DNA of 64,000 nt, taken from contig JALHMY010000047.1 of assembly GCA_022843805.1 (NCBI GenBank), positions 1 to 64,000 on the forward strand, read 5' to 3'. The notes beneath the pieces were generated by a model. That model saw only the letters and a program-made list of their open reading frames with translations. It was not told where the DNA came from and ran no database searches. A program made the translations under genes and the position numbers. Positions 1 to 64,000 of this stretch are shown here, piece after piece (positions within the stretch are counted from its first letter, which is position 1; every line of letters starts with the position of its first letter). The stretch comes from Fuerstiella sp. (lineage in GTDB: Bacteria; Planctomycetota; Planctomycetia; Planctomycetales; Planctomycetaceae).

Positions 1-600
1 CTCCCACGCAGCGAAGCGAAGTGGGAGGGGTCGGCCGAAGGCCGGGGGAGGGCCCGCCGCGGGTTACACTCAACGCCGCCCCTATAACACGCTCGTCCCG
101 CAGTTCACCCGGCCCCCTCCCGATCTTGCTTCGCTCGATCGACCTCCCCCAGCTTCGCTGGGAGAGGAGGTTGAAAAAATCTCCCATCCCGCAATAACCT
201 CCCCTCCCGCGCAGCGAAGCGAAGTGGGAGGGGTCGGCCGAAGGCCGGGGGAGGGCCCGCCGCGGGTAGCACTCAACGCCGCCCCAATAACACGCTCGTC
301 CCGCCGTTCACCCGGCCCCCTCCCGATCTTGCTTCGCTCGATCGACCTCCCCCAGCTTCGCTGGGAGAGGAGGTTGAAAAAACCTCCCCTCCAGCAATAA
401 CCTCCCCTCCCACGCAGCGAAGCGCAGTGGGAGGGGTCGGCCGAAGTCCGGGGGAGGGCCCGCCGCGGGTTACACTCAACGCCGCCCCTATAACACGCTC
501 GTCCCGCCGTTCACCCAGCCCCCTCCCGAGCTTGCTTCGCTCGATCGACCTCCCCCAGCTTCGCTGGGAGAGGAGGTCTTTGAGAAACCTCCCCTCCGGC
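1..600. repeat. 203-bp tandem repeat, about 2.9 copies
   Basis: Units begin at 1, 204 and 407, an exact 203-bp period. Each unit starts with a self-complementary stretch (ctcccacgcagcgaag... pairing with ...gtgggag), then a G/C-rich stretch, then a region ending in gctgggagaggaggt. The third unit decays near 590, and its last part runs into the 3' end of the kinase gene. Units differ at only a few positions, which suggests recent amplification. The first copy touches the window edge, so the array may extend to the left. Short translations across it are artefacts of the repeat. Confidence 0.9.
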
Positions 601-643
601 GAACCGCAGCGAAGCGGGAAGGCTCACCCGCCAGTCCGGAGTC

Positions 644-2311
644 TCACGCTTCTTCTGACTGCCGATGATAGCGGCGGCCGAGCAGAAAGTAGGCCGACGC
701 CCAGAGTCCGCCAAAGACGATGGCATTCAGTTGTGGCACGGCCGTCAGGAAGATTGCAGCCAGAAGAAACAGCCCGCCCATGACATAACAGCCTCCCCAG
801 AGCAGGCTGCCGAGGACCATCAGGATCACACTGCTGACCAGACTCATCAGCGGATAAACAGTCAGATCGCTTCTCGAGATGCGAACCATGATTTCAGCGA
901 CTGCAAAGGTCATGATATAACCGATCCACAGACTCCAGATGGTCCGTTCCACCGGATTCTGCGGTGTCAGAACGCCGCCTCGTGCTTTCCAGATGACTGC
1001 CAGCAGCAGGCAGTATTTCCCCATGTGAACGATGGTTGACTGTGTCCCCGTGAGAGACGCAAACTGAAGCACCAGATGTGCGAGCAGAACCACGGCGCCA
1101 ACGAGGTATAGCGCTCGGCTCCAGCCCAGCAGAAATTCGGTATTTCGAGATCGTGCAATGACGCGCCCAATGTAGCCCACAAGATTGATGGACGTTGCAG
1201 AGACCGCTTCGCCTCGGGTAAAACGTTCCAGATCATCCCGAAGCTCCGCGGCTGTTGCATAACGGTCCTTTACATTCTTTTTCAGACACTTCAGCACTAT
1301 GCTCTCGAGATCCGGGTGAACGGCAGCATTCAGCAGGCGTGGTGGTGCGGGCAGTTCGTCGCGGACCTGCTGCAGTGTGACGACAGCGGAACTGGCTCGA
1401 AACGGAGGCCTTCCGGTGAGCATGCAGTAAAGCACCGCACCAATGGAATAGACATCGCTTTCGAGCCCCACATTGTCAATTCCCGACGCCTGCTCAGGTG
1501 ACATATAGCCGGCCGTGCCAAAAATCTGGCCATTGGCCGTCAGTCGAGTTTCCTTGTCATCCAGGCAGCGGGAGAGGCCAAAGTCGGATACATGAGGGAA
1601 ACCATCCCGATCGAGCAGAATGTTGGCAGGCTTCAGATCCCGATGAATGACTCTTTTTTCGTGGGCGTAGTGAACAGCATCCGCAATTCGAATTCCAATT
1701 CGTGCGGCATCGCTGCTGCTGAAAAGATCCTGCTCAATTCGTCGGCCGAGATCCTGTCCTTCCACGAGCGCCATCGCGAACCACATCTGTCCTTTAAGCT
1801 CTCCGGGACGATCGACTTCACTGAAATCGTACACGGTGACGATTCCAGGGTGATTCAGTCTCGCTAATGCCTCGGCTTCTTTTCGAAAGCGTCGCCGTGC
1901 GTCCTCGCTTGCAAAGGATCCTGGCAGCAGCATCTTGATCGCTGCCGTTTTTCGCAGTGTTCTGTGTCGAGCCCGGAAGACAACACCCATTCCACCGCGA
2001 TCAATTTCCTCCAGAAGTTCATAGTCTCCAACGATTGGTGATACGTCAGCCGACGGGAAGAAGCTGGTGTCGTAACCGACTTCTGAGAGAACTGTCATCT
2101 CATGGCACCCGGCCCTCTGTCCCGACCGTTCACGCAATTGCTGATCCATCGCCACAAAATCCAGAAGCTCGTTTCGAAGCTGTGGGTTTCGTGCAATCAG
2201 AGCTTCGACAGGAACGGTTTTCCCATGTTCTGCCCCCTCAAGGTACTCCGCAAGAAGATCCTCAAGGCCTGGCGACGACTGTTGTTCGGGCGATTCCATT
2301 GTGTGTGTCAT
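644..2311 (-). CDS. Membrane-anchored serine/threonine protein kinase
   Basis: A Hanks-type kinase of 555 residues that phosphorylates proteins on Ser/Thr. The kinase domain spans about residues 97-370: glycine loop GGMGVV near 106, catalytic lysine K126 (AAIK), HRDLKPAN at 223-230, DFG at 243-245, and the activation-segment motif GYMSPEQ near 268. The first 95 residues are soluble and have the look of a sigma-factor-associated N-terminus. The last 165 residues hold several hydrophobic segments, probably four or more membrane passes, so the kinase domain is cytoplasmic and membrane-tethered. The start codon overlaps the stop of the upstream ECF sigma gene by 4 bp (ATGA), implying translational coupling and a shared signalling role. 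The target is unknown. Confidence 0.93.
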   Translation of the reverse strand: MTHTMESPEQQSSPGLEDLLAEYLEGAEHGKTVPVEALIARNPQLRNELLDFVAMDQQLRERSGQRAGCHEMTVLSEVGYDTSFFPSADVSPIVGDYELLEEIDRGGMGVVFRARHRTLRKTAAIKMLLPGSFASEDARRRFRKEAEALARLNHPGIVTVYDFSEVDRPGELKGQMWFAMALVEGQDLGRRIEQDLFSSSDAARIGIRIADAVHYAHEKRVIHRDLKPANILLDRDGFPHVSDFGLSRCLDDKETRLTANGQIFGTAGYMSPEQASGIDNVGLESDVYSIGAVLYCMLTGRPPFRASSAVVTLQQVRDELPAPPRLLNAAVHPDLESIVLKCLKKNVKDRYATAAELRDDLERFTRGEAVSATSINLVGYIGRVIARSRNTEFLLGWSRALYLVGAVVLLAHLVLQFASLTGTQSTIVHMGKYCLLLAVIWKARGGVLTPQNPVERTIWSLWIGYIMTFAVAEIMVRISRSDLTVYPLMSLVSSVILMVLGSLLWGGCYVMGGLFLLAAIFLTAVPQLNAIVFGGLWASAYFLLGRRYHRQSEEA

Positions 2312-2868
2312 AACAGTTGCTTTCTGCCTGCCTGTTCACGCAGCGTGGCCAGCCCTCGCTGAAGCAGACCAGCCACAGCGGAGGGCGATTTGTTCAGAAT
2401 TTCAGCCAGTTCTCTTAAAGGGGTTCCCTGCCAGTAATGCAGGATGACAGCATCTCGCTGCATTTCCGGAAGCTGTTCCACGAGTTCAGCGACACTGCGG
2501 GCGAGTTCTTCCTTTTCAATCTTTGCCGAAGGTGACGGAGCCGTTGCCATAAACGCATTGGCCAGAAAGACAGATGATTGATCGAGTCGCTGCTGAATGG
2601 CCTGCTCTCTGAAAATGTCGCGACGATCACGATGCTGGTCGCGAATCGTGTGCGCGATCACCCCGGCTGCAATTTTCCTTAACCATGCCATCAGTTCGCC
2701 TTCACTGGAACCTCGGAAGTCACCGGCGGCCTGATGCGCCTGAAGCATGGACTGCTGGACGATGTCTGAGGGATCTACTCTGTTTCGAAGGTGATTCGGC
2801 AGCTGCGTGCGAGCCAGAAACTGCAGATACCTTCGATTCTTCTCAATTTGTTCTTCAGAGATCATCAC
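2308..2868 (-). CDS. ECF RNA polymerase sigma factor
   Basis: A 186-residue ECF sigma-70 factor that redirects RNA polymerase to its own promoters. Region 2 lies at about residues 25-95 (VDPSDIVQQSMLQAH, then AWLRKIAAGVI), and region 4 at about 125-180 with the helix-turn-helix LRELAEILNKSPSAVAGLLQ. The length is normal for a minimal ECF factor, and no anti-sigma gene is adjacent. It is the promoter-proximal gene of a two-gene unit with the Ser/Thr kinase and overlaps it by 4 bp. ECF factors paired with Ser/Thr kinases are a recognised planctomycete arrangement in which the kinase is thought to control sigma activity; that link is inferred from position here. Confidence 0.92.
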   Translation of the reverse strand: MMISEEQIEKNRRYLQFLARTQLPNHLRNRVDPSDIVQQSMLQAHQAAGDFRGSSEGELMAWLRKIAAGVIAHTIRDQHRDRRDIFREQAIQQRLDQSSVFLANAFMATAPSPSAKIEKEELARSVAELVEQLPEMQRDAVILHYWQGTPLRELAEILNKSPSAVAGLLQRGLATLREQAGRKQLL

Positions 2869-3002
2869 GTGTGGTTGCCTGAGTGCTGCGATATGAAGGA
2901 ATCATTCCATCGTAACCAAAGTCACCGGGAATTTGGATGTACTCTGAGCTTGCCAGCAGACCGGTCGTCCTGTCGATGACCGAAACCATTGCCGGGATCC
3001 CT

Positions 3003-4316
3003 TCACCCTGCCGCCACTCGATGCTTCAGATTCCTCGCTTCCCGCTGCATAAAGAAGAACGTCATCAGCAACGACCAGACGCAGATTAAAGCCAGAACGA
3101 AAAGAAAAGTGCTCCAGCCCTGATGCTGAGCGATTCCACCCCCGAAGTAATAGAACGCGGCTGTTGCAGCAAATCCGATCGCATCCAGAATCGCCACCAG
3201 AAAACCAGAGTGAGGTCCACCGAAATCGATCGAAAAGACACTGACCGGGATGTAATAACAGGGGGAAAGGCACAGCCCGAACAAAAACAGCAATGCCAGA
3301 GCCACCAGCATGGCGGTCGAGCCGGTCAGCTGCCACTGTGGCAATGCAGCAAATGTTAACAGACAACACGTGGCCGTCAGCAGAAGGGCTGCCATCACCC
3401 AGGCCATCGTCTTTCGGTTCAGTCGATCGAATACAAAACCGCCGACCAGAACAGAAATCAGACTACCGAGCGGAAACGCCGAGGCTGCCCGGGACGCCTG
3501 AGCCGTATCAAGCCTCAGGGTGTCCTGCATATACATGGGCACAACCAGCAGAAAGTCCCAGAGGATCGTCAATCCCATCAGACTTCCGGCGATGAGCCAG
3601 AACCGCAGGCTGCAAAAGAATCGTGGAAGTGCCTGCAGAAGTGTCATGCCATCAAACGGGTGAGCGTTTCTGGTTTCTGCCACCGCTTCAGGGCCTTCGT
3701 CGTCACACTCGGGATCCGGGATGACCCCCGGAGGACGATCCTTCATCGCGACGGCATAAAACATGGCAACCAACAGTCCTGTCGCCGATGCTGCCCACAA
3801 CATACCGCGCCACGAAATCCAGGTCAGCAGCGTTCCCAGAAGAAAGGTGGCCGCTAATGTCCCGACTCGTGAACTGGTGGAGAGAATTCCCCAGGCTCGA
3901 CCATATTGTTTCGGATGCACCCAGTTCACAACGATCTTCGTCATTGATGGCCAGCCAGCTGCCTGTGCCATCAGGGTGACAAAGAATGTTGCCTGAAACA
4001 TCACCAGTGTGGACGACAGGGAGAACAGGGCAACGAATAACGATGCCACAACCAGCGCCACCGAGAAAGTGCGTTTGCCGCCAAATTTATCAGCAGCCCA
4101 GCCGCACAGGAATTTTCCCGTCAGAGCCCCACAGGTTCCTGCGGCCAGTACTTTTCCCCACGCCTCAAGATCGATTCCCAGAGACGCATCCGCACGGATC
4201 GATGTGCCAGCCACTGTCGGAATCATTCGCAGTACCATGGACACGGCGTAGCCCGCGTACATAGTGCCGATGATCTTCGTCTGCTGGAGTCTGTGATGTG
4301 ATACAGATCTGTTCAT
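3003..4316 (-). CDS. Major facilitator superfamily transporter
   Basis: An inner-membrane secondary transporter of about 437 residues with the twelve hydrophobic segments expected of the MFS. The loop after the second segment carries GWAADKFGGKR, matching the GxxxDrxGrR signature between TM2 and TM3. A long hydrophilic loop in the middle (DPECDDEGPEAVAE) separates the two six-helix halves. The overall pattern resembles the sugar-phosphate/organophosphate-antiporter or anion-symporter branch, but the substrate cannot be read from sequence. The start is placed at MNRSVSHH because the 15 residues before it, reachable from 4361, look non-coding. It lies 75 bp downstream of the acyltransferase on the same strand and could be cotranscribed. 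Confidence 0.85.
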   Translation of the reverse strand: MNRSVSHHRLQQTKIIGTMYAGYAVSMVLRMIPTVAGTSIRADASLGIDLEAWGKVLAAGTCGALTGKFLCGWAADKFGGKRTFSVALVVASLFVALFSLSSTLVMFQATFFVTLMAQAAGWPSMTKIVVNWVHPKQYGRAWGILSTSSRVGTLAATFLLGTLLTWISWRGMLWAASATGLLVAMFYAVAMKDRPPGVIPDPECDDEGPEAVAETRNAHPFDGMTLLQALPRFFCSLRFWLIAGSLMGLTILWDFLLVVPMYMQDTLRLDTAQASRAASAFPLGSLISVLVGGFVFDRLNRKTMAWVMAALLLTATCCLLTFAALPQWQLTGSTAMLVALALLFLFGLCLSPCYYIPVSVFSIDFGGPHSGFLVAILDAIGFAATAAFYYFGGGIAQHQGWSTFLFVLALICVWSLLMTFFFMQREARNLKHRVAAG

Positions 4317-4391
4317 GCTGCGATCCGGGAAAGTTAATCTGTCGTATGTGAAAGTGGACACCGAAACTGATCAGCATCGCTGTCTGGCATC

Positions 4392-5660
4392 TCAAATCGT
4401 GGCCGAGGCCTCTGCAGGCATTGGTCCTTTGGTTTCGTACATCACGCATTCACTGCCCGTTTTTTCCAGCAGCGACTTCAGTGAACACTCAATTGCCGAC
4501 ATCAGCGAATCTGTTTTTGCGATTCGATCACGTTTTGAAGTCACTTCAATTGGATCACCCACCTGAATAACGGCCTTCATGGGGCCATGAGGCGTCTCAT
4601 CTCCGTTCAGATGTTCATTGAACCGTTCGACGGTCTCAAGAATACGATCGACGGTTGGTCTTGTGGCGACATATCGTGAAGGATAAAGGCTGAGCGACTG
4701 GGCAAAGCCAGCGGCGGTCAGTTGCCGCCAGCGGCGGTCCATTTCTTCAGCTGTCAGCTGCCCGTCGATCATCGCCGGCAGAATAGCTCGGCGGATTTCC
4801 TTGACCCTCAGAATCGCAGTGCCCTCTTTGGGACCGCCGCACCACTCGGTCTCCAGCGGTGCAAGAATATGGTTGATCAGCCGATTCAGCCGTTCGTCGA
4901 GAGTGCCGGTTTGCGGCTGGCCCAGATATTCCTGCTCCTTCAGTGAAAGCAGAGCATTTCCAACGCGATAGATTCGCTGAACCAGACATTGCCCCTGCAT
5001 GGGCTGCCATGACAGTCGCTTCTCAATATTGTTCAGCATTGCACCGGCCGTCGCCTCAATGTCACCCGTGTAGACATATCGTATGACTACAGGCACCGTA
5101 TAGATTTTTTCTGTTGCTGGACGACTGGCTGCATCAACGGACTTTTCAAGTTTTGCAGCTGCGGAGCGAGCGATAAATGATACGCCTTCCTGCAGAACGT
5201 TCAGATGATCGTTTGCATGGCTTAACGCCCCTTCCGGAAACAGCACCAGCGGACGGTCGCCCTTCACCAGGATGTCGATCCCTTTCTGAATGGCCTGGCG
5301 ATCAATTCCTTCCCGATACACGCTGAACGCTCCGAGACGCCGTAAGACCCAGGCCAGGAAACGATTTCCCCGAAACAGATGAGCACTTGCCATGACATAA
5401 AATGGCTGGCGGAGGCTGGTGGCAAGACTCTGCAGGACCAGAGCATCGGACATTCGACAATGATTCGGGGCGATCAGTACCCTGTGTCCGGACTTCTGCA
5501 GCTCCCTTACGATCTCCCCTCCGCGTACCTCGATATTCGTGACAGCGTGCTTTCGTTTCAGGTATCGAGGTGTTAGCCGGCCCAGCAATTGCGGCCAGAA
5601 TCTGCCCTCATGAGGTGGTACAAACTGATACTTTGAATCCGCAACCAGAAGTGATGTCAT
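4392..5660 (-). CDS. PlsC-type 1-acylglycerol-3-phosphate acyltransferase family protein
   Basis: A 422-residue member of the PlsC/LPLAT acyltransferase family, which moves fatty acyl groups onto glycerol-phosphate-type acceptors at the cytoplasmic membrane face. The catalytic HX4D motif is present (PNHCRMSD, H67 and D72), as is the substrate-binding block FPEG at 141-144. PlsC itself is about 240 residues. The extra 170 C-terminal residues are largely helical and have no domain I recognise, so it may act on a lipid other than the standard phosphatidic acid precursor. It precedes the MFS gene on the same strand. Confidence 0.85.
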   Translation of the reverse strand: MTSLLVADSKYQFVPPHEGRFWPQLLGRLTPRYLKRKHAVTNIEVRGGEIVRELQKSGHRVLIAPNHCRMSDALVLQSLATSLRQPFYVMASAHLFRGNRFLAWVLRRLGAFSVYREGIDRQAIQKGIDILVKGDRPLVLFPEGALSHANDHLNVLQEGVSFIARSAAAKLEKSVDAASRPATEKIYTVPVVIRYVYTGDIEATAGAMLNNIEKRLSWQPMQGQCLVQRIYRVGNALLSLKEQEYLGQPQTGTLDERLNRLINHILAPLETEWCGGPKEGTAILRVKEIRRAILPAMIDGQLTAEEMDRRWRQLTAAGFAQSLSLYPSRYVATRPTVDRILETVERFNEHLNGDETPHGPMKAVIQVGDPIEVTSKRDRIAKTDSLMSAIECSLKSLLEKTGSECVMYETKGPMPAEASATI

Positions 5661-6542
5661 GAAAGAACTTCCGAATACTTAAGCAGGCATTCTGTCACGG
5701 CGATGCTCAGCCAATGCACCGCCAATGCTCAGGAAGAGCCCGTTCCGGCTCGAATAAAGCGCGGTTTCCGGACTTTTTCAGAAATTTGTCAACAGGCCCT
5801 AAAATCGGCCCGAAAACCGGGCCGAAACCGTAGTGGCACGAAGTCACCCTGACCGGGTGTCTGGCAGCTGATCGCACCACACATCCTTGTGACCGGCAAA
5901 AGTTGCCGGATTTTGCTGCCGGGGTAGGGAACGCCCTGAGATTTTGTCGAGACGAATTTGAAACACTGCTCGAAGGCGGCATCCCCGGGAGTGAATCACA
6001 AAGGAAAATAGCGATTTGGGACGAACGCTGAATGGTAATGCAGGAACTCAGGACGACTCCGACTGTGTGGCTCAACCTTTGACGACGTTCGTGAAATGGT
6101 CAGCACGAGGGTCGCGCATGGTGGATCCTCTGGCTGATGAAGTGCGCGGAGCGAATGACAATCGCACGGGCCGGAATCGGATACCTCTTTGCCGTTCTTT
6201 CGTTCCCCCCCCAATTTTTCTGCCCACAAAATTTTTCTGCCAACCAGGGTCTGCTCTCCCGCGCACACACAACATTCTTCGCGCGATTCGCTGCCAGACG
6301 ATCTGTGCCAGCACATCGAGCGATTCCTGAGGACAGCCCGACCAGGGTGTGACTGATCCGAGGATAAAAGCGTTTGGCAGAAAAATTTCAGGGCAGAAAA
6401 ATGAATCGCAAATGAAATGAAGAGGACTACAGGACGTCTTCCCTTCACGTCCACTCCAGGCGTTTTCCAGGGCCGCTGCCCATGGCATTCGTTCTACAGC
6501 GATCCACTACCACCATTGACAATGGATAGCGACCCGAAAGAG
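5661..6542. other. Gene-free intergenic region
   Basis: No reading frame here has a credible protein or ribosome-binding site. The region holds a small perfect hairpin at 5806-5824 (7-bp stem cggcccg/cgggccg, 5-base loop) and the inverted repeat pair annotated separately at 6214-6402. The promoter of the minus-strand acyltransferase should lie just above 5660. Confidence 0.6.
6214..6402. repeat. Inverted repeat pair flanking 133 bp
   Basis: The left arm (6214-6242) is atttttctgcccacaaaa followed by tttttctgcc. The right arm (6376-6402) is the near-perfect reverse complement, ggcagaaaaattt followed by cagggcagaaaaat. Each arm is itself two copies of ggcagaaaaa(t). The 133-bp centre has no reading frame. 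From memory, similar ggcagaaaaatt blocks recur in planctomycete intergenic DNA, so this is probably a dispersed non-coding element; that should be checked against the whole genome. Confidence 0.7.
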
Positions 6543-8282
6543 TTATGGCGTGGTGAGACGTTCCGTATCCCAAATCCTGATAGCCCCGGATTCGTCGCCT
6601 GTTATAACGAACCTCTCGTCGGGTGAAACCTCCATGGAGATAATCTTCCTTGTATGTTCCTGCTCCATACGAATGCTATCAAATGCGAAACCTTCAAAGC
6701 TGTACACTTTAACTCTCTTGTCCTGAACAACCAGCAGCCGAGAATTTTTTCCATGCACGATACGAAACAGTGAACCCCCAACGTCAGAGTCTTTGCAAAT
6801 CTCCTTCATGAGGTCAATATCCACTGCATGAAAACCGGAACCGCCAATTGAGTAAAAGACGGTCCCGTCGGCCGACATGGCCGCATCTTCGATCCCCTGA
6901 TCGGAGAATTCTCTGATCACTTCTTTCCTGGAGAGATCGACGAGTTTAATCGTTTGTGCGGCAAGGTGTGTGTCGACGACTACGATCAGATTGGGATTGT
7001 GCGTCAGAAAAACAGCCCAGATCCCGCCAGAACCCCATTCGAGCATCGTGGCGAGCCTGGTTCCGGTCGCCACATCCCAGACTCGGAGACTGCCGTCAGT
7101 CGCGGCGGATATCAGTTTGCTTCCATCTTCCGTGAACAGGAATGCAGAGCGGATGATCCGGTCTCCATGGCCGATACACTCGGCCATTTGCTTCTTTGAT
7201 TTCCAGTCAAAAACCCGGACGACTCCGTTCAATGCCCCCACGGCCAGTTTGGTACTGTCAGGCGAGAACGCAATCGCCGTCATTTCCTGTCCGACCTCAC
7301 GATGAACCACACTTTCCCTGCCATCGGGTAACGTCCACACGCGGGCAGTTCCATCCGTAACGGCAGCCGCCAGCGCGTTCCCGTCAGGGGAGACTTTCAG
7401 GCTTGTAATCTGAAGGATCGATGGCGGGAGTCTCGCGATTTCAGTGCGTCTCTTCATGTCCCACAATCTCAGAGTGCCATCTCCCGCCTCAATTGATGTA
7501 TGAAAATCACTTGAATAACGTCGAACACTCCCTGCTGAAATCAGGTATTGGCTGTCCGGAGTGAACATCAGCGTGACCGGGCCTTCGTGACCTTCCAATT
7601 CTGGTTTTTGCAGGTCGATCACCTCAGTCTGATTAGTGGATGATGGCGAATCTTTGTTAATTTCGCCTTCCCTGCTTCCGGCCCATTGATCCCGTATCCA
7701 CAATGTTGCCAGTACAGCCAGAACGAACATGGCGGCAATCACCACCTCTTTGATTCCATATTTCCAGGCTGACCTCTCTGCCGACGACGGTGCCGCCACA
7801 TTTTCAACAGTCCGCTCTCCTGCTGTGTCGGCATCGATTTCACGCGATTGTTTCAAATTGAGACGCAGTCGTTCAAGAATCAAATCCGCGATTTCATCCG
7901 GGGAGCGATCAGCGATCCAGACACACCCATGGGTCGAGTAAAGGCCCGGGATTTCTGCGTCATCAAAGCGCAGAAGCATGACAAACGAATCGCCCCGCTG
8001 CTTAATCAGATCGAAGATTGCATCCCACTCCAGTCCGCACCATTCTCTGTTTCTGTAGTCGGCACCGAGAAACGCGGTGACCAGTTCAGCCTCCTCGCGG
8101 TAGAGTCTCGGCAAATACATACCCAGTCGCGGGCGGGCAAACTCTGCTTCATGCCACTGGTCGTACAGGATGCTGTCTCGTCCCAAATGCGATCCAAGTC
8201 GTTCTGCGACCTTTGAAACGAATTCGCGTTGCTGACTGGAGAATGACATCGCAATACGGAACCGCTTATGGTTCGAAGGCAT
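6543..8282 (-). CDS. TIR domain - transmembrane - WD40 repeat protein
   Basis: A 579-residue three-part protein. Residues about 8-140 form a TIR-like domain: FRIAMSFSS at the start (betaA), then FLGADYRNREWC with E85 following (WCGLEW), the position of the NAD-cleaving glutamate in active TIR domains. A single hydrophobic helix at about 179-196 (VVIAAMFVLAVLATLWI) anchors it. Residues 227-579 hold at least five WD40-type repeats, for example FSPDSTKLAVGALNG and SPDERFVITGDESG. The ATG at 8282 is chosen over 8354 because GGGGAG lies at good spacing upstream. The TIR part probably faces the cytoplasm and the WD40 sensor lies across the membrane, or the reverse. TIR-WD40 fusions occur in planctomycetes; an immunity or cell-death role is inference. 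No Thoeris or other defence partner is next to it. Confidence 0.8.
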   Translation of the reverse strand: MPSNHKRFRIAMSFSSQQREFVSKVAERLGSHLGRDSILYDQWHEAEFARPRLGMYLPRLYREEAELVTAFLGADYRNREWCGLEWDAIFDLIKQRGDSFVMLLRFDDAEIPGLYSTHGCVWIADRSPDEIADLILERLRLNLKQSREIDADTAGERTVENVAAPSSAERSAWKYGIKEVVIAAMFVLAVLATLWIRDQWAGSREGEINKDSPSSTNQTEVIDLQKPELEGHEGPVTLMFTPDSQYLISAGSVRRYSSDFHTSIEAGDGTLRLWDMKRRTEIARLPPSILQITSLKVSPDGNALAAAVTDGTARVWTLPDGRESVVHREVGQEMTAIAFSPDSTKLAVGALNGVVRVFDWKSKKQMAECIGHGDRIIRSAFLFTEDGSKLISAATDGSLRVWDVATGTRLATMLEWGSGGIWAVFLTHNPNLIVVVDTHLAAQTIKLVDLSRKEVIREFSDQGIEDAAMSADGTVFYSIGGSGFHAVDIDLMKEICKDSDVGGSLFRIVHGKNSRLLVVQDKRVKVYSFEGFAFDSIRMEQEHTRKIISMEVSPDERFVITGDESGAIRIWDTERLTTP

Positions 8283-8416
8283 CACCGAGAGCTCCCCAAA
8301 AACGTGGCGAACAGCATCCTGCATCGCCAGCGTCTTATGCCGGAAAACGCCCATCGGGCGGCGACAACTGGCCTCGTCAATTCACGCCAGTTTTATTAAA
8401 CACTGAATGCCACTTC

Positions 8417-8443
8417 TATCGAGTGCTCAATATATCGAGTGCT
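8417..8443. promoter_or_regulatory. Direct repeat upstream of the TIR-WD40 gene
   Basis: The 11-mer tatcgagtgct occurs at 8417-8427 and again at 8433-8443, a 16-bp spacing between equal positions. It lies 135-161 bp upstream of the chosen TIR-WD40 start, in the 274-bp gap before kdpE. The geometry could suit a transcription factor binding two sites on about the same helix face, but nothing identifies the factor. Confidence 0.3.
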
Positions 8444-8556
8444 TAACATCGCGTAACGGACGGAGGGTAACGAACTTATTGGATTTTTGGCAGCACGGAT
8501 GCCTGTCCCCGCGTCGCGTCTGCATGCAGGGCTTTCCGACATGGCCGACGATGGTA

Positions 8557-9279
8557 TCACTCATCAGGATCGGCGAAGCGATAGCCAACCCCCTGTTCGG
8601 TCAGAATCAGTTTTGGGCGAGATGCATCTGTCTCGATCTTTTTCCTCAGCGTTGCGACGAAAACGCGAAGATAGTGAGTCTCCTGTATATTCAGAGGCCC
8701 CCAGACAGATTTCAGAAGGTACTGATGAGTCAGAACTTTTCCGGCGTTCTTCACCATGACAGCCAGCAGCTCGTATTCAAGTTTTGTCAGATGAACTTCC
8801 TGGCCAGCTCGAAATACTCGCCGAGCGGAAAAGTCGATCTGAAACTGGCCATTCTCACAACTGAACCGTGGGTGTGACAGAGGTCCGCCCGACACTCCGC
8901 CCGTTCGTCGCAGAGCTGCTCGCAGCCGCGCCAGCAGTTCTCCCATATGGAAGGGTTTGCTGACGTAGTCGTCTGCCCCGGCATCAAGAGCAGCAACCTT
9001 CTCACGCTCCTGATCTCGCGCAGACAGGACGATAATCGGAACATTCGACCAGCCTCGAAACTCCGTGATCAGCTCCTGTCCATCCCGGTCCGGCAGCCCC
9101 AGATCCAGCAGAACAGCAGCTGGCGTTTCCTGTAACAGGAGACGCTGACCTTCGCGAGCGGTTTCCGCCTCTTTGACTCGATAGCCCTCATTACATAATG
9201 AGGCTTTGAGAAATCGGCGAATTGCAGTTTCGTCGTCGATCACAACGATGAGCGGTGCAGTCGGTTCCAGCTCGGTCAT
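8557..9279 (-). CDS. kdpE: KdpE response regulator
   Basis: An OmpR/PhoB-family response regulator of 240 residues. The receiver domain carries VVIDDE near the N-terminus, the phospho-acceptor aspartate in LLDLGLPD, and the conserved lysine in YVSKPF. The winged-helix DNA-binding domain ends in HYLRVFVATLRKKIE and GVGYRF, both highly typical of KdpE. The start MTELEPTAP is preferred because the 22 residues upstream do not resemble a receiver domain. It is the last gene of the kdp locus, about 210 bp after kdpD, so it may have its own promoter. Phosphorylated KdpE activates kdp transcription when potassium is scarce. Confidence 0.95.
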   Translation of the reverse strand: MTELEPTAPLIVVIDDETAIRRFLKASLCNEGYRVKEAETAREGQRLLLQETPAAVLLDLGLPDRDGQELITEFRGWSNVPIIVLSARDQEREKVAALDAGADDYVSKPFHMGELLARLRAALRRTGGVSGGPLSHPRFSCENGQFQIDFSARRVFRAGQEVHLTKLEYELLAVMVKNAGKVLTHQYLLKSVWGPLNIQETHYLRVFVATLRKKIETDASRPKLILTEQGVGYRFADPDE

Positions 9280-9490
9280 GTTTGTATCCGCAACGAACAC
9301 GCAGTCAGTTCCACAAGCCCCATCCGCCAGATCAGACCCGACCATACCCGCGGAAGATCGCGATCCATAGAAACCGACGTCTCATTCACTGCATTTCCCC
9401 ATCACACAAAGAACAGTGCTGAACAGAATATCGCAACGCTCTGATATTCGGAAATGTCTTTGACGAATGGCATCAGACACGGGCGCCCTT

Positions 9491-12214
9491 TCAAATCGTA
9501 CTGGCCGAGTAATCTTCCAGGTTCAGTTGGGGCGCCACCCCGTCGAACGGCAGACAAATCTGAAAGATGAGTCCACTTTCCCCGGTACGGTTCAACGCTC
9601 GTATTTCACCCCCATGCGCTCGAACGATTGCTCTGCAGATCGCCAGCCCAAGCCCGGCGCCTCGCGAATCCGGCTTTGCGTTCGTACCTCTCTCAAATTT
9701 CTCAAAGATCCGCAACTCATCACCGGCGGTAAGGCCCGGACCATAATCAGCCACGTCAATCACTGTCGCTGAACCCGATGTCCTCCCGACGATATCGATC
9801 GGTGTGCCGGCAGGTGTATATCGACACGCATTTTCCAGCAGATTCACCAGTACCTGTTCAATTAATACTGCATCAAACTTACCCATCAGCACTTCGGTCG
9901 GCATTTTCACATTCACAGGCCTCGATCCAATCAGGTGTTCCAGCCTTCGAAGGGACGAACCAATGACATCTTCCACAGGATGCCATTGCTTTTCGACGAA
10001 GAACTGAGAGGAGCTCACCTGAGTCAGCCGCAGCAGGTTTTCGACGAGACGGGCCAGTCGATCTGATTCGTCGAAAACCGTCTGCAGTAATTCTCGCTGT
10101 GTTTCCCCATTCATTTCCGGATTCCGCAGAATGCTGCTGGAGGCGCCCGAAATGACTGCCAGGGGTGTTCGCAGATCGTGAGAAACCGACGACAACAGTG
10201 TATTTCGCAACTGTTCCGTTTCCACTTCGACTCGTGCCGTCTGAGATTCCAGCATCAGTCGATCGCGATCCAGCGCCATCGCGATTTGTGTGGAGTAGTT
10301 CTCCAGAATCATTCGATATTCGGGCATTCGCAATTGAGTAGCATCCGGATGCCGAATCGCAAGGACGCCCACCGGGCCGTTCGGAGAAAGCAGGGGAAGG
10401 TAAAACGACTGCGCTGAAGGCAGCGTGTCCGTACCCCGCCCGGCGACCTGTGAATGATCATAGACCCACTGAGCGGCACCAATCTCTGAAGCACTGGAAA
10501 CGAACTGAATGTGCTGAGGAAGCACGGGTTGCAAATTTCCTTCAATGGGAAGCAGAATGATGGCGTCACCCCCAAGGACTTCATTGATCGCCCGCTCTGC
10601 TTCGGCGGCAATAAAATTGCGGCCGTTGATCCCTGATAGTTTGCGTCCCAGGCGGTACAGCGATTCTGCTCGCCGTTCATTGCGACGCGAAAGTTCCGCC
10701 TGGCGACGAATGCGTGCAGCCAGTGTCGAAACACTCAGCCCCACGAACAGCATCACGGCAAATGTAATCACATACTGCACGTCATCGACGACAATGGTCC
10801 GGTAAGGGGGAACGAACAGAACATCAAACAGAACGACGGCGAGTATCGAAGCAGCGACAGATTGTTTTCGTCCGCAGCGAAATGCCACAAAGACGACTCC
10901 CAGAAGATAGGTCATCACAAGATTCGCTTCGCTCAGCCCAAGCGAGTGCCAGAGAGTACTGAGACCCGTTGCGATCGCCATCACGGCCGCAGTCATCCCC
11001 CATGGCTGCCATCGAAATTCCTGCTTCACGGAAAAACGACTGGCTGGAAGCGGTTCTGCCACTCCCCGAATCACACAAACATCGATATCGCCGCTCTCGC
11101 TGATCAGACGATCCACAACCGAAGGTCGGCGAAAGAACCAGCGATTAACGGCAGGTTCTGACTTTCCGACAACAATTTTTGTCACATTACGCTGTTGTGC
11201 ATAAGCGATGGTTTCGGCGACAACATCGTCCCCGGTCAGCGCCACAGTCTCCGCTCCCAATCGTTCGGCCAGCTGCAAATTGGCGAAGAGACGGGCTCGC
11301 GCCTCAGGGGGCAATTGTCCCGTCTCAGGGGTATCAATGCTGACGGCAATCCATTCGGCATCCAGCGAATCAGCCAGACGTTTCGCGGTCCGGATTACCC
11401 TCGCCGATGTCGGGCTCGGCCCCACACCAACCAGCAGACGCTCCTGCGTGGCCCAGATATCACGAGTCGCTTTCCCAAGCCTTGCGGTTTCCACATCGGC
11501 ATGCACTCGACTTGCAGCTCGCCGAAGCGCCAGTTCACGAAGCGCACTCAGATTATCCTTCCGAAAAAAGCTCTGCAGCGCTTTGGCTGCCTGCTCCGGA
11601 ATATAGACCTTTCCTTCGCGCAGTCGCTCCAGCAGGTCGTCCGTTGAAATATCGACCAGTGCCAGTTCATCAGCCCGGTTAAACACTTCGTCCGGCACTG
11701 TTTCCCGGACAACAACTCCGCTGATCTGAGCAATCACATCGTTTAATGATTCCACATGCTGCACATTGCAGGTCGTGTGAACATCGATACCAGCGTCCAG
11801 AAGTTCTTCAATATCCTGCCAGCGACGAACATGTCGCTGCGATGGTGCATTGGTATGCGCCAGTTCATCAACCAGAATCAGCGAGGGTTTTCTTGCAAGC
11901 GCAGCATCCAGGTCAAATTCCCGCAACGTCGTACCGCGATAGGGTATCTTCAGGCATGAAAGCTGCTCCATCCCTTCCAGCAGGACCTCAGTTTCCGGTC
12001 GACCGTGCAGTTCCACGTAGCCAGCGACCACATCTGTTCCGGACGATTTCTCCCGGCGGGCGTTCTGCAGCATTGCAAACGTCTTGCCAACCCCCGCCGC
12101 ATACCCGAAATAGACTTTCAGCCGACCGCGTTTTTGATCAGATGGCTGCTGTTCACCTTCCGTTTTCAAACGGGCCAGCATTTGTTCCGGAGTCGGACGA
12201 TCGTGTTCAGGCAT
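9491..12214 (-). CDS. kdpD: KdpD potassium/turgor sensor histidine kinase
   Basis: A full-length KdpD of 907 residues. The N-terminal KdpD domain carries Walker A GYAAGVGKT (37-45) and Walker B LILVDELAHTN (112-122). A universal-stress-protein domain follows at about 252-380, then four membrane helices at about 405-500, a GAF-like region near 520-645, and the kinase core with phospho-acceptor H679 (SVSHDLRTPL) and a HATPase domain ending around 890. It senses low potassium or osmotic stress and phosphorylates KdpE. The 3' end of kdpC is 15 bp upstream, so kdpD is probably in the same transcript as the pump genes. Confidence 0.97.
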   Translation of the reverse strand: MPEHDRPTPEQMLARLKTEGEQQPSDQKRGRLKVYFGYAAGVGKTFAMLQNARREKSSGTDVVAGYVELHGRPETEVLLEGMEQLSCLKIPYRGTTLREFDLDAALARKPSLILVDELAHTNAPSQRHVRRWQDIEELLDAGIDVHTTCNVQHVESLNDVIAQISGVVVRETVPDEVFNRADELALVDISTDDLLERLREGKVYIPEQAAKALQSFFRKDNLSALRELALRRAASRVHADVETARLGKATRDIWATQERLLVGVGPSPTSARVIRTAKRLADSLDAEWIAVSIDTPETGQLPPEARARLFANLQLAERLGAETVALTGDDVVAETIAYAQQRNVTKIVVGKSEPAVNRWFFRRPSVVDRLISESGDIDVCVIRGVAEPLPASRFSVKQEFRWQPWGMTAAVMAIATGLSTLWHSLGLSEANLVMTYLLGVVFVAFRCGRKQSVAASILAVVLFDVLFVPPYRTIVVDDVQYVITFAVMLFVGLSVSTLAARIRRQAELSRRNERRAESLYRLGRKLSGINGRNFIAAEAERAINEVLGGDAIILLPIEGNLQPVLPQHIQFVSSASEIGAAQWVYDHSQVAGRGTDTLPSAQSFYLPLLSPNGPVGVLAIRHPDATQLRMPEYRMILENYSTQIAMALDRDRLMLESQTARVEVETEQLRNTLLSSVSHDLRTPLAVISGASSSILRNPEMNGETQRELLQTVFDESDRLARLVENLLRLTQVSSSQFFVEKQWHPVEDVIGSSLRRLEHLIGSRPVNVKMPTEVLMGKFDAVLIEQVLVNLLENACRYTPAGTPIDIVGRTSGSATVIDVADYGPGLTAGDELRIFEKFERGTNAKPDSRGAGLGLAICRAIVRAHGGEIRALNRTGESGLIFQICLPFDGVAPQLNLEDYSASTI

Positions 12215-12229
12215 CGAGTTCTTCGACCT

Positions 12230-12790
12230 TTACTTGCTCAGGTGATCCAGTTTCAGGTTTAACTCCAGCACGTTCACAAGCGGTTCAGCGCCGAATCCCG
12301 GGAACACAGGCTGATATCGTGTTTCTCCGATCAGCTGAATCAGATCTTCAGTCGAAACACGCCTTGCATCGGCAACCCTGCCTGCCTGCATTGTCGCCGA
12401 TTCGACAGTAATATGAGGGTCCAGTCCAGATCCCGATGTCGTTACCAGATCCGCAGTCACCAGTTCTCCTTCAGCCAGACGCAGTCGGCCAATGATCTCG
12501 GACGCGCGTTCTGTAATCAACCGGTTTGCAGGCGACAGATTGCTGCCGCCGGAAGCACTGGCGCTGTAGTCAACTGCTGATGGACGCGGCCAGAAGTATT
12601 CCGGTCTGCTGAAAGACTGTGCCAGCAGCGTCGACCCGACAATCGTCCCGTCGGCAGAAACGATCAGACTGCCGTGCCGAGCCTCAGGCGCAGCCACGCA
12701 GGCAAATCCCAGGATGACTGCCGGATAGGCGGCCGAACAGACAATCAGAGAAAGCACACACAGACGAAGTGAAGAAACGAGATAATTCAT
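12230..12790 (-). CDS. kdpC: KdpC subunit of potassium-transporting ATPase
   Basis: A 186-residue KdpC, the periplasm-facing single-helix subunit that stabilises the Kdp complex. One N-terminal membrane helix (LCVLSLIVCSAAYPAVILG) is followed by the family motifs GSTLLAQSF, FWPRPSA, NLSPANR and the C-terminal SGSGLDPHIT. The start at MNYLVSSLR is chosen because the earlier in-frame ATG at 12832 adds an unrelated hydrophilic stretch. It lies 45 bp after kdpB and 15 bp before kdpD. Confidence 0.96.
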   Translation of the reverse strand: MNYLVSSLRLCVLSLIVCSAAYPAVILGFACVAAPEARHGSLIVSADGTIVGSTLLAQSFSRPEYFWPRPSAVDYSASASGGSNLSPANRLITERASEIIGRLRLAEGELVTADLVTTSGSGLDPHITVESATMQAGRVADARRVSTEDLIQLIGETRYQPVFPGFGAEPLVNVLELNLKLDHLSK

Positions 12791-12835
12791 GAGCGTTCCA
12801 CCGGATGCGATTTGAAGCTGTCCTGAGCACAAGAT

Positions 12836-14920
12836 CTATACGAAGCCAAGAGTAACGAGTGCCAGATCGATCAGCCTGATGCCAGCAAAAGGAACGACCA
12901 GCCCGCCGAGGCCATAAACAAGCAGGTTCTGTCGCAACAGAGAGTCGGCTCCAACCGGCTGATATTTCACTCCGCGAATCGCCACAGGGATCAGGCATGG
13001 AATCACGATCGCATTAAAGATAACAGCCGACAGGATCGCACTGCGGGGAGTCGCAAGATTCATCAGGTTCAGAACGGCCAGCTGCGGCAGAGCTGCCATG
13101 AAAATGGCCGGTATGATAGCGAAATACTTGGCAACATCGTTGGCTACGCTGAAGGTCGTGAGCGCCCCGCGTGTCATCAGCATCTGTTTACCAATGGAAA
13201 CCACGCTGATCAGCTTTGTGGGATTCGAATCGAGGTCGACCATGTTGCCAGCTTCCCGGGCCGCCTGTGTTCCGGTATTCATGGCAACAGCAACATCGGC
13301 CTGAGCCAGAGCGGGTGCGTCATTTGTTCCGTCGCCTGTCATCGCCACCAGATGACCTTCATGCTGATATTGTCTGATCAGAGCAAGTTTTGCTTCCGGA
13401 GTCGCCTCGGCAAGAAAATCGTCGACGCCTGCTTCAGCAGCGATTGCGGCCGCCGTTTTGGGATTGTCGCCGGTAATCATGACCGTCCGAATCCCCATCT
13501 GCCGCAACTCTCCGAATCGTTCCTTAATGCCGCCTTTAACAATATCCTTCAGAAAGATCGCACCCAGGACCCGCGAATTCTCGGCAACAACCAGCGGCGT
13601 TCCACCCGCTCGCGAAATGGCGTCCACGTCGTTTCGAACACACTGGGGCAGGGTACCTCCCTGCTGAGAAACGAATTGAGAAATTGCATCAACCGATCCC
13701 TTTCGGATTTGCCGATCTCCAAGATTCACTCCGCTCATCCGCGTTCGAGCAGAAAACGGGACGAATTCGGCATGTGCGTGTTCCATTTCCCGCCCGCGAA
13801 TGTTGAACCGCGTTTTGGCGAGTACCACGATGCTGCGTCCTTCTGCTGTTTCATCTGTCAGAGAAGAAAGCTGAGCGCGATCGGCCAGCTCCCTTTCCTC
13901 CACACCTTCGGCTGCCCGAAATTCGCTGGCCTGTCTGTTACCGAGCGTAATGGTTCCGGTCTTGTCCAGCAGCAAAATGTCCACATCACCGGCTGCCTCA
14001 ACCGCTCGACCCGACATGGCCATTACATTGGACTGGCTGAGTCTGGCCATTCCTGCAATACCAATGGCCGGGAGAAGAGCGCCGATTGTCGTGGGAATAA
14101 GACAAACCAGAAGCGCGATCAGAGTGGGAACATCGATTGTGACGTCGAAATAGCGGGCAATCGGATAGAGTGTTGTGCAGACCATTAAGAACACGAGAGT
14201 GAAACCGGCCAGTACAATTGTGAGTGCAATCTCATTCGGTGTTTTTCCGCGTTCGGCACCTTCCACCATCGCAATCATTCGATCGAGGAAGCTTTCGCCT
14301 GGTTTTGCCGTAACACGAATCACCAGAAAATCCGACAGCACTCTCGTTCCTCCTGTCACCGCCGATCGATCACCACCGCTCTCACGAATGACCGGAGCAC
14401 TTTCACCCGTAATCGCCGACTCATCAACCGACGCGACTCCTTCGATGACCTCGCCATCCGTGGGAATTGGCTCTCCGGCGCTCACCAGAATTTCATCCCC
14501 CTGACGCAGCAGGGACGCGAGCACATCTTCAGTCGTGCGTTGCTCCCGATCCACCATGCGATGGGCGGTCACATCCTTTCGGGCAGAACGAAGACTGTTT
14601 GCCTGCGCTCGGCCACGCGCCTCGGCAACCGCTTCGGCGAAGTTACCAAACCAGACGGTCAGCCAGAGCCAGACGGAAATGGTGAAGAAATAGAACTTGT
14701 CAGCACTGCCGCTGATGATGGCTGCTACGGTCACCAGCGACGTCAGACCAGCGCCAAGCTCCGACACAAACATGACGGGGTTCCTGGCCATTGTACGCGG
14801 ACTGAGCATTCTCACGGCCTGCCACAGTGAAGGTGCCAGCATTTGTGCCGTGAACAGCGAACTTCTCTGGGAAGTCGCGGCATGCTGCAAATCTGAGCCA
14901 ATTCGTGTCTGCTGATTCAT
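12836..14920 (-). CDS. kdpB: KdpB, P-type ATPase catalytic subunit
   Basis: The 694-residue catalytic subunit of the Kdp potassium pump. It shows TGESAPV in the actuator domain, the phosphorylation site DKTGTIT (aspartate near residue 319), GGTPLVV in the nucleotide-binding domain, and [11 protein letters not shown] in the phosphorylation domain. The seven-helix P-type layout is present. The start [11 protein letters not shown] fits the family; 23 further residues are available upstream but have no support. It lies between kdpA and kdpC, all on the minus strand. Confidence 0.97.
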
Positions 14921-14991
14921 GAATTCCAAATCCTTTGACCACACCGGAAGAAGTGCAGAATCCGATACAAGTGCGGAACAGCCCGGCATTC

Positions 14992-16659
14992 TCAGCCACC
15001 GAGCTGTTCGGCGACTGGCCCCAGAACGGCCATTGGCAGGAACTGAAGCGCCCCGATGATCAGAACAGTTCCGATCAGAACAATGCCGAACAGCCCGGTA
15101 TCAGTACGAAACGTGCCGGCCGTTTCGGGAGTTGCCCGCTTTGCTGCCAGCTTTCCCACAATAGCCAGTGGAGCGATCATCGGAACAAAACGGCCGAGCA
15201 GCATCACCAGTCCGGTTGCAATGTTCCATGGGACGGTATTGTCCCCCAGTCCTTCAAACCCCGAACCGTTATTCGCCGCGGCAGAACTGAACTCGTACAG
15301 TATTTCACTGAACCCGTGACTTCCGGGATCCTGTGTTGCGGAGGCACCCCACGAAGTTGATGCGAACAGTGCCGTGCCACCCAGAATGAGTGCCGGATGG
15401 ACAAGAAGAGCGATCAGCACGAGCTTCATTTCTTTGGCCTCCACTTTGCGAGTCAGGTACTCGGGAGTTCGGCCGACCATCATGCCGGCAAGAAACACTC
15501 CGGTGATCACAAAAAGAAACATGTTGATCAGTCCGACTCCCACACCTCCGAAAATGACGTTCAGCCACATAGCGGACAACGGAACCAGGCCTGTCAGCGG
15601 GTTCAAACTGTCATGCATTGCATTGACGCTGCCATTGCTGGTTGAAGTCGTTGATACCGCCCATGTGGCTGCCGCGGCCGATCCGAATCGCAGCTCTTTT
15701 CCCTCAAGGTTCATTGACGAAGCAACCGGCAATGATGCGAGCGAACGGGTCGGTGCCGACTCCAAAACACATCCGATTCCGACAGAGCTTACATAAAGCA
15801 GCAGCATAACGCCGAAAATCACAGCCGCATGTTTCATGCGGCCGGTGATACGACCGAACATCCAGACGGTCGCCATGGAAAGCTGAAGAATTGCCATCGT
15901 TTCCAGCACATTGGACCAGAATGTCGGATTCTCGAAGGGATGGGCGCTGTTTGGCCCAAAGTATCCTCCACCATTCGTGCCAGCCTGTTTGATCGCAACA
16001 AAGGCTGCAACCGGTCCACGGGCGATCGTTTGAGCATCTCCCTCCAGTGTCGTGGCCACCGCAGCACCTTCCATCGTCATTGGAACACCGCACAGGACCA
16101 GAAGGCAGGCAGTTATGATGGAAAGTGGCAGCAGGATCAGTCCCGTTGCTCGCCAGATGTCCTGAAAGCAGTTTCCGAAATCTGTCCGACCCGCCAGCCC
16201 CCGGGACAACGCGGTGGCGGCGGCGATCCCCGTGGCCGCACTCACAAACTGCAGCCACATCAGTCCGAACAGCTGTGAAAAATAACTCATCGAGACTTCG
16301 CCCGAATAGTGCTGCAGGTTCGTGTTCGTCGTGAAACTGACGGCCGTGCAGAATGCAAGGCTCGGTTCCAGAGAAGTTTTTCCATCCGGGTTCAGAGGAT
16401 GCCATTGCTGAGTCAGCAGGATGGCATAGAGAACAACGAACATCAGTATGTTAAACGTCAGCATCGAACGACAATACTGCTGCCAGGACTGGCCGGTTTT
16501 GGCAGCATGTCCCAGGAATGCCGCACATGCCGATTCATAGCGGCTTCTGATCGGGCCGCACGAAACCGGATCCATCGCATACACCAGATATCGCCCCAGC
16601 GGCCATGACAGGCCGACGGTCACAATGACCACAAATACGGGCAGAAAATACTCAGACAT
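14992..16659 (-). CDS. kdpA: KdpA, potassium-binding subunit
   Basis: A 555-residue channel-like subunit that selects and translocates potassium in the Kdp complex. It has the ten or so hydrophobic segments of the family and its selectivity-loop motifs: [28 protein letters not shown], and [12 protein letters not shown]. It is followed by kdpB after about 70 bp and preceded by kdpF by 13 bp. Confidence 0.97.
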
Positions 16660-16672
16660 GGCAACTCAACGC

Positions 16673-16765
16673 TCAGAATTTTTCGGGAAACAAAATCACA
16701 TAACTCAGATACGCACATGCAAAGACAGTCGTCAGTACGACCACTGTGTTGATGATCAAGGTCAT
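16673..16765 (-). CDS. kdpF: KdpF small membrane subunit
   Basis: A 30-residue single-helix protein (MTLIINTVVVLTTV... ending YVILFPEKF). The terminal hydrophobic-hydrophobic-PEKF pattern is characteristic of KdpF, which stabilises the KdpABC complex. It has a plausible Shine-Dalgarno (GAAAGGG) about 7 bases upstream and sits 13 bp before kdpA, the standard position. Confidence 0.88.
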   Translation of the reverse strand: MTLIINTVVVLTTVFACAYLSYVILFPEKF

Positions 16766-16776
16766 GGGATGCCCTT

Positions 16777-16896
16777 TCAGATCTTCTCGCAAAGCCAAAC
16801 AAACCCGAAGAACAGGGCGAACACGCTCAAACCCGTCGACAGCAGAATCCACACCATTGGTTTGCACCCGGAGAAGGAATTTAAAAACTCAGTCAT
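16777..16896 (-). CDS. Small membrane protein upstream of kdpF
   Basis: A 39-residue reading frame whose stop lies 11 bp before the kdpF start. It begins MTEFLNSFSGCKPM and continues as a single strongly hydrophobic helix (WILLSTGLSVFALFFGF) ending WLCEKI. A GGTGAG sequence sits at an acceptable distance upstream. The size, one helix and fixed place before kdpF suggest a further small subunit or regulator of the Kdp complex. From memory, short single-helix ORFs ending in a Cys-acidic-basic-aliphatic pattern are found before kdpF in several phyla. No function is established. Confidence 0.6.
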   Translation of the reverse strand: MTEFLNSFSGCKPMVWILLSTGLSVFALFFGFVWLCEKI

Positions 16897-17052
16897 GGGC
16901 ATCTCACCGATGCCGCATTCATTTTAACGGCTGGCATATCAGGGAGGTGTCAGAAGGTGATTTGATCGTATCAGGATTTCATCAGGATCGCGGTGAGTGA
17001 CAATCACATTGGCCACCATGAGCTTGTGGGGGCGGCGTGACGCGATAAGACG

Positions 17053-17209
17053 CCCACGAGCTTGCCTCGTGGGTTTACCTCGCCTTTGCGCCAGGCGGAG
17101 TTCCCGTCAAACAACCGCGTTCCGCAGGCTCGTCCCTGGCGCAGAGGCCCTGCGAGCCCACGAGGCGAGCTCGTGGGGGTGGTGGGGGTGGGGGTGGTGG
17201 GGGTGGTGG
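17053..17209. repeat. Twin hairpins and a G-run in a gene-free gap
   Basis: The gap 16897-17286 has no credible gene. It holds two perfect 8-bp-stem, 5-base-loop hairpins with the same stem (cccacgag/ctcgtggg) at 17053-17073 and 17157-17177, 104 bp apart. A run of G-blocks separated by single T's (17175-17209) directly overlaps the end of the second hairpin. The G-run has several blocks of five G's and could form a G-quadruplex on the plus strand. The kdp promoter should lie at the 16900-16990 end of this gap; the 3' end of the nucleotidyltransferase is on the other side. Confidence 0.75.
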
Positions 17210-17286
17210 ACGCGACTAGCCGCCCATAAGCTTGCCTCGCTCACCCTCCCCAAAACTTCGTTTGGGGCAGGGCGGTTTACTCACGA

Positions 17287-17928
17287 TCATTTCAGATCGT
17301 TGTCACGCTGTGCCCCCAGTTCAAATTCATAGTCCTTCGGATAATTCATACTCCGCAGGATCGCGGAATGCTTCCACGGAACTTCACGAATTCGTTCCGG
17401 AAAAGCCATGAGCAGGCCTCGCAGGCCGCTGTCGTCAAATCGCGTCAGGACGTCGTCCCGAAAGCAGCTGCCAAACAACAGTGGATGACCTCGCTCTCCA
17501 TTGTAAGTGGGCACAAGTATTGCGTCGCGGTTTGCATCATCAGAATTGAATTCAGAAATCAGCGCAGCAACCACTTCCGAACTGATGGAGGGCTGATCTC
17601 CCAGGGCAATCAGGAAGCCGCGGGACTTCGGTGATGCGGCGAGCAGACCGCAGCGGACGGAAGACAGCATGCCCGACTGATAGCCAGAATTGAAGACAAC
17701 CGTCGCGGGTGTGATCTTTGCCGCTAAATTTTTCGCCGACATGCCTTTCAACAGTGCGTCAACGACTTCACTGCGGTGTCCTGTCACTGCCAGAATTTCG
17801 TCGGCACCTCCTTCTGCAAGCACTCCGACGATATGTTCAATGACTGTGCCTTCCCCCCAGGGAAGCGCAACTTTTTGAGTGCCCATGCGCCGACTTTCGC
17901 CTGCACACAGGACAATCGCTGAAATCAT
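17287..17928 (-). CDS. MobA/MocA-like molybdenum cofactor nucleotidyltransferase
   Basis: A 213-residue NTP-transferase-fold protein with the signature LCAGESRRMGTQK near residue 6 and a second block ALGDQPSIS. These fit the MocA/MobA family, which adds CMP or GMP to molybdopterin. MocA (CTP-using) serves xanthine-dehydrogenase-type enzymes, so the MCD form is the more likely product given the hydroxylase genes nearby. Its start overlaps the stop of xdhC by 4 bp (ATGA), so the two are translationally coupled. A generic nucleotidyltransferase is the alternative. Confidence 0.82.
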   Translation of the reverse strand: MISAIVLCAGESRRMGTQKVALPWGEGTVIEHIVGVLAEGGADEILAVTGHRSEVVDALLKGMSAKNLAAKITPATVVFNSGYQSGMLSSVRCGLLAASPKSRGFLIALGDQPSISSEVVAALISEFNSDDANRDAILVPTYNGERGHPLLFGSCFRDDVLTRFDDSGLRGLLMAFPERIREVPWKHSAILRSMNYPKDYEFELGAQRDNDLK

Positions 17929-18761
17929 GTCTGCACCAGCTGAGCGGCGGTTTGCCATGGGCGGACCCATGCATCACGGCACTGGATCAGCTCGGCCGTG
18001 ACACTGATCGCAATTTCGCCCGGCTGATTCGAACCCAGTTTCAAACCGATCGGGCATCGAAATGACTGAGCGGTATCATCCGGTATACCGGAGGCAGTCA
18101 GTTCACGCACGAGCACTTTTCGCTTGGCCTGACTGCCGATCACTCCCAGATAGGGCAGGGCGAGGTCGCTCTGCATAATTGCTTCCAGAATGGGGCGATC
18201 CGTCCTGTGCCCCATAGTCATGCATAGAACAAAGTCTGTCGGACGGATATGCTGCACCTCGGCCGCCATGTCGTCTGTCTGAATCTTAATCAGGCGGGGA
18301 GAATTCGGGAGCAGGTCCAGCCACTGGCGGCGAGGATCAATGCAGGTGACTCGACAATGCAGACTCAGCAGACAACTCACCAGCGCCTGCGCCACATGTC
18401 CGGCACCAAACAGGACAATATGCCAGTCATGCAGGTTGTAAGCTTCGAAGTACAGCTTAACAACACCACCACATGTCATCCCCACATCGCGCTGCAGATT
18501 CCATTCAACGAGTGACGGCTGATCGTCACGTCGGTCGGCCAGCATCTCGCTGACATGCTGCAATGCCTTCAGTTCAACTCGCCCCCCGCCAATCGTTCCA
18601 AACAGCAGTCCATCAGTTCCAACCAGCATTTTGCTGCCCGCGTCCTGAGGAGTACTGCCGATGGCCTGCACCAGAGTCACGCAGACAAAGGGTTGCCCGG
18701 TTCGGCTGAGCTCAGCGAGTTTTTCAATGAATCCGTGTGGTATAGCCATAAATTTCGTCAC
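17925..18761 (-). CDS. XdhC/CoxI family molybdenum hydroxylase maturation factor
   Basis: A 278-residue XdhC/CoxI protein. The N-terminal domain carries GSTPQDAGSKMLV and GTIGGGRVE, both hallmark motifs; the C-terminal Rossmann-like domain begins with VLFGAGHVAQAL. XdhC binds molybdenum cofactor, supports its sulfuration and inserts it into the large subunit of xanthine-dehydrogenase-family enzymes (E. coli PaoD is a relative). It is divergent from the DUF1326 gene and the hydroxylase genes to its right, so it very probably matures that enzyme. Confidence 0.92.
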   Translation of the reverse strand: MTKFMAIPHGFIEKLAELSRTGQPFVCVTLVQAIGSTPQDAGSKMLVGTDGLLFGTIGGGRVELKALQHVSEMLADRRDDQPSLVEWNLQRDVGMTCGGVVKLYFEAYNLHDWHIVLFGAGHVAQALVSCLLSLHCRVTCIDPRRQWLDLLPNSPRLIKIQTDDMAAEVQHIRPTDFVLCMTMGHRTDRPILEAIMQSDLALPYLGVIGSQAKRKVLVRELTASGIPDDTAQSFRCPIGLKLGSNQPGEIAISVTAELIQCRDAWVRPWQTAAQLVQT

Positions 18762-18967
18762 TCGGCGTCTTCTGAAATCAGCAGTTGCTGGAATTCCCGG
18801 AAGTCGATGAATTCGAGTTCTACCGGGAAAATGTTCAGCATTCCAGCAGAAAGCATTGTTGAGTGCTCAGAGTTTCTGCTGGACCCTGAATTTTTCAACA
18901 TTAGAATGTTCAGGCTGGATCAATCCCGGCTGAATCAACCCGGCTGAATGTAAGGAGAGTTAGAAAC

Positions 18968-19849
18968 ATGATCACTTCCGCGAAATTCGCTGCCTCAGCA
19001 CCTGCCGCTCGTCGGACACCTGCCATCTGGCGAACGATTCTGAGTTCCGGCCTGTTCGTTCCGGCGATCGTAACGGGAATGTTGTTCGGTTCCGGATTCT
19101 CTTCGTCGGCGAGTGTATCAGCGAATGACAACTCAACGACGGCGGAGAAGGGTGATACCGACAGGGAATCAGTCAGTAGAATATCGGACTCGGGAAACGC
19201 GGAAGCGGCTGCCATTGAATATCTTTCAGGGCATTATCTGGAAACTCGAACGTGTCAGGTTTACACGGGCCCCTGCTTTGCCAATGGTGAAACCGGGCTT
19301 ACAGGCAGAGAAGCCATCATGGCCTGGAATATTCAGGAAGGTAAATATCTGGGTGTGGATCTGACAGGCCTGAAAGTTGTCATGGCGGTGCAGGGCACGC
19401 AGACGCTCGGACATGGCGGCCTTCAGGATGCGAAAGAACTACGATCCGTGATCTATGTTGATGAAACTGCCGACGCTCGTCAGCATCAGGCACTCGTGGA
19501 TTTTGCAAAAGCCAGTGCAGCCCATACCAGCCACACAGTTGTTCGAATCTCCAGTGTTCCGATCGAGATGTCTCTGAACGAGTTTAAGCTTCAGGGTCGG
19601 CTGGATGTGGGACGTGACGTTCAGCTGATCACTCGAAAAGCCGGGCTTGCCGACTGTATCTGTTCCAACGAAACGGCCTTTTATCCGCCGCTGACTAAAG
19701 TAGAAAACTTCGCTCCCGGAGTCACCACCGTGGGCGAATTTCATGGCCGCGGACTGGGAGTCAGCTGGTCGACACCGGAAAGCCGCAGCTCGTTTATGGC
19801 CACCTTCAGTACGCAGCCAAAGGTGCTTCAGGCCAGCACCGGCAAATGA
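18968..19849 (+). CDS. DUF1326 domain protein
   Basis: A 293-residue protein. An N-terminal hydrophobic segment at about 22-50 looks like a signal peptide or anchor. From about residue 80 comes a DUF1326 domain, recognised by CQVYTGPCFANGE, TGREAIMAW and GVDLTGLKVV. The family has no assigned function. Its conserved cysteine pair is retained, and an extra CICSNE motif occurs near residue 229. It opens the plus-strand run that leads to the molybdenum hydroxylase, but gaps of 85, 51 and 238 bp to the following genes make operon membership uncertain. Confidence 0.82.
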   Translation: MITSAKFAASAPAARRTPAIWRTILSSGLFVPAIVTGMLFGSGFSSSASVSANDNSTTAEKGDTDRESVSRISDSGNAEAAAIEYLSGHYLETRTCQVYTGPCFANGETGLTGREAIMAWNIQEGKYLGVDLTGLKVVMAVQGTQTLGHGGLQDAKELRSVIYVDETADARQHQALVDFAKASAAHTSHTVVRISSVPIEMSLNEFKLQGRLDVGRDVQLITRKAGLADCICSNETAFYPPLTKVENFAPGVTTVGEFHGRGLGVSWSTPESRSSFMATFSTQPKVLQASTGK

Positions 19850-19934
19850 CGAGTACGGTGATTGATGTCCGGCCGCGGAGTTGCCGCATTAGGGATTTTG
19901 AGAAACTATCCTCTGCAGAAAGCAGGAGCAATCA

Positions 19935-20648
19935 ATGAACATTCGCCGTCTCACCGGGACAGCCCACATCCTCTCATTTGCAACAATCACATTTACCATA
20001 TTCACAGCAGTGATATTTGCAGCGACGTCGGTGCAGGCAGCCGAGTATCGGGTTGAGCCGTTGAATGAACCGGCACCGAAGGAAGAGTTCTCTGATGAGG
20101 TCTCCGCGATGCTTGCTGAAACCGGGTTTCGTGTGATCCGTGGTAAAAATACTACTTACTGCGATATCTGGCTCTGTAAGAAATGGCCTGTGGTTGCGGA
20201 TTTCCAGCAAACTCCGGCGATCCTGTATCCCTTTAAGCCAGGGCAGCTGATCGGCGTGGTGCGTTTCGCTCGCAAGGGTGCCGACTTTCGCAACCAGGAT
20301 ATCCCCAGCGGGTTTTATGCGCTGCGCTATGCTCAGCAGCCTGTGGATGGAGCTCATGTGGGAACTTCTCTGACACGCGACTTTCTCCTTCTGGTCCAGG
20401 CAGAGGATGACCAGTCGGCTGCCAATACCGAACAGAAGCAGCTGAATGTCCAAAGTGCCAAAGCCGCAGGATCCAGCCATCCCGCGATGTTTTCCATGCA
20501 GCGGCTGATTCCGTCTGAAAAGTATCCGTCGATTCGGCATATTGAAGAATCCGACTGGTGGGTCGTGGGAGCCAGAGGAATGAGCGACACGGATCCCGCC
20601 GGAGAACTGGCTATTGAATTTGTCATCTCCGGGCAGGCAGCCGAATAA
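19935..20648 (+). CDS. Secreted protein of unknown function
   Basis: A 237-residue protein with a clear signal peptide: basic N-terminus, hydrophobic core up to about residue 33, then AEYRVE. The mature part has the motif block FKPGQLIGVVRF, FRNQDIPSGFYALRYAQQP and HVGTSLTRDFLLLV, which I recall from uncharacterised proteins in planctomycetes and acidobacteria. No enzymatic motif is visible. Two cysteines (YCDIWLCKKW) sit close together near residue 75. It lies between the DUF1326 gene and another secreted unknown. Confidence 0.75.
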   Translation: MNIRRLTGTAHILSFATITFTIFTAVIFAATSVQAAEYRVEPLNEPAPKEEFSDEVSAMLAETGFRVIRGKNTTYCDIWLCKKWPVVADFQQTPAILYPFKPGQLIGVVRFARKGADFRNQDIPSGFYALRYAQQPVDGAHVGTSLTRDFLLLVQAEDDQSAANTEQKQLNVQSAKAAGSSHPAMFSMQRLIPSEKYPSIRHIEESDWWVVGARGMSDTDPAGELAIEFVISGQAAE

Positions 20649-20699
20649 ACTGGCCAGCAGACTGGCATAGCGTTCACACGAAGAACGGGGTATTCATCA

Positions 20700-21254
20700 A
20701 TGTGGCCGTTTATGTGGCGATCGCTGTTGCTGTGTTCCATGATTGTCATCTTGCTGACTGCAGCTCAATGGTCTGCGGCCAATAGCCCTCAGACTGTGCC
20801 TGAGGATACCGCCGAGTCTGGCGAAATTGCTGATACCGACAAACCTGCGTTTGAGATGAAGCAGTTTCGCGGGCGAGTCGTTTGGATGGCCGAAGCGCTC
20901 AAAAGAAAATTCGGTGTTCAGCAGGTCCCGGAGACCGCCGAACAAATTCTGGCGATTGAAACGACCAGTGGTGAATTGTATCCGCTGGTGGAAGATGTGA
21001 GAGGCCGGGCGTTTCGGCGAGACGAACGACTTCGATCAATGGAACTTGAGATCTCCGCCAGACAGTATCGCGGCTCACCGATGATACAGGTCATTCAGGT
21101 TTTTGAGATTGTCGGAAAGCAGCGACATGAGCTGGACTACTGGTGCGAGATTTGCGCGATCGCGATGTTTGAACTGAAACCATGCGACTGCTGTCAGGGC
21201 CCGATTGAACTTCGCCGACGAAAAGTGGATGACAAAGGTAATCCGGTTCGCTAA
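20700..21254 (+). CDS. Secreted cysteine-containing protein of unknown function
   Basis: A 184-residue protein with an N-terminal signal or anchor (LLLCSMIVILLTAAQW, about 9-24). The middle, from FRGRVVWMAEALKRKFG, is a small domain I do not recognise. The C-terminus has WCEICAIAM and, 12 residues on, PCDCCQGPIELRRR: a CxxC followed by CxCC. Such spacing can bind zinc or an iron-sulfur cluster, but I cannot tell which. It ends 238 bp before the Fe-S subunit of the molybdenum hydroxylase, in the same direction. Confidence 0.72.
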   Translation: MWPFMWRSLLLCSMIVILLTAAQWSAANSPQTVPEDTAESGEIADTDKPAFEMKQFRGRVVWMAEALKRKFGVQQVPETAEQILAIETTSGELYPLVEDVRGRAFRRDERLRSMELEISARQYRGSPMIQVIQVFEIVGKQRHELDYWCEICAIAMFELKPCDCCQGPIELRRRKVDDKGNPVR

Positions 21255-21442
21255 CAAATCCTGATGCGAATGTCACTGTCAATTGGTGATAATTTTTTTT
21301 CTTCATCGACAGGCTGTCCCGGGTCTCCCGGAATCGGCTGCGTACAGTTGTGTACGAGAACTCATTTGTTATTCTGCTGACGTCTGATCCTGCTGAAACG
21401 ACTGCGACGGTAAACCGGGCAGGGCAGGGCGACCGACAGTCC

Positions 21443-21458
21443 GACGCCTTCAGGCGTC
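21443..21458 (+). promoter_or_regulatory. Small hairpin in the hydroxylase leader
   Basis: A perfect 6-bp stem with 4-base loop (gacgcc-ttca-ggcgtc), 34 bp before the start of the Fe-S subunit gene. It is too small to be a molybdenum-cofactor riboswitch and has no T-tract to act as a terminator. It may affect mRNA stability or translation. The ribosome-binding site AGGGGTGA follows it. Confidence 0.35.
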
Positions 21459-21492
21459 AGACGGTTTCACCAACTAAAGCAGGGGTGAACTT

Positions 21493-22101
21493 ATGACGGA
21501 CTCCCGGAATAAAACAGGATCCTCGTCCGGCTTTAATCGCCGTGACTTTCTTCGAGGGTCCGGGGCGGCAGCTGCTGCCGCTGCCGTACAGACTCAGGCT
21601 GCCCAGGCGATGCAGGACAGCGGACCAGCGATTGTTCGTGGATCACAAAAGATCGCGCTGAACATCAACGGCAGCCAGCATGACGTCACCGTTGAACCTC
21701 GCACAACACTGCTGGATGTGCTTCGCCACCAGCTTGATCTCACCGGTGCCAAGCCTGTCAGTGCTGACGGGAGCAGTGGTGCAAGTACTGTGTTGATTGA
21801 TGGAAAACCGGCAACGGCATCCACAATACTGGCGCTGACAGCCGTCGGAAAGAAGATTCAAACGATCGAATCGCTGGGTGGAGATAATCCGGATCCGGTG
21901 ATACAGGCCTTTGTGAAGCATGACGCTCAGCAGTGTGGCTTTTGTACTCCGGGATTCGTGATCGCAGTACGAGCATTCCTGAACAAAAACCCGAATGCTA
22001 CAGAAGCTCAGATCCGCGAAGGTCTGAACGGTAATATCTGTCGGTGTGGAACGTACGCAAATATTGTCCAGGCCGCCGTTGCCGTAGTGAAGGGAGCCTG
22101 A
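21493..22101 (+). CDS. Tat-exported Fe-S subunit of a molybdenum hydroxylase, with ferredoxin cysteines replaced by serine
   Basis: A 202-residue small subunit of the xanthine dehydrogenase/PaoA family. A twin-arginine signal (NRRDFLRGSG, RR at 16-17) directs export. The C-terminal helical [2Fe-2S] domain is intact: C148, C151 (QCGFC) and C183, C185 (CRC). The N-terminal plant-type ferredoxin domain aligns without gaps to the family around LTGAK...TVLIDG, but all four ligand cysteines of GCDxGxCGAC...C are serine: S90, S95, S98 and S110. Each serine codon (AGT, AGT, AGT, TCC) is one base from a cysteine codon. The distal cluster (FeS II, which passes electrons to FAD) therefore cannot assemble in the normal way. 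The reading frame is otherwise open and normal. The stop lies 2 bp before the large subunit. Confidence 0.9.
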   Translation: MTDSRNKTGSSSGFNRRDFLRGSGAAAAAAAVQTQAAQAMQDSGPAIVRGSQKIALNINGSQHDVTVEPRTTLLDVLRHQLDLTGAKPVSADGSSGASTVLIDGKPATASTILALTAVGKKIQTIESLGGDNPDPVIQAFVKHDAQQCGFCTPGFVIAVRAFLNKNPNATEAQIREGLNGNICRCGTYANIVQAAVAVVKGA

Positions 22102-22103
22102 TC

Positions 22104-24302
22104 ATGACTGAATACAACTGGCCGAAACGCGACGCATCGACGGTCATTGGTAAAGAACTTGACCGGGTGGACGGCCTGGTCAAAGCTACCGGAGCTGCCA
22201 AATATACCTACGACATCAATCTGAAGAATCAGCTGTATGCCGTGGCACTCGGCTGCCCCCATGGTCACTGCAAAATTAAGTCACTGGATATCAGCGCCGC
22301 CAGCAGTGTGCCGGGTGTGGTTCATGTGCATGTGTTTGATCATGCTCAGCCGGATCGTGAAATTGAATGGGAAGGTGAGTTGCTGGTTGTTGTCGCGGCT
22401 GAGTCCGAAGGGGCTGCTCGCGAAGGGTTGTCCAAAGTCAAACTGGAAGTGGAGAAACTGGACGTCTTTACCAGCGCAGAAGATCTGCAGGCTGCGGAAA
22501 AGGCCGGCAGAACAAGCAAAGGTGGCGGCAAGGTCGAGACGGTTAACGAACCGGGTGACGACGATGACGAAGAAGAATTCGTCGAAAAGGAAATCGAACG
22601 CCTGCTGAAGGAATCCAAGTACGTCGTTGAAGGTTATTACGGAATCGATGCGATCACGCACTGCTGCCTGGAGCCGCATGGTTCGACAGTTGAATGGAAA
22701 GACGGAACACTTGAGGCTCATCTTTCAACTCAGAATGTTTCCGGCACAGACGAACAGTTCGCGCGGGATTTGAAAGTCACTGCGGATAATGTGACGGTGC
22801 ACTGCGATTACATTGGAGGCGGATTTGGAAGCAAGTTTGCTCCCGATTACTGGGGTATTGCAGCCGCGCAGATTTCCCGGGAGACTGGCCGTCCGGTAAA
22901 ATTCATGTTGTCCCGCGATCAGGAACTGAAGATCGCCGGCAACCGTCCCTCCGGTTATATTAAGGTACGGCTGGGAGCAGACGAAAAAGGAGTTGTCCAG
23001 GTCTGGGATTCCGTCAGCTGGGGCAGTGCGGGAGCTCAGGGCGGGGCAGTCAGCCACAGCGTGCTGCCCTACGTACTGGTGCCCAAAAACTATCGCAGAG
23101 TAGCCACGACCATTAAGTGCAATACCGCCCCGTCGCGTGCATGGCGAGCCCCCAATCATCCTCAGGCGTGTGCGATGTCACAGACGGCTCTGGATGATCT
23201 GGCCGGAAAAATGGGCGCCGACAGCTACGATGTTTTTCTTGCAAATCTGGTGAATGCCACCAACGAAAAGGCAGACGTCTATCGTGAGCAGATGCAGATT
23301 GCGGCAAAGCTGATGGACTGGAAAGCCAAATGGCATGCGCACGGAAAAGGCGGAGCTCGTGGTTCCATCGTTGACGGCCTCGGAATGGCGCTTCACACGT
23401 GGGGCGGCGGTGCAAACGAGAGTTCCTGTCTGCTGAAGGTGTATCCCGACGGAGGCGTTACGTCGTTCTGCGGAACGCAGGACCTCGGTTCGGGCACTCG
23501 AACAGTCTGTTCTCAGGTACTGGCCGAAACATTTGGACTCGGCATCAATGACGTGCGAGTCAACATTGGAAGTTCCCGCTATCCAAACAGCGGGGCTTCG
23601 GGCGGCAGTACAACAATCGGTGCCGTTTGTGAATCTCACCGCAGAGCTGCTCAGGATGCTCTCGTGAAGATTTTCGACCTGGCTGCTGCAGAACTGAAAG
23701 TTGCCGCGGATACTCTGGAGGCGGTGGGCGGAAAAATTCGTGACCGAAACAATCCCGCGAAAAACCTGACATGGCAGAAGGCATGCAGCCTGCTGGGGCT
23801 GAAGCCACTGGAAACCACAGCCAGCTACGTGCGAGGAACTCCAAGTCCGCTTTCCAACAGCGGTGTCGCGGGCGTGCAGATGGCGCACGTCGAAGTGGAT
23901 CGCGAAACGGGCGTGATTCGGATGAAAAAATTCGTGGCAGTGCAGGATCAGGGGCTGGTGATCAATCCCAAAACCTGCAAGAGTCAGATTTACGGTGCGG
24001 TGATCATGGGGATCGCTGCCGCTTTGTTTGAAGAACGAATTACCGATCCAGCAACCGGTGTTTTCGTGAACGCGGAACTGGCCGATTACCGTCTTGCGCG
24101 ACTTGGTGATATCGGTGAAATTGTTGTTGAACTATACGAACCGGAAAGTGAACGCATTCGCGGTGTGATTGGAAATGGCGAACCACCGGCAATCAGCCCC
24201 AAAGCCGCTATTTCCAACGCAGTTGCCAACGCTCTGGGTATCCGTGTTCCCGTGATTCCACTGACTCCCAAACGTGTTCTTGACGCACTTGCAAAAGCAT
24301 AG
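22104..24302 (+). CDS. Molybdenum-cofactor-binding large subunit of an aldehyde/xanthine-type hydroxylase
   Basis: A 732-residue catalytic subunit of the xanthine dehydrogenase family, closest in layout to PaoC/YagR. It hydroxylates aldehydes or aza-heterocycles at the MoCo site; the substrate is not evident. Cofactor motifs are present: GGGFGSKFAPD, AWRAPNHPQ, GTQDLGSGT and SGASGGSTT. The catalytic glutamate is E693 in GNGEPP. An acidic insert (GDDDDEEEF, near residue 155) precedes the KYVVEGYY segment. It has no signal peptide of its own, so it is probably co-exported with the Tat-bearing Fe-S subunit, as in PaoABC. The ATG follows the upstream TGA by 2 bp. Confidence 0.92.
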   Translation: MTEYNWPKRDASTVIGKELDRVDGLVKATGAAKYTYDINLKNQLYAVALGCPHGHCKIKSLDISAASSVPGVVHVHVFDHAQPDREIEWEGELLVVVAAESEGAAREGLSKVKLEVEKLDVFTSAEDLQAAEKAGRTSKGGGKVETVNEPGDDDDEEEFVEKEIERLLKESKYVVEGYYGIDAITHCCLEPHGSTVEWKDGTLEAHLSTQNVSGTDEQFARDLKVTADNVTVHCDYIGGGFGSKFAPDYWGIAAAQISRETGRPVKFMLSRDQELKIAGNRPSGYIKVRLGADEKGVVQVWDSVSWGSAGAQGGAVSHSVLPYVLVPKNYRRVATTIKCNTAPSRAWRAPNHPQACAMSQTALDDLAGKMGADSYDVFLANLVNATNEKADVYREQMQIAAKLMDWKAKWHAHGKGGARGSIVDGLGMALHTWGGGANESSCLLKVYPDGGVTSFCGTQDLGSGTRTVCSQVLAETFGLGINDVRVNIGSSRYPNSGASGGSTTIGAVCESHRRAAQDALVKIFDLAAAELKVAADTLEAVGGKIRDRNNPAKNLTWQKACSLLGLKPLETTASYVRGTPSPLSNSGVAGVQMAHVEVDRETGVIRMKKFVAVQDQGLVINPKTCKSQIYGAVIMGIAAALFEERITDPATGVFVNAELADYRLARLGDIGEIVVELYEPESERIRGVIGNGEPPAISPKAAISNAVANALGIRVPVIPLTPKRVLDALAKA

Positions 24303-24328
24303 GCTTGAAGTTAACGGAGGCTGAGAAG

Positions 24329-25348
24329 ATGAAAGCATTTGAATATGCGGCACCGGCGACCGAAAAAGAAGTGCTGCAGCTGTTGTCACCGGAACCCAGC
24401 CGTACGGAAATCCTCGCTGGCGGTACGGACCTGGTAGGACTGCTGAAGAAACTGGTGGTGACGCCGGATCGAGTGGTCAACATTATGGAGGTGGAGTCGC
24501 TGAAGTCGATTCAGGTTTTGCCGGGAGGCGGAGTCTCCGTTGGCACGGCCGTCACTCTGGATGTTATTGCCGAACATTCCTGTCTGGACGTTTATCCGGC
24601 AGTGCGACAGGCAATTCACGGCATCAACAGCATGCAGCTGCAGTGTCAGGGAACTCTGGGAGGAGAACTGCTGCAGCGGCCTCGATGCTGGTACTTTCGG
24701 CAGGGGCGCGGTCTGCTGAGCACGGAGGTTGAAACTGGAGCCAATCGACTGCATGCGATTCTCGGCAATTCAGGACCCGCAAAATTTGTCAGCTGTTCAC
24801 GCATCGCACCAGCGCTGATGGCACTGGGGGCAGAAGTACGTGTGATCGGCCCGGGACCAAATGATGAAAAGCGGCTGCCGCTTGCCGATCTGTTTCAAAC
24901 TCCTCAGAACAACGAAGAACGCGAAAATACGCTGCTTCCAAACCAGCTGGTGACTCATATTATTTTGCCGCCCGTCGCGGGGCGAACATGCGCAACATAT
25001 GAAGTCCGACATGGCGAAGGTCCGGAATTTCCCCTGGCAGCAGCCGCAGCGGCGTTGCGAATGGATCACCGAGGTGTCGTGGAAACGGCTCGAGTTGTGA
25101 TGGGGCAGGTTGCTCCCATTCCGTGGTTATCATCGGAAGCCGAACAGGTGCTTTTGGGTCGAGTTGTTGATGAACGTGTCGCGGAACAGGCGGGTGAAGC
25201 AGCTGTCAGCAGGGCAACACCGCTTTCCGAGAACACTTATAAGGTTCAGCTGGCAAAAGTTGCCGTAAAACGAGCAATCCTGCTTGCCGCCGGACTTGAC
25301 TGTGGTGATTTTCGATCACACGCACGTCAAATTGAAGAGCTTGTTTAA
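24329..25348 (+). CDS. FAD-binding medium subunit of the molybdenum hydroxylase, with degenerate cofactor motifs
   Basis: A 339-residue CO-dehydrogenase/xanthine-dehydrogenase flavoprotein-type subunit. The first flavin motif is kept (LAGGTDLVGLLK). The second, usually T-I/L-GGN, reads TLGGELLQRPRCWYFR. In PaoB-like relatives several cysteines after the RxRC element bind a [4Fe-4S] cluster, and HPSD closes the site. Here only C in RPRC and C in VSCSR remain, and HPSD is replaced by SCSR. The start ATG at 24329 is chosen for its strong Shine-Dalgarno GGAGG; an in-frame TTG lies at 24305. The gene follows the large subunit by 26 bp and ends the three-subunit operon. Confidence 0.88.
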   Translation: MKAFEYAAPATEKEVLQLLSPEPSRTEILAGGTDLVGLLKKLVVTPDRVVNIMEVESLKSIQVLPGGGVSVGTAVTLDVIAEHSCLDVYPAVRQAIHGINSMQLQCQGTLGGELLQRPRCWYFRQGRGLLSTEVETGANRLHAILGNSGPAKFVSCSRIAPALMALGAEVRVIGPGPNDEKRLPLADLFQTPQNNEERENTLLPNQLVTHIILPPVAGRTCATYEVRHGEGPEFPLAAAAAALRMDHRGVVETARVVMGQVAPIPWLSSEAEQVLLGRVVDERVAEQAGEAAVSRATPLSENTYKVQLAKVAVKRAILLAAGLDCGDFRSHARQIEELV

Positions 25349-25496
25349 GTCCGAGAGCTTGTTTAAGTGCGAGTTCCCGTTGTAATCAAAGGTTTGGATG
25401 AGTACGGCCAATCGAACATACCGATCGATGTCGTTTAGCCAGTTGGTGCGATTCCTGCCCCTGTAATCCTGAAGTGCGTGTGACAGGAGACATTTC

Positions 25497-25733
25497 ATGG
25501 TTTTCCAGAAATCCTATGACGAATTGCTGCCGGTTTCGGAGCCTGCCTGTATCCATCTGCGCAGTAAAGCCATGTACGTCACCGGCAGTATTCGAAATCC
25601 CGAACATCCGGACGAAGTGGGCAGCCATGCCTGCTGGTGCAACAGAACTCAGCATGTGATTGGTCCCGATCAGCAGGCGGTCAACCGCCGGGAATGTATT
25701 TCCGGTCGCCCCTGTTATTCAGATACACACTGA
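25497..25733 (+). CDS. Small cysteine-rich conserved protein
   Basis: A 78-residue protein without signal peptide or membrane helix. It has five cysteines (C18, C46, C48, C67, C73) in the pattern C-HLRSKAMYVTG ... HACWCNRTQHVIGPD ... C ... CY. From memory similar short proteins with CWCN.TQ..GPD are found in other bacteria without assigned function. The cysteines and histidines suggest metal binding. AGGAG lies about 8 bases upstream of the ATG. It is 148 bp after the FAD subunit and its stop is 2 bp before the next gene, so it is probably translated with it. Confidence 0.75.
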   Translation: MVFQKSYDELLPVSEPACIHLRSKAMYVTGSIRNPEHPDEVGSHACWCNRTQHVIGPDQQAVNRRECISGRPCYSDTH

Positions 25734-25735
25734 TC

Positions 25736-27901
25736 ATGATCAACAACCTCTGCTCGCTATGCCTGTACAGAGTTTCTTCGCGCGTGACGCGCTCGCAAAG
25801 TCCTCGATCCTCCTGCATTCGTTCGCTTCATATTCGTTTATTCATGGTTTGCGCGCTGCTTCTCGCACACGGCATGGGTATCCCTTCCGGTGCAGATGAA
25901 GATCGAGCCTCAGATGTTTCGCAGTTTCCGATTCTGAACGAGCAGATTGCTGGCGGGCCGGTGCACCTGATGCTGCACCGCTGGCTGATGGGGCAGATGA
26001 AACAGGCGGATCAGAAAATCGAGGCTTCCGCGGCCGCCATCAACTCGATGGAGTCACTGCGGGCCTGGCAGCAGGACACTCGAAATCGCTTCCTGCAGGC
26101 ACTCGGTGCATTCCCTGAACGAACTCCTCTGAACCCCGTTGTCACAGGCACGATAACGCGGGATCTGTATCGGGTGGAGAAGATTCTGTTCGAAAGTCGT
26201 CCGAAACACTACGTCACCGCGGCTCTGTTTTTGCCGGCTGCGGACAAGTTTGCCCCTCCATATCCGGGAATCCTGATTCCCTGTGGTCATAGCCTGCAGG
26301 GAAAAGGAATAGATACCTATCAGCGCGGCGCAGTACTGGCTGCCGCGAACGGCATGGCAGCGATGATCTATGATCCGATCGATCAGGGAGAACGCATTCA
26401 GACGGTCGATGCGGATGGCAAATTTTCGCTCACCGGTGTGGCTGGCCACAACCGAGTCGGTGCCGGTGCGATACTGCTCGGCTGGAATACGGCAAGCTTT
26501 CGGGTCTGGGACGGAATGCGGGCACTGGATTATCTGACATCGCGATCAGACATTGATCCAAAGCGAATTGGCTGCATGGGAAACAGCGGTGGTGGTACTC
26601 TGACAGCCTTCCTGACGGCCCTGGATGATCGCATTCAGGTGTCGGCGCCCAGCTGCTATATCACTTCCCTGACACAGGTATGTGAAAGCATCGGGCCGCA
26701 GGATGCGGAACAGAACATTTTCGGTCAGATGGCGTTCGGAATGGATCACGCTGAATTTCTGCTGATGCGAGTGCCTGCACCGATTTGCATCTGTGCGGCC
26801 CGGAAGGATTTCTTCCCAATTGAAGGTGCCCGTAATGCCTTTAACCGGCTTTCGAGCGTTGGGAAACGCCTGGGATTTGAAGAACGAATCACCATGGTGG
26901 AAAACGATGGTCCTCATGGCTGGGCCGAACCCCTGCGGCTCGGTGCAAATCGCTGGATGAATCGCTGGATGCGTGACACGGAAGATTTCTTTGTTCCTCC
27001 TGAGACCGAGATGGGGATCAGCGAACAGGAGATTCTTGTCACTGAACGCGGACAGGTCATGCTGCTGCCCGGTGCTCGCTCTGTTTATGACCTGATGCGG
27101 GATGAATGGTCTCGACTGAAGAACCATCGCCAGCCGGTATCCGTATCAGATGCCGACGGCAATAAGCCAGCGGAAGACACTGCGGCTGGCGACAGCAATA
27201 CGGCAGCCGGAAGCCAATTATCGGGCGAAAAACTGCGAACAGCAGTGCGAAATCGTGCGGGTATTCGCTTGTTGGCGCAAATCCCGAATGCGGAAGTGAT
27301 CGTACGAGGTGAGATATCTCGTCCATGGGGTCGAATTCGCCAGATGACTCTTCAGTGGCGGGAAGGACTGATTCTGCCTTCGTTGTTATATGAGCCTGGC
27401 AGTAAAACGGGATTACCCGTTCTGCTTGCACATGGTGATGGCAAATCCGCTGCCACCGATCAGGCAGAGCAACTGGCCGCTCAGGGGCGAGTCGTGCTTT
27501 CGGTTGATTTGACGGGATTTGGTGAAATGCAGGGTGCCGCTAAAGAGTTTTATGGTTCGCCCGTCAAAGATGAACCCGCCGCCGTTGTGGCCTATCTTCT
27601 GGGCCAGTCGCTCACCGGCCTCCGAGCTGAAGACCTTCTGGCGGCAGGCCGCTGGCTGAGCCGGGAACAATCGGCGCAGTCGGTTCAGTTGTCTGCAGCC
27701 GGCTGGGCTGTCACTCCAGCGCTGCACGCCGCTGTGGCCGAACCGGAACTGTTCACCAGCGTAACCTTGTCGGAACGTCCGATGACCTGGGGTCAGGTGA
27801 TCAAAGAAGGAGCTCGGCACCGTTATTCGGATCTGGTACACGGAGCCCTCCAGGATTACGATCTTTCCGATCTTGAAGCAGCAGTTCACGAACGCAGGTG
27901 A
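25736..27901 (+). CDS. Secreted two-module alpha/beta hydrolase (acetyl xylan esterase-like)
   Basis: A 721-residue protein with a basic, hydrophobic N-terminus (LFMVCALLLAHGMG) acting as signal peptide. The first module (about 140-420) is an acetyl-xylan-esterase-like alpha/beta hydrolase with the nucleophile elbow GCMGNSGGG (S284), acid-region APICICAARKDFF, and a histidine in NDGPHGW. The second module (about 520-700) begins LPVLLAHGDGKSA and looks like a degenerate hydrolase without a clear GxSxG. The family occurs in planctomycete sugar-degradation gene sets; the substrate is unknown. The ATG overlaps the preceding small gene's stop region (2-bp gap). Confidence 0.82.
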   Translation: MINNLCSLCLYRVSSRVTRSQSPRSSCIRSLHIRLFMVCALLLAHGMGIPSGADEDRASDVSQFPILNEQIAGGPVHLMLHRWLMGQMKQADQKIEASAAAINSMESLRAWQQDTRNRFLQALGAFPERTPLNPVVTGTITRDLYRVEKILFESRPKHYVTAALFLPAADKFAPPYPGILIPCGHSLQGKGIDTYQRGAVLAAANGMAAMIYDPIDQGERIQTVDADGKFSLTGVAGHNRVGAGAILLGWNTASFRVWDGMRALDYLTSRSDIDPKRIGCMGNSGGGTLTAFLTALDDRIQVSAPSCYITSLTQVCESIGPQDAEQNIFGQMAFGMDHAEFLLMRVPAPICICAARKDFFPIEGARNAFNRLSSVGKRLGFEERITMVENDGPHGWAEPLRLGANRWMNRWMRDTEDFFVPPETEMGISEQEILVTERGQVMLLPGARSVYDLMRDEWSRLKNHRQPVSVSDADGNKPAEDTAAGDSNTAAGSQLSGEKLRTAVRNRAGIRLLAQIPNAEVIVRGEISRPWGRIRQMTLQWREGLILPSLLYEPGSKTGLPVLLAHGDGKSAATDQAEQLAAQGRVVLSVDLTGFGEMQGAAKEFYGSPVKDEPAAVVAYLLGQSLTGLRAEDLLAAGRWLSREQSAQSVQLSAAGWAVTPALHAAVAEPELFTSVTLSERPMTWGQVIKEGARHRYSDLVHGALQDYDLSDLEAAVHERR

Positions 27902-28114
27902 TCGGTTCGCAGGTGTGAATTGGTTCATCGCAACTTGTGGAATCGGTGCACGAGAATCGCAGAGACGTGTCGTGTGAAGTGGACAGAGGACGGATTGGAT
28001 GTTGGTTTGGTCATTGCCTGGGCGCCAGCCCGCAATCGCCGGGATTTATCGCATAGGCCATTAAGTTTTCCTGGGATTCAATGTATTGTTTCAATATATG
28101 AGCCATTGCGACCT

Positions 28115-28272
28115 GCCCCAACGGGGCTCAGTGTGAAAGCCTGGGGCAACGCCCCAGGAATTGCACACAACGATGACGAAGGCCCTGAAAGGGCCTAAGG
28201 AAACATGTAACCATTCCGCCCCGCTGGGGCTTTCATCGTCTATGATCCGCGTTCCCAGGGCGTTGCCCTGGG
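28115..28272. repeat. Cluster of REP-like palindromes in element copy 1
   Basis: Five short inverted repeats stand in a row: gccccaacggggc (28115-28127), cctggggcaacgccccagg (28140-28158), ggccctgaaagggcc (28180-28194), gccccgctggggc (28218-28230) and cccagggcgttgccctggg (28254-28272). The second and fifth have related stems. The same array recurs at 28648-28805, 32405-32562 and 32938-33095. Such clusters are typical of REP sequences linked to Y1 transposases. Confidence 0.85.
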
Positions 28273-28352
28273 CTTTCACATTTCGGACCTTCGGCCCCGG
28301 AAACACAACGCCACAATCGACGCACAATTCACAAATCAACGGACAAATCACC

Positions 28353-28459
28353 ATGGCCCAATCACTTGCGTGTCTTTTGGCTCACGTCGTGTTTTCGACA
28401 AAACATCGGCAACCTATCATTACGGACGACGTCCGCAACGAATTGCACGCATACATTGG
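28353..28459 (+). pseudogene. Truncated Y1 (IS200-type) transposase
   Basis: The start MAQSLACLLAHVVFSTKHRQ and the next residues match the intact copy at 33176 up to HAYIG. The frame then runs into the left end of the next element and stops at 28511. The catalytic HxH and tyrosine parts are missing, so it is inactive. Confidence 0.85.
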
Positions 28460-29246
28460 TTCATCGTCAATTGTGGAAACGGTGAACGAAAATAGCCGAG
28501 ACGTGTCGTGAAGCGGACAGAGGACGGATTGGATGTTGGTTTGGTCGTTGCCTCGGCGCCAGCCCCAATCGCCGGGATTTATCGCCTGGGCCGTTAACGT
28601 CTCCTGGGTTTTAGTGTATGGTTTCAACACAGGAGCTATTGCGACTTGCCCCAGAGGGGCTCAATGTGAAAGCCTGGGGCAACGCCCCAGGAATTGCACA
28701 CAACGATGACGAAGGCCCTGAAAGGGCCTAAGGAAACACGCAACCATTCCGCCCCGCTGGGGCTTTCATCGTCTATGATCCGCGTTCCCAGGGCGTTGCC
28801 CTGGGCTTTCACATTTCGGACCTTCGGCCCCGGAAACACAACGCCACAATCGACGGACAATTTATAAATCAACGGACAAATCACCATGGCCCAATCACTT
28901 GCGTGTCTTTTGGCTCACGTCGTGTTTTCGACAAAACATCGGCAACCTATCATCACGGACGACGTCCGCGACGAATTGCACGCCTACATTGGGGGAATCC
29001 TTCGTAATCTGAAGGGTACGCTGTTGCACGCCGGGTCAGTCGAGGATCATATCCACTTGCTTGTTGCGCATCCTCGAACGTCTTCACCTGCTCAACTGGT
29101 CGAAGAGGTCTAAACGCGGTCATCGGCGTGGATTAAAACAAACGGGCAACGATTCTCAGCCTTTCACTGGCAAAGTGGATATGGAATCTTCTCCATCAGT
29201 CCATCCCATCGGCCTGCCCTGGAACAAGACCCTGATAACCAGCGAG
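28460..29246 (+). mobile_element. IS200-like element, copy 2, decayed
   Basis: Inserted into the transposase of copy 1 after TTGG (28456-28459). It has the same palindromic leader and a transposase gene broken by a point change. Sequence identity with copy 4 (32750 onward) ends at 29246. Confidence 0.75.
28886..29246 (+). pseudogene. Y1 transposase with premature stop
   Basis: Reads like the intact copy at 33176 through SVEDHIHLLVAHPRT and LVEEV, then meets TAA at 29111-29113 where the intact copy has an AAA lysine codon. Similarity continues past the stop to 29246 and is then lost, so the catalytic tyrosine region is missing. The HUH-type HIH motif is still encoded. Confidence 0.88.
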
Positions 29247-29653
29247 AACACTACTCTCAAACAACAATCTGCACCGCGGACCATGTTGCGTTTCCCGTCG
29301 TGCTATTCGTGCCCCCACAAAACTAAAATTGCCCGAACAGCAGTCGGGCCACGTTCCGTGACGGAAACGCGGGCATTCGCACCTTGATGGCGCACAGTAC
29401 GGCACGGTACACTCTTGCCACGCAGGAACCAGGTTAGTGTATTCTTATCTGTGGCCATCTGTGTAATCTGTGTTAAAAAAACGCCTCGGCGACCCATGAT
29501 GTACATCGCGTTGCCGTACCCGGTGAAGGAAAGGAATCGGCGATCACGTCACGGCCCACGCGCACTTCATTTGACGTTGAACCTGGATTCGTTCAATGAA
29601 AGGTTTTATTGCGTTGTTGGTGAAACCGAATGGCAACAGGGAGAACCCGTGCA
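29247..29653. other. Gene-free gap at the left end of the cargo
   Basis: No credible gene. It holds a phrase of short near-repeats (atctgtggccatctgtgtaatctgtgtt, 29447-29474), a related form of which (catctgtgccatctgtgg) recurs at 33680-33697 just outside the right repeat. This phrase seems to be a dispersed intergenic motif. The leader of the following gene lies at the right end. Confidence 0.5.
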
Positions 29654-31114
29654 ATGAGTTTTGCAAGATGGCAGCAGACAAGCGCTGAGTATGTCACCAG
29701 ATCTCTCTTGATGTTCCTGACGGTTTTCCTGGCATTTACGGGCGATGGTCGTTGTGCCGATGGTATTCCGCGAACAGATCTGATCGCCGGGGTAAGAATT
29801 CATTACCATCGAAAAGAGCTGACGATACCTTTTGTAGCGGCCTCCGACGAAAGATTAGGGTGTCTGGCTATCTTGCCGCCAAATAGCGCGGCGAAGAAGG
29901 GTACTCTAATATGTCGACTTGGGTGACGCTGGTCGGCCAAACGGATAAAGCCTGGAGCCAATCCACGGATCGAGGACGGAGATGCCATATTGTTTGTCAA
30001 TCTCGATACAGGAACCTATCGACGGTATACGGGGATGCAGCCAGCGCCTGATTTCGTTACTGTATCTCCCTCCGGAAAATACTTTGCATTTGCAAGTAGC
30101 GCTGGCTGGCGGTTGACCGAGCACACAAGACGACAGCTATCTGGAACACGCAAGAGCAGGCAATTCACTGGGTCGGATTTGAATTCAGCCGAGGTAGACA
30201 CAAGACTGGCCTCCGCTTTTGTGGGTACCACACTCTATTCAATTTGGGAAGTGGACTCCCTTAGGCCAGTCTGGGAAATGCGATACCCTGACCGCGGAAC
30301 TGACAGCGACGTTGAACTGTTCGGTGCGCCCTGGGAAAACTCCCTTAAGTTGCCCGCTCCGTGGTGGGCGATTGACGATGAACCTGAATTGAATAACTAT
30401 CCCGCCATGGCGTTTTCACACGATGATCGGTATTTCGTAACGTCAAGTGAGAGATACGGTGTGGTCATTTTGGATTTGGTGAATGGTAGACAGTCGCACG
30501 TCAGGCAGGCCTTCTCTCCGAAGCTATTCGTAATTCGTGATTCAGAGCATATTGAAGTCTTTTTGTCGAATGGTAACTCGTCTCGAATTCGATTAATTGA
30601 TGGCGCTGTCGAAACAAGTTCAGCAACGATTTTTGAGTCATTTCCCACAGAGGAAAACTCAGGAGAGGTTTGGCCACTGTTTCAGACAGATTCCACGGCG
30701 CGTTGGATCGGAAGTTTGTCAAAAAACGGCCTAACGCTCTCACGCCTCGACGGTAGCCTGGGAACTGTTGGTCCAATTAGTCTGGTCAGTGGAAGCCTGC
30801 CGATGGGTGTGACGCGGTTTGAGCTGTCAAAGTCAGCCAGGTGGGCAGGATTAGGGATTCGCTCCGTGCATGAGTCGCTTTCCAGTCACCGATATCACGA
30901 CACAGGATTTATCGATCGATTCGAACGTATCGACTTGCAAAATGGTCGAGTGGTGGAGCGAATTATCAACATGGAGCGAGAGAGTGCCAGGTTGTTCGAC
31001 GACGGGGTGCCAACAATGAATGTCGGCGCTAACGGATACGTGAGCTCATTCGGGGCGTGCCTTAGCCTGGATGGGAATGAAATTTTATACGCGATTCCAT
31101 ATTCTGTTCAATGA
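29654..31114 (+). pseudogene. Secreted beta-propeller-like protein, interrupted by an in-frame stop
   Basis: An N-terminal segment with signal peptide (LLMFLTVFLAFTGDGRCADG) reads to TGA at 29924-29926. The same frame then stays open to 31114, giving about 486 codons in all with one stop. The downstream part has propeller-like repeats, such as VSPSGKYFAFAS, FSHDDRYFVTSS and LSLDGNEILYA, with WD40 or quinoprotein-type spacing. The simplest reading is a nonsense mutation. An alternative is a re-start at the TTG near 29990, giving a protein without signal peptide. There is no selenocysteine context. Codon use is more A/T-rich than in neighbouring housekeeping genes, fitting an acquired cargo. 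Confidence 0.6.
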
Positions 31115-31138
31115 TCACCTTTGGATGATGAGTTGCTG

Positions 31139-31375
31139 ATGATTTCTGAAGGAAGTGGATCGACCGTGAATGTTCCGGAGTTTGAGCAAGTGTTTTCGGA
31201 AGGATTCGATCCTGCCTGGGCTGTCGAAAAGTCTTCATTTTTGGCGGCGATCGGAATTTTTTCCGCAGTGCTTGCCATCATCGGAAGACGTGGATGGTTG
31301 CGGTATCACATTCGCAACAATAAGGAACACGTTGAGACTCGTGCCTGGTCTTTTCATGCTTCAGAAAACGGCTAA
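31139..31375 (+). CDS. Small single-pass membrane protein in the island
   Basis: A 78-residue protein in the same frame as, and 24 bp after, the propeller gene. One hydrophobic helix (SSFLAAIGIFSAVLAIIG) is followed by RRGWLRYHIRNNK, a positive flank that suggests a cytoplasmic C-terminus. I do not recognise the family. It could be a separate gene or the detached C-terminus of the broken propeller protein. Confidence 0.45.
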   Translation: MISEGSGSTVNVPEFEQVFSEGFDPAWAVEKSSFLAAIGIFSAVLAIIGRRGWLRYHIRNNKEHVETRAWSFHASENG

Positions 31376-31432
31376 CCGATCTGTCATTACAGTTACGACC
31401 GTGCTTCGAACCGGACAGGGCACAAAGACGGT

Positions 31433-32200
31433 ATGCTGACTGGGTACGATGAACTCTATACTTATGACGGCCCATTACCTGGAATTCCAATGAACCACTC
31501 AATCTGGATAAGCGAATTGTGTGAGTTTTTTGGAACTTTGCGGAGACGCTCCGTGATGAGGAGACTAAATTGGTGCTGCGAAATTTCTTTTCCGATTTCA
31601 CAGGAGCAACTAAAGCGTGACTTTCGGAACGATGGACTGATGGAGTTGATTTCTCACGATCTGATACGTTTTTGGACCGAAGGAAGCGGTGGATGTTACT
31701 GTTTTGCCTACATGGACCTTGAGGCGGAGGATAATCAGGATTTAATGGCAATTCTAAACCAGGAAATCGACGAAATCGCTGGGACATGTTTGGACTTGGT
31801 ATTCGAAGTGCAAATCTTCTCACCCTCGAAGGTCATCTCTACCTGGAAAGGGAGACTTGAGCCGCCAGATGACGCCATGCGTCAGGATCGTATCGAGGAC
31901 ATGAACACTCGAAACCGATTGGGAGAATGGATTCCCTTCTTCGACTATAAGACCGGGCAATACATCGCAGTGGAGTCGAAACACGTCAGGAAAGTGCCTC
32001 GCGTTGCAATTGTCAACCTGATGGCAGGTCTGGATCGCATTCGTGATCTTGAGGTAATCGCTGATTCATTTGACGAGTTTCTTGATTTGTGGAAGAAGAA
32101 TGCCTTTCGCACCACAGCACTCGGGGCTTTTCAATGTCCGGAGAGTCTTGTATTAAGCGAACGTATGCGAACGGTGGTTCGGTCAAAGTATGTGCCTTGA
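31433..32200 (+). CDS. SUKH/SMI1-KNR4-like protein
   Basis: A 255-residue soluble protein. The second half has the SUKH pattern: LIRFWTEGSGGCYCF, then WIPFFDYKTGQYIAVE, then VIADSFDEFLDLWKK, which matches the family's ending in which a phenylalanine-rich helix follows the central sheet. SUKH proteins are often immunity proteins against polymorphic toxins, and others have regulatory roles. No toxin gene is visible in the cargo, so a stand-alone immunity gene is only a possibility. The assignment rests on pattern recognition. Confidence 0.5.
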   Translation: MLTGYDELYTYDGPLPGIPMNHSIWISELCEFFGTLRRRSVMRRLNWCCEISFPISQEQLKRDFRNDGLMELISHDLIRFWTEGSGGCYCFAYMDLEAEDNQDLMAILNQEIDEIAGTCLDLVFEVQIFSPSKVISTWKGRLEPPDDAMRQDRIEDMNTRNRLGEWIPFFDYKTGQYIAVESKHVRKVPRVAIVNLMAGLDRIRDLEVIADSFDEFLDLWKKNAFRTTALGAFQCPESLVLSERMRTVVRSKYVP

Positions 32201-32404
32201 TTGAGGATGTATTAGTTCAGCGTCAATTGTGGAAACGGTGAACGAAAATAGCCGAGACGTGTCGTGAAGCGGACATAGGAAAGATTGGATGTTGGTTTGG
32301 TCATTGCCTGGGCGCCAGCCCCCAATCGCCGGGATTTATCGCATAGGCCATTAACGTTTCCTGGGATTCAATGTATTGTTTCAATATATGAGCCATTGCG
32401 ACCT

Positions 32405-32562
32405 GCCCCAACGGGGCTCAGTGTGAAAGCCTGGGGCAACGCCCCAGGAATTGCACACAACGATGACGAAGGCCCTGAAAGGGCCTAAGGAAACATGTAA
32501 CCATTCCGCCCCGCTGGGGCTTTCATCGTCTATGATCCGCGTTCCCAGGGCGTTGCCCTGGG
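32405..32562. repeat. Cluster of REP-like palindromes in element copy 3
   Basis: Same array of five inverted repeats as at 28115-28272, shifted by 4,290 bp, including cctggggcaacgccccagg at 32430-32448 and ggccctgaaagggcc at 32470-32484. Confidence 0.85.
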
Positions 32563-32642
32563 CTTTCACATTTCGGACCTTCGGCCCCGGAAACACAACG
32601 CCACAATCGACGCACAATTCACAAATCAACGGACAAATCACC

Positions 32643-32749
32643 ATGGCCCAATCACTTGCGTGTCTTTTGGCTCACGTCGTGTTTTCGACAAAACATCGGC
32701 AACCTATCATTACGGACGACGTCCGCAACGAATTGCACGCATACATTGG
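32643..32749 (+). pseudogene. Truncated Y1 transposase
   Basis: Identical in structure to the pseudogene at 28353: the N-terminal 36 codons of a Y1 transposase, cut by insertion of copy 4. Catalytic residues are absent. Confidence 0.85.
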
Positions 32750-33628
32750 TTCATCGTCAATTGTGGAAACGGTGAACGAAAATAGCCGAGACGTGTCGTG
32801 AAGCGGACAGAGGACGGATTGGATGTTGGTTTGGTCGTTGCCTCGGCGCCAGCCCCAATCGCCGGGATTTATCGCCTGGGCCGTTAACGTCTCCTGGGTT
32901 TTAGTGTATGGTTTCAACACAGGAGCTATTGCGACTTGCCCCAGAGGGGCTCAATGTGAAAGCCTGGGGCAACGCCCCAGGAATTGCACACAACGATGAC
33001 GAAGGCCCTGAAAGGGCCTAAGGAAACACGCAACCATTCCGCCCCGCTGGGGCTTTCATCGTCTATGATCCGCGTTCCCAGGGCGTTGCCCTGGGCTTTC
33101 ACATTTCGGACCTTCGGCCCCGGAAACACAACGCCACAATCGACGGACAATTTATAAATCAACGGACAAATCACCATGGCCCAATCACTTGCGTGTCTTT
33201 TGGCTCACGTCGTGTTTTCGACAAAACATCGGCAACCTATCATCACGGACGACGTCCGCGACGAATTGCACGCCTACATTGGGGGAATCCTTCGTAATCT
33301 GAAGGGTACGCTGTTGCACGCCGGGTCAGTCGAGGATCATATCCACTTGCTTGTTGCACATCCTCGAACGTCTTCACCTGCCCAACTGGTCGAAGAGGTC
33401 AAAACGGGGTCATCGGCGTGGATTAAAACAAACGGGCAACGATTCTCAGCCTTTCACTGGCAAAGTGGATATGGAATTTTCTCCATCAGTCCGTCACATC
33501 GGCCTGCCCTGGAACAATATCTTGATAACCAGCGAGCACACCACCAGAAAGTGACGTTTCAGGATGAGTTTCGCCGGTTGCTGCGGAAGTACGAAATCGA
33601 ATTTGATGAACGATACGTGTGGGATTGA
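32750..33628 (+). mobile_element. IS200-like element, copy 4, with intact transposase
   Basis: Left end at 32750 after TTGG. It carries the palindrome cluster (32938-33095) and an intact transposase gene (33176-33628). The right end cannot be fixed: it lies beyond 33628, where the sequence passes into the atctgtg-type repeat near 33680. Confidence 0.75.
33176..33628 (+). CDS. Y1 (IS200/REP-associated) transposase
   Basis: A 150-residue single-domain HUH transposase of the IS200/IS605 Y1 family, normal length. The metal-binding HUH pair is in EDHIHLLV, and the catalytic tyrosine is in QYLDNQ with the helical motif HHQKVTFQDEFRRLL after it. Such enzymes cut and join single-stranded DNA at hairpins. 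The association with clusters of short palindromes fits REP-associated (RAYT) types. It is the only complete copy of four in the island and could act on all of them in trans. Confidence 0.93.
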   Translation: MAQSLACLLAHVVFSTKHRQPIITDDVRDELHAYIGGILRNLKGTLLHAGSVEDHIHLLVAHPRTSSPAQLVEEVKTGSSAWIKTNGQRFSAFHWQSGYGIFSISPSHRPALEQYLDNQRAHHQKVTFQDEFRRLLRKYEIEFDERYVWD

Positions 33629-33767
33629 GGGAAAATCACAGGCCGAAGAAAAGCTTCAAGGATAAAAGCCTGCGCCTCAACATCTGTGCCATCTGTGGTT
33701 CAATTTATCGCTGAAAATACGGAACCGGCTGCACTGGCAGGGCGTTTCGTGCCGCTCGCACGATTTC

Positions 33768-34676
33768 TCAGTGCTGCTGCTGTCGTTTCCATTCCAGTCC
33801 CGGCTGTTCAACTCGGAACTGTACCAGTCTCTGGTGTTCAACTTCCGTCACGTACACCGTTCTGCCGTCGGGACCGCCGAAGCACAGATTGCTGGGACGA
33901 GCACCCAGAACATCCACTTCCTTCAGAATTTCGCCGGCAGGCGTCATGATCACTACGGTGCCTTTGCCATAGCGAGTGATATACAAATTGCCCTGAACAT
34001 CGATTCTCATTCCGTCGAAGCCATGGTCGGGAAATTGTTTCACCAGTTTTTTGCCGACGAGTTCTCCGGATGGCAGAATATCAAACGACCAGATATTTCG
34101 TTGCACACTTTCGTTGACGTAGAGCGTTTTGCCGTCGGGGCTGACATCAATTCCATTGGTTGTTCCCATGTTCGACGCCACTCGCAGTACCTTTCCATCA
34201 CGTCCAATACGCCAGATCTGCCCGGTGCTTTTGTCCCAGTCCGGGTCGCTGGCATAAAGCACTTCGTCCTCCGTCATGGCGATATCATTGGGCTGATTCA
34301 TCTTGGGCTCATGAGCGAAAACGCTCACCTGTTTTGTTTTCGCATCGATTTGCAGAATATTGTGACCCATATAATCAGCGACAAACAACATACCGGCACG
34401 ATTAAAACGCAGGCCGTTGCCAACGCTGATTCCGGGAAGTGTGACATAGACGTCCGCTTTGCCATCCGGAGTGACTCTGCCGATCGTCTGCTGTTTCTCA
34501 AAGTTGACAGCGTAGACATTACCCGAACGATCACAGGCGGGTCCTTCGATGCCAGGAGTGAAACTGCCTTTTTCTGTCAGAGGCGTCGCCACATAAAGTT
34601 CGTCGGCAGAAAGAGGCATTGCGGACACAGTCAGGACGAAAGTCAGAAGCAGCAACGGGCGGTGCGGACAATTCAT
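33768..34676 (-). CDS. Secreted SMP-30/gluconolactonase-like protein
   Basis: A 302-residue six-bladed beta-propeller protein of the SMP-30/gluconolactonase/LRE family. The start is placed at MNCPHRPLLLL because it begins a clean signal peptide (LLLLTFVLTVSAMPLSADE); an open frame continues upstream to 34853 without support. Blades show SVGNGLRFNRAG, NQPNDIAMTEDE, GTTNGIDVSPDGKTLYVNE and the closing DGRTVYVTEVE. The N and D residues that bind divalent metal in this family appear in these blades. It probably hydrolyses a sugar lactone in the periplasm, but the substrate is not determined. Confidence 0.9.
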   Translation of the reverse strand: MNCPHRPLLLLTFVLTVSAMPLSADELYVATPLTEKGSFTPGIEGPACDRSGNVYAVNFEKQQTIGRVTPDGKADVYVTLPGISVGNGLRFNRAGMLFVADYMGHNILQIDAKTKQVSVFAHEPKMNQPNDIAMTEDEVLYASDPDWDKSTGQIWRIGRDGKVLRVASNMGTTNGIDVSPDGKTLYVNESVQRNIWSFDILPSGELVGKKLVKQFPDHGFDGMRIDVQGNLYITRYGKGTVVIMTPAGEILKEVDVLGARPSNLCFGGPDGRTVYVTEVEHQRLVQFRVEQPGLEWKRQQQH

Positions 34677-34930
34677 TCGATTCTTCCGGGCAGGAGAATT
34701 TCGGTCGGAGACACACACAAACTGACGCTCAGTCTGGTCAGCAGAGGCAGGAGGGAACAATTCTGGCTGAGAATAAGCGAAGGCCGGGAAAAATTCACCT
34801 CTGGCAGATCCACTCGGCAGCCAGCATCCCCAGGATCCATAAAAGAGATTCATAAAAGGTGCGGCGTGTCATCGGTCGACGGATTCTGTAAATTCGATAT
34901 GGTTCTGCGACGAAACGCGCGCTGGCCCCT

Positions 34931-36619
34931 GTGAGCGGAATATCAGAGAACCAAAACTCTGTTCACAAAAAGCAGCGAACGAACAGGCTGATTGAGCGGG
35001 AACACCAATTGGAGGCGTCGGCGATGCTGGTGGGGTATGTCAGTGATGAACGTTATGTGGCTCTCGCGGATGTGATGCTCGAGTTTCTGGATGAACATGG
35101 TCAGTCCTGGGAAACTCGATCACGAGCCACCGGCTCGGTACACGTCGACCTGCCGCCCGGATACTACCGGGTGATTCTTCAAAAGCCCGGATTTGGTGCA
35201 CGGTTTTCCAGTGTCACACTTCCGCTTTCGAAGCCTCATCAATTTCGAATGTTATCCGACGGTCTGCTGGGATATGCATGGCCAAAGTGGGTGCGAAGCG
35301 GAGAAGAAGCCGAATTTCGGGTCCATGCTGTCGAACAGTATCGCCTGGAGCTGTGGCGATACGGAGCCAAACCGGAACGAGTCCAGGAACTGGGCTGGCA
35401 TGACGAGCATGGACCGCGAGCAACCATGCAGGTGACTCCTGACGGCGACTACACTCAGACGGGTGTTGAATGGAATAAGGTCGGCTATGTCAGTCCGACT
35501 CATCGACAATACGCGAGAGCGCCGGAGCGAAGCGGGCTCTATTATTTCCGGGCCAGCACAAACTCGGGCAGACAATTTTCCTTTCCGTGGATTGTTGCTC
35601 CTGCAAAACCGACATGTGGTCTGGCTGTGCTGGCATCCAACATTACGTGGAATGCCTACAATCCGTTTGGAGGCCGCAGCAACTATATTCACGCCGACCA
35701 TCTTCCTCCGACTCCAACGGTGAATTCCCGGTTTGAACTGCGACGCTACGTTGATGCGGAACATGGTACATGGGGCTATCCGTCATATGCGCCACTGTCT
35801 TTTGAACGCCCGGAACCATTTTGCCATATTGATTTTACTGAGCAGCTTGCCGATCCGATCGAGGGCCGCCAGGCCTGCCACCTGGCACCGGCCGAATGGC
35901 GTCTGCTGGGCTGGCTTGAGCAGCAGAAAATGAACTATGACTATTATGCGGAAACACAGCTGGATGATGGTACTCTGGACCTTTCCGCGTACAAGGTTCT
36001 TGCAATTGCCGTTCACCCGGAATACTGGACTCGCCGCATGTATGACCGCGTGAAACGATGGGTGTTTCATGAAGGAGGCCGGCTGGTTTATCTGGGAGGT
36101 AACGGCCTGAACTGTGAGGTGGAGCTGCATACAAACGGGTCAATGGTTGTTCAGAATGGCAGCATTACTTCACTGTGGAGCAGCGGGATGGGCGGTTATG
36201 ACAGCCGCTTTGCCGTCCGCCACGAATCTGAAGCCAGCCTTCTGGGGGTCGTATTTACGCCGTCAGGCGCGATGACGGGAGCGCCGTACCGGGTTGTCGA
36301 CAGCACGCACTGGATCTTTGAAGGGACCGGACTGAAAAACGGAGATCTGTTTGGAACGGAGTGCCTGCATCGACGGTGTCCCGGAGGAGCCTCCGGCCAC
36401 GAAACTGACAAACGATCGGCAAGTTCACCCGCAAATACTCATCTGCTGGCGAGGGGTGAGAATCCGGACGACGGAGGTGCGGAAATGGTGATCATTCCCA
36501 TGCCAGAGGGAGGCGCAGTGTTTTCTGTCGGCTCAATCAATTACGTCGCGTCACTCCCCGTTGACAGGGCGATCTCTCAAATCACGGCCAATGTGCTGAA
36601 ACGTTTTCTTGGAAAATGA
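34931..36619 (+). CDS. N,N-dimethylformamidase beta-subunit-like protein
   Basis: A 562-residue protein. Residues about 30-110 form a small beta-sandwich, carboxypeptidase-regulatory-like (LPPGYYRVILQKPGFGARF). The remainder resembles the large subunit of N,N-dimethylformamidase, with ASNITWNAYNPFGGRSNY, GYPSYAPLSFERP, and VHPEYWTRRMYDRVKRWVFH; the family is a glutamine-amidotransferase-like domain with a metal site. No signal peptide is seen. A dimethylformamidase small subunit gene is not adjacent, so activity on DMF is not implied. It ends 90 bp before the enolase-superfamily gene. Confidence 0.8.
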   Translation: MSGISENQNSVHKKQRTNRLIEREHQLEASAMLVGYVSDERYVALADVMLEFLDEHGQSWETRSRATGSVHVDLPPGYYRVILQKPGFGARFSSVTLPLSKPHQFRMLSDGLLGYAWPKWVRSGEEAEFRVHAVEQYRLELWRYGAKPERVQELGWHDEHGPRATMQVTPDGDYTQTGVEWNKVGYVSPTHRQYARAPERSGLYYFRASTNSGRQFSFPWIVAPAKPTCGLAVLASNITWNAYNPFGGRSNYIHADHLPPTPTVNSRFELRRYVDAEHGTWGYPSYAPLSFERPEPFCHIDFTEQLADPIEGRQACHLAPAEWRLLGWLEQQKMNYDYYAETQLDDGTLDLSAYKVLAIAVHPEYWTRRMYDRVKRWVFHEGGRLVYLGGNGLNCEVELHTNGSMVVQNGSITSLWSSGMGGYDSRFAVRHESEASLLGVVFTPSGAMTGAPYRVVDSTHWIFEGTGLKNGDLFGTECLHRRCPGGASGHETDKRSASSPANTHLLARGENPDDGGAEMVIIPMPEGGAVFSVGSINYVASLPVDRAISQITANVLKRFLGK

Positions 36620-36709
36620 AGCCCGATCAGCAGTTCTGCGATGTCCGCGAAGAGATTATCTGAAAATCGCCGATAACCCCCGTTCAGAGAAGCTTAGTAG
36701 AGAAGCATA

Positions 36710-37825
36710 ATGAAGATTACTCGGATTGAAGCTATTCCCGTCTGTGTTCCCCTAAAAAAAGGGCTGACGGCAAGAACCGCACATGGGGAACTTGCAACAT
36801 CACCCTATGTTATTATCAGAGTATATACTGACCAGGGACTGATTGGCCTGGGCGAAGGAACAATCTCGCCCTTGTGGTCTGGTGAAACTCAGCAGAGCAC
36901 CATTGCTGCGATCCGGGATTATCTTGCACCGGCTCTGATCGGAAAGAATCCGCTGGAGCTGACTGCGATTCGTAAAACGATGGAATCCATCATCAAGCTG
37001 AACTCATTTACCAAAGCAGCCATCGAAATGGCGATGTGGGACATTGCCGGCAAGGCAGTCGGCCTGCCTGTCTGTCAGCTGCTGGGTGGAAAAGTGCGGG
37101 ATCGCATTCGAATCAAGCTGGTTGTCTGGGCTCGGGACACAGCAGGTTCTGTCGCGATGGCCGAGCAGCACCTGGCGATGGGAGTAACCTGCATCAAAGT
37201 TAAGACGGGACTGGATCCTGAAAGCGATATTGCTCGTGTGAGAGCCGTGCGGGAAGTCTGCGGGCCCGATATTCCGGTCACGATTGATTCCAACTGCGGG
37301 TGGACCGTGCAGCAGGCTCGATACTGCCTTCGAGAACTGACGGATTCGAGATTACTGTTGTCCGAGCAACCCATCCCTCCTGGTGATCGTGCGGCGATGG
37401 CAGAGATTCGCCGGGATTCGCCTTGTCCGATTATGGCGGATGAGAGCATCTTCACTTTGCAGGACGCATGGTTGCTGAGCGTGCATCGGGCGGCCGACAT
37501 TTTCAGTATTTATCCTGGAAAACATGGGGGAATAGCGGCTACCGGAGATATCGTGGCCGTCGCCCGTGCGGCAGGACTGCGATGCACAATCGGCAGCAAT
37601 CTGGAGCTGGGAATAGGAACAGCAGCCATGCTGCACGTTGCCGCGGCATTTCCGGAAGTCGACACGGATTCATTCCCGGCTGATACAATCGGACCTTTTT
37701 ACCATGAAGCCGACCTGATCAAAGAGCCTCTGGACCTGGGACCACCGGCCGCCGTCGTTCCCAGCGGACCTGGGCTGGGAGTCGAACTGGACGAGGTACA
37801 GCTGAAGAAGTGGCGAACCGACTGA
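36710..37825 (+). CDS. Enolase-superfamily enzyme (muconate lactonizing / mandelate racemase type)
   Basis: A 371-residue TIM-barrel enzyme with capping domain. The catalytic set is complete: KVK at 163-165 (CIKVKTG), metal ligands D193 (TIDSNCGW), E219 (LSEQPIPPGD) and E245 (MADESIF), and lysine K271 (YPGKHGG). The KxK and following K fit the muconate-lactonizing subgroup, which performs proton abstraction on carboxylates. Substrate might be a dipeptide, an acid sugar or a cycloisomerase substrate. The preceding dimethylformamidase-like gene is in the same direction with a 90-bp gap. Confidence 0.9.
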   Translation: MKITRIEAIPVCVPLKKGLTARTAHGELATSPYVIIRVYTDQGLIGLGEGTISPLWSGETQQSTIAAIRDYLAPALIGKNPLELTAIRKTMESIIKLNSFTKAAIEMAMWDIAGKAVGLPVCQLLGGKVRDRIRIKLVVWARDTAGSVAMAEQHLAMGVTCIKVKTGLDPESDIARVRAVREVCGPDIPVTIDSNCGWTVQQARYCLRELTDSRLLLSEQPIPPGDRAAMAEIRRDSPCPIMADESIFTLQDAWLLSVHRAADIFSIYPGKHGGIAATGDIVAVARAAGLRCTIGSNLELGIGTAAMLHVAAAFPEVDTDSFPADTIGPFYHEADLIKEPLDLGPPAAVVPSGPGLGVELDEVQLKKWRTD

Positions 37826-37960
37826 TTCCGGGAGATTCCGACGGAATTATCCTGAAATTTCGTTGTTCTTTTTCCTGAAAGGATCCTGGCCGGTTATCAT
37901 GATGCGGCCGGTCCTTTAAGGCGACTGGCAGGTGAAAACATGCCAATCAACGTGACAGAT

Positions 37961-38028
37961 GGGAGGGCGAGGCTCCCGCCGAGCCGAGAAAACCTCGGCT
38001 CTCGGCTCGGCAGGAGCCTCGCCCTCCC
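37961..38028. repeat. Long imperfect palindrome
   Basis: A 68-bp inverted repeat: gggagggcgaggctcc ... ggagcctcgccctccc, with inner arms gccgagccgaga and tctcggctcggc. It would form a long stem. It sits between the enolase-superfamily gene and mtaB. Elements with these arms are, as I recall, frequent in planctomycete intergenic DNA. It could slow transcription or be a dispersed element. Confidence 0.8.
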
Positions 38029-38082
38029 GGGGAAACAATTTTGCCGCTCGCTTAAACATTTTACACTTGCTGATTCGAATCC

Positions 38083-39510
38083 ATGTCATCGCTTCGCACA
38101 TGCCGACTCGTTACGCTCGGCTGTAAGGTCAATCAATACGAAACGCAGCTGGTTCGCGAGGCACTTCAGCAGAGTGGATATCGTGAAGCACTCGATCACG
38201 AGTCGGCAGATTTGTGCGTCGTCAACACGTGCACCGTGACAAACACGGGCGACTCAAAATCTCGTCAGGTCATACGCCAGCTGGCCCGACAGAATCCCGG
38301 TACAAAAACCATTGTGATGGGCTGCTATGCCACTCGGGATCCGCAGGCCGTCAGTGACTTGCCCAACGTCATCGAAGTGGTGACGGACAAGCGTGAGCTG
38401 CCGGATGTTCTGAGCCGATTTGGTATTCACGACATGCCCGCCGGGATCAGTGAATTTGAAGGTCATCATCGGGCATTCGTCAAGATTCAGGATGGCTGCA
38501 TCCTGAAATGCTCGTATTGTATTATTCCGACCGTCAGACCGGGATTGCGAAGTCGCAGGCCAGCCGACATTGAAGAAGAAATCCGTCGGCTGACGGGCAA
38601 TGGTTACCGTGAGATTGTGATCAGTGGTGTGCATGTCGGCCATTTTGGCGTGGATACTCACCGCCTGGCGAATGGTGATCAGCCGGAACGGCTCTGGCAT
38701 CTTTTACGGCGGCTCGATCGAATTCCCGGCGACTGGCGCATGAGGCTTTCCAGTATTGAATCCGTTGAAGTCAATGACGACTTTATCAGCGCAGCTGCTG
38801 ATTGTGAGCACCTGTGTGCTCAGTTTCATCCGGCACTGCAAAGTGGCAGCAATGGCGTCCTGACGCGGATGCGTCGGCGATATCGAGTTGAACGGTTTCT
38901 GGAACGGCTTGAACAAATCAGAGAACGACTGGGGCAGGGCACCGCCTTTTCCACGGACGTGATCGTGGGATTTCCAGGTGAGACGGAAGAAGAGTTTCAG
39001 GAAACACTGGAAACCTGTCGGCGCGCACGGTTTATGAAAGTTCATGTGTTTCCGTTCAGCCGACGTGACGGAACGCCGGCCGCGACAATGGCCGACCAGG
39101 TGTCACCTGCCGTGCTGCGTGATCGCGTCCAGCGACTCAGTCAGCTGGAACGAGATCTCGCCCTGGATTTCTATCAGACCAGCCTCATCACACCAAATGC
39201 GGAAAAGACCGGATCAGGATCGGCCGATCAGATCCATTCGGCCCCGCTTCTTGAGGTACTCGCTGAACGTCCCTCAGAGGCTCGACCGGGCTGGGTGAGG
39301 GGCATGGATCGACGATATCAGCCGGTTGAAGTTCCTGGCACTTCGGCAGATGCGGGACAATTCATCCGGTGCCATGGTATTTCAGCGACACGAGAAGGAA
39401 TTGTGGCAATCCGTGTACCGGAGAAAACTCAGGCCGAAACCATGGGTGAAGCCGGTTCCAGGGAAGCAGGTTCGGGCCGCCTTGTCGGAGCAGCCTCGTG
39501 GGAAGGCTGA
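38083..39510 (+). CDS. mtaB: MtaB, tRNA t6A37 methylthiotransferase
   Basis: A 475-residue radical-SAM methylthiotransferase that adds a methylthio group to t6A37 of tRNA. The N-terminal UPF0004 domain has C14, C50 and C81; the radical-SAM motif is C139, C143, C146 in DGCILKCSYC. The sequence TLGCKVNQYE and the segment SGVHVGHFGVD fit MtaB rather than MiaB. The last 60 residues form the TRAM-like tail, ending in a long low-complexity G/S/A stretch that overlaps tmk by 13 bp. It is followed directly by tmk. Confidence 0.93.
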   Translation: MSSLRTCRLVTLGCKVNQYETQLVREALQQSGYREALDHESADLCVVNTCTVTNTGDSKSRQVIRQLARQNPGTKTIVMGCYATRDPQAVSDLPNVIEVVTDKRELPDVLSRFGIHDMPAGISEFEGHHRAFVKIQDGCILKCSYCIIPTVRPGLRSRRPADIEEEIRRLTGNGYREIVISGVHVGHFGVDTHRLANGDQPERLWHLLRRLDRIPGDWRMRLSSIESVEVNDDFISAAADCEHLCAQFHPALQSGSNGVLTRMRRRYRVERFLERLEQIRERLGQGTAFSTDVIVGFPGETEEEFQETLETCRRARFMKVHVFPFSRRDGTPAATMADQVSPAVLRDRVQRLSQLERDLALDFYQTSLITPNAEKTGSGSADQIHSAPLLEVLAERPSEARPGWVRGMDRRYQPVEVPGTSADAGQFIRCHGISATREGIVAIRVPEKTQAETMGEAGSREAGSGRLVGAASWEG

Positions 39511-40169
39511 TCGCCATTGAGGGTATCGATGGATCCGGAAAAGGTACTCAGTCCGCCAGACTGGTTGAAGCTCTGCGGGGGCGAGGCGTACGGACCGGAC
39601 TGCTCCAGTTTCCTCGTTATGCGGCCACCACGTTTGGTGCGGCGATCGGAGATTTTTTGAACGGCCGATTTGGGGAACTGAATCAGGTTCATCCTCAACT
39701 GGCGGCGGTTCTTTACGCAGGCGACCGTTTTGAATCGCGAGAACTGCTGCTGTCCCGGATGACAGACCACGATGTCGTCATTCTGGACCGCTTCGTCGGG
39801 TCAAACCTTGCCCATCAGGCAGCCAAGCTCGAGGGATCTCAGCGGGAAGAATTGATCACATGGATAGAAAAGATTGAGTACGGAGTATTTCAGCTGCCCC
39901 GCCCGGATCTGACAATACTGATCGATATGTCGGCCGGCTGGAGTCGCGAGCTGGTGAGTCGAAAAACAGCCAGGGATTATACGGAACGGACGGCTGACCT
40001 GCAGGAAGCTGACACTCCCTATATGGAAAAGGTGCGGCGCTGCTATCTGGAAATCGCAAAGGTGCGTCCGGACTGGAGAATCGTTCCGGGGATTTGTGAC
40101 GATGGTCAGCTAAGAAGCATTGAAGACATCGGGCTGCAAATCCTTCAGCTGGTTGAAGCAGGTCTTTAG
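39498..40169 (+). CDS. tmk: Thymidylate kinase
   Basis: A 223-residue kinase converting dTMP to dTDP. The P-loop GIDGSGKGT is at 9-17 and VVILDRFVGSN supplies the DRX motif. The start is GTG (39498) with GAGCAGCC just upstream, because the motif needs to begin about ten residues before the P-loop; the frame overlaps mtaB by 13 bp. The length is slightly above the usual 205-215 residues. Confidence 0.93.
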   Translation: MGRLIAIEGIDGSGKGTQSARLVEALRGRGVRTGLLQFPRYAATTFGAAIGDFLNGRFGELNQVHPQLAAVLYAGDRFESRELLLSRMTDHDVVILDRFVGSNLAHQAAKLEGSQREELITWIEKIEYGVFQLPRPDLTILIDMSAGWSRELVSRKTARDYTERTADLQEADTPYMEKVRRCYLEIAKVRPDWRIVPGICDDGQLRSIEDIGLQILQLVEAGL

Positions 40170-40178
40170 ACGCTGTCA

Positions 40179-40257
40179 GACAATAAGTGTCTCCATTTCC
40201 TCCGCAAAAGAACGCTCTTTCGCGGAGCGAAAGGCGACTATGGCGGTAACTTATTGT
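40179..40257. repeat. Nested hairpins between convergent tmk and scpB
   Basis: An inner 7-bp-stem hairpin (ctttcgc-gga-gcgaaag, 40217-40233) lies inside outer arms acaataagt (40180-40188) and acttattgt (40249-40257). Its position between two converging genes suggests a bidirectional terminator, and the inner form resembles a dispersed planctomycete palindrome. Confidence 0.65.
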
Positions 40258-40325
40258 TTTCCAGGTCCTTAGATCCACCAGACGGATAGATCAGAGTCGC
40301 GGACCGCAGAGCCGCGGGCAGCCAC

Positions 40326-41150
40326 TCATGCAGCACCGCGATTTTTAATTTTCAGCGTGGGAGACGCAGACGCCGGGTTCAGCCGGATTTCTCTGTCGGT
40401 CGCTTCAGGGGAAGTGCTGGCATTGTCCGGTGAATCAGCATCGGATGCAGAATCACCGTCGCCGTCACCACTGCCGTCGTCGAGTTCTTCGTCCTGATCT
40501 GCGGACGGAAGCGGAGCCGCATTTTTGCGACGCAAAGTGGCGTGTGAAGGCAAGTCTTCAAGACTTTGCAGGCCGAACATCGTCAGAAACTGCCGAGTTG
40601 TCACGTAAAGAAATGGCCGTCCGAGCGAATCATCTTCACCGCCAATTCGCACCAGCCCTCGGTCGATGAGCTGGCGAATCATTTCGGATGACTGAACTCC
40701 GCGAATGGCTTCGACATCCGCACGCATAACCGGCTGCTGATATGCAATGATTGTCAGAGTTTCCATGGCAGGACTCGACAGCTTCATCTGTTCCTGCCGC
40801 TGATGCAGACGATTGAGCCATGGAGCCAGCTGTGCTCGGGTCATCATGGTATAACCGGCTGCGGTCAGTTCGATTCGAAATGCACTGCGGTCACGATCAT
40901 AGCTGTCGTTCAAAATCTGAATCAGCTGTTTTGCTTCTTTTGCATCAATCAGTCGTGCCAGCTGTACAAGTTTACGAACCGGGACAGCCGCACTGGAAAT
41001 CAGAAGAGCAGCCTCCAGCTGAGCCATACGGCGAGATCGGATGAGTCCACCATCAGGCAGATATTGCAGCTGATCCGCCCATGATCGACGACTGCGGCGT
41101 GAAGACGATCTCTGCAGAGAACGAGTTCGCTCGTCAGTTTGGTCGGGCAT
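40326..41150 (-). CDS. scpB: ScpB, chromosome segregation and condensation protein B
   Basis: A 274-residue ScpB, the winged-helix kleisin-associated partner of SMC. The characteristic blocks are AALLISSAAVPVRKLVQLARL, ETLTIIAYQQPVMRADVEAIRGV and GRPFLYVTTRQFL. The first 50 residues are Ser/Arg-rich and the last 90 are low-complexity acidic, an extension beyond the usual family length. The start at MPDQTDERTR is preferred over an upstream in-frame ATG at 41279, which would overlap the next gene. scpA is not adjacent. Confidence 0.9.
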   Translation of the reverse strand: MPDQTDERTRSLQRSSSRRSRRSWADQLQYLPDGGLIRSRRMAQLEAALLISSAAVPVRKLVQLARLIDAKEAKQLIQILNDSYDRDRSAFRIELTAAGYTMMTRAQLAPWLNRLHQRQEQMKLSSPAMETLTIIAYQQPVMRADVEAIRGVQSSEMIRQLIDRGLVRIGGEDDSLGRPFLYVTTRQFLTMFGLQSLEDLPSHATLRRKNAAPLPSADQDEELDDGSGDGDGDSASDADSPDNASTSPEATDREIRLNPASASPTLKIKNRGAA

Positions 41151-41245
41151 AATCCCCGAGCATGCCGCCGGGCCAATGCTCAGCGAAGACCGAACAGTTG
41201 CGTGTCTGCTGAAGCGATAGAACGGGCTCAGGAATGAATTCGGAC

Positions 41246-41995
41246 TCATGGCGACGCAGCCCGCTGAGCATTCTGCCACTCGGTGATTTGTGCAAGTACC
41301 AGGCGAATTGCTTCCGCCCGAGAGTTACCAATGGCTTCGAATCGATAACTGATTTGTTTCGAATTGACAGATACGAAAGCCGCAAAGCCAAATTGTGATG
41401 GCTTGCCCGGCGTGAACCAGATCGTTCGTGTGGCACCCAGTGCCATGATCTGCTTTAGCAGCGCAGACTCATCATCGGGAGACAACGGCAGGCGAGAATC
41501 GGGAGCCGGTTTCTGCGGAGCGGGCGATGAAGGACCAGCGCCTGGCATTGCAGGCGATGCATCAGGCGAAGCCGGATTCGACGGTGTTGAGCCGGGCAGT
41601 GTCGCGCCCGGAGCAGCCGAGCCCGGGGCAAACGGATCGGGTTCGAATGGCGGACTGGGGACCAGTGCCGTCTGAGAGTCCGGTTTTAGCTCTTTCGATT
41701 CGAACAGTCCATTCGATCCTGCCTGATCTTCCCTGTCGGACAAGCCTAAGTAATCGTCAGCATCGTCAGAAGACTCGTCCTTCTCGACCTGCTTTCCGTC
41801 ATTGTCAGGACTGTCCGGGGGCAGTTCGTCGAATTCAAATTCAGAGAACGGATCGTCTGCGGACGATGCTTCAAGAGTATTTGTGGAAATTCCAGGGGCA
41901 GGAATGGCGGGACGCAACAGAGCGATCGCCGGGACCACCACAAGCGGCACCGTCATGATCAAAGTTGAAAGTAAACCGCTTCGGGAGGAGTCCAT
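41246..41995 (-). CDS. Single-pass protein with a proline-rich linker, unknown function
   Basis: A 249-residue protein. An N-terminal hydrophobic helix (LIMTVPLVVVPAIALL) is followed by an acidic region and then a long P/A/S-rich linker (PGSAAPGATLPGSTPSNP) to about residue 180. The C-terminal 70 residues form a small folded part (GATRTIWFTPGKPSQFGFAAFV). The layout fits a membrane-anchored protein that reaches across the periplasm. The start MDSSRSGLL is chosen; the frame is open to 42184. Confidence 0.7.
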   Translation of the reverse strand: MDSSRSGLLSTLIMTVPLVVVPAIALLRPAIPAPGISTNTLEASSADDPFSEFEFDELPPDSPDNDGKQVEKDESSDDADDYLGLSDREDQAGSNGLFESKELKPDSQTALVPSPPFEPDPFAPGSAAPGATLPGSTPSNPASPDASPAMPGAGPSSPAPQKPAPDSRLPLSPDDESALLKQIMALGATRTIWFTPGKPSQFGFAAFVSVNSKQISYRFEAIGNSRAEAIRLVLAQITEWQNAQRAASP

Positions 41996-42248
41996 TCCTG
42001 AATCCACATGAGTTCTCTGGAGCTTCCGGCTCCCTGTGTGGCAAAATCTGCCGGAGTTTAAAGGAGTATTCAAAACGCCACAATTCCAGTTTTTACTGAT
42101 ATTTTTTGGACGGGATTCTGAATATTCGCTCTCCACGAGTTTCCGGCAGACGGATATCATTGGATCTGATCCGGCTCTCATCATTGACTACAAGTGGCTT
42201 ATCTGATTTCTTCAGGGATTACGGATTGTTCCGGGAAGCGTAAGTAAC

Positions 42249-43043
42249 ATGTCAGAGAACTCCTTCAGCCAGAATTTCAGACCTTCACGTCGTTCGTTTT
42301 CCGGAATGGCGGCTGGCTTCGCCGCGTGGACGCTGGTTCCTCAGTGCTTTGCTCAGACAGTTGAACATCCGCTGACACCGGCCCTGGGACACGCAAAGAC
42401 AAGCTACGAAAAAGCCATGGCTCTGACAGGTTATGAAGCCACCTTTGTAAAGCGAGAAATTGTCGGCAGAACTCTGGTGACGCAGCAGGTGCGAATGAAA
42501 GTTCGCCACTCTCCATTCAGTGTGTATATGTACTTCGAGAATCCTCATGAAGGTCGCGAAGTCATCTACGTTGAAGGACGCAACAAGAATAATTTGCTGG
42601 TTCATGAAACCGGGCTGGCGGGGCTGATTGGCACACTGGAACTTCAGCCCACCGGCAGTCAGGCCATGGCAGAAAATCGATATCCCATCACAAAGGCGGG
42701 AATCGCCAATCTGGTCAAAGCAGTCATGGAACAGTGGACCGAGGAAACGAAATTCGGAGAAACAACAGTAAAATACTACAAGGACGCAAAAGTCGGTGAC
42801 TACACCTGCAAAGTCATTGAGAGCATCCATCCGCAGCCTCGAAAGCAATTCAAATTCCACATCACTCGATTATGGATTGATGATGCAGGCGGACTCCCTG
42901 TGCGCGTGCAGCAGTTTGGATTTCCCGCAGCTCCGGATGCGAAGCCGCCGGTTATTGAAGACTATACGTTTTCAAATATTAAACCGGACGTGCGATTAAC
43001 CGACCGTGACTTCGATGCCCGGAATCCCAGTTACAAGTTCTGA
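42249..43043 (+). CDS. DUF1571 family exported protein
   Basis: A 264-residue protein with a twin-arginine-like signal (RPSRRSFSGMAAGFAAW) and a cleavage site near CFAQT. The mature part has the DUF1571 motifs ALTGYEATFVKREIV, FSVYMYFENPHEGREVIYV and DYTFSNIKPDVRLTDRDFD. The family is frequent in planctomycetes; function unknown, with a lipoprotein-carrier-like half-barrel suspected. It ends 16 bp before panC. Confidence 0.88.
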   Translation: MSENSFSQNFRPSRRSFSGMAAGFAAWTLVPQCFAQTVEHPLTPALGHAKTSYEKAMALTGYEATFVKREIVGRTLVTQQVRMKVRHSPFSVYMYFENPHEGREVIYVEGRNKNNLLVHETGLAGLIGTLELQPTGSQAMAENRYPITKAGIANLVKAVMEQWTEETKFGETTVKYYKDAKVGDYTCKVIESIHPQPRKQFKFHITRLWIDDAGGLPVRVQQFGFPAAPDAKPPVIEDYTFSNIKPDVRLTDRDFDARNPSYKF

Positions 43044-43059
43044 TGGCAGACCTGCAGCT

Positions 43060-43908
43060 ATGATCGTTGAACCGTCTCCCGTTCGGACTCGGATGGCCGT
43101 CCGCGCTGCCAGACTTCAGGGCCGGCAGACTGGAATTGTGCCAACGATGGGCGCATTGCATGAAGGCCACGTGAGTCTGATTGAGCGGGCACGAGTCGAA
43201 TGTGGGTTTGTCGTTGCCACAATCTTTGTTAATCCGACGCAGTTTGGCCCAAACGAGGATTTCACCAAGTATCCCAGAACGCTGGACGCTGACCTTCAGA
43301 TGTGTGAGGCTGCAGGTGCCGATCTGGTATTTACCCCTTCAGCCTCGGACATGTATGGGCAACATGCTCAGACGTTTGTCCGGGTGACGAAGCTGTCCGA
43401 GTCCCTCGAGGGTGCACATCGCCCCGGCCACTTCGATGGCGTCTCAACGGTTGTCGCCAAGCTCTTTAACATTGCTGAACCTGATCGCGCTTATTTTGGA
43501 CAAAAGGATTTTCAGCAGCAGCTCATCATTCGCCGCATGGTATCCGACCTCGATTTCCCGATTGAGATTATTACGTGCCCGATTGTGCGGGAGGCTGATG
43601 GACTGGCCATGAGCAGTCGCAACCGATATCTGACTCCGGAGGAGCGGGCCACCGCCACAGAACTCAGTCAGACGCTGAAAATGGCTCAGAAGCTCGCTGC
43701 TGAAACACAGCTTTCCGCCGCAGAAATTTCACAGCGTATGCAGCAGCGATTGTCCGGCACCCCGGGTATTGAGCTGAGCTACGCATTAATCGCGGATCCG
43801 GAAACTCTGGAACCGCTGGAAGATCGACAAGTCACCGCAGTGGCCCTGATTGCCGCACGCATTGGAAAGACTCGGTTAATTGACAACGAAATTCTGCAAT
43901 TTCGCTGA
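43060..43908 (+). CDS. panC: Pantothenate synthetase
   Basis: A 282-residue PanC that joins pantoate and beta-alanine using ATP. Motifs: PTMGALHEGH, TIFVNPTQFGPNEDF, FGQKDFQQ and PIVREADGLAMSSRNRYL. The start at 43060 is chosen because it lies after the DUF1571 stop and gives the standard length. Other pan genes are not adjacent. Confidence 0.96.
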   Translation: MIVEPSPVRTRMAVRAARLQGRQTGIVPTMGALHEGHVSLIERARVECGFVVATIFVNPTQFGPNEDFTKYPRTLDADLQMCEAAGADLVFTPSASDMYGQHAQTFVRVTKLSESLEGAHRPGHFDGVSTVVAKLFNIAEPDRAYFGQKDFQQQLIIRRMVSDLDFPIEIITCPIVREADGLAMSSRNRYLTPEERATATELSQTLKMAQKLAAETQLSAAEISQRMQQRLSGTPGIELSYALIADPETLEPLEDRQVTAVALIAARIGKTRLIDNEILQFR

Positions 43909-44030
43909 TCGAGCTTCTTTCGCTATCATACCGGGACTGTGATTCGATTCTTTGCCTGGGACCTGCCTGAACTCACGGATTCTGACCTGGTATTCGAGCA
44001 GGGCCTCCATTCGACGACTGGCCCGTCGCC

Positions 44031-45113
44031 ATGCGAAAAGTGCTACTGCGTTTTGTTTTCGACCAGTTCTGGACCTGGGAGTCTGTCGGCAATGAATTGC
44101 TGGTGGGTGCAGGCTGGCTGGTGATATTCTGGCTGCTGGTGGCGATGATCGCGGTCATCGTTAACTGGAAGCTGACACGCGATGCCGGGCAGACAATTTC
44201 GTCCAGCATTTTCTGGCTGATTATCCCCGCCTTTATCATGGCGATTCCTCTGCTGCAGCTGCCGCTGGTTAAGACCGGTATTCCGGTGTTTGGTTATGGA
44301 TTCATGCTGTTCATAGGCTTTTCCACCGCCACACTGCTGGCCTCACGGCGGATCAGGTCGGTCGGTCTGGAACCCGACATCATCTGGGATTTAATGATGT
44401 GGCTGCTGTTGCCCGGGCTTCTGGGAGCCAGAATCATCTATCTGATGCAGTATGGTGACCGGGTATTTGCCGGCAAGCAGGGTATTCAGAAGCTCGTCGC
44501 ACTGATTGCTCTCTGGGACGGCGGCATTGTATTTTATGGGTGCGTGATGGGTGGAGTGGCAGGGCTACTGTTGTTCTGCCGCCGCAGACGCATCGATCCG
44601 GTTGTGCTGTGTGATGTCGTGGCTCCTTCACTGTTCGTTGGAGAAGGATTTGGCCGAATCGGCTGCTTTTTGTATGGATGCTGTTTTGGAGCTCAGTGTG
44701 ATCTGCCGTGGGCAGTCCGCTTTCCACCGGACAGCATCACGTTTGAACGACTGGCCGAACGTGGAACGATCGCTCAGGATGCGCTGAGTACAGTGCCGCT
44801 CCATCCGACTCAGATTTACAGTTCACTCTCGGCTTTTTTGCTGGCAGCCTTGTTATCATGGTTTTTCCGCAGGCGTCCGTTTGATGGTGCCGTTCTGTCG
44901 CTTGCATGGATTCTTTATCCGATTGCTCGATTTATCCTTGAAATCTACCGGGATGACGAACCGGGGCGGCTGGGTGTTTCCCTGACATTTTCCCAGCTGA
45001 TGAGCATTGGACTGGTCATTTCCGGTATCATCGCCATGGTTTTCTTCTCAAAACGAAATCAGCTGACCAGAGCCCCGGCCACAGCGACTTCCAGGGTTGA
45101 GGTGAGAGCGTGA
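44031..45113 (+). CDS. lgt: Prolipoprotein diacylglyceryl transferase
   Basis: A 360-residue membrane protein with about seven to eight helices. It transfers diacylglycerol onto the cysteine of prolipoproteins. The family signature appears as GEGFGRIGCFLYGCCFGAQCD, longer and Cys-containing where E. coli has the Asn-rich form, and HPTQIY follows. It is longer than E. coli Lgt (about 290). It stands between panC and the MscS gene in the same direction. Confidence 0.93.
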   Translation: MRKVLLRFVFDQFWTWESVGNELLVGAGWLVIFWLLVAMIAVIVNWKLTRDAGQTISSSIFWLIIPAFIMAIPLLQLPLVKTGIPVFGYGFMLFIGFSTATLLASRRIRSVGLEPDIIWDLMMWLLLPGLLGARIIYLMQYGDRVFAGKQGIQKLVALIALWDGGIVFYGCVMGGVAGLLLFCRRRRIDPVVLCDVVAPSLFVGEGFGRIGCFLYGCCFGAQCDLPWAVRFPPDSITFERLAERGTIAQDALSTVPLHPTQIYSSLSAFLLAALLSWFFRRRPFDGAVLSLAWILYPIARFILEIYRDDEPGRLGVSLTFSQLMSIGLVISGIIAMVFFSKRNQLTRAPATATSRVEVRA

Positions 45114-45526
45114 CGACCGGGGTTTCAGGTGATCAGATCGGCGGAAAGACGCAGCTTATGGGAATAGCAATCGATCGCGGCTGAATGCATTGCCGACGAT
45201 TTTTGATGTTGGGGGCGAGGGGTGACAGGGAATCGCAAAGCGTCACTCGGAGAGTGACGGCTACTTTGCAAAGCATCGTTTGGAGAGTGACGGCTACTTT
45301 GTCACGCAACTAATAAAGCGGCGGATTTGGCCGATCTTGATTCGCAGGCATTCCTTGTGGTACTGTTCAATCGGCCGTGATCGGAGCGTCGACGGCGACG
45401 CCAGCTGTAAACCGATCCAAAACCGGTTTCCAAAATTCACGGGGGCGGCCGGCGTTTGTTTTCTTCCGGCCATTTTTTGGCTGTTCAGAAGATAACAGCA
45501 GAGTTAAGCATCAGGGATGATGAAAA
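45114..45526. other. Gene-free gap with two tandem 33-bp units
   Basis: No credible gene. Two 33-bp units at 45235-45267 and 45268-45300 read gcaaagcgtcactcggagag... and gcaaagcatcgtttggagag..., both ending tgacggctacttt. The unit holds a short palindrome (gtcactc/gagtgac) and is probably a dispersed repeat. The MscS leader is at the right end. Confidence 0.7.
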
Positions 45527-46480
45527 ATGCAGGATGGAATGGTTGAAATTCCCGCGGCTGAGGCCGCAGTTGACGCGGTTGCACCGTCCGGTGGGCTGCT
45601 GAGTTCTGTCATGCAGAATCTTGCACAGTACCTGACGGTCGAAAAACTGACCGAAGTCCTTTTGGCCTGGGGTCCCGGGATATTGAAAGCCGGGCTGGTA
45701 TTTTTCGTCGGTCGTATCGTCGCGAAGCTGCTGACAAGTATGATCGTGCGAGGCGCAGTACGAGCCCGCATGGATGAAACACTCAGCCGTTTTGGCGGCA
45801 ATGTCATCTACATTATGATGCTGATGGCCGTCTGCATTGCGTCCCTCGAATGTCTGGGCGTCGACACAACATCTCTCAGCGCGGTTCTGGCTGCGGCGGG
45901 TTTCGCTATTGGAATGGCTCTTCAGGGGTCACTTGCCAACTTCGCATCGGGCGTCCTTCTGGTCTTCTTCAAGCCGTTTCGCGTTGGAGACACGGTAGAA
46001 GTCAGTGGAATACGCGGCAGAGTTGTGGACATTCAGATTTTCAGCACGATGCTGCTGACACCCGACAATGTGAGAATTTTTGTTCCGAACGGCTCAATCA
46101 CCAGTGGCACAATTCAGAACTTTTCCGCGGAAACGAAACGGCGGATCGACCTGATTGTCGGATGCAGCTACAACGATGACCTTCGTGCCGTTAAAGCATT
46201 TCTGCAGGAGATCATTCAATCAGACGACCGAATACTGAAGGATCCGGAACCGGTTGTTGCCGTTTCTGAGATGGCAGAGAGCAGCGTGAACTTTGTTGTA
46301 CGCCCGTGGGTCGCCAGCAAAGATTATTGGGCCGCCCGGTTTGAACTGACAGAGAAAATCAAACTGGGATTCGACGAACGCGGCTTTACGATTCCGTTTC
46401 CGTCACGCGACGTGTTTGTTCATCAGTCTTCCGCCTTCGACCAGCAGACGGTTAACTCCGTCAGTGCCTTCGCGGCATAG
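45527..46480 (+). CDS. Small-conductance mechanosensitive channel (MscS family)
   Basis: A 317-residue MscS channel that opens on hypo-osmotic shock. Helices lie at about 43-70 and 82-105; the pore helix is AAAGFAIGMALQGSLANFASGVLLVFF, followed by FKPFRVGDTVEV and the cytoplasmic beta domain ending VPNGSITSGTIQNFS. All this is normal for MscS. The longer N-terminus (40 residues) has no clear feature. ATG at 45527 or 45539 are both possible. Confidence 0.93.
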   Translation: MQDGMVEIPAAEAAVDAVAPSGGLLSSVMQNLAQYLTVEKLTEVLLAWGPGILKAGLVFFVGRIVAKLLTSMIVRGAVRARMDETLSRFGGNVIYIMMLMAVCIASLECLGVDTTSLSAVLAAAGFAIGMALQGSLANFASGVLLVFFKPFRVGDTVEVSGIRGRVVDIQIFSTMLLTPDNVRIFVPNGSITSGTIQNFSAETKRRIDLIVGCSYNDDLRAVKAFLQEIIQSDDRILKDPEPVVAVSEMAESSVNFVVRPWVASKDYWAARFELTEKIKLGFDERGFTIPFPSRDVFVHQSSAFDQQTVNSVSAFAA

Positions 46481-46573
46481 ATCAGCGGCAGAAGACCAAA
46501 ATCGGCCCGGAAGTTGCTGTTGCCCGACTCTGAATGCTTTATTCAATCCATTCAGAGTCCGGGCGCATTCCGG

Positions 46574-47467
46574 CTATGTCACGTCGATGACCTGCTTCCA
46601 GTTTTCATAGATGATCCGATGAAGAGATTCCTCAGGGAATTTTGGCAGCCCTGTCCCCTTCACAATGTCGTTCACCTTCTTCAGGCCGGCAATCACCTGT
46701 TCCGGCGTCGCTGACGGAAAGTCGGAGCCAAAAATCAGCTTGTGATCCACTCCGTACTCCATCGCCGTTATAAAGGCCTGCCAGTGTCGCCAAGGACGAT
46801 AGTGCAGCGCGGAGACATTGGAGTACAGGTTGGGATGTTTGCGAATCAGTGAAATGCATTCCGTTTCCCATGGATGGCCCATATGGGAGATGATCATTTT
46901 CAGGTCAGGACATGCCACTGCAATGTCTTCCAGAAGTACTGGATTGGCATATCGCAAAGGAGCAGGCCGAACAAACGTCGTCCCCTGATGCACATTCACC
47001 GGAATGCCCAGTTCTTCCGCTTTTCGGAACAGGCGAATATGACGGGCGTCGAGCGGATCCCAGTTCTGATAGATGGGTGACACCTTCAGCCCCCGGAAAC
47101 CCAGATTCTTCACGTAATGTTCAAGCTCATCGGCGCAGTCAGGATCATTGGGATCAACAGAACACCAGCCAATAAATCGGTCTGAGTGTTCCCGAACAAA
47201 TCGGGCAATCAGTTCCTGATCGCAGTTGATACCGGAGAAGCGGGCTTTGATTCCAAAAACAATGACTTTGTCACAGTTTTTGGTCGCCTCCAGCAGCTGC
47301 TCAGGACGTGAATCAAATCCATTTCGTTCATCCTTATCACTGCCGGCAAAATAGACATCAGGCGTCATTCGCATTTTGGCTTTCTTCGCCTCCAGCGCGA
47401 ACCTGACAAATTCGTCCGACAGATGATCCGGATACCACAACAGATTGGTATGCGTATCAACAAGCAT
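46574..47467 (-). CDS. Metal-dependent amidohydrolase (amidohydrolase_2 type)
   Basis: A 297-residue TIM-barrel protein. It starts MLVDTHTNLLWYPD, where DTH is a variant of the first metal-binding HxH or DxH; HQGTTF and ISHMGHPWE supply the further histidines and GSDFPS the late aspartate. Such proteins include decarboxylases and hydrolases of carboxylate or lactone compounds. The upstream open frame to 47692 is not credible. It follows the acetamidase gene on the same strand with a gap of 86 bp. Confidence 0.85.
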   Translation of the reverse strand: MLVDTHTNLLWYPDHLSDEFVRFALEAKKAKMRMTPDVYFAGSDKDERNGFDSRPEQLLEATKNCDKVIVFGIKARFSGINCDQELIARFVREHSDRFIGWCSVDPNDPDCADELEHYVKNLGFRGLKVSPIYQNWDPLDARHIRLFRKAEELGIPVNVHQGTTFVRPAPLRYANPVLLEDIAVACPDLKMIISHMGHPWETECISLIRKHPNLYSNVSALHYRPWRHWQAFITAMEYGVDHKLIFGSDFPSATPEQVIAGLKKVNDIVKGTGLPKFPEESLHRIIYENWKQVIDVT

Positions 47468-47553
47468 GTAACAGAACTCCGTATAGTGAAAAGGAACAAT
47501 TGCCGGAACCACGAATACGACGAAGAAGATTTCCTTCAGAACGAATATCGACG

Positions 47554-48441
47554 TCAGCTCGGAATGATATATTTTTTGGCAACTTTCGCGGCAACCGTAC
47601 CGGTCGTGAAGTGACCGATAGAAATCTGCCCCACCTGTGTCAGCAGATCGTAAGCATGCCAGCGATTCCAGCCGTAGTCGGACTCCAGCCACAGAATCAG
47701 TCGAGCATAACTTTCTGCAATGGCCCGTTCCAGAGGTGAGACGCAGGCGACGGACATCAGTTCGGTGGGTGATTCGATTCTTGGCGCAACCAGTCTGGCC
47801 TGTTTGATCAGATCAACTCGGATGGTCGTTCTGGCGGGCATTTCCAGAGCAGTTGCCGAAAGTTCCCCGTGCCCCTGAGCGGCATGGGCATCGCCAAGAT
47901 ACAGATAACCTCCGGGAACATAGACCGGGAGATACACCGTATTCCCTGGACAGACTTCAAGCAGATCCAGGTTTCCGCCATGCCTTCCGGACGGCCCGGT
48001 CGTGGGAACGCCCCAGTCTGGTGCTGTTCCCAGACAACCCAGCATTGGGGCGTAAGGAATTTTTACGGTATCACTCCATGAGATGAAGCCGTCTTTAATC
48101 GGACAGATTCGAGTACCAGGCGGCACATCAATTCCGAGAAGTTCTGACATCAGCCCGGGTGAGCCCGTATAGGTGGCACACTGACCCATCAATGGTTCAA
48201 TCGATTCAATGTGAACGGCGAGTGCATCGCCGGGTTCTGCACCGCGGACAAAAATCGGACCGTTCACAGGATTGCTGTATGGCATCGTCTGCTTGTTTCG
48301 ACGGTCTTCCGGTCGTCGCAGCTGCCCTGAAAGAGCATCTTCAGAATCCAGAGTGAGTCGGGCACCGGAATCAATTTCAGCACGAGGTGTGGCAAAACGA
48401 CTGAATTCATATTGAAGAGGTGTGGCAGGGATGGCGTTCAT
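47554..48441 (-). CDS. Acetamidase/formamidase family protein
   Basis: A 295-residue FmdA/AmdA-type amidase that hydrolyses small amides to acid and ammonia. Motifs: HAAQGHGE in GDAHAAQGHGE (the usual form has QGDGE), GGNLDLLEV, and VRGAEPGDAL. The last residues, TGTVAAKVAKKYIIPS, differ from the fungal and actinobacterial forms. Co-oriented with the following amidohydrolase, they may act on related amides, though this is only inference. Confidence 0.88.
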   Translation of the reverse strand: MNAIPATPLQYEFSRFATPRAEIDSGARLTLDSEDALSGQLRRPEDRRNKQTMPYSNPVNGPIFVRGAEPGDALAVHIESIEPLMGQCATYTGSPGLMSELLGIDVPPGTRICPIKDGFISWSDTVKIPYAPMLGCLGTAPDWGVPTTGPSGRHGGNLDLLEVCPGNTVYLPVYVPGGYLYLGDAHAAQGHGELSATALEMPARTTIRVDLIKQARLVAPRIESPTELMSVACVSPLERAIAESYARLILWLESDYGWNRWHAYDLLTQVGQISIGHFTTGTVAAKVAKKYIIPS

Positions 48442-48748
48442 CGAGTTCTCTCAGGAAAAAAGCCGATCGTGCGGCGGCACAGGATTGCGGACGTTCAGAC
48501 GGATTTGTAGCCTTCCGGAGCAAAAATACCCAGTGATGCGATGAGGCTGAAAAACGTCGCAGAAGAATATCTTCGAAATGAATCGTGACCGGGGCGGATC
48601 CGGAAATGCGATGATTTTATATTCAAATTGAACAACTGGCGAAACGATTCGCAATCTGATTTGACACAACCACACTTCATGTTGTGCAATGGAAACGTGC
48701 AGTGAATCCTGGAGCCGCAGAGTAACCCATGAAACAGGAGAGACTCTT

Positions 48749-49501
48749 ATGGTTTCGATTGATCTAACCGGCAAAGTTGCGGTGGTCACCGGTGGCGGAC
48801 AGGGGCTGGGAAAGGCAACGGCTTCCCGACTGCGCCAGGCAGGTGCCAGAGTTGCCGTGAATTTTCTGGATGATGCGGATGGAATCGGCAGAGCCGGCGC
48901 TGAAGAAACGATCGAAACATGGGGCGCAGATGGCCTCGCGATGGCAGCAGATGTTCGCTCACGAGACGACATGAAGCGATTCTTTGCCAGGATCAAAGCC
49001 GAGTGGGGGCGCGTCGATATCCTGATCAACAATGCCGCCATTCTTCGAGATCGGACGTTGCGGAAGATGTCGGATGATGAATGGGACGCCGTCGTGGAAA
49101 CCAATTTGTCATCCGTCTTCCGTGTATCACAGACAGTGCTCGACTTTTTGCAGGATGGCGGACGCATCGTTAACATGGCATCGATTTCCGGAGTGATCGG
49201 CTTTTATGGACAGGCCAATTATTCCTCTGCGAAAGCGGGAGTGATTGCCTTAACAAAAGTACTGAGCCGGGAACTTGCTTCCCGACACATCACGGTGAAT
49301 GCGGTGGCACCGGGCGTCGTGCTGACAGAAATGGGCAAGTCGATTCCGACCGAAGCCCGCGAACAGATGCTGGCACAGATCCCCCTTCGAAGATTCGGTG
49401 AACCAGATGAAATTGCAAGCGTGATTCTGTTCCTGTGCAGCGATCTGGCCTCGTACGTCACCGGCCAGACCCTGCACGTGAACGGAGGCTGGTGGGCATG
49501 A
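48749..49501 (+). CDS. Short-chain dehydrogenase/reductase (FabG-like)
   Basis: A 250-residue SDR with the classical set: TGGGQGLG for NAD(P) binding, NNAA, the serine and YSSAKAG (YxxxK) catalytic pair, and VAPGVVLTEM. The start ATG at 48749 has AGGAGA upstream; the in-frame ATG at 48689 is rejected. The stop overlaps the next gene's ATG by 4 bp, so the reductase and the CoA-transferase are translationally coupled and probably act on the same acyl or keto acid. Confidence 0.92.
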   Translation: MVSIDLTGKVAVVTGGGQGLGKATASRLRQAGARVAVNFLDDADGIGRAGAEETIETWGADGLAMAADVRSRDDMKRFFARIKAEWGRVDILINNAAILRDRTLRKMSDDEWDAVVETNLSSVFRVSQTVLDFLQDGGRIVNMASISGVIGFYGQANYSSAKAGVIALTKVLSRELASRHITVNAVAPGVVLTEMGKSIPTEAREQMLAQIPLRRFGEPDEIASVILFLCSDLASYVTGQTLHVNGGWWA

Positions 49502-51129
49502 CGCTGGCCCAAAGCACAGAAAGTTCAGATTCTCTGCAGCCTGTTGTAACTCATTCCCCGCTCTCAAAAAAACTGTGTACTGCCGACGAAGCTGCCAAAT
49601 TCATTCCCGATGACGTAACGCTGGTGAGCGGCGGCTTTGTGGGTGCCGGTCACCCGGAAGCTGTTACGTCAGCGATCGAACGACGTTTTTTGAATGAACA
49701 GCATCCGCGTGGACTTACTCTCGTTTATGCGGCAGGGCAGGGCGATGCTCGCAGCCGGGGACTCAATCATCTTGCTCATCCGGGACTGATTCGCCGAGTG
49801 ATCGGAGGCCACTGGGGCCTATGCCCGCGTCTCGGACAAATGGCGATCGCAGGTACCATTGAAGCCTACAATTTCCCTCAGGGTGTCATCTGTCAGCTGT
49901 TCCGAGACATTGCAGCTGGCCGACCAGGATGCGTTACACACGTTGGACTCGGGACTTTCATTGACCCGGAGTACGGCGGAGGAAGGCTGAATGCCCTGAC
50001 AACCGAGCCACTTGTGGAACGAGTTCAGCTTCGTGGAAAAACGTGGCTGCTTTACCATGCGTTTCCCCTTGATGTCGGACTGATTCGTGCAACAGCGGCG
50101 GATCCTTTCGGCAATCTTATCATGGACGAAGAAGCAGTGATCGGAGATGTACTTCCGATTGCACAAGCCGTACACAACAACCGGGGTCGCGTAATCGCTC
50201 AGGTTAAACGACTTCTGGATCGCCCCGCTTCACCGCAGCAGGTTCGTGTTCCGGGAAGACTTGTCGACCATATTGTGCTGGCCAGTGATCAGGATCACTG
50301 GCAAACCTTTGGCGAACTCTTTAACTCGTCATATTGTTGCCCATCCCCTGACTGCGACGGATTCAGCAGTCATTCCAGTCCGGAATCTCTGCCCATGGAT
50401 CTGCGTCGGATCATTGCATCGCGAGCGTGTGATGAGCTGCGACCGGGAGCAATTGCGAATCTCGGAATCGGGTTACCGGAAGGCGTTGCCACAATTGCCG
50501 CAGAACGCGGCCTGCTGGCTGATGTCACACTAACGGTCGAAAGCGGACCGATCGGCGGAGTTCCAGCGGGTGGCTTGAGTTTTGGTGCGTCCGCCCACCC
50601 TCAGGCCATTATCGATCAGCCAGCCCAGTTCGATTTTTATGATGGCGGCGGGCTGGACTTTGCCGCTTTGGGTGCAGCTCAGGTCGATCAGCACGGAAAT
50701 GTCAACGTCTCTCGCTTTGGTTCCCGATTTGCCGGCGTCGGCGGCTTTGTAAACATTTCTCAGAATGCCCGCCAGCTTGTCTTTTGCGGTACTCTGACAA
50801 CTGATGGCCTTGAAGTTGCTGTAGAAAACGGACAGCTTCGAATTATCCGGGAAGGTCGAATTGCCAAGTTTGTCCAGCAGGTCGAACAGGTATCGTTTTC
50901 CGGAAATATCGCGAAGGCATCAGGCCGAAAAATTCTGGTTGTGACTGAACGCGCCGTATTTCGGCTGTGCCCTGACGGATTGGAACTGATTGAGATCGCA
51001 CCCGGCATCGACCTTCAGCGGGATATTCTGGATCAGATGCAATTTAAACCTCTGATTCGCAACATTCAGCCGATGTGCATCGGCAACCGTTCGAAGCCCT
51101 CCGCTGCGACTCGTCAAGACGAACCGTAG
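49498..51129 (+). CDS. Fused acyl-CoA:carboxylate CoA-transferase
   Basis: A 543-residue class I CoA-transferase with the alpha and beta halves in one chain (YdiF or propionate-CoA-transferase type). N-terminal GGFVGAGHPE is the alpha signature; the beta half opens LRRIIASRACDELRPGAIANLGIGLPEG and holds the glutamate in VESGPIGGVPAGGLSFG, which would form the CoA-thioester intermediate. It follows the SDR with a 4-bp overlap. The pair could use a 3-hydroxy or 3-oxo acid, but this is inferred from position. Confidence 0.9.
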   Translation: MTLAQSTESSDSLQPVVTHSPLSKKLCTADEAAKFIPDDVTLVSGGFVGAGHPEAVTSAIERRFLNEQHPRGLTLVYAAGQGDARSRGLNHLAHPGLIRRVIGGHWGLCPRLGQMAIAGTIEAYNFPQGVICQLFRDIAAGRPGCVTHVGLGTFIDPEYGGGRLNALTTEPLVERVQLRGKTWLLYHAFPLDVGLIRATAADPFGNLIMDEEAVIGDVLPIAQAVHNNRGRVIAQVKRLLDRPASPQQVRVPGRLVDHIVLASDQDHWQTFGELFNSSYCCPSPDCDGFSSHSSPESLPMDLRRIIASRACDELRPGAIANLGIGLPEGVATIAAERGLLADVTLTVESGPIGGVPAGGLSFGASAHPQAIIDQPAQFDFYDGGGLDFAALGAAQVDQHGNVNVSRFGSRFAGVGGFVNISQNARQLVFCGTLTTDGLEVAVENGQLRIIREGRIAKFVQQVEQVSFSGNIAKASGRKILVVTERAVFRLCPDGLELIEIAPGIDLQRDILDQMQFKPLIRNIQPMCIGNRSKPSAATRQDEP

Positions 51130-51160
51130 CGGAAATTGCACGAACAGAATACTGGCTGAT

Positions 51161-53104
51161 TCAGTTGCCGCTCTTTGAATGAATCACCGGCAGAGTAATA
51201 AACGATGAGTGCGACGCGCTATGATGAATCGTATTGATGGCCGTCTGTATTCGACGGTTCTCGTTCAAAGGTTCACCTGTATTCGGGTTGACATCAAATC
51301 GGGGAAAATTACTGCTGGATATGTCAAGTCGAATACGATGTCCTTTGCGGAAAACGTTTGACGTGGGGTAAAGGCGAATGGTGACGGAGGCGATTTCGCC
51401 AGGCTCCAGAAATTGTTCATCCTTCAAAGATTTCCGAAAACGGGTCCGCTGAATTCCATCGCCGATATTCAGAGAAAAACCGGCTGGATAATCTTCGCTC
51501 GCAGGGTATTCATCAATCAGTTTTGCCGTGAAATCCGTATCCGGCGCCGTTGAAGAAATCTGAAGTTGCACAGAAAGCTCTCCTGTCACTTCCAGGTCCT
51601 CCGTCAGTGGCTCCGACTGAAAGACGACAACATCATTGCGTGCGGAAAGCGGAATAGGCTGCTGCCAGTTCCAGACATGTGGTCCGCCTTTCTGATCCCA
51701 CGCTCCCTGCAGCATGATGTCTGTCCCCGATGATATGTTTCCGCCAATTGTTGGCACGGGATTGCGAGGATCAAAAACAAACTGAGTTGCACTGAGTGCT
51801 GACTGGGGCGCGGCTAACTGGGGCGAAGCCACACTGGGAGCACCGGGTGATAATACTCCACCCGGTTTCAGATACCATTTGACGTACTGTGTGCGGGCCA
51901 GGGGCCATTCCTGTTCGTCGCGCCAGTATCCGCCATGATTCAGCAGCCCTTTTTCATTGCGGCGACCATCTCCCGTTCCCATGACAAAAATTCGCACAGG
52001 CGTTCTGAAAGGAGCCGCTTTTCCTACGGAATTATCTGCATCTTTCAGCCATCGATCGTACCATTCCAGCCGCCACGCCAGTGGATCGCTGATCGCCGCA
52101 TCTGCCCCAAAGCTGACCTGGCCGTGTTCCGACGAACCCTGTGCTCCATGGATCCACGGCCCCATAATCAGATACACCGGGCTTTTGAGACGGCCATTCA
52201 GCTTCTGAAACGATGCCGTCGTATTGCTGGCCCATGAGTCATACCAGCCTCCCACGAAATACACGGGAATATCCTGATAACGTTCGGGGAAGTCGATAAT
52301 ATTATTCTGATCCCAGTATCCGTCATTGGCCCCATGCCGCATGGCCTGGATCAGCCAGTCTTCATATTCCGGAGCAAGCTTCAGCGGCGTCATTCCAGGT
52401 CGCAGTGGCAGCAGATTCAGGTATTCCTTCCGACCGACCGACAGCTGTTCCAGAATACTTTTCGCCTCATCATTGCGGGCGGCACGGCTGCCTTTCGCGG
52501 CATGCATCATGATCCAGTTCCAGAAACGCATTTCGAATGCACCGCCGTTTCTCATGCTGGCGTATCCCATATTGCAGACCGCATCCACCGGGATGACGGT
52601 CCGAAGATGTGGCGATCCCTCAATTGCAAGCGCGTGCTGTGTTCCACCCACATACGAAGTACCGATCATCCCGATGCGTCCGTTCGACCATGGCTGAGCG
52701 GCAATCCATTCTGCTGTGTCTGCACCGTCAGGGCCGTCGTCTGTCATCCAGTGCCATGTTCCCTCAGACCCATAGCGACCTCGAGTGTCCTGGGCAACGA
52801 ACACGTATCCCCGCGCTGCATAGTACTGTCCGAGCGATTGGCTGCCGGCTCGGTCGTAGGGAGTGCGAGTCAGTATGATGGGGAATCGCCCGCTGAGTGG
52901 CTGGCCGTCCTTCGAAGGACGATAAACGTCCGTCGCCAGTTTCACTCCATCACGCATGCTGACCATCAACCCGACCTCAGCATGGACCTCCGTAGTTCCG
53001 TCCTGAGCAAAAGTTGCGGCAGTGTTGAAGATCAGGCTGCACATGAACACGAAAGGCAGAATGGACCGCTGGCCCTGAAATCGTCGTTCAGCAAATGCTC
53101 TCAT
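51161..53104 (-). CDS. Secreted CocE/NonD family hydrolase
   Basis: A 647-residue alpha/beta hydrolase of the X-Pro dipeptidyl-peptidase/cocaine-esterase family. It has a signal peptide (ILPFVFMCSLIFNTAATFAQD) and the nucleophile elbow GMIGTSYVGG with S150. The middle cap domain and the C-terminal jelly-roll (QLQISSTAPDTDF, DISSSNFPRFD) are present. The substrate is probably an ester or amide outside the cell. It converges with the CoA-transferase, 32 bp away. Confidence 0.92.
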   Translation of the reverse strand: MRAFAERRFQGQRSILPFVFMCSLIFNTAATFAQDGTTEVHAEVGLMVSMRDGVKLATDVYRPSKDGQPLSGRFPIILTRTPYDRAGSQSLGQYYAARGYVFVAQDTRGRYGSEGTWHWMTDDGPDGADTAEWIAAQPWSNGRIGMIGTSYVGGTQHALAIEGSPHLRTVIPVDAVCNMGYASMRNGGAFEMRFWNWIMMHAAKGSRAARNDEAKSILEQLSVGRKEYLNLLPLRPGMTPLKLAPEYEDWLIQAMRHGANDGYWDQNNIIDFPERYQDIPVYFVGGWYDSWASNTTASFQKLNGRLKSPVYLIMGPWIHGAQGSSEHGQVSFGADAAISDPLAWRLEWYDRWLKDADNSVGKAAPFRTPVRIFVMGTGDGRRNEKGLLNHGGYWRDEQEWPLARTQYVKWYLKPGGVLSPGAPSVASPQLAAPQSALSATQFVFDPRNPVPTIGGNISSGTDIMLQGAWDQKGGPHVWNWQQPIPLSARNDVVVFQSEPLTEDLEVTGELSVQLQISSTAPDTDFTAKLIDEYPASEDYPAGFSLNIGDGIQRTRFRKSLKDEQFLEPGEIASVTIRLYPTSNVFRKGHRIRLDISSSNFPRFDVNPNTGEPLNENRRIQTAINTIHHSASHSSFITLPVIHSKSGN

Positions 53105-53397
53105 TGTTCACTCCGGCGAGGTCAAAGATTCTGCAAAGTCTATAGCATGTGGAGAGAAAATCAAACCTGAATCGGACGGTAAATGCAAATCATCGGGACG
53201 ACAAACTTAGAGCAACAACCCGCCACACGCTGTCCAGAATGGACCGAGTTTCTTTAGAATACTCAGGCCTCGATGGCTCATTGATGCAAAGTCCGCATCA
53301 GCAGATGTCCGGAGAAGACTCGGCCCAACCAATGTCATTCTTCCGACGTGCAATCGGGTGTTTTCAGTCTTTTGTGCCAGAACAGGGTGATTGTTAT

Positions 53398-55158
53398 ATG
53401 CAACGAATTTGCTCGTTTGACTCTTTGAGTTTGGGTGTGTTGGCCAGTGCGCTGCTTTTAAACTGCGGAAGCCTGAACGCGCAGACCGCGGCCGTGAATT
53501 CGGCAACCGTCTCCGTATCCGCAGAGATCAGCGACGGCCTTCTGGGCCACTGGCCGCTTGCCGGAGATGCCAAAGACACCTCCGGTCATCAGCGACATGG
53601 AAAGGTGCACGGCAAAATTGAATGGAACGCATCAGGTCCTGCGGGTGCCGGCCATCAGTCAGCTCTGTTCAACGGACATGACTCCTGGATCGAAGTTCCC
53701 TCAGTAACGCTGGGTGAGTCCGGAAAGAGTGATTTCAGTATCTCACTGTGGCTGCATACGAATGACAAAATGAAGGATGTTCCCGGAGATCTGATCAGCC
53801 AGTACGATCCCGAATCTCTGCGTGGTTTTCAGCTCTCACTGAAAAGCAACTCCGTGACTACAAGTGTGGCAAATCAGCGACAACTGATGTTCGGAATTGA
53901 TGACAATCAGTCATCGGAATGGCAGGACTGCGGACGGCCTGGTAATGCGCTGCTGGCGTTTGGACTGGCGGTTCATGAAGGATCCCTTTATGCCGGAACG
54001 TGTGAACCCGGAAAGAACGAGTCAGGACATGTCTATCGATATCAGCCAGCTGGTGGCACTGATTCTGATGGGGCCTCGGGAAAACAGTGGGTTGACTGCG
54101 GATCCCCTGACGGATCAAACAGCGTAACGTCGCTGATCTCATGGCGAGGTCATCTGTATGCCGGAACCGGCAAGTATCGGGTTGCAGGATCAGCACTTGC
54201 AGAGTCCGAAAACACAACACTCGGTGGTGGCATTTTTCGATACCTGGGAGACACTCGCTGGGAAAGCTGCGGCCAGCTTCCAATGACGGAAGCGATCGGT
54301 GGGCTGGTGGAGTTCGACGGAAATCTCTATGCATCGTCTCTTTATCGCCCCGCCGGGTTTTATCGATTCGATGGCCAGTCGAACTGGACTGATTGCGGCA
54401 CACCAGACGGCAAACGCGTGGTGGCACTGGGAGTTTACAATGGCCACCTGTATGCCACATCATACGACGGTGGTTATGTTTACCGATATGACGGCACAGC
54501 ATGGACTGACTGCGGACGCCTGGGCGAGAATACCCAGACCTATTCGTTTGCCGTCTGCCAGGGACGACTTTATGTAGGTACATGGCCAAGCGGCCGAGTC
54601 TATCGCTTTGAAGACCTGAATCAGTGGACCGATGTCGGTCGTCTGGGCGAGGAACTCGAAGTGATGGGTATGCTGGTCCATAATGGACGTCTGATCGCAG
54701 GCACGCTGCCGCTCGCCGAAGTCTATTCCTGGGACCACAAGTCCACATGGAAAAAACTGACTCGCCTGGACCACACTCCGGATGTGAAATATCGTCGAGC
54801 ATGGACGATGGCTGAATATCAGGGTCGATTGTTCTGCAGCACGCTGCCAACAGGGAAGATTTTCTCCTTCGAGGCCGGTCGAAATGTCATGGCCTCGGAT
54901 TCTCTTGCCTCGGGCTGGCATCACATTGCGGCTGTTAAGTCGAATAATCGTCTCAGCCTTTATACTGACGGCAAACTGGTGTCAAAGTCCGCTGAAACAT
55001 CACACGACAAATTCAGCCTGAATTCCGGAGCTTCACTCAAAATCGGTTTCGGGCAAAACGATTTTCTTGCTGGCGGGCTGAGCGACGTACGGCTGTATGA
55101 ACGTGTTTTGAGCGAAAACGAGATTCAGCAGCTGGCTTCGAAATCACCGACCAAATAA
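53398..55158 (+). CDS. Secreted LamG-like domain interrupted by propeller repeats
   Basis: A 586-residue protein starting at ATG 53398, chosen for a signal peptide (SLSLGVLASALLLNCGSLNAQ). Residues about 50-135 are the first part of a LamG/concanavalin-like domain (GHWPLAGDAKDTSGHQRHG, then SISLWLHTND). The chain then leaves the fold and makes seven or so repeats of the form W-x-DCGRxG...G.LYAGT...VYRY (about 155-500). It returns to the LamG second half at GWHHIAAVKSNNRLSLYTDGK and LSDVRLYERVLSENEI. The whole looks like a propeller inserted in a lectin-like domain. The function is unknown, but carbohydrate binding or cell-surface recognition is likely. Confidence 0.82.
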   Translation: MQRICSFDSLSLGVLASALLLNCGSLNAQTAAVNSATVSVSAEISDGLLGHWPLAGDAKDTSGHQRHGKVHGKIEWNASGPAGAGHQSALFNGHDSWIEVPSVTLGESGKSDFSISLWLHTNDKMKDVPGDLISQYDPESLRGFQLSLKSNSVTTSVANQRQLMFGIDDNQSSEWQDCGRPGNALLAFGLAVHEGSLYAGTCEPGKNESGHVYRYQPAGGTDSDGASGKQWVDCGSPDGSNSVTSLISWRGHLYAGTGKYRVAGSALAESENTTLGGGIFRYLGDTRWESCGQLPMTEAIGGLVEFDGNLYASSLYRPAGFYRFDGQSNWTDCGTPDGKRVVALGVYNGHLYATSYDGGYVYRYDGTAWTDCGRLGENTQTYSFAVCQGRLYVGTWPSGRVYRFEDLNQWTDVGRLGEELEVMGMLVHNGRLIAGTLPLAEVYSWDHKSTWKKLTRLDHTPDVKYRRAWTMAEYQGRLFCSTLPTGKIFSFEAGRNVMASDSLASGWHHIAAVKSNNRLSLYTDGKLVSKSAETSHDKFSLNSGASLKIGFGQNDFLAGGLSDVRLYERVLSENEIQQLASKSPTK

Positions 55159-55370
55159 CTTTGGAACAGTGCTGTGGAAAATCCCGGAAAACGCCCGCCC
55201 AGCAGCGGAAAATGAACCGGGGCGACCGCAGCACTTTCTTCCCGCTGACAGCCATTTCAGGAGACTGTCCGTCCAATAATTCCAGAGTACCAGCGAATGG
55301 CGTCGGAATCCATGCGCTGTTTTCTTTTTGAGATTCTCCGGGCCTGCCTCGATCTTCTCAGGAGCATTTT

Positions 55371-57191
55371 ATGCTATTTTCACGCCATTCTCGCATCGGG
55401 TGGTCGCTGTGCCTGATGATAAATGCGTTATTGTTTGGCCTGAACCAGTCGGCGACGGCCGCACCGGCCGCCCAGCCTGACGAGAAGCCTGATGTAAAGG
55501 GTCCTGTGTGGTACGGTGTTATGGACGCCGGACCGCGAGAATTTCGATTCGCGATTGAGCAGTCGAAAGCGGAAGATGGCACCACCGTCCATGATCTTGT
55601 CAGCTTTGATGAAGGATCGCAAAAGTTTCGCCTCGACGACTTCCAGCTTGATGAGAAGAAATTGTCATTCAAGCTGAAGATCTCAAAAGCTGAATACGAA
55701 GGGCAGCGCAGGCAGCCAAACGAAGTGGCGGGCAAATGGAAACAGGCGGGTATCGAATTTGATCTTGTCTTTCGACAGCAGGAGACGCTGAAGCAGGAAA
55801 AGCCAGACGAAGTCTGGACGGGCGCCATTCATCCTTTGTTTCAAAAACTGAATCTGCAGGTTCGAGTCTATCAGCGGGAAGGCGGCAGTGACAAAGTCCT
55901 TTTCGACAGCCTGTCTCAAAAATCCGGAGGGTTCAAGGCAACTCGTAAGATCGAAGGCAAACAGTGGACTCTTGACGTGGCTTCGGTAGCCGGAAAGTTC
56001 GTCGGAACATTGAATGATGAAGGTACGGAAGTAGTCGGCAAGTGGAGCCAGGGCGCTCTGAAGCTCGACCTGACGTTAAAGAAAGTGCAGGACGCCGTCA
56101 CAAACGATGGAAGCGTTTTGCGCCGTCCGCAGAATCCAAAACCTCCTTTTCCATATTCTGTTGAATCCGTTACCTTCGAAAATCAGGCAGATCAGGTAAA
56201 ACTGGCGGGCACTCTGACAATTCCCGAGGGAGCAGGACCGTTCCCGGCTGCAATTCTGATTACAGGCTCCGGACCTCAGGACCGAGATGAATCTCTGCTG
56301 GACCATAAACCGTTCTGGGTGATTGCCGATTACCTGTCCCGCAAAGGAATTGCGGTACTGCGTTATGACGATCGCGGTGTGGGTGGTTCAACGGGCGATC
56401 CGGCACTCGCCACCAGTGAAGACTTCTCTCGTGATGCAGAAGCAGCCTTTGATTTCCTGAAGGGAAATCCCAAAGTCAAGCCGAATTCGATCGGATTTAT
56501 TGGACACAGCGAAGGCGGAATTATTGCTCCGCTGATTGCATCCCGCCGATCGGATACGGCGTTTATCGTGCTTCTGGCCGGCACCGGCGTCAATGGACGG
56601 GAAATCCTTCTTTCTCAGGGCCAGCTGATTATCAAAGCCGAAGGTGCGGGCGATGCGGATACGCTGGAATTGCAGCGAATCGTACAGACGGCTCTGATCA
56701 ATCTCGTACTCAAAGATGACCCCGTGCAGTCGGATGCGACGGATGAACAGATCAAAAACCTGCTGACTGAGATTCGCGAGAAACTCCCTGCTTCAAGCCT
56801 GACTGATGCCACAATGGAAGAATCAGTGCGAGCTGGCCTGAAGACTCTGCAGGCTCCCTGGTTTCAGTTCTTTCTGACCCACGAACCTGGCACTGTCCTG
56901 TCAAAGGTGACCTGTCCGGTCCTGGCGCTGAACGGCCAGAAGGATGTTCAGGTAGATCCTCAGGTCAATCTGCCGGCAATTCGCAGGGCACTGGAAGAGG
57001 GTATGAACAAAAACTTCGAGGTACTTGAACTGCCCGATCTGAATCATCTGTTTCAGACATCCAAAACCGGCGGCATCAGTGAGTACCAGAAAATCGAAGA
57101 AACGATCGCTCCCGTCGCGCTCGACAAGATTTCTTCATGGATCCTGAAAGTCGTTCAGCAGGCGGATCTGTCAAACGCTCAGTCGAAGTAA
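55371..57191 (+). CDS. Secreted alpha/beta hydrolase with N-terminal beta domain
   Basis: A 606-residue protein with signal peptide (LCLMINALLFGLNQSATAAPA). Residues 40-240 form a beta-rich domain with two similar halves (each ending EVAGKWKQ.. or EVVGKWSQ..). The hydrolase part begins near 270 (LAGTLTIPEGAGPFPAAILI) with GSGPQDRDE, RYDDRGVGGS, and the nucleophile elbow FIGHSEGG (S380). It resembles BAAT/dienelactone-hydrolase-like esterases. A late DxxxxVDPQVN and NHLF supply the acid and histidine. Its stop overlaps the end of the DUF1553 gene by 13 bp, convergently. Confidence 0.88.
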   Translation: MLFSRHSRIGWSLCLMINALLFGLNQSATAAPAAQPDEKPDVKGPVWYGVMDAGPREFRFAIEQSKAEDGTTVHDLVSFDEGSQKFRLDDFQLDEKKLSFKLKISKAEYEGQRRQPNEVAGKWKQAGIEFDLVFRQQETLKQEKPDEVWTGAIHPLFQKLNLQVRVYQREGGSDKVLFDSLSQKSGGFKATRKIEGKQWTLDVASVAGKFVGTLNDEGTEVVGKWSQGALKLDLTLKKVQDAVTNDGSVLRRPQNPKPPFPYSVESVTFENQADQVKLAGTLTIPEGAGPFPAAILITGSGPQDRDESLLDHKPFWVIADYLSRKGIAVLRYDDRGVGGSTGDPALATSEDFSRDAEAAFDFLKGNPKVKPNSIGFIGHSEGGIIAPLIASRRSDTAFIVLLAGTGVNGREILLSQGQLIIKAEGAGDADTLELQRIVQTALINLVLKDDPVQSDATDEQIKNLLTEIREKLPASSLTDATMEESVRAGLKTLQAPWFQFFLTHEPGTVLSKVTCPVLALNGQKDVQVDPQVNLPAIRRALEEGMNKNFEVLELPDLNHLFQTSKTGGISEYQKIEETIAPVALDKISSWILKVVQQADLSNAQSK

Positions 57192-59293
57192 ATAAACTCG
57201 TTCAAATTAAACAGTGCCAGACACAGGTCGGTCAGTGCTGCGGCGTCTTCCAGGTTTAAGGAACTTTCTGTGGCCTCAAAACCTGCCGGAAGGGCAAGTG
57301 CAGACGAGTCCACCTGTTCCTGCTGCAGAACCCTGGACTGTTCACGAAGAAAGTTCAGTGAAGACTGCAATTCCTGCTCGGACGGGGATCTTGCCAGGGC
57401 CAGCTTAAATGCCCGCTCGATTCGCTGAGATGGCTCGTCCCCAGGATCGCCAATGATCCGACCGGCAAAGTACTGAGCAGCCTGCAGTGACTGTTCAGAA
57501 TTCAGCAGCACCAGGGCCTGAGGTGCGATGGTACTTCGATTTCGCTGCGGACAACTGGCATTGGTGTCAGGCCGATCGTAAGCCTCAAACAGCGGAAATC
57601 GCAGGTTCCGTCGGACAAACAGATAGATACTGCGTCGGTTGTGATCAGAAGAATCCGGACTCACTTCCCACTGGTTCTTTAACAGAGTCGCCACCAGTTC
57701 CGGCGGAAGCGGAGGCCGAATGCCCGGACCTCCTCGCCGCAGATTTAATGTGCCGCTGACAAACAGCATGGCGTCGCGAATCGCTTCTCCTTCCAGTCGC
57801 TGCCGGTTCATTCTCCACATCAGCCGATTCTCAGGATCCAGCTTTTGAAGCCTGATGAAACGTTGCAGATCCTCCGCCCCGTCAGCAAGGCCTGAATCAG
57901 ATGCCCCGGACTGCGCATGCTTACCGGGACCACTGGATTGTCGCCATGTTGCCGAGGACAGGATCAGCCTGTGCATCTGCTTCAGACTCCAGTGACGCCG
58001 AGAGAATTCCGCTGCCAGCCAGTCCAGCAGTGCTCCGTGAGCAGGCGGATCACCCATCGTTCCAAAGTCGTTCGGCGTGCGAACGAGTCCCTCTCCGAAA
58101 TGAAACTGCCACAACCGGTTGACGATGACGCGAGTCGCCAGAGGATGATCGGGGGAGGTCAGCCATTTCGCCAGAGCCAGACGAGGCGGATCTGCTGAAA
58201 CGCTCGGTTGAGCAGGACCGGCAGGCGATTTCGGAGCCATAGCGATGCGAAGAAAAGCCGGCTGCATTTCCGGTCCGGGTCGGCGAAAATCACCTCGAAG
58301 CATCAAATGAGATGTCGCTGGCAGGCCTTCACGGACCACTCGCGCCATCTCGCCGGCACCGCCCGCCACGGTACTGGCGGTAGCCGTTGCTGACCCCGAT
58401 GTCAGACGCACTTCCTTTGTCCATTCCGTCGATTCAAAATACGCCCTCAGCCGATAGAAGTCGGCCTGACTGATCGGATCGTACATATGGTTATGACATT
58501 GAGCACACCCAACCTGCAATGCCATGAAAGCCGCGCCGGTTGTTGATGTCATTTCATTCAGAACATTGTGGCGACGTTCTTCCATCAGATTCAGATCGGG
58601 CATATCCGGCCCGCACAGCAGAAAACCCGTGGGAATCGCGGCTGCAGGATCATCCGGAAACATCAGATCGCCGGCAATCTGTAGCTGCACAAACTGATCC
58701 CAGGGAAGATCTGAATTCAGGGCATCAATCACCCAGTCGCGATATCGCCAGGCATTGGGGCGGATCAGATCATGTTCAAATCCGTCTGTGTCCGCATAGC
58801 GAGCCAGATCCAGCCAGTGCTGTGCCCAGCGATCGCCATAAGCCGGTGACGCCAGCATATGATCAATTAGTCGGTTCCATGCGTCGGGCGACTGATCGGA
58901 AAGAAAGGCGGCCACAACTTCAGGAGCGGGAGGCAGCCCGGTCAGATCAAACGACAATCGTCGAACCAGAGTAACGGCCGAAGCTTCTGTCGAAGGTTCC
59001 AGTCCTTTTTCCTGCAGCCGCTGAAGAACGAATCGATCAATTTCGTTTCGTATCCACGATTGCGGATCACTGACCGAAGGCAGCTCAATCGTCTGCAGTG
59101 GACTAAATGCCCAGTGTGCTCGATCAAGATGACTGATTTCCGGCTCCGATGGCCCGGACTGTTCATCCGACGGCACCGGCGATTCGGACTCGCTGAGTCC
59201 TCCGGCTGGCAGGTTGCTGCAGAAAAACAACACACAGCAAACACAGATGCTGGCAGCTCGTGTCACCCGCCGTTGCGTAGAGAAATGCAGCAT
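57179..59293 (-). CDS. DUF1549/DUF1553 planctomycete secreted protein
   Basis: A 704-residue protein typical of the planctomycete group also called PSD1. Residues 1-30 hold a signal peptide. DUF1549 follows (WIRNEIDRFVLQRLQEKGL, RRLSFDLTGLPPAP, RWAQHWLDLARYADTDGFE), then CAQCHNHMYDP with a CxxCH pattern (C263, C266, H267), then DUF1553 (VNRLWQFHFGEGLVRTPNDFG, SSATWRQSS, RMNRQRLEGEAIRD). The N-terminal cytochrome-c-like domain of longer relatives is absent, as is the usual DUF1501 gene next door. The CxxCH could bind haem c, but one site alone is not proof. A role in polysaccharide degradation is suspected for this family. Confidence 0.92.
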   Translation of the reverse strand: MLHFSTQRRVTRAASICVCCVLFFCSNLPAGGLSESESPVPSDEQSGPSEPEISHLDRAHWAFSPLQTIELPSVSDPQSWIRNEIDRFVLQRLQEKGLEPSTEASAVTLVRRLSFDLTGLPPAPEVVAAFLSDQSPDAWNRLIDHMLASPAYGDRWAQHWLDLARYADTDGFEHDLIRPNAWRYRDWVIDALNSDLPWDQFVQLQIAGDLMFPDDPAAAIPTGFLLCGPDMPDLNLMEERRHNVLNEMTSTTGAAFMALQVGCAQCHNHMYDPISQADFYRLRAYFESTEWTKEVRLTSGSATATASTVAGGAGEMARVVREGLPATSHLMLRGDFRRPGPEMQPAFLRIAMAPKSPAGPAQPSVSADPPRLALAKWLTSPDHPLATRVIVNRLWQFHFGEGLVRTPNDFGTMGDPPAHGALLDWLAAEFSRRHWSLKQMHRLILSSATWRQSSGPGKHAQSGASDSGLADGAEDLQRFIRLQKLDPENRLMWRMNRQRLEGEAIRDAMLFVSGTLNLRRGGPGIRPPLPPELVATLLKNQWEVSPDSSDHNRRSIYLFVRRNLRFPLFEAYDRPDTNASCPQRNRSTIAPQALVLLNSEQSLQAAQYFAGRIIGDPGDEPSQRIERAFKLALARSPSEQELQSSLNFLREQSRVLQQEQVDSSALALPAGFEATESSLNLEDAAALTDLCLALFNLNEFIYFD

Positions 59294-59701
59294 GATCTGT
59301 CTCGCTGATACCGTTCACCGTTAAGATTCTGCCTGCCAGTAAAGATGGCAGTACAGATAACACAACGAGTCAACAACAAATAAAGTGCAGATTGTCAGTT
59401 ACAGTTAAGGAAGGCGTTTGCAGAAATTTCCAGATCAGTCGGACAGACGGGATCGAAAACGGTTCGCCGGATATTCCGCAATGACCACGCAGCGATTGTA
59501 CAAAACACTAAACGCTGCACGCTACGAGCATCACGTATGCTGACGGAAAGCGACGAGATTTTTTTAGATTGTCAGCACCGAAGTCATGTCATCGGGTTCC
59601 GAAGTGGCAACGATCCCCGACAGGGAGGCAATGGGGGGCTGAAGCCCACGCTACATTTTCAGAAACTCGCAGCGGAACATGATGTCATCACCGGGTGGTC
59701 T
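59294..59701. other. Gene-free gap
   Basis: No credible gene. It contains the leader of the minus-strand DUF1553 gene and, near 59618-59660, a block (gacagggaggcaatggggggctgaagcccacgc) that resembles dispersed repeats. Nothing else stands out. Confidence 0.5.
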
Positions 59702-62700
59702 TTACGGAGTATTTCCAATGCGCAGGCTGCGGCCGTCGGTGACGACCTGACTGGCTAATAATTTTTTTGCGGCCGACAACTGCTTCTGATCACAGCCAAG
59801 CTCATCGCGAAGAGATTTCAACGACACCTTGTCTTTGCCCTGTCCTCGTTCCCGCTCCAGTATCGACAGCAATCGGGTCGCAAGTTCCGTGACCGATTCC
59901 TTCGATGCCGGAACTACGGTGCTCGCAGAGTCTTCAACAGGAGTGATATCCAGCAAAGTATCCTGAGACGCTCCCGGGACCACAATTCTGGACGCACCGC
60001 CTCGACCTTTAACAACCTTAATCTGCACGGGAATCGCATCCGTCATCTCGGTGACATGTGAGATCACACCCACCTTGCGGCCCTGGGCTTCCAAATGCAT
60101 CAGCGCGCTCATTGCCGTGTTCAGAGTCTCCGGGTCCAGACTTCCAAACCCTTCGTCAATGAACAACGATTCGATTCGCAGTCGATTCGATGTCAGCGAG
60201 GCAAGTCCCAGCGCCAGAGCGAGCGAAACGAGGAACGATTCGCCCCCGGACAGCGAATGAATCGAACGTCGCTCTTCGCCCATGTCACAGTCGAGCACAA
60301 TCAGGTTCAGCGATTCAGGGATTCGTTCCAGTCGATACCGAGCTGCCAGCTGACTGAGCTGTCGATTGGCATACCCCAGCAGCAGGTCGAGCGTCCTTCG
60401 CTGCGCAATCATGCGAAACTTCGCGCCGTCCGCGGATCCAATCAGATCGTTCAGCTTTCGCCACGGATCGGCCTTCGCATCCTGCTGCCGGATCTTTTCC
60501 ATCAGCTCCTCATTCTGAGCGCGGCGACTATCGTCACTTAGAATTACTGCACCGGCCGAGCTGAGGTTATTTTTTGCCTGCGCCAGCTCCTCGTCTATTG
60601 CCTGCAGAGCTGTCAGCACGGTTTGCTCTTCGTCATGCGTCGGCGGAGTGCTGACGTGCTGCTGAAGCTGATCGCAATGAACCCTGCAAGCGCTTTCCGC
60701 ACTCGTGACCGCTTCATCGAGCTGCCGAAGTTCTGCCCGTTCCTTCTGCATCCACTCTTCATCACGAGCAAGGATTCCGTCGAGTTCCTGTAAAGTCAGC
60801 GAGGTGGACGTTTTCGCTGCGAATGCTTCCATCCAGCGTTCCCTGACCGATACCGCTGCGGCCAGTTCTCCATGGATCGACTCAACGGCCTGAATTCTCG
60901 TCGCCACCTCCGACCTCGCAGCAATCAGCAATCGGTCGGCACTGGTCTTTGCATTAGCCGCCTCCTCGAGTGATTTCGTCGCCTCTGCCAGACGAGTTGC
61001 AAGCTCTTCTTCGACTCTCTCCGGCGGTTGACCATCGAATAACAGGCTGCGTTCCTTCAGACGGTCATCGTAGTCTTTCGAGATCGAGGCAAAAGTGGCG
61101 GCACAGGTGCTGGCCGCGGCTCTCGCATCCGCCACCGACTGTTCCTGCGGACGGATAGCCGCGTCAGCCTGCTGAATCAGGCTTGTTACATCAGCAATCC
61201 GCTTTTCGATGCTGGCACATTCCGTCGCCGATTGTTCGAACGCCAGGCGAAATGCGGCGGCATCAGATTCAAAATCCTTTTTTGCTGTCGGCAGTCCTGA
61301 CCACAGATCGTTGAGCCGACCATCCGCTTCAGCACGCTGATCTTCAGCCTTTCGCAGCCCGACAGCCGCATTACTGGCGGTCTCATTCAGAATTCCACGG
61401 CTGGTTGTCAACTCCTGCAGTCGGTCGTCCAGTTCTTTCAACTTCAGCTGAGAATCCTGCAAAGCGGCACGGCAATCAGATGTCTGTTTTGCGGCATTGC
61501 GAGCGTTCTGTTCATTTTTCTCGATGGTTCGCAGTTCTCCGTTGATCTCCAGCAACCGAGCTTCCATCACCGGCAGGCGCGAGCCTTCCTCATGGGCCAG
61601 CACAGCGGCAACTTCCGGATGGTCGTGCGATTCAAAAACAAGATCGACGACCTGCGTTTTGAGGGCCGCCAGTTCCTGTGTCTTTTTATCGATCTGCTCC
61701 CGGCGAGTTTCCACTGAGCCGTGCAGACGAGCCTCGCGGCTGATGGCTTCGTCGCGCTTCTTTTCCAGGTCCTTCACGGACTTCTTTGCAGCCTTCACAG
61801 CAGTTGCTTCAAGCTCGGGCGCATGCTGGCTGTACGGGTGGCTGGTCGATCCGCAGACCGGGCATTCTCTTCCATCCTGCAGAGTCAGTCGCAGACGTTT
61901 CGCATGATCGTCCACGGCCGCCTGAATAAACTCCAGCTGCGTCTTTGCAACTTCGATTGCCAGTTCCGCCTGAGGAATCTCTGCAGTTCGAATCTGTTCA
62001 ATGGCCGTCGCCTCAAAGCCCTGAGCCGCCTGAAGCTGTTCGAGCGACTCTTCTTCAGTCTTCACACGTTCGCGCAGGACCTGAGCATTCTTGACCTGAT
62101 GAAACAGCACCGTCAGTATGTTCTTCGCGGATTCTCGTTTTGCCCGATCCGCCGCAAGCTGATCAGTATCGAATTTCTTCTCTGCTTCCGTCGCAGTCGT
62201 CAGCGCCGCAAAGGCTACTTCACACTCCGCCTGGCGAGGAGTTCGCGACCGTTCTTCGGTCGCCAGTCGTTCATCAAGTTCCTTCAGTTCCTTCGCCCGG
62301 GCCTCTGCATCTGCTTTCGCGACGACAACCTGCTGCGCCGCCGCGATAGCCACGTCGATGCGATCCAGCCAGCGGGCGGAGTCCGCAACAAACGGAGCAA
62401 ACGCCTTCAGACGTTCACGGTCTCGTTCCAGAGCTCGCTGTTCCTGCAGCCGAAGATTGCGATCGTCGACGGTGGTTTTCAGATTTTCTTCGGCCGTCTT
62501 CAGAGACGCATTTGCGGCTTCAAGATCGGTTCCGGCCTTCCGCAGCTGATCCTTAACCAGCAACAACCCTTCATCCAGAACACGAGCTCTGCGGAGGGGC
62601 AGTTCGTTCGCCTTTTGTTCTGCCAGTAAAGCGGCATGAATCTCAACGGCGGTCTGGTGTCGCTCGACAGCGACCTTGAAGTCCAGCTCCAGTTGGTCAC

Positions 62701-63715
62701 GTTTGGTCTTCGCGAGTTCCACCGCTGAAACTGCGGCCGCTGCCTGACTTTCAAGGGTTCGCTCCGCCATGCGCAGCGGTCTGGCTTCGCGGGCAATTTC
62801 TTCGGTGCGAGCGAGTTCGCGACGACGAGGCTCGGCTGCCATTCGACGTGTCACCGCCAGCTGCAATGTCTCATCGGCACGCGACTTTTCTGCAACAAGT
62901 ATTGAACGCCGGTTGAACCAGTCGGCCTGCGACTGCAATTCCTTCTGTCGGGATTCGACACTGGCAAGTTGTTGTTCGGCAGCAGCTCGAGCAGCCTCGG
63001 CTTCGGCACGAGCGTCCTCCTTCAGCGGTGCATTTCCCTCCAGCGATGAATGCAGGGATTCCAGACTTTTCTGCTCCACACCGAATCGCAGAAAAACCGC
63101 TTTGGAGATTGCTTCGAAACGCTCTGTTCCGGTCAATGCCTGCAGGATTTCGGCTCGTTCCTTGTCATCGGCTTTCAGGAAGGTGGCGAAATCGTTCTGA
63201 GCCAGCAGGACTGCGCGAGTAAACTGTTCAAACGTCAGCCCAATTTTGTCCTCGATCGACTTCAGCACCAGCGTCCGCCTGCCGCCTTCTTCGATCGGTC
63301 CTTCGCCGCCTGGCGGAATATGGCCTTTGTAGAGCGTCATTTCCACGCTCTGGAGAGCACCTTCAGCGCTGCGGCGACTTCGACGCACTCGCCAGCGAGA
63401 TGTCCATGCCTGACCATCGACGCCGACAAAAGCGACTTCGGTAAATCCTTCCCCCGCGCCGCGCCGCAGAAGATTTCGAGGATCGTTCTGCCTCTCGCCG
63501 TTGGCCAGTTCAGCCAGTCGCCCCACCTGATTCAGCCGCGGAGTCGCGTCGTACAATGCCAGACACAGCGCATCCAGCAGTGTGCTCTTGCCAGCACCGG
63601 TGGCTCCGCTGATGGAGAATAATCCGGCTGATCGGAGCGGGTCACGAGTAAAATCGACTGTATGTGTGCCCGCGAGAGACGCGATGTTGTTCAGAGTAAT
63701 ACGCAGAATCTTCAT
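59702..63715 (-). CDS. sbcC: SbcC exonuclease subunit with a C-terminal extension
   Basis: A 1,337-residue Rad50/SbcC SMC-like ATPase that, with SbcD, processes DNA ends and hairpins. Walker A GATGAGKST is at 37-45; long coiled coils surround a zinc hook CPVCGSTSHPY (near residue 617). The ABC signature SLSGGES (near 1155) and Walker B SLFIDEGFGSLDPETL follow. After the ATPase ends near 1240, about 97 residues follow that E. coli SbcC (about 1,050 residues) lacks: a linker and a helical segment (SLKSLRDELGCDQKQLSAAKK) ending in VVTDGRSLRIG, resembling a winged helix. The start overlaps sbcD's stop by 4 bp (ATGA). Confidence 0.93.
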   Translation of the reverse strand: MKILRITLNNIASLAGTHTVDFTRDPLRSAGLFSISGATGAGKSTLLDALCLALYDATPRLNQVGRLAELANGERQNDPRNLLRRGAGEGFTEVAFVGVDGQAWTSRWRVRRSRRSAEGALQSVEMTLYKGHIPPGGEGPIEEGGRRTLVLKSIEDKIGLTFEQFTRAVLLAQNDFATFLKADDKERAEILQALTGTERFEAISKAVFLRFGVEQKSLESLHSSLEGNAPLKEDARAEAEAARAAAEQQLASVESRQKELQSQADWFNRRSILVAEKSRADETLQLAVTRRMAAEPRRRELARTEEIAREARPLRMAERTLESQAAAAVSAVELAKTKRDQLELDFKVAVERHQTAVEIHAALLAEQKANELPLRRARVLDEGLLLVKDQLRKAGTDLEAANASLKTAEENLKTTVDDRNLRLQEQRALERDRERLKAFAPFVADSARWLDRIDVAIAAAQQVVVAKADAEARAKELKELDERLATEERSRTPRQAECEVAFAALTTATEAEKKFDTDQLAADRAKRESAKNILTVLFHQVKNAQVLRERVKTEEESLEQLQAAQGFEATAIEQIRTAEIPQAELAIEVAKTQLEFIQAAVDDHAKRLRLTLQDGRECPVCGSTSHPYSQHAPELEATAVKAAKKSVKDLEKKRDEAISREARLHGSVETRREQIDKKTQELAALKTQVVDLVFESHDHPEVAAVLAHEEGSRLPVMEARLLEINGELRTIEKNEQNARNAAKQTSDCRAALQDSQLKLKELDDRLQELTTSRGILNETASNAAVGLRKAEDQRAEADGRLNDLWSGLPTAKKDFESDAAAFRLAFEQSATECASIEKRIADVTSLIQQADAAIRPQEQSVADARAAASTCAATFASISKDYDDRLKERSLLFDGQPPERVEEELATRLAEATKSLEEAANAKTSADRLLIAARSEVATRIQAVESIHGELAAAVSVRERWMEAFAAKTSTSLTLQELDGILARDEEWMQKERAELRQLDEAVTSAESACRVHCDQLQQHVSTPPTHDEEQTVLTALQAIDEELAQAKNNLSSAGAVILSDDSRRAQNEELMEKIRQQDAKADPWRKLNDLIGSADGAKFRMIAQRRTLDLLLGYANRQLSQLAARYRLERIPESLNLIVLDCDMGEERRSIHSLSGGESFLVSLALALGLASLTSNRLRIESLFIDEGFGSLDPETLNTAMSALMHLEAQGRKVGVISHVTEMTDAIPVQIKVVKGRGGASRIVVPGASQDTLLDITPVEDSASTVVPASKESVTELATRLLSILERERGQGKDKVSLKSLRDELGCDQKQLSAAKKLLASQVVTDGRSLRIGNTP

Positions 63716-64000
63716 GAGGCATGGGCCTCCTCACGCAGGATCTCGTGAAATGCCCTGATCAACGACTCGTCGGCCGCGGTGCCATACTTTTCCAGATGAG
63801 CGCCGAGAAAGATCTCTTCAGGATTGATGGTCTTCAGATCCGCGGTCGGCAGTTCGGCTGTTGCATCGTTGAAAGCGTGCCGTCGAGCCGGGTTCTCGAC
63901 TTTGATCGATGCCAGCCGAATCGGCTTGCCTTCCAGGGCCTGCTCAATTCTCTTTCGCCGGGTCGGATCCGGCTGATCTTCGAGCACTCGCACCTCAAGA
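63712..64000 (-). CDS. sbcD: SbcD exonuclease subunit, 3' end only
   Basis: The C-terminal 95 or so residues of an SbcD-like nuclease, continuing beyond the window edge. The visible part ends in the capping segment (RLASIKVENPARR, then LKTINPEEIFLGAHLEKYG), with the terminal helix AFHEILREEAHAS. The Mn-dependent phosphoesterase core is outside the window. Overlap with sbcC by 4 bp and the partner gene make the call reliable. Confidence 0.85.
   Translation of the reverse strand, partial: LEVRVLEDQPDPTRRKRIEQALEGKPIRLASIKVENPARRHAFNDATAELPTADLKTINPEEIFLGAHLEKYGTAADESLIRAFHEILREEAHAS

Follow-up and report, generated by a model that had tools for sequence, protein, structure and literature searches.

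Organization of the locus

The window, by which we mean the whole stretch of 64,000 nucleotides analysed, encodes a trio of Fe-S, Moco-binding and FAD subunits. The trio is preceded on the same strand by genes for a DUF1326 protein and for two proteins here called c6 and c7, in that order, and genes for an XdhC-type chaperone and a MocA-like protein lie upstream on the opposite strand, the only nearby genes that bear on the MCD cofactor. The features are as follows.

17287–17970, minus strand: MocA/MobA-like NTP transferase, Moco cytidylyltransferase-like, scoring below the curated cut-off
17925–18761, minus strand: XdhC-type Moco chaperone
18968–19849, plus strand: DUF1326 protein
19935–20648, plus strand: c6, exported-looking, without a family match
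20700–21254, plus strand: c7, exported-looking, of no known family, with a CxxC-x9-CxCC motif
21493–22101, plus strand: PaoA/CoxS-like Fe-S subunit, 202 residues, with an empty FeS II site
21532–21588, plus strand: Tat signal, residues 14–32 (Pfam PF10518)
21646–21858, plus strand: ferredoxin-like FeS II domain, residues 52–122, ligands lost and predicted fold kept
21760–21762, plus strand: FeS II ligand position 1, Ser90 (AGT, DNA read directly)
21775–21777, plus strand: FeS II ligand position 2, Ser95 (AGT, DNA read directly)
21784–21786, plus strand: FeS II ligand position 3, Ser98 (AGT, DNA read directly)
21820–21822, plus strand: FeS II ligand position 4, Ser110 (TCC, DNA read directly)
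21934–22047, plus strand: FeS I ligand stretch, with Cys148, Cys151, Cys183 and Cys185 kept
22104–24302, plus strand: large Moco-binding subunit with intact GGGFG and catalytic Glu motifs
24305–25348, plus strand: FAD subunit, FAD loop AGGTDL intact

The listed start of the FAD subunit is the TTG at 24305, and the ATG at 24329 is likelier. Pfam recognizes a full-length Fer2_2 (FeS I) domain and the Tat signal in the Fe-S subunit, and from this signal the enzyme is apparently exported to the periplasm; c6 and c7, from their hydrophobic N-termini, are likewise exported-looking. The trio possesses the helical FeS I domain, complete with four cysteines, a Moco subunit with the Glu and GGGFG motifs, which we take to play their usual roles at the active site, and an FAD subunit with FAD-binding loops, all features of the xanthine oxidase family. 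In NCBIfam the Fe-S subunit scores best with PaoA and the Moco subunit with PaoC, both below curated cut-offs (151.5 versus 322 bits for the PaoA equivalog NF008514). The genome (172 contigs, listed as 100% complete) contains one Fer2_2 and one MoCoBD_1 match, both within the trio, which appears to be its sole enzyme of this family.

The FeS II site has lost its ligands

The family feature that is absent is the set of FeS II cysteine ligands, whose sites read SSSS. When phmmer aligns the protein with solved Fe-S subunits, the ligand loop is free of gaps in the three alignments listed and the four serines fall on the ferredoxin-type ligand places, and the DNA places each of codons 90, 95, 98 and 110 one base change from Cys. 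Cys148, Cys151, Cys183 and Cys185 align on the FeS I places; the FeS I and FeS II roles of the aligned positions are those presumed for the family and marked by the Cys columns of the orthologs. The original prediction had claimed just this: serine at all four ferredoxin-cluster cysteines, a gap-free alignment with codons AGT, AGT, AGT and TCC one base from Cys, and retention of the helical cluster's cysteines. Direct reading of the DNA, the alignments to solved subunits and the ortholog columns bear out each point. The comparison with orthologs that it had called for came out on the same side. The serines arise neither from chance nor from assembly error, because a genome of the same genus (74% identity) also reads SSSS and many further genomes carry the same type.

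The fold of the FeS II domain is predicted to be retained despite the ligand loss. Modelled with AlphaFold2, the window subunit retains the ferredoxin fold with a pLDDT of 88.9 and superimposes on PDB entries with TM scores of 0.89 (CODH, 1ffu_D, the best) and 0.87 (PaoA, 5g5g_A), though the input alignment includes four-Cys relatives that may pull the model toward the holo fold. The model of an Asp-type subunit (defined below) is similar (pLDDT 88.4), with a less certain loop block (64).

Distribution of ligand types

Searches with the window's Fe-S protein covered 59 relatives, 47 of which gave any match. Further searches covered 170 genomes of the family (78 matched at E 1e-42), 397 of the class, partly including the family (149 matched at 1e-44), 392 of the phylum (13 matched at 1e-50) and the named genome collection, which gave 64 loci. 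Ligand types were read for close matches; among weaker matches or paralogs in the same genomes, only those of L119–L121 were read. We call S type those loci with mostly Ser at the four sites and at most one Cys, and Asp type those with Asp at position 98 (in the 136-locus tree set; in an earlier 82-locus set, those that were neither four-Cys nor [ST]SSS).

All 78 matching family genomes were read, and 6, including the window's, are of S type, 30 of Asp type and 42 four-Cys. The 98 matching class genomes outside the family, again all read, comprise 24 of S type, 74 four-Cys and none of Asp type, so that among the 78 family and 98 other class genomes the Asp type is seen in the window's family only. 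The S type is spread over nine families (survey codes f1, f5, f12, f13, f14, f16, f19, f22 and f23). Elsewhere in the phylum, beyond the class, the seven matches are all four-Cys, as are 61 of the 64 named loci, the other three being of S type; in 6 of these 61 the pairwise alignment shifts the fourth Cys by a gap of one residue. Ligand type (Ser-like, Asp or four-Cys) is uniform inside every genus with at least two genomes read. Three g53 genomes (L119, L120 and L121) carry a second, four-Cys trio a few kb from the Ser-type one, so that one cell has genes for a two-cluster enzyme as well. In one four-Cys locus (L154, genome G011) an in-frame TAA interrupts the Fe-S gene, an assembly error or a pseudogene.

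The ligand strings vary within both loss types. S-type strings in the 136 rows are SSSS (15), SSSN (3), SCSA (3), TSSS, CSSA, STSS, AVSG, CSAN, SSAA and SSSA, and the residues of the window clade are S/T/A/C, S/C/T/V, S/A and S/A/N/G by site. Asp-type strings are DSDS, QDDG, DDDG, KDDG, SDDS, EADN, ELDG, DADG, GDDG, EDDS and DTDS, that is D/Q/K/E/G/S, D/S/A/L/T, D and G/S/N, and Asp98 is found in all 27 Asp-group rows of the 82-locus set (24/24 after thinning). No partial set of ligand cysteines was found in the 82-locus set; in L133 and its three sisters a Cys adjoins the second site and is not on it. The four FeS I cysteines are found in every locus read, bar four loci whose match ends early; in genomes G029 and G132 the contig ends ahead of the last two.

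Loss of the ligands has recurred

The tree set comprises 136 of 146 candidate loci (the window, L053–L077, L117–L176 and L200–L259). Nine were removed because they were duplicates, strays or not long enough, and L168 (an Asp-type locus, DVDG) for want of a Moco gene; 43 class loci read later stand outside the set. Trees were built from the three subunits with the ligand columns excluded. The 136 comprise 79 four-Cys, 28 S-type and 29 Asp-type loci. The multiple alignment of the first set places L133, L141, L145, L147 and L125 one column off, and types were taken from pairwise alignments instead.

The S type forms one clade (support 100/100 on 68 rows and 100 on 136 rows). It is nested in a larger clade, every outgroup of which is four-Cys. 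On the tree Asp-type rows intermingle with four-Cys ones, an indication that FeS II loss recurred. The 68-row tree holds seven changes between four-Cys and loss (bootstrap 5–95%, 6–9 for this grouping), at least four of them forced by well supported branches, and the quick tree of 136 rows holds eight. Without any regain of Cys the quick tree needs nine losses, a figure that is not firm since many inner forks are weak. A single origin of the Asp-type rows is rejected (AU test, log-likelihood 739 lower), and so is a single clade of ingroup four-Cys rows, as a single regain would give (679 lower), each group having been named after the trees were seen. The Fe-S gene alone gives nine changes with weaker support and again places the L133 group among four-Cys rows, a position that favours loss in place rather than gene exchange. 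Gene exchange may nonetheless lie behind the pattern of types, and the S and Asp types may share a first loss followed by later regain.

The emptied enzyme is maintained

NG86 estimates of dN/dS over the FeS II domain are 0.03–0.13 in six S pairs, 0.02–0.12 in ten Asp pairs and 0.015–0.135 in eleven four-Cys pairs, all of them hand-chosen and the widest near saturation at synonymous sites. By this measure strong purifying selection acts on the emptied domain. Moreover, the catalytic Glu column holds Glu in 27/27 S, 25/26 Asp and 75/75 four-Cys rows with a residue there, and the FAD gene lies immediately downstream in the same orientation in 25/25 S-type, 23/24 Asp-type and 70/70 four-Cys loci with contig room; at the exception, L145, the Moco match is cut short and an FAD gene is present. 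The low dN/dS, the intact motifs and the kept gene module agree with the claim of the original prediction that this is not simple decay.

The FAD loop core GG[TS]D is kept in 25/25 S-type rows. The core of AGGTDL is altered only among Asp-type rows, in 8 of 26 (L122, L123, L131, L138, L144, L151, L156 and L125; for example AAGTDL, ASGMDL and AGGIDQ), belonging to one Asp lineage plus L125, which suggests that FAD may matter less there. The ratio of FAD- to Mo-subunit branch length is 1.56 in S, 1.28 in Asp and 1.22 in ingroup four-Cys rows and 1.07 in outgroups, and that of FeS II- to FeS I-domain branch length is 1.84, 1.65, 1.38 and 1.30, respectively. No Moco or FAD subunit column splits Asp-type from four-Cys rows well, the best mutual information being 0.55 over 24 and 21 thinned rows, in an alignment that after thinning retains two of the four shifted rows and L125. 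Nor did the subunits of the thinned first set show a replacement Cys column that the two loss types share and four-Cys rows lack. Cysteines seen in S rows only occur in the Moco subunit of that set at column 469 (all 7 rows) and at columns 456 and 56 (71%), in window residue numbering.

Accessory genes accompany every ligand type

Of the 170 family genomes, 78 possess the Fe-S gene, 72 DUF1326, 71 c6 and 70 c7; 64 contain all four and 88 none, a pattern whose Fisher p-values are inflated by kinship. c7 is found in 66 of the 78 genomes that have the Fe-S gene and in 4 of the 92 that lack it, closely tracking the enzyme even when unlinked, and DUF1326 and c6 are found in 69 and 68 of the 78. By type, all three genes are present in 6/6 S-type family genomes; the 30 Asp-type genomes have c7 in 27, c6 in 27 and DUF1326 in 28, and the 42 four-Cys genomes have them in 33, 35 and 35. 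Eight genomes possess the Fe-S gene without any of the three. Outside the family, c7 occurs in 23 of 24 S-type genomes, often on a separate contig. Enzymes with and without FeS II thus appear mostly to share one accessory module. The C-x2-C-x9-C-x-C-C motif of c7 is invariant in 8/8 aligned sequences; no relative of c7 was found at a meaningful score in Pfam, NCBIfam or the PDB (best E 0.024), and no paper on DUF1326 was found in the open-licence literature.

Two candidates for a loss-specific partner were set aside. c7 is linked to 18/38 loss and 2/23 four-Cys loci, a difference that is not significant on independent pairs, and the gene is also present in 33/42 four-Cys genomes. A CxxCH ORF, as expected of a nearby c-type cytochrome acceptor, lies near 13/22 S, 6/16 Asp and 16/23 four-Cys loci, with no enrichment.

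A possible path for electrons without FeS II

Electron transfer from Mo to FeS I, FeS II and FAD is the textbook chain of the xanthine oxidase family, whose enzymes are described with two [2Fe-2S] clusters. The chain is given in this order in the available text of PMC3509653, and that of PMC8305194 gives linear neighbour distances in Kdh of 13.5, 13.8 and 10.8 Å. Our tentative preference, which we hold with somewhat less than even confidence, is that FeS II is a dispensable relay and that FeS I passes electrons straight to FAD over a longer gap. The window gene would then encode a working subunit of a periplasmic molybdo-flavoenzyme that has given up its second [2Fe-2S] cluster and nothing else. 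The ferredoxin fold would persist between the other subunits as a scaffold, with Ser98 or Asp98 capping the emptied loop and perhaps satisfying backbone amides that formerly faced the cluster. Electrons would move from Mo to FeS I to FAD by long-range tunnelling, slower without the relay yet fast enough for a slow enzyme. We favour direct transfer because the window clade retains the FAD subunit together with its loop and nothing else has changed consistently; the lack of a Moco or FAD column separating Asp-type from four-Cys rows is also as expected if the relay was simply dropped. The uniform type inside genera, the FAD gene next to the Moco gene at nearly all loci, the low dN/dS of the emptied domain and its predicted fold speak on the same side. 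We would guess that loss was favoured by iron saving or by the removal of an oxidation-prone cluster from the periplasm.

The length of the gap bears on this preference. We estimate it, without FeS II, at roughly 18–24 Å. A tunnelling rule, with zero driving force and a reorganisation energy of 0.7 eV assumed, yields ~150 transfers per second at 18 Å, 10 at 20 Å and <1 at 22–24 Å. The shorter distances would be tolerable for a slow enzyme, but the last value counts against a dispensable relay, as do the slightly raised FAD/Mo branch-length ratio of the S type and the altered FAD loops of one Asp lineage and L125. A further point against it is that elsewhere the cluster of the FeS II domain matters for folding, because rat XOR carrying Cys43Ser or Cys51Ala is insoluble or monomeric according to the available text of PMC3509653, which labels these residues components of Fe/S I in one sentence and ligands of Fe/S II in a table.

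Electrons might instead leave FeS I for a periplasmic acceptor, possibly c7, with the FeS II/FAD branch becoming structural only. The near restriction of c7 to family genomes with the enzyme (66/78 versus 4/92), its presence in 23/24 further S-type genomes and its invariant cysteines speak for this exit, and the FAD loops altered in 8/26 Asp-type rows favour an exit ahead of FAD in those enzymes. On the other hand, c7 accompanies four-Cys enzymes too (33/42), so that it cannot have arisen as a replacement for FeS II, its linkage to loss is not significant on independent pairs, S-type FAD loops are intact (25/25), and c7 is no more than a putative redox partner; we consider such a bypass rather unlikely. 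Less likely again is a staged version, in which a clade would pass its electrons from FeS I to c7, a partner common to all types, so that the FeS II–FAD branch could decay repeatedly and independently, the cluster first and the FAD loop next. That a different cofactor, or an unusual cluster ligated by Ser or Asp, fills the site is improbable. The constancy of Asp98 (27/27, or 24/24 thinned) would fit it, but the four positions vary among relatives and no full ligand set is conserved, and a serine-ligated cluster was set aside since relatives read AVSG, SSAA and SSSN.

A reaction with no net electron exit, either redox-neutral or with electrons returned to the substrate, would account for the loss of FeS II beside an intact Moco and FeS I; it is more doubtful still, since the FAD subunit is retained under selection and the whole chain persists in four-Cys relatives that share these accessory genes. 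Beyond the missing ligands and the raised FeS II- to FeS I-domain branch length, nothing was found to favour a dead or decaying protein or a sequencing error. Against it, 57 of the 136 rows, taken from many assemblies, lack the ligand set, 16 loss pairs show the same low dN/dS as the 11 four-Cys pairs, and the window genome keeps the gene although no second match of this kind is found there; we regard it as very improbable. Indeed, purifying selection, the retained Moco and FAD genes and the accessory genes found with every type make it unlikely that the protein is dead or that it holds an all-serine cluster. The original prediction had offered an alternative electron exit, a different cofactor or a dead end as consequences of FeS II loss. 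An altered path survives from this list. The dead end falls to the dN/dS of 0.02–0.13 in loss pairs, the intact catalytic motifs and the retained module, and a different metal cofactor is unlikely given that three of the four positions vary freely among relatives (AVSG, SSAA, SSSN, QDDG, KDDG, ELDG). Transfer from FeS I to FAD across the gap, and a loss that is clade-wide and repeated, lie beyond those options.

The repeated, selected natural loss of one relay from an enzyme that keeps its flavin gene is a natural test of whether the relay is needed. Matched pairs are at hand (the L133 group versus L167, and L128 versus L172) and could show the role of each cluster, the distance over which electrons jump and why a periplasmic enzyme discards iron.

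Comparison with known enzymes

None of the titles and abstract openings among the matches listed, from open-licence literature, describes a natural loss of FeS II in an enzyme of the xanthine oxidase family, and the window enzyme is probably a new variant in this respect. By homology the window trio is a xanthine oxidase family enzyme in a PaoABC-like setting that lacks one defining feature, the FeS II ligands, and for this reason we do not file it as a canonical member. It shares with E. coli PaoABC a Tat-signal Fe-S subunit, FAD and Moco subunits and a gene for an XdhC-type chaperone. It also contains a CWYFR stretch in the FAD subunit and DLGxGTRT in the Moco subunit, which we take to be characteristic of PaoB and PaoC, respectively. 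It differs in that PaoA binds two [2Fe-2S] clusters (in the available text of PMC2997495 and PMC3958847), whereas the window subunit has ligands for FeS I only. The four-Cys orthologs of planctomycetes, acidobacteria and verrucomicrobia have the same three-gene order, with DUF1326, c6 and c7 adjoining some loci or sitting elsewhere in the genome, but their FeS II cysteines are complete (79/136 rows). A shortened cofactor chain is also found in another enzyme of the family, the aldehyde oxidoreductase of Desulfovibrio gigas, which keeps both clusters. That enzyme is without an FAD domain (available text of PMC2997495 and PMC3958847) and is thus the reverse of the window case, with the FAD domain missing and the clusters kept.
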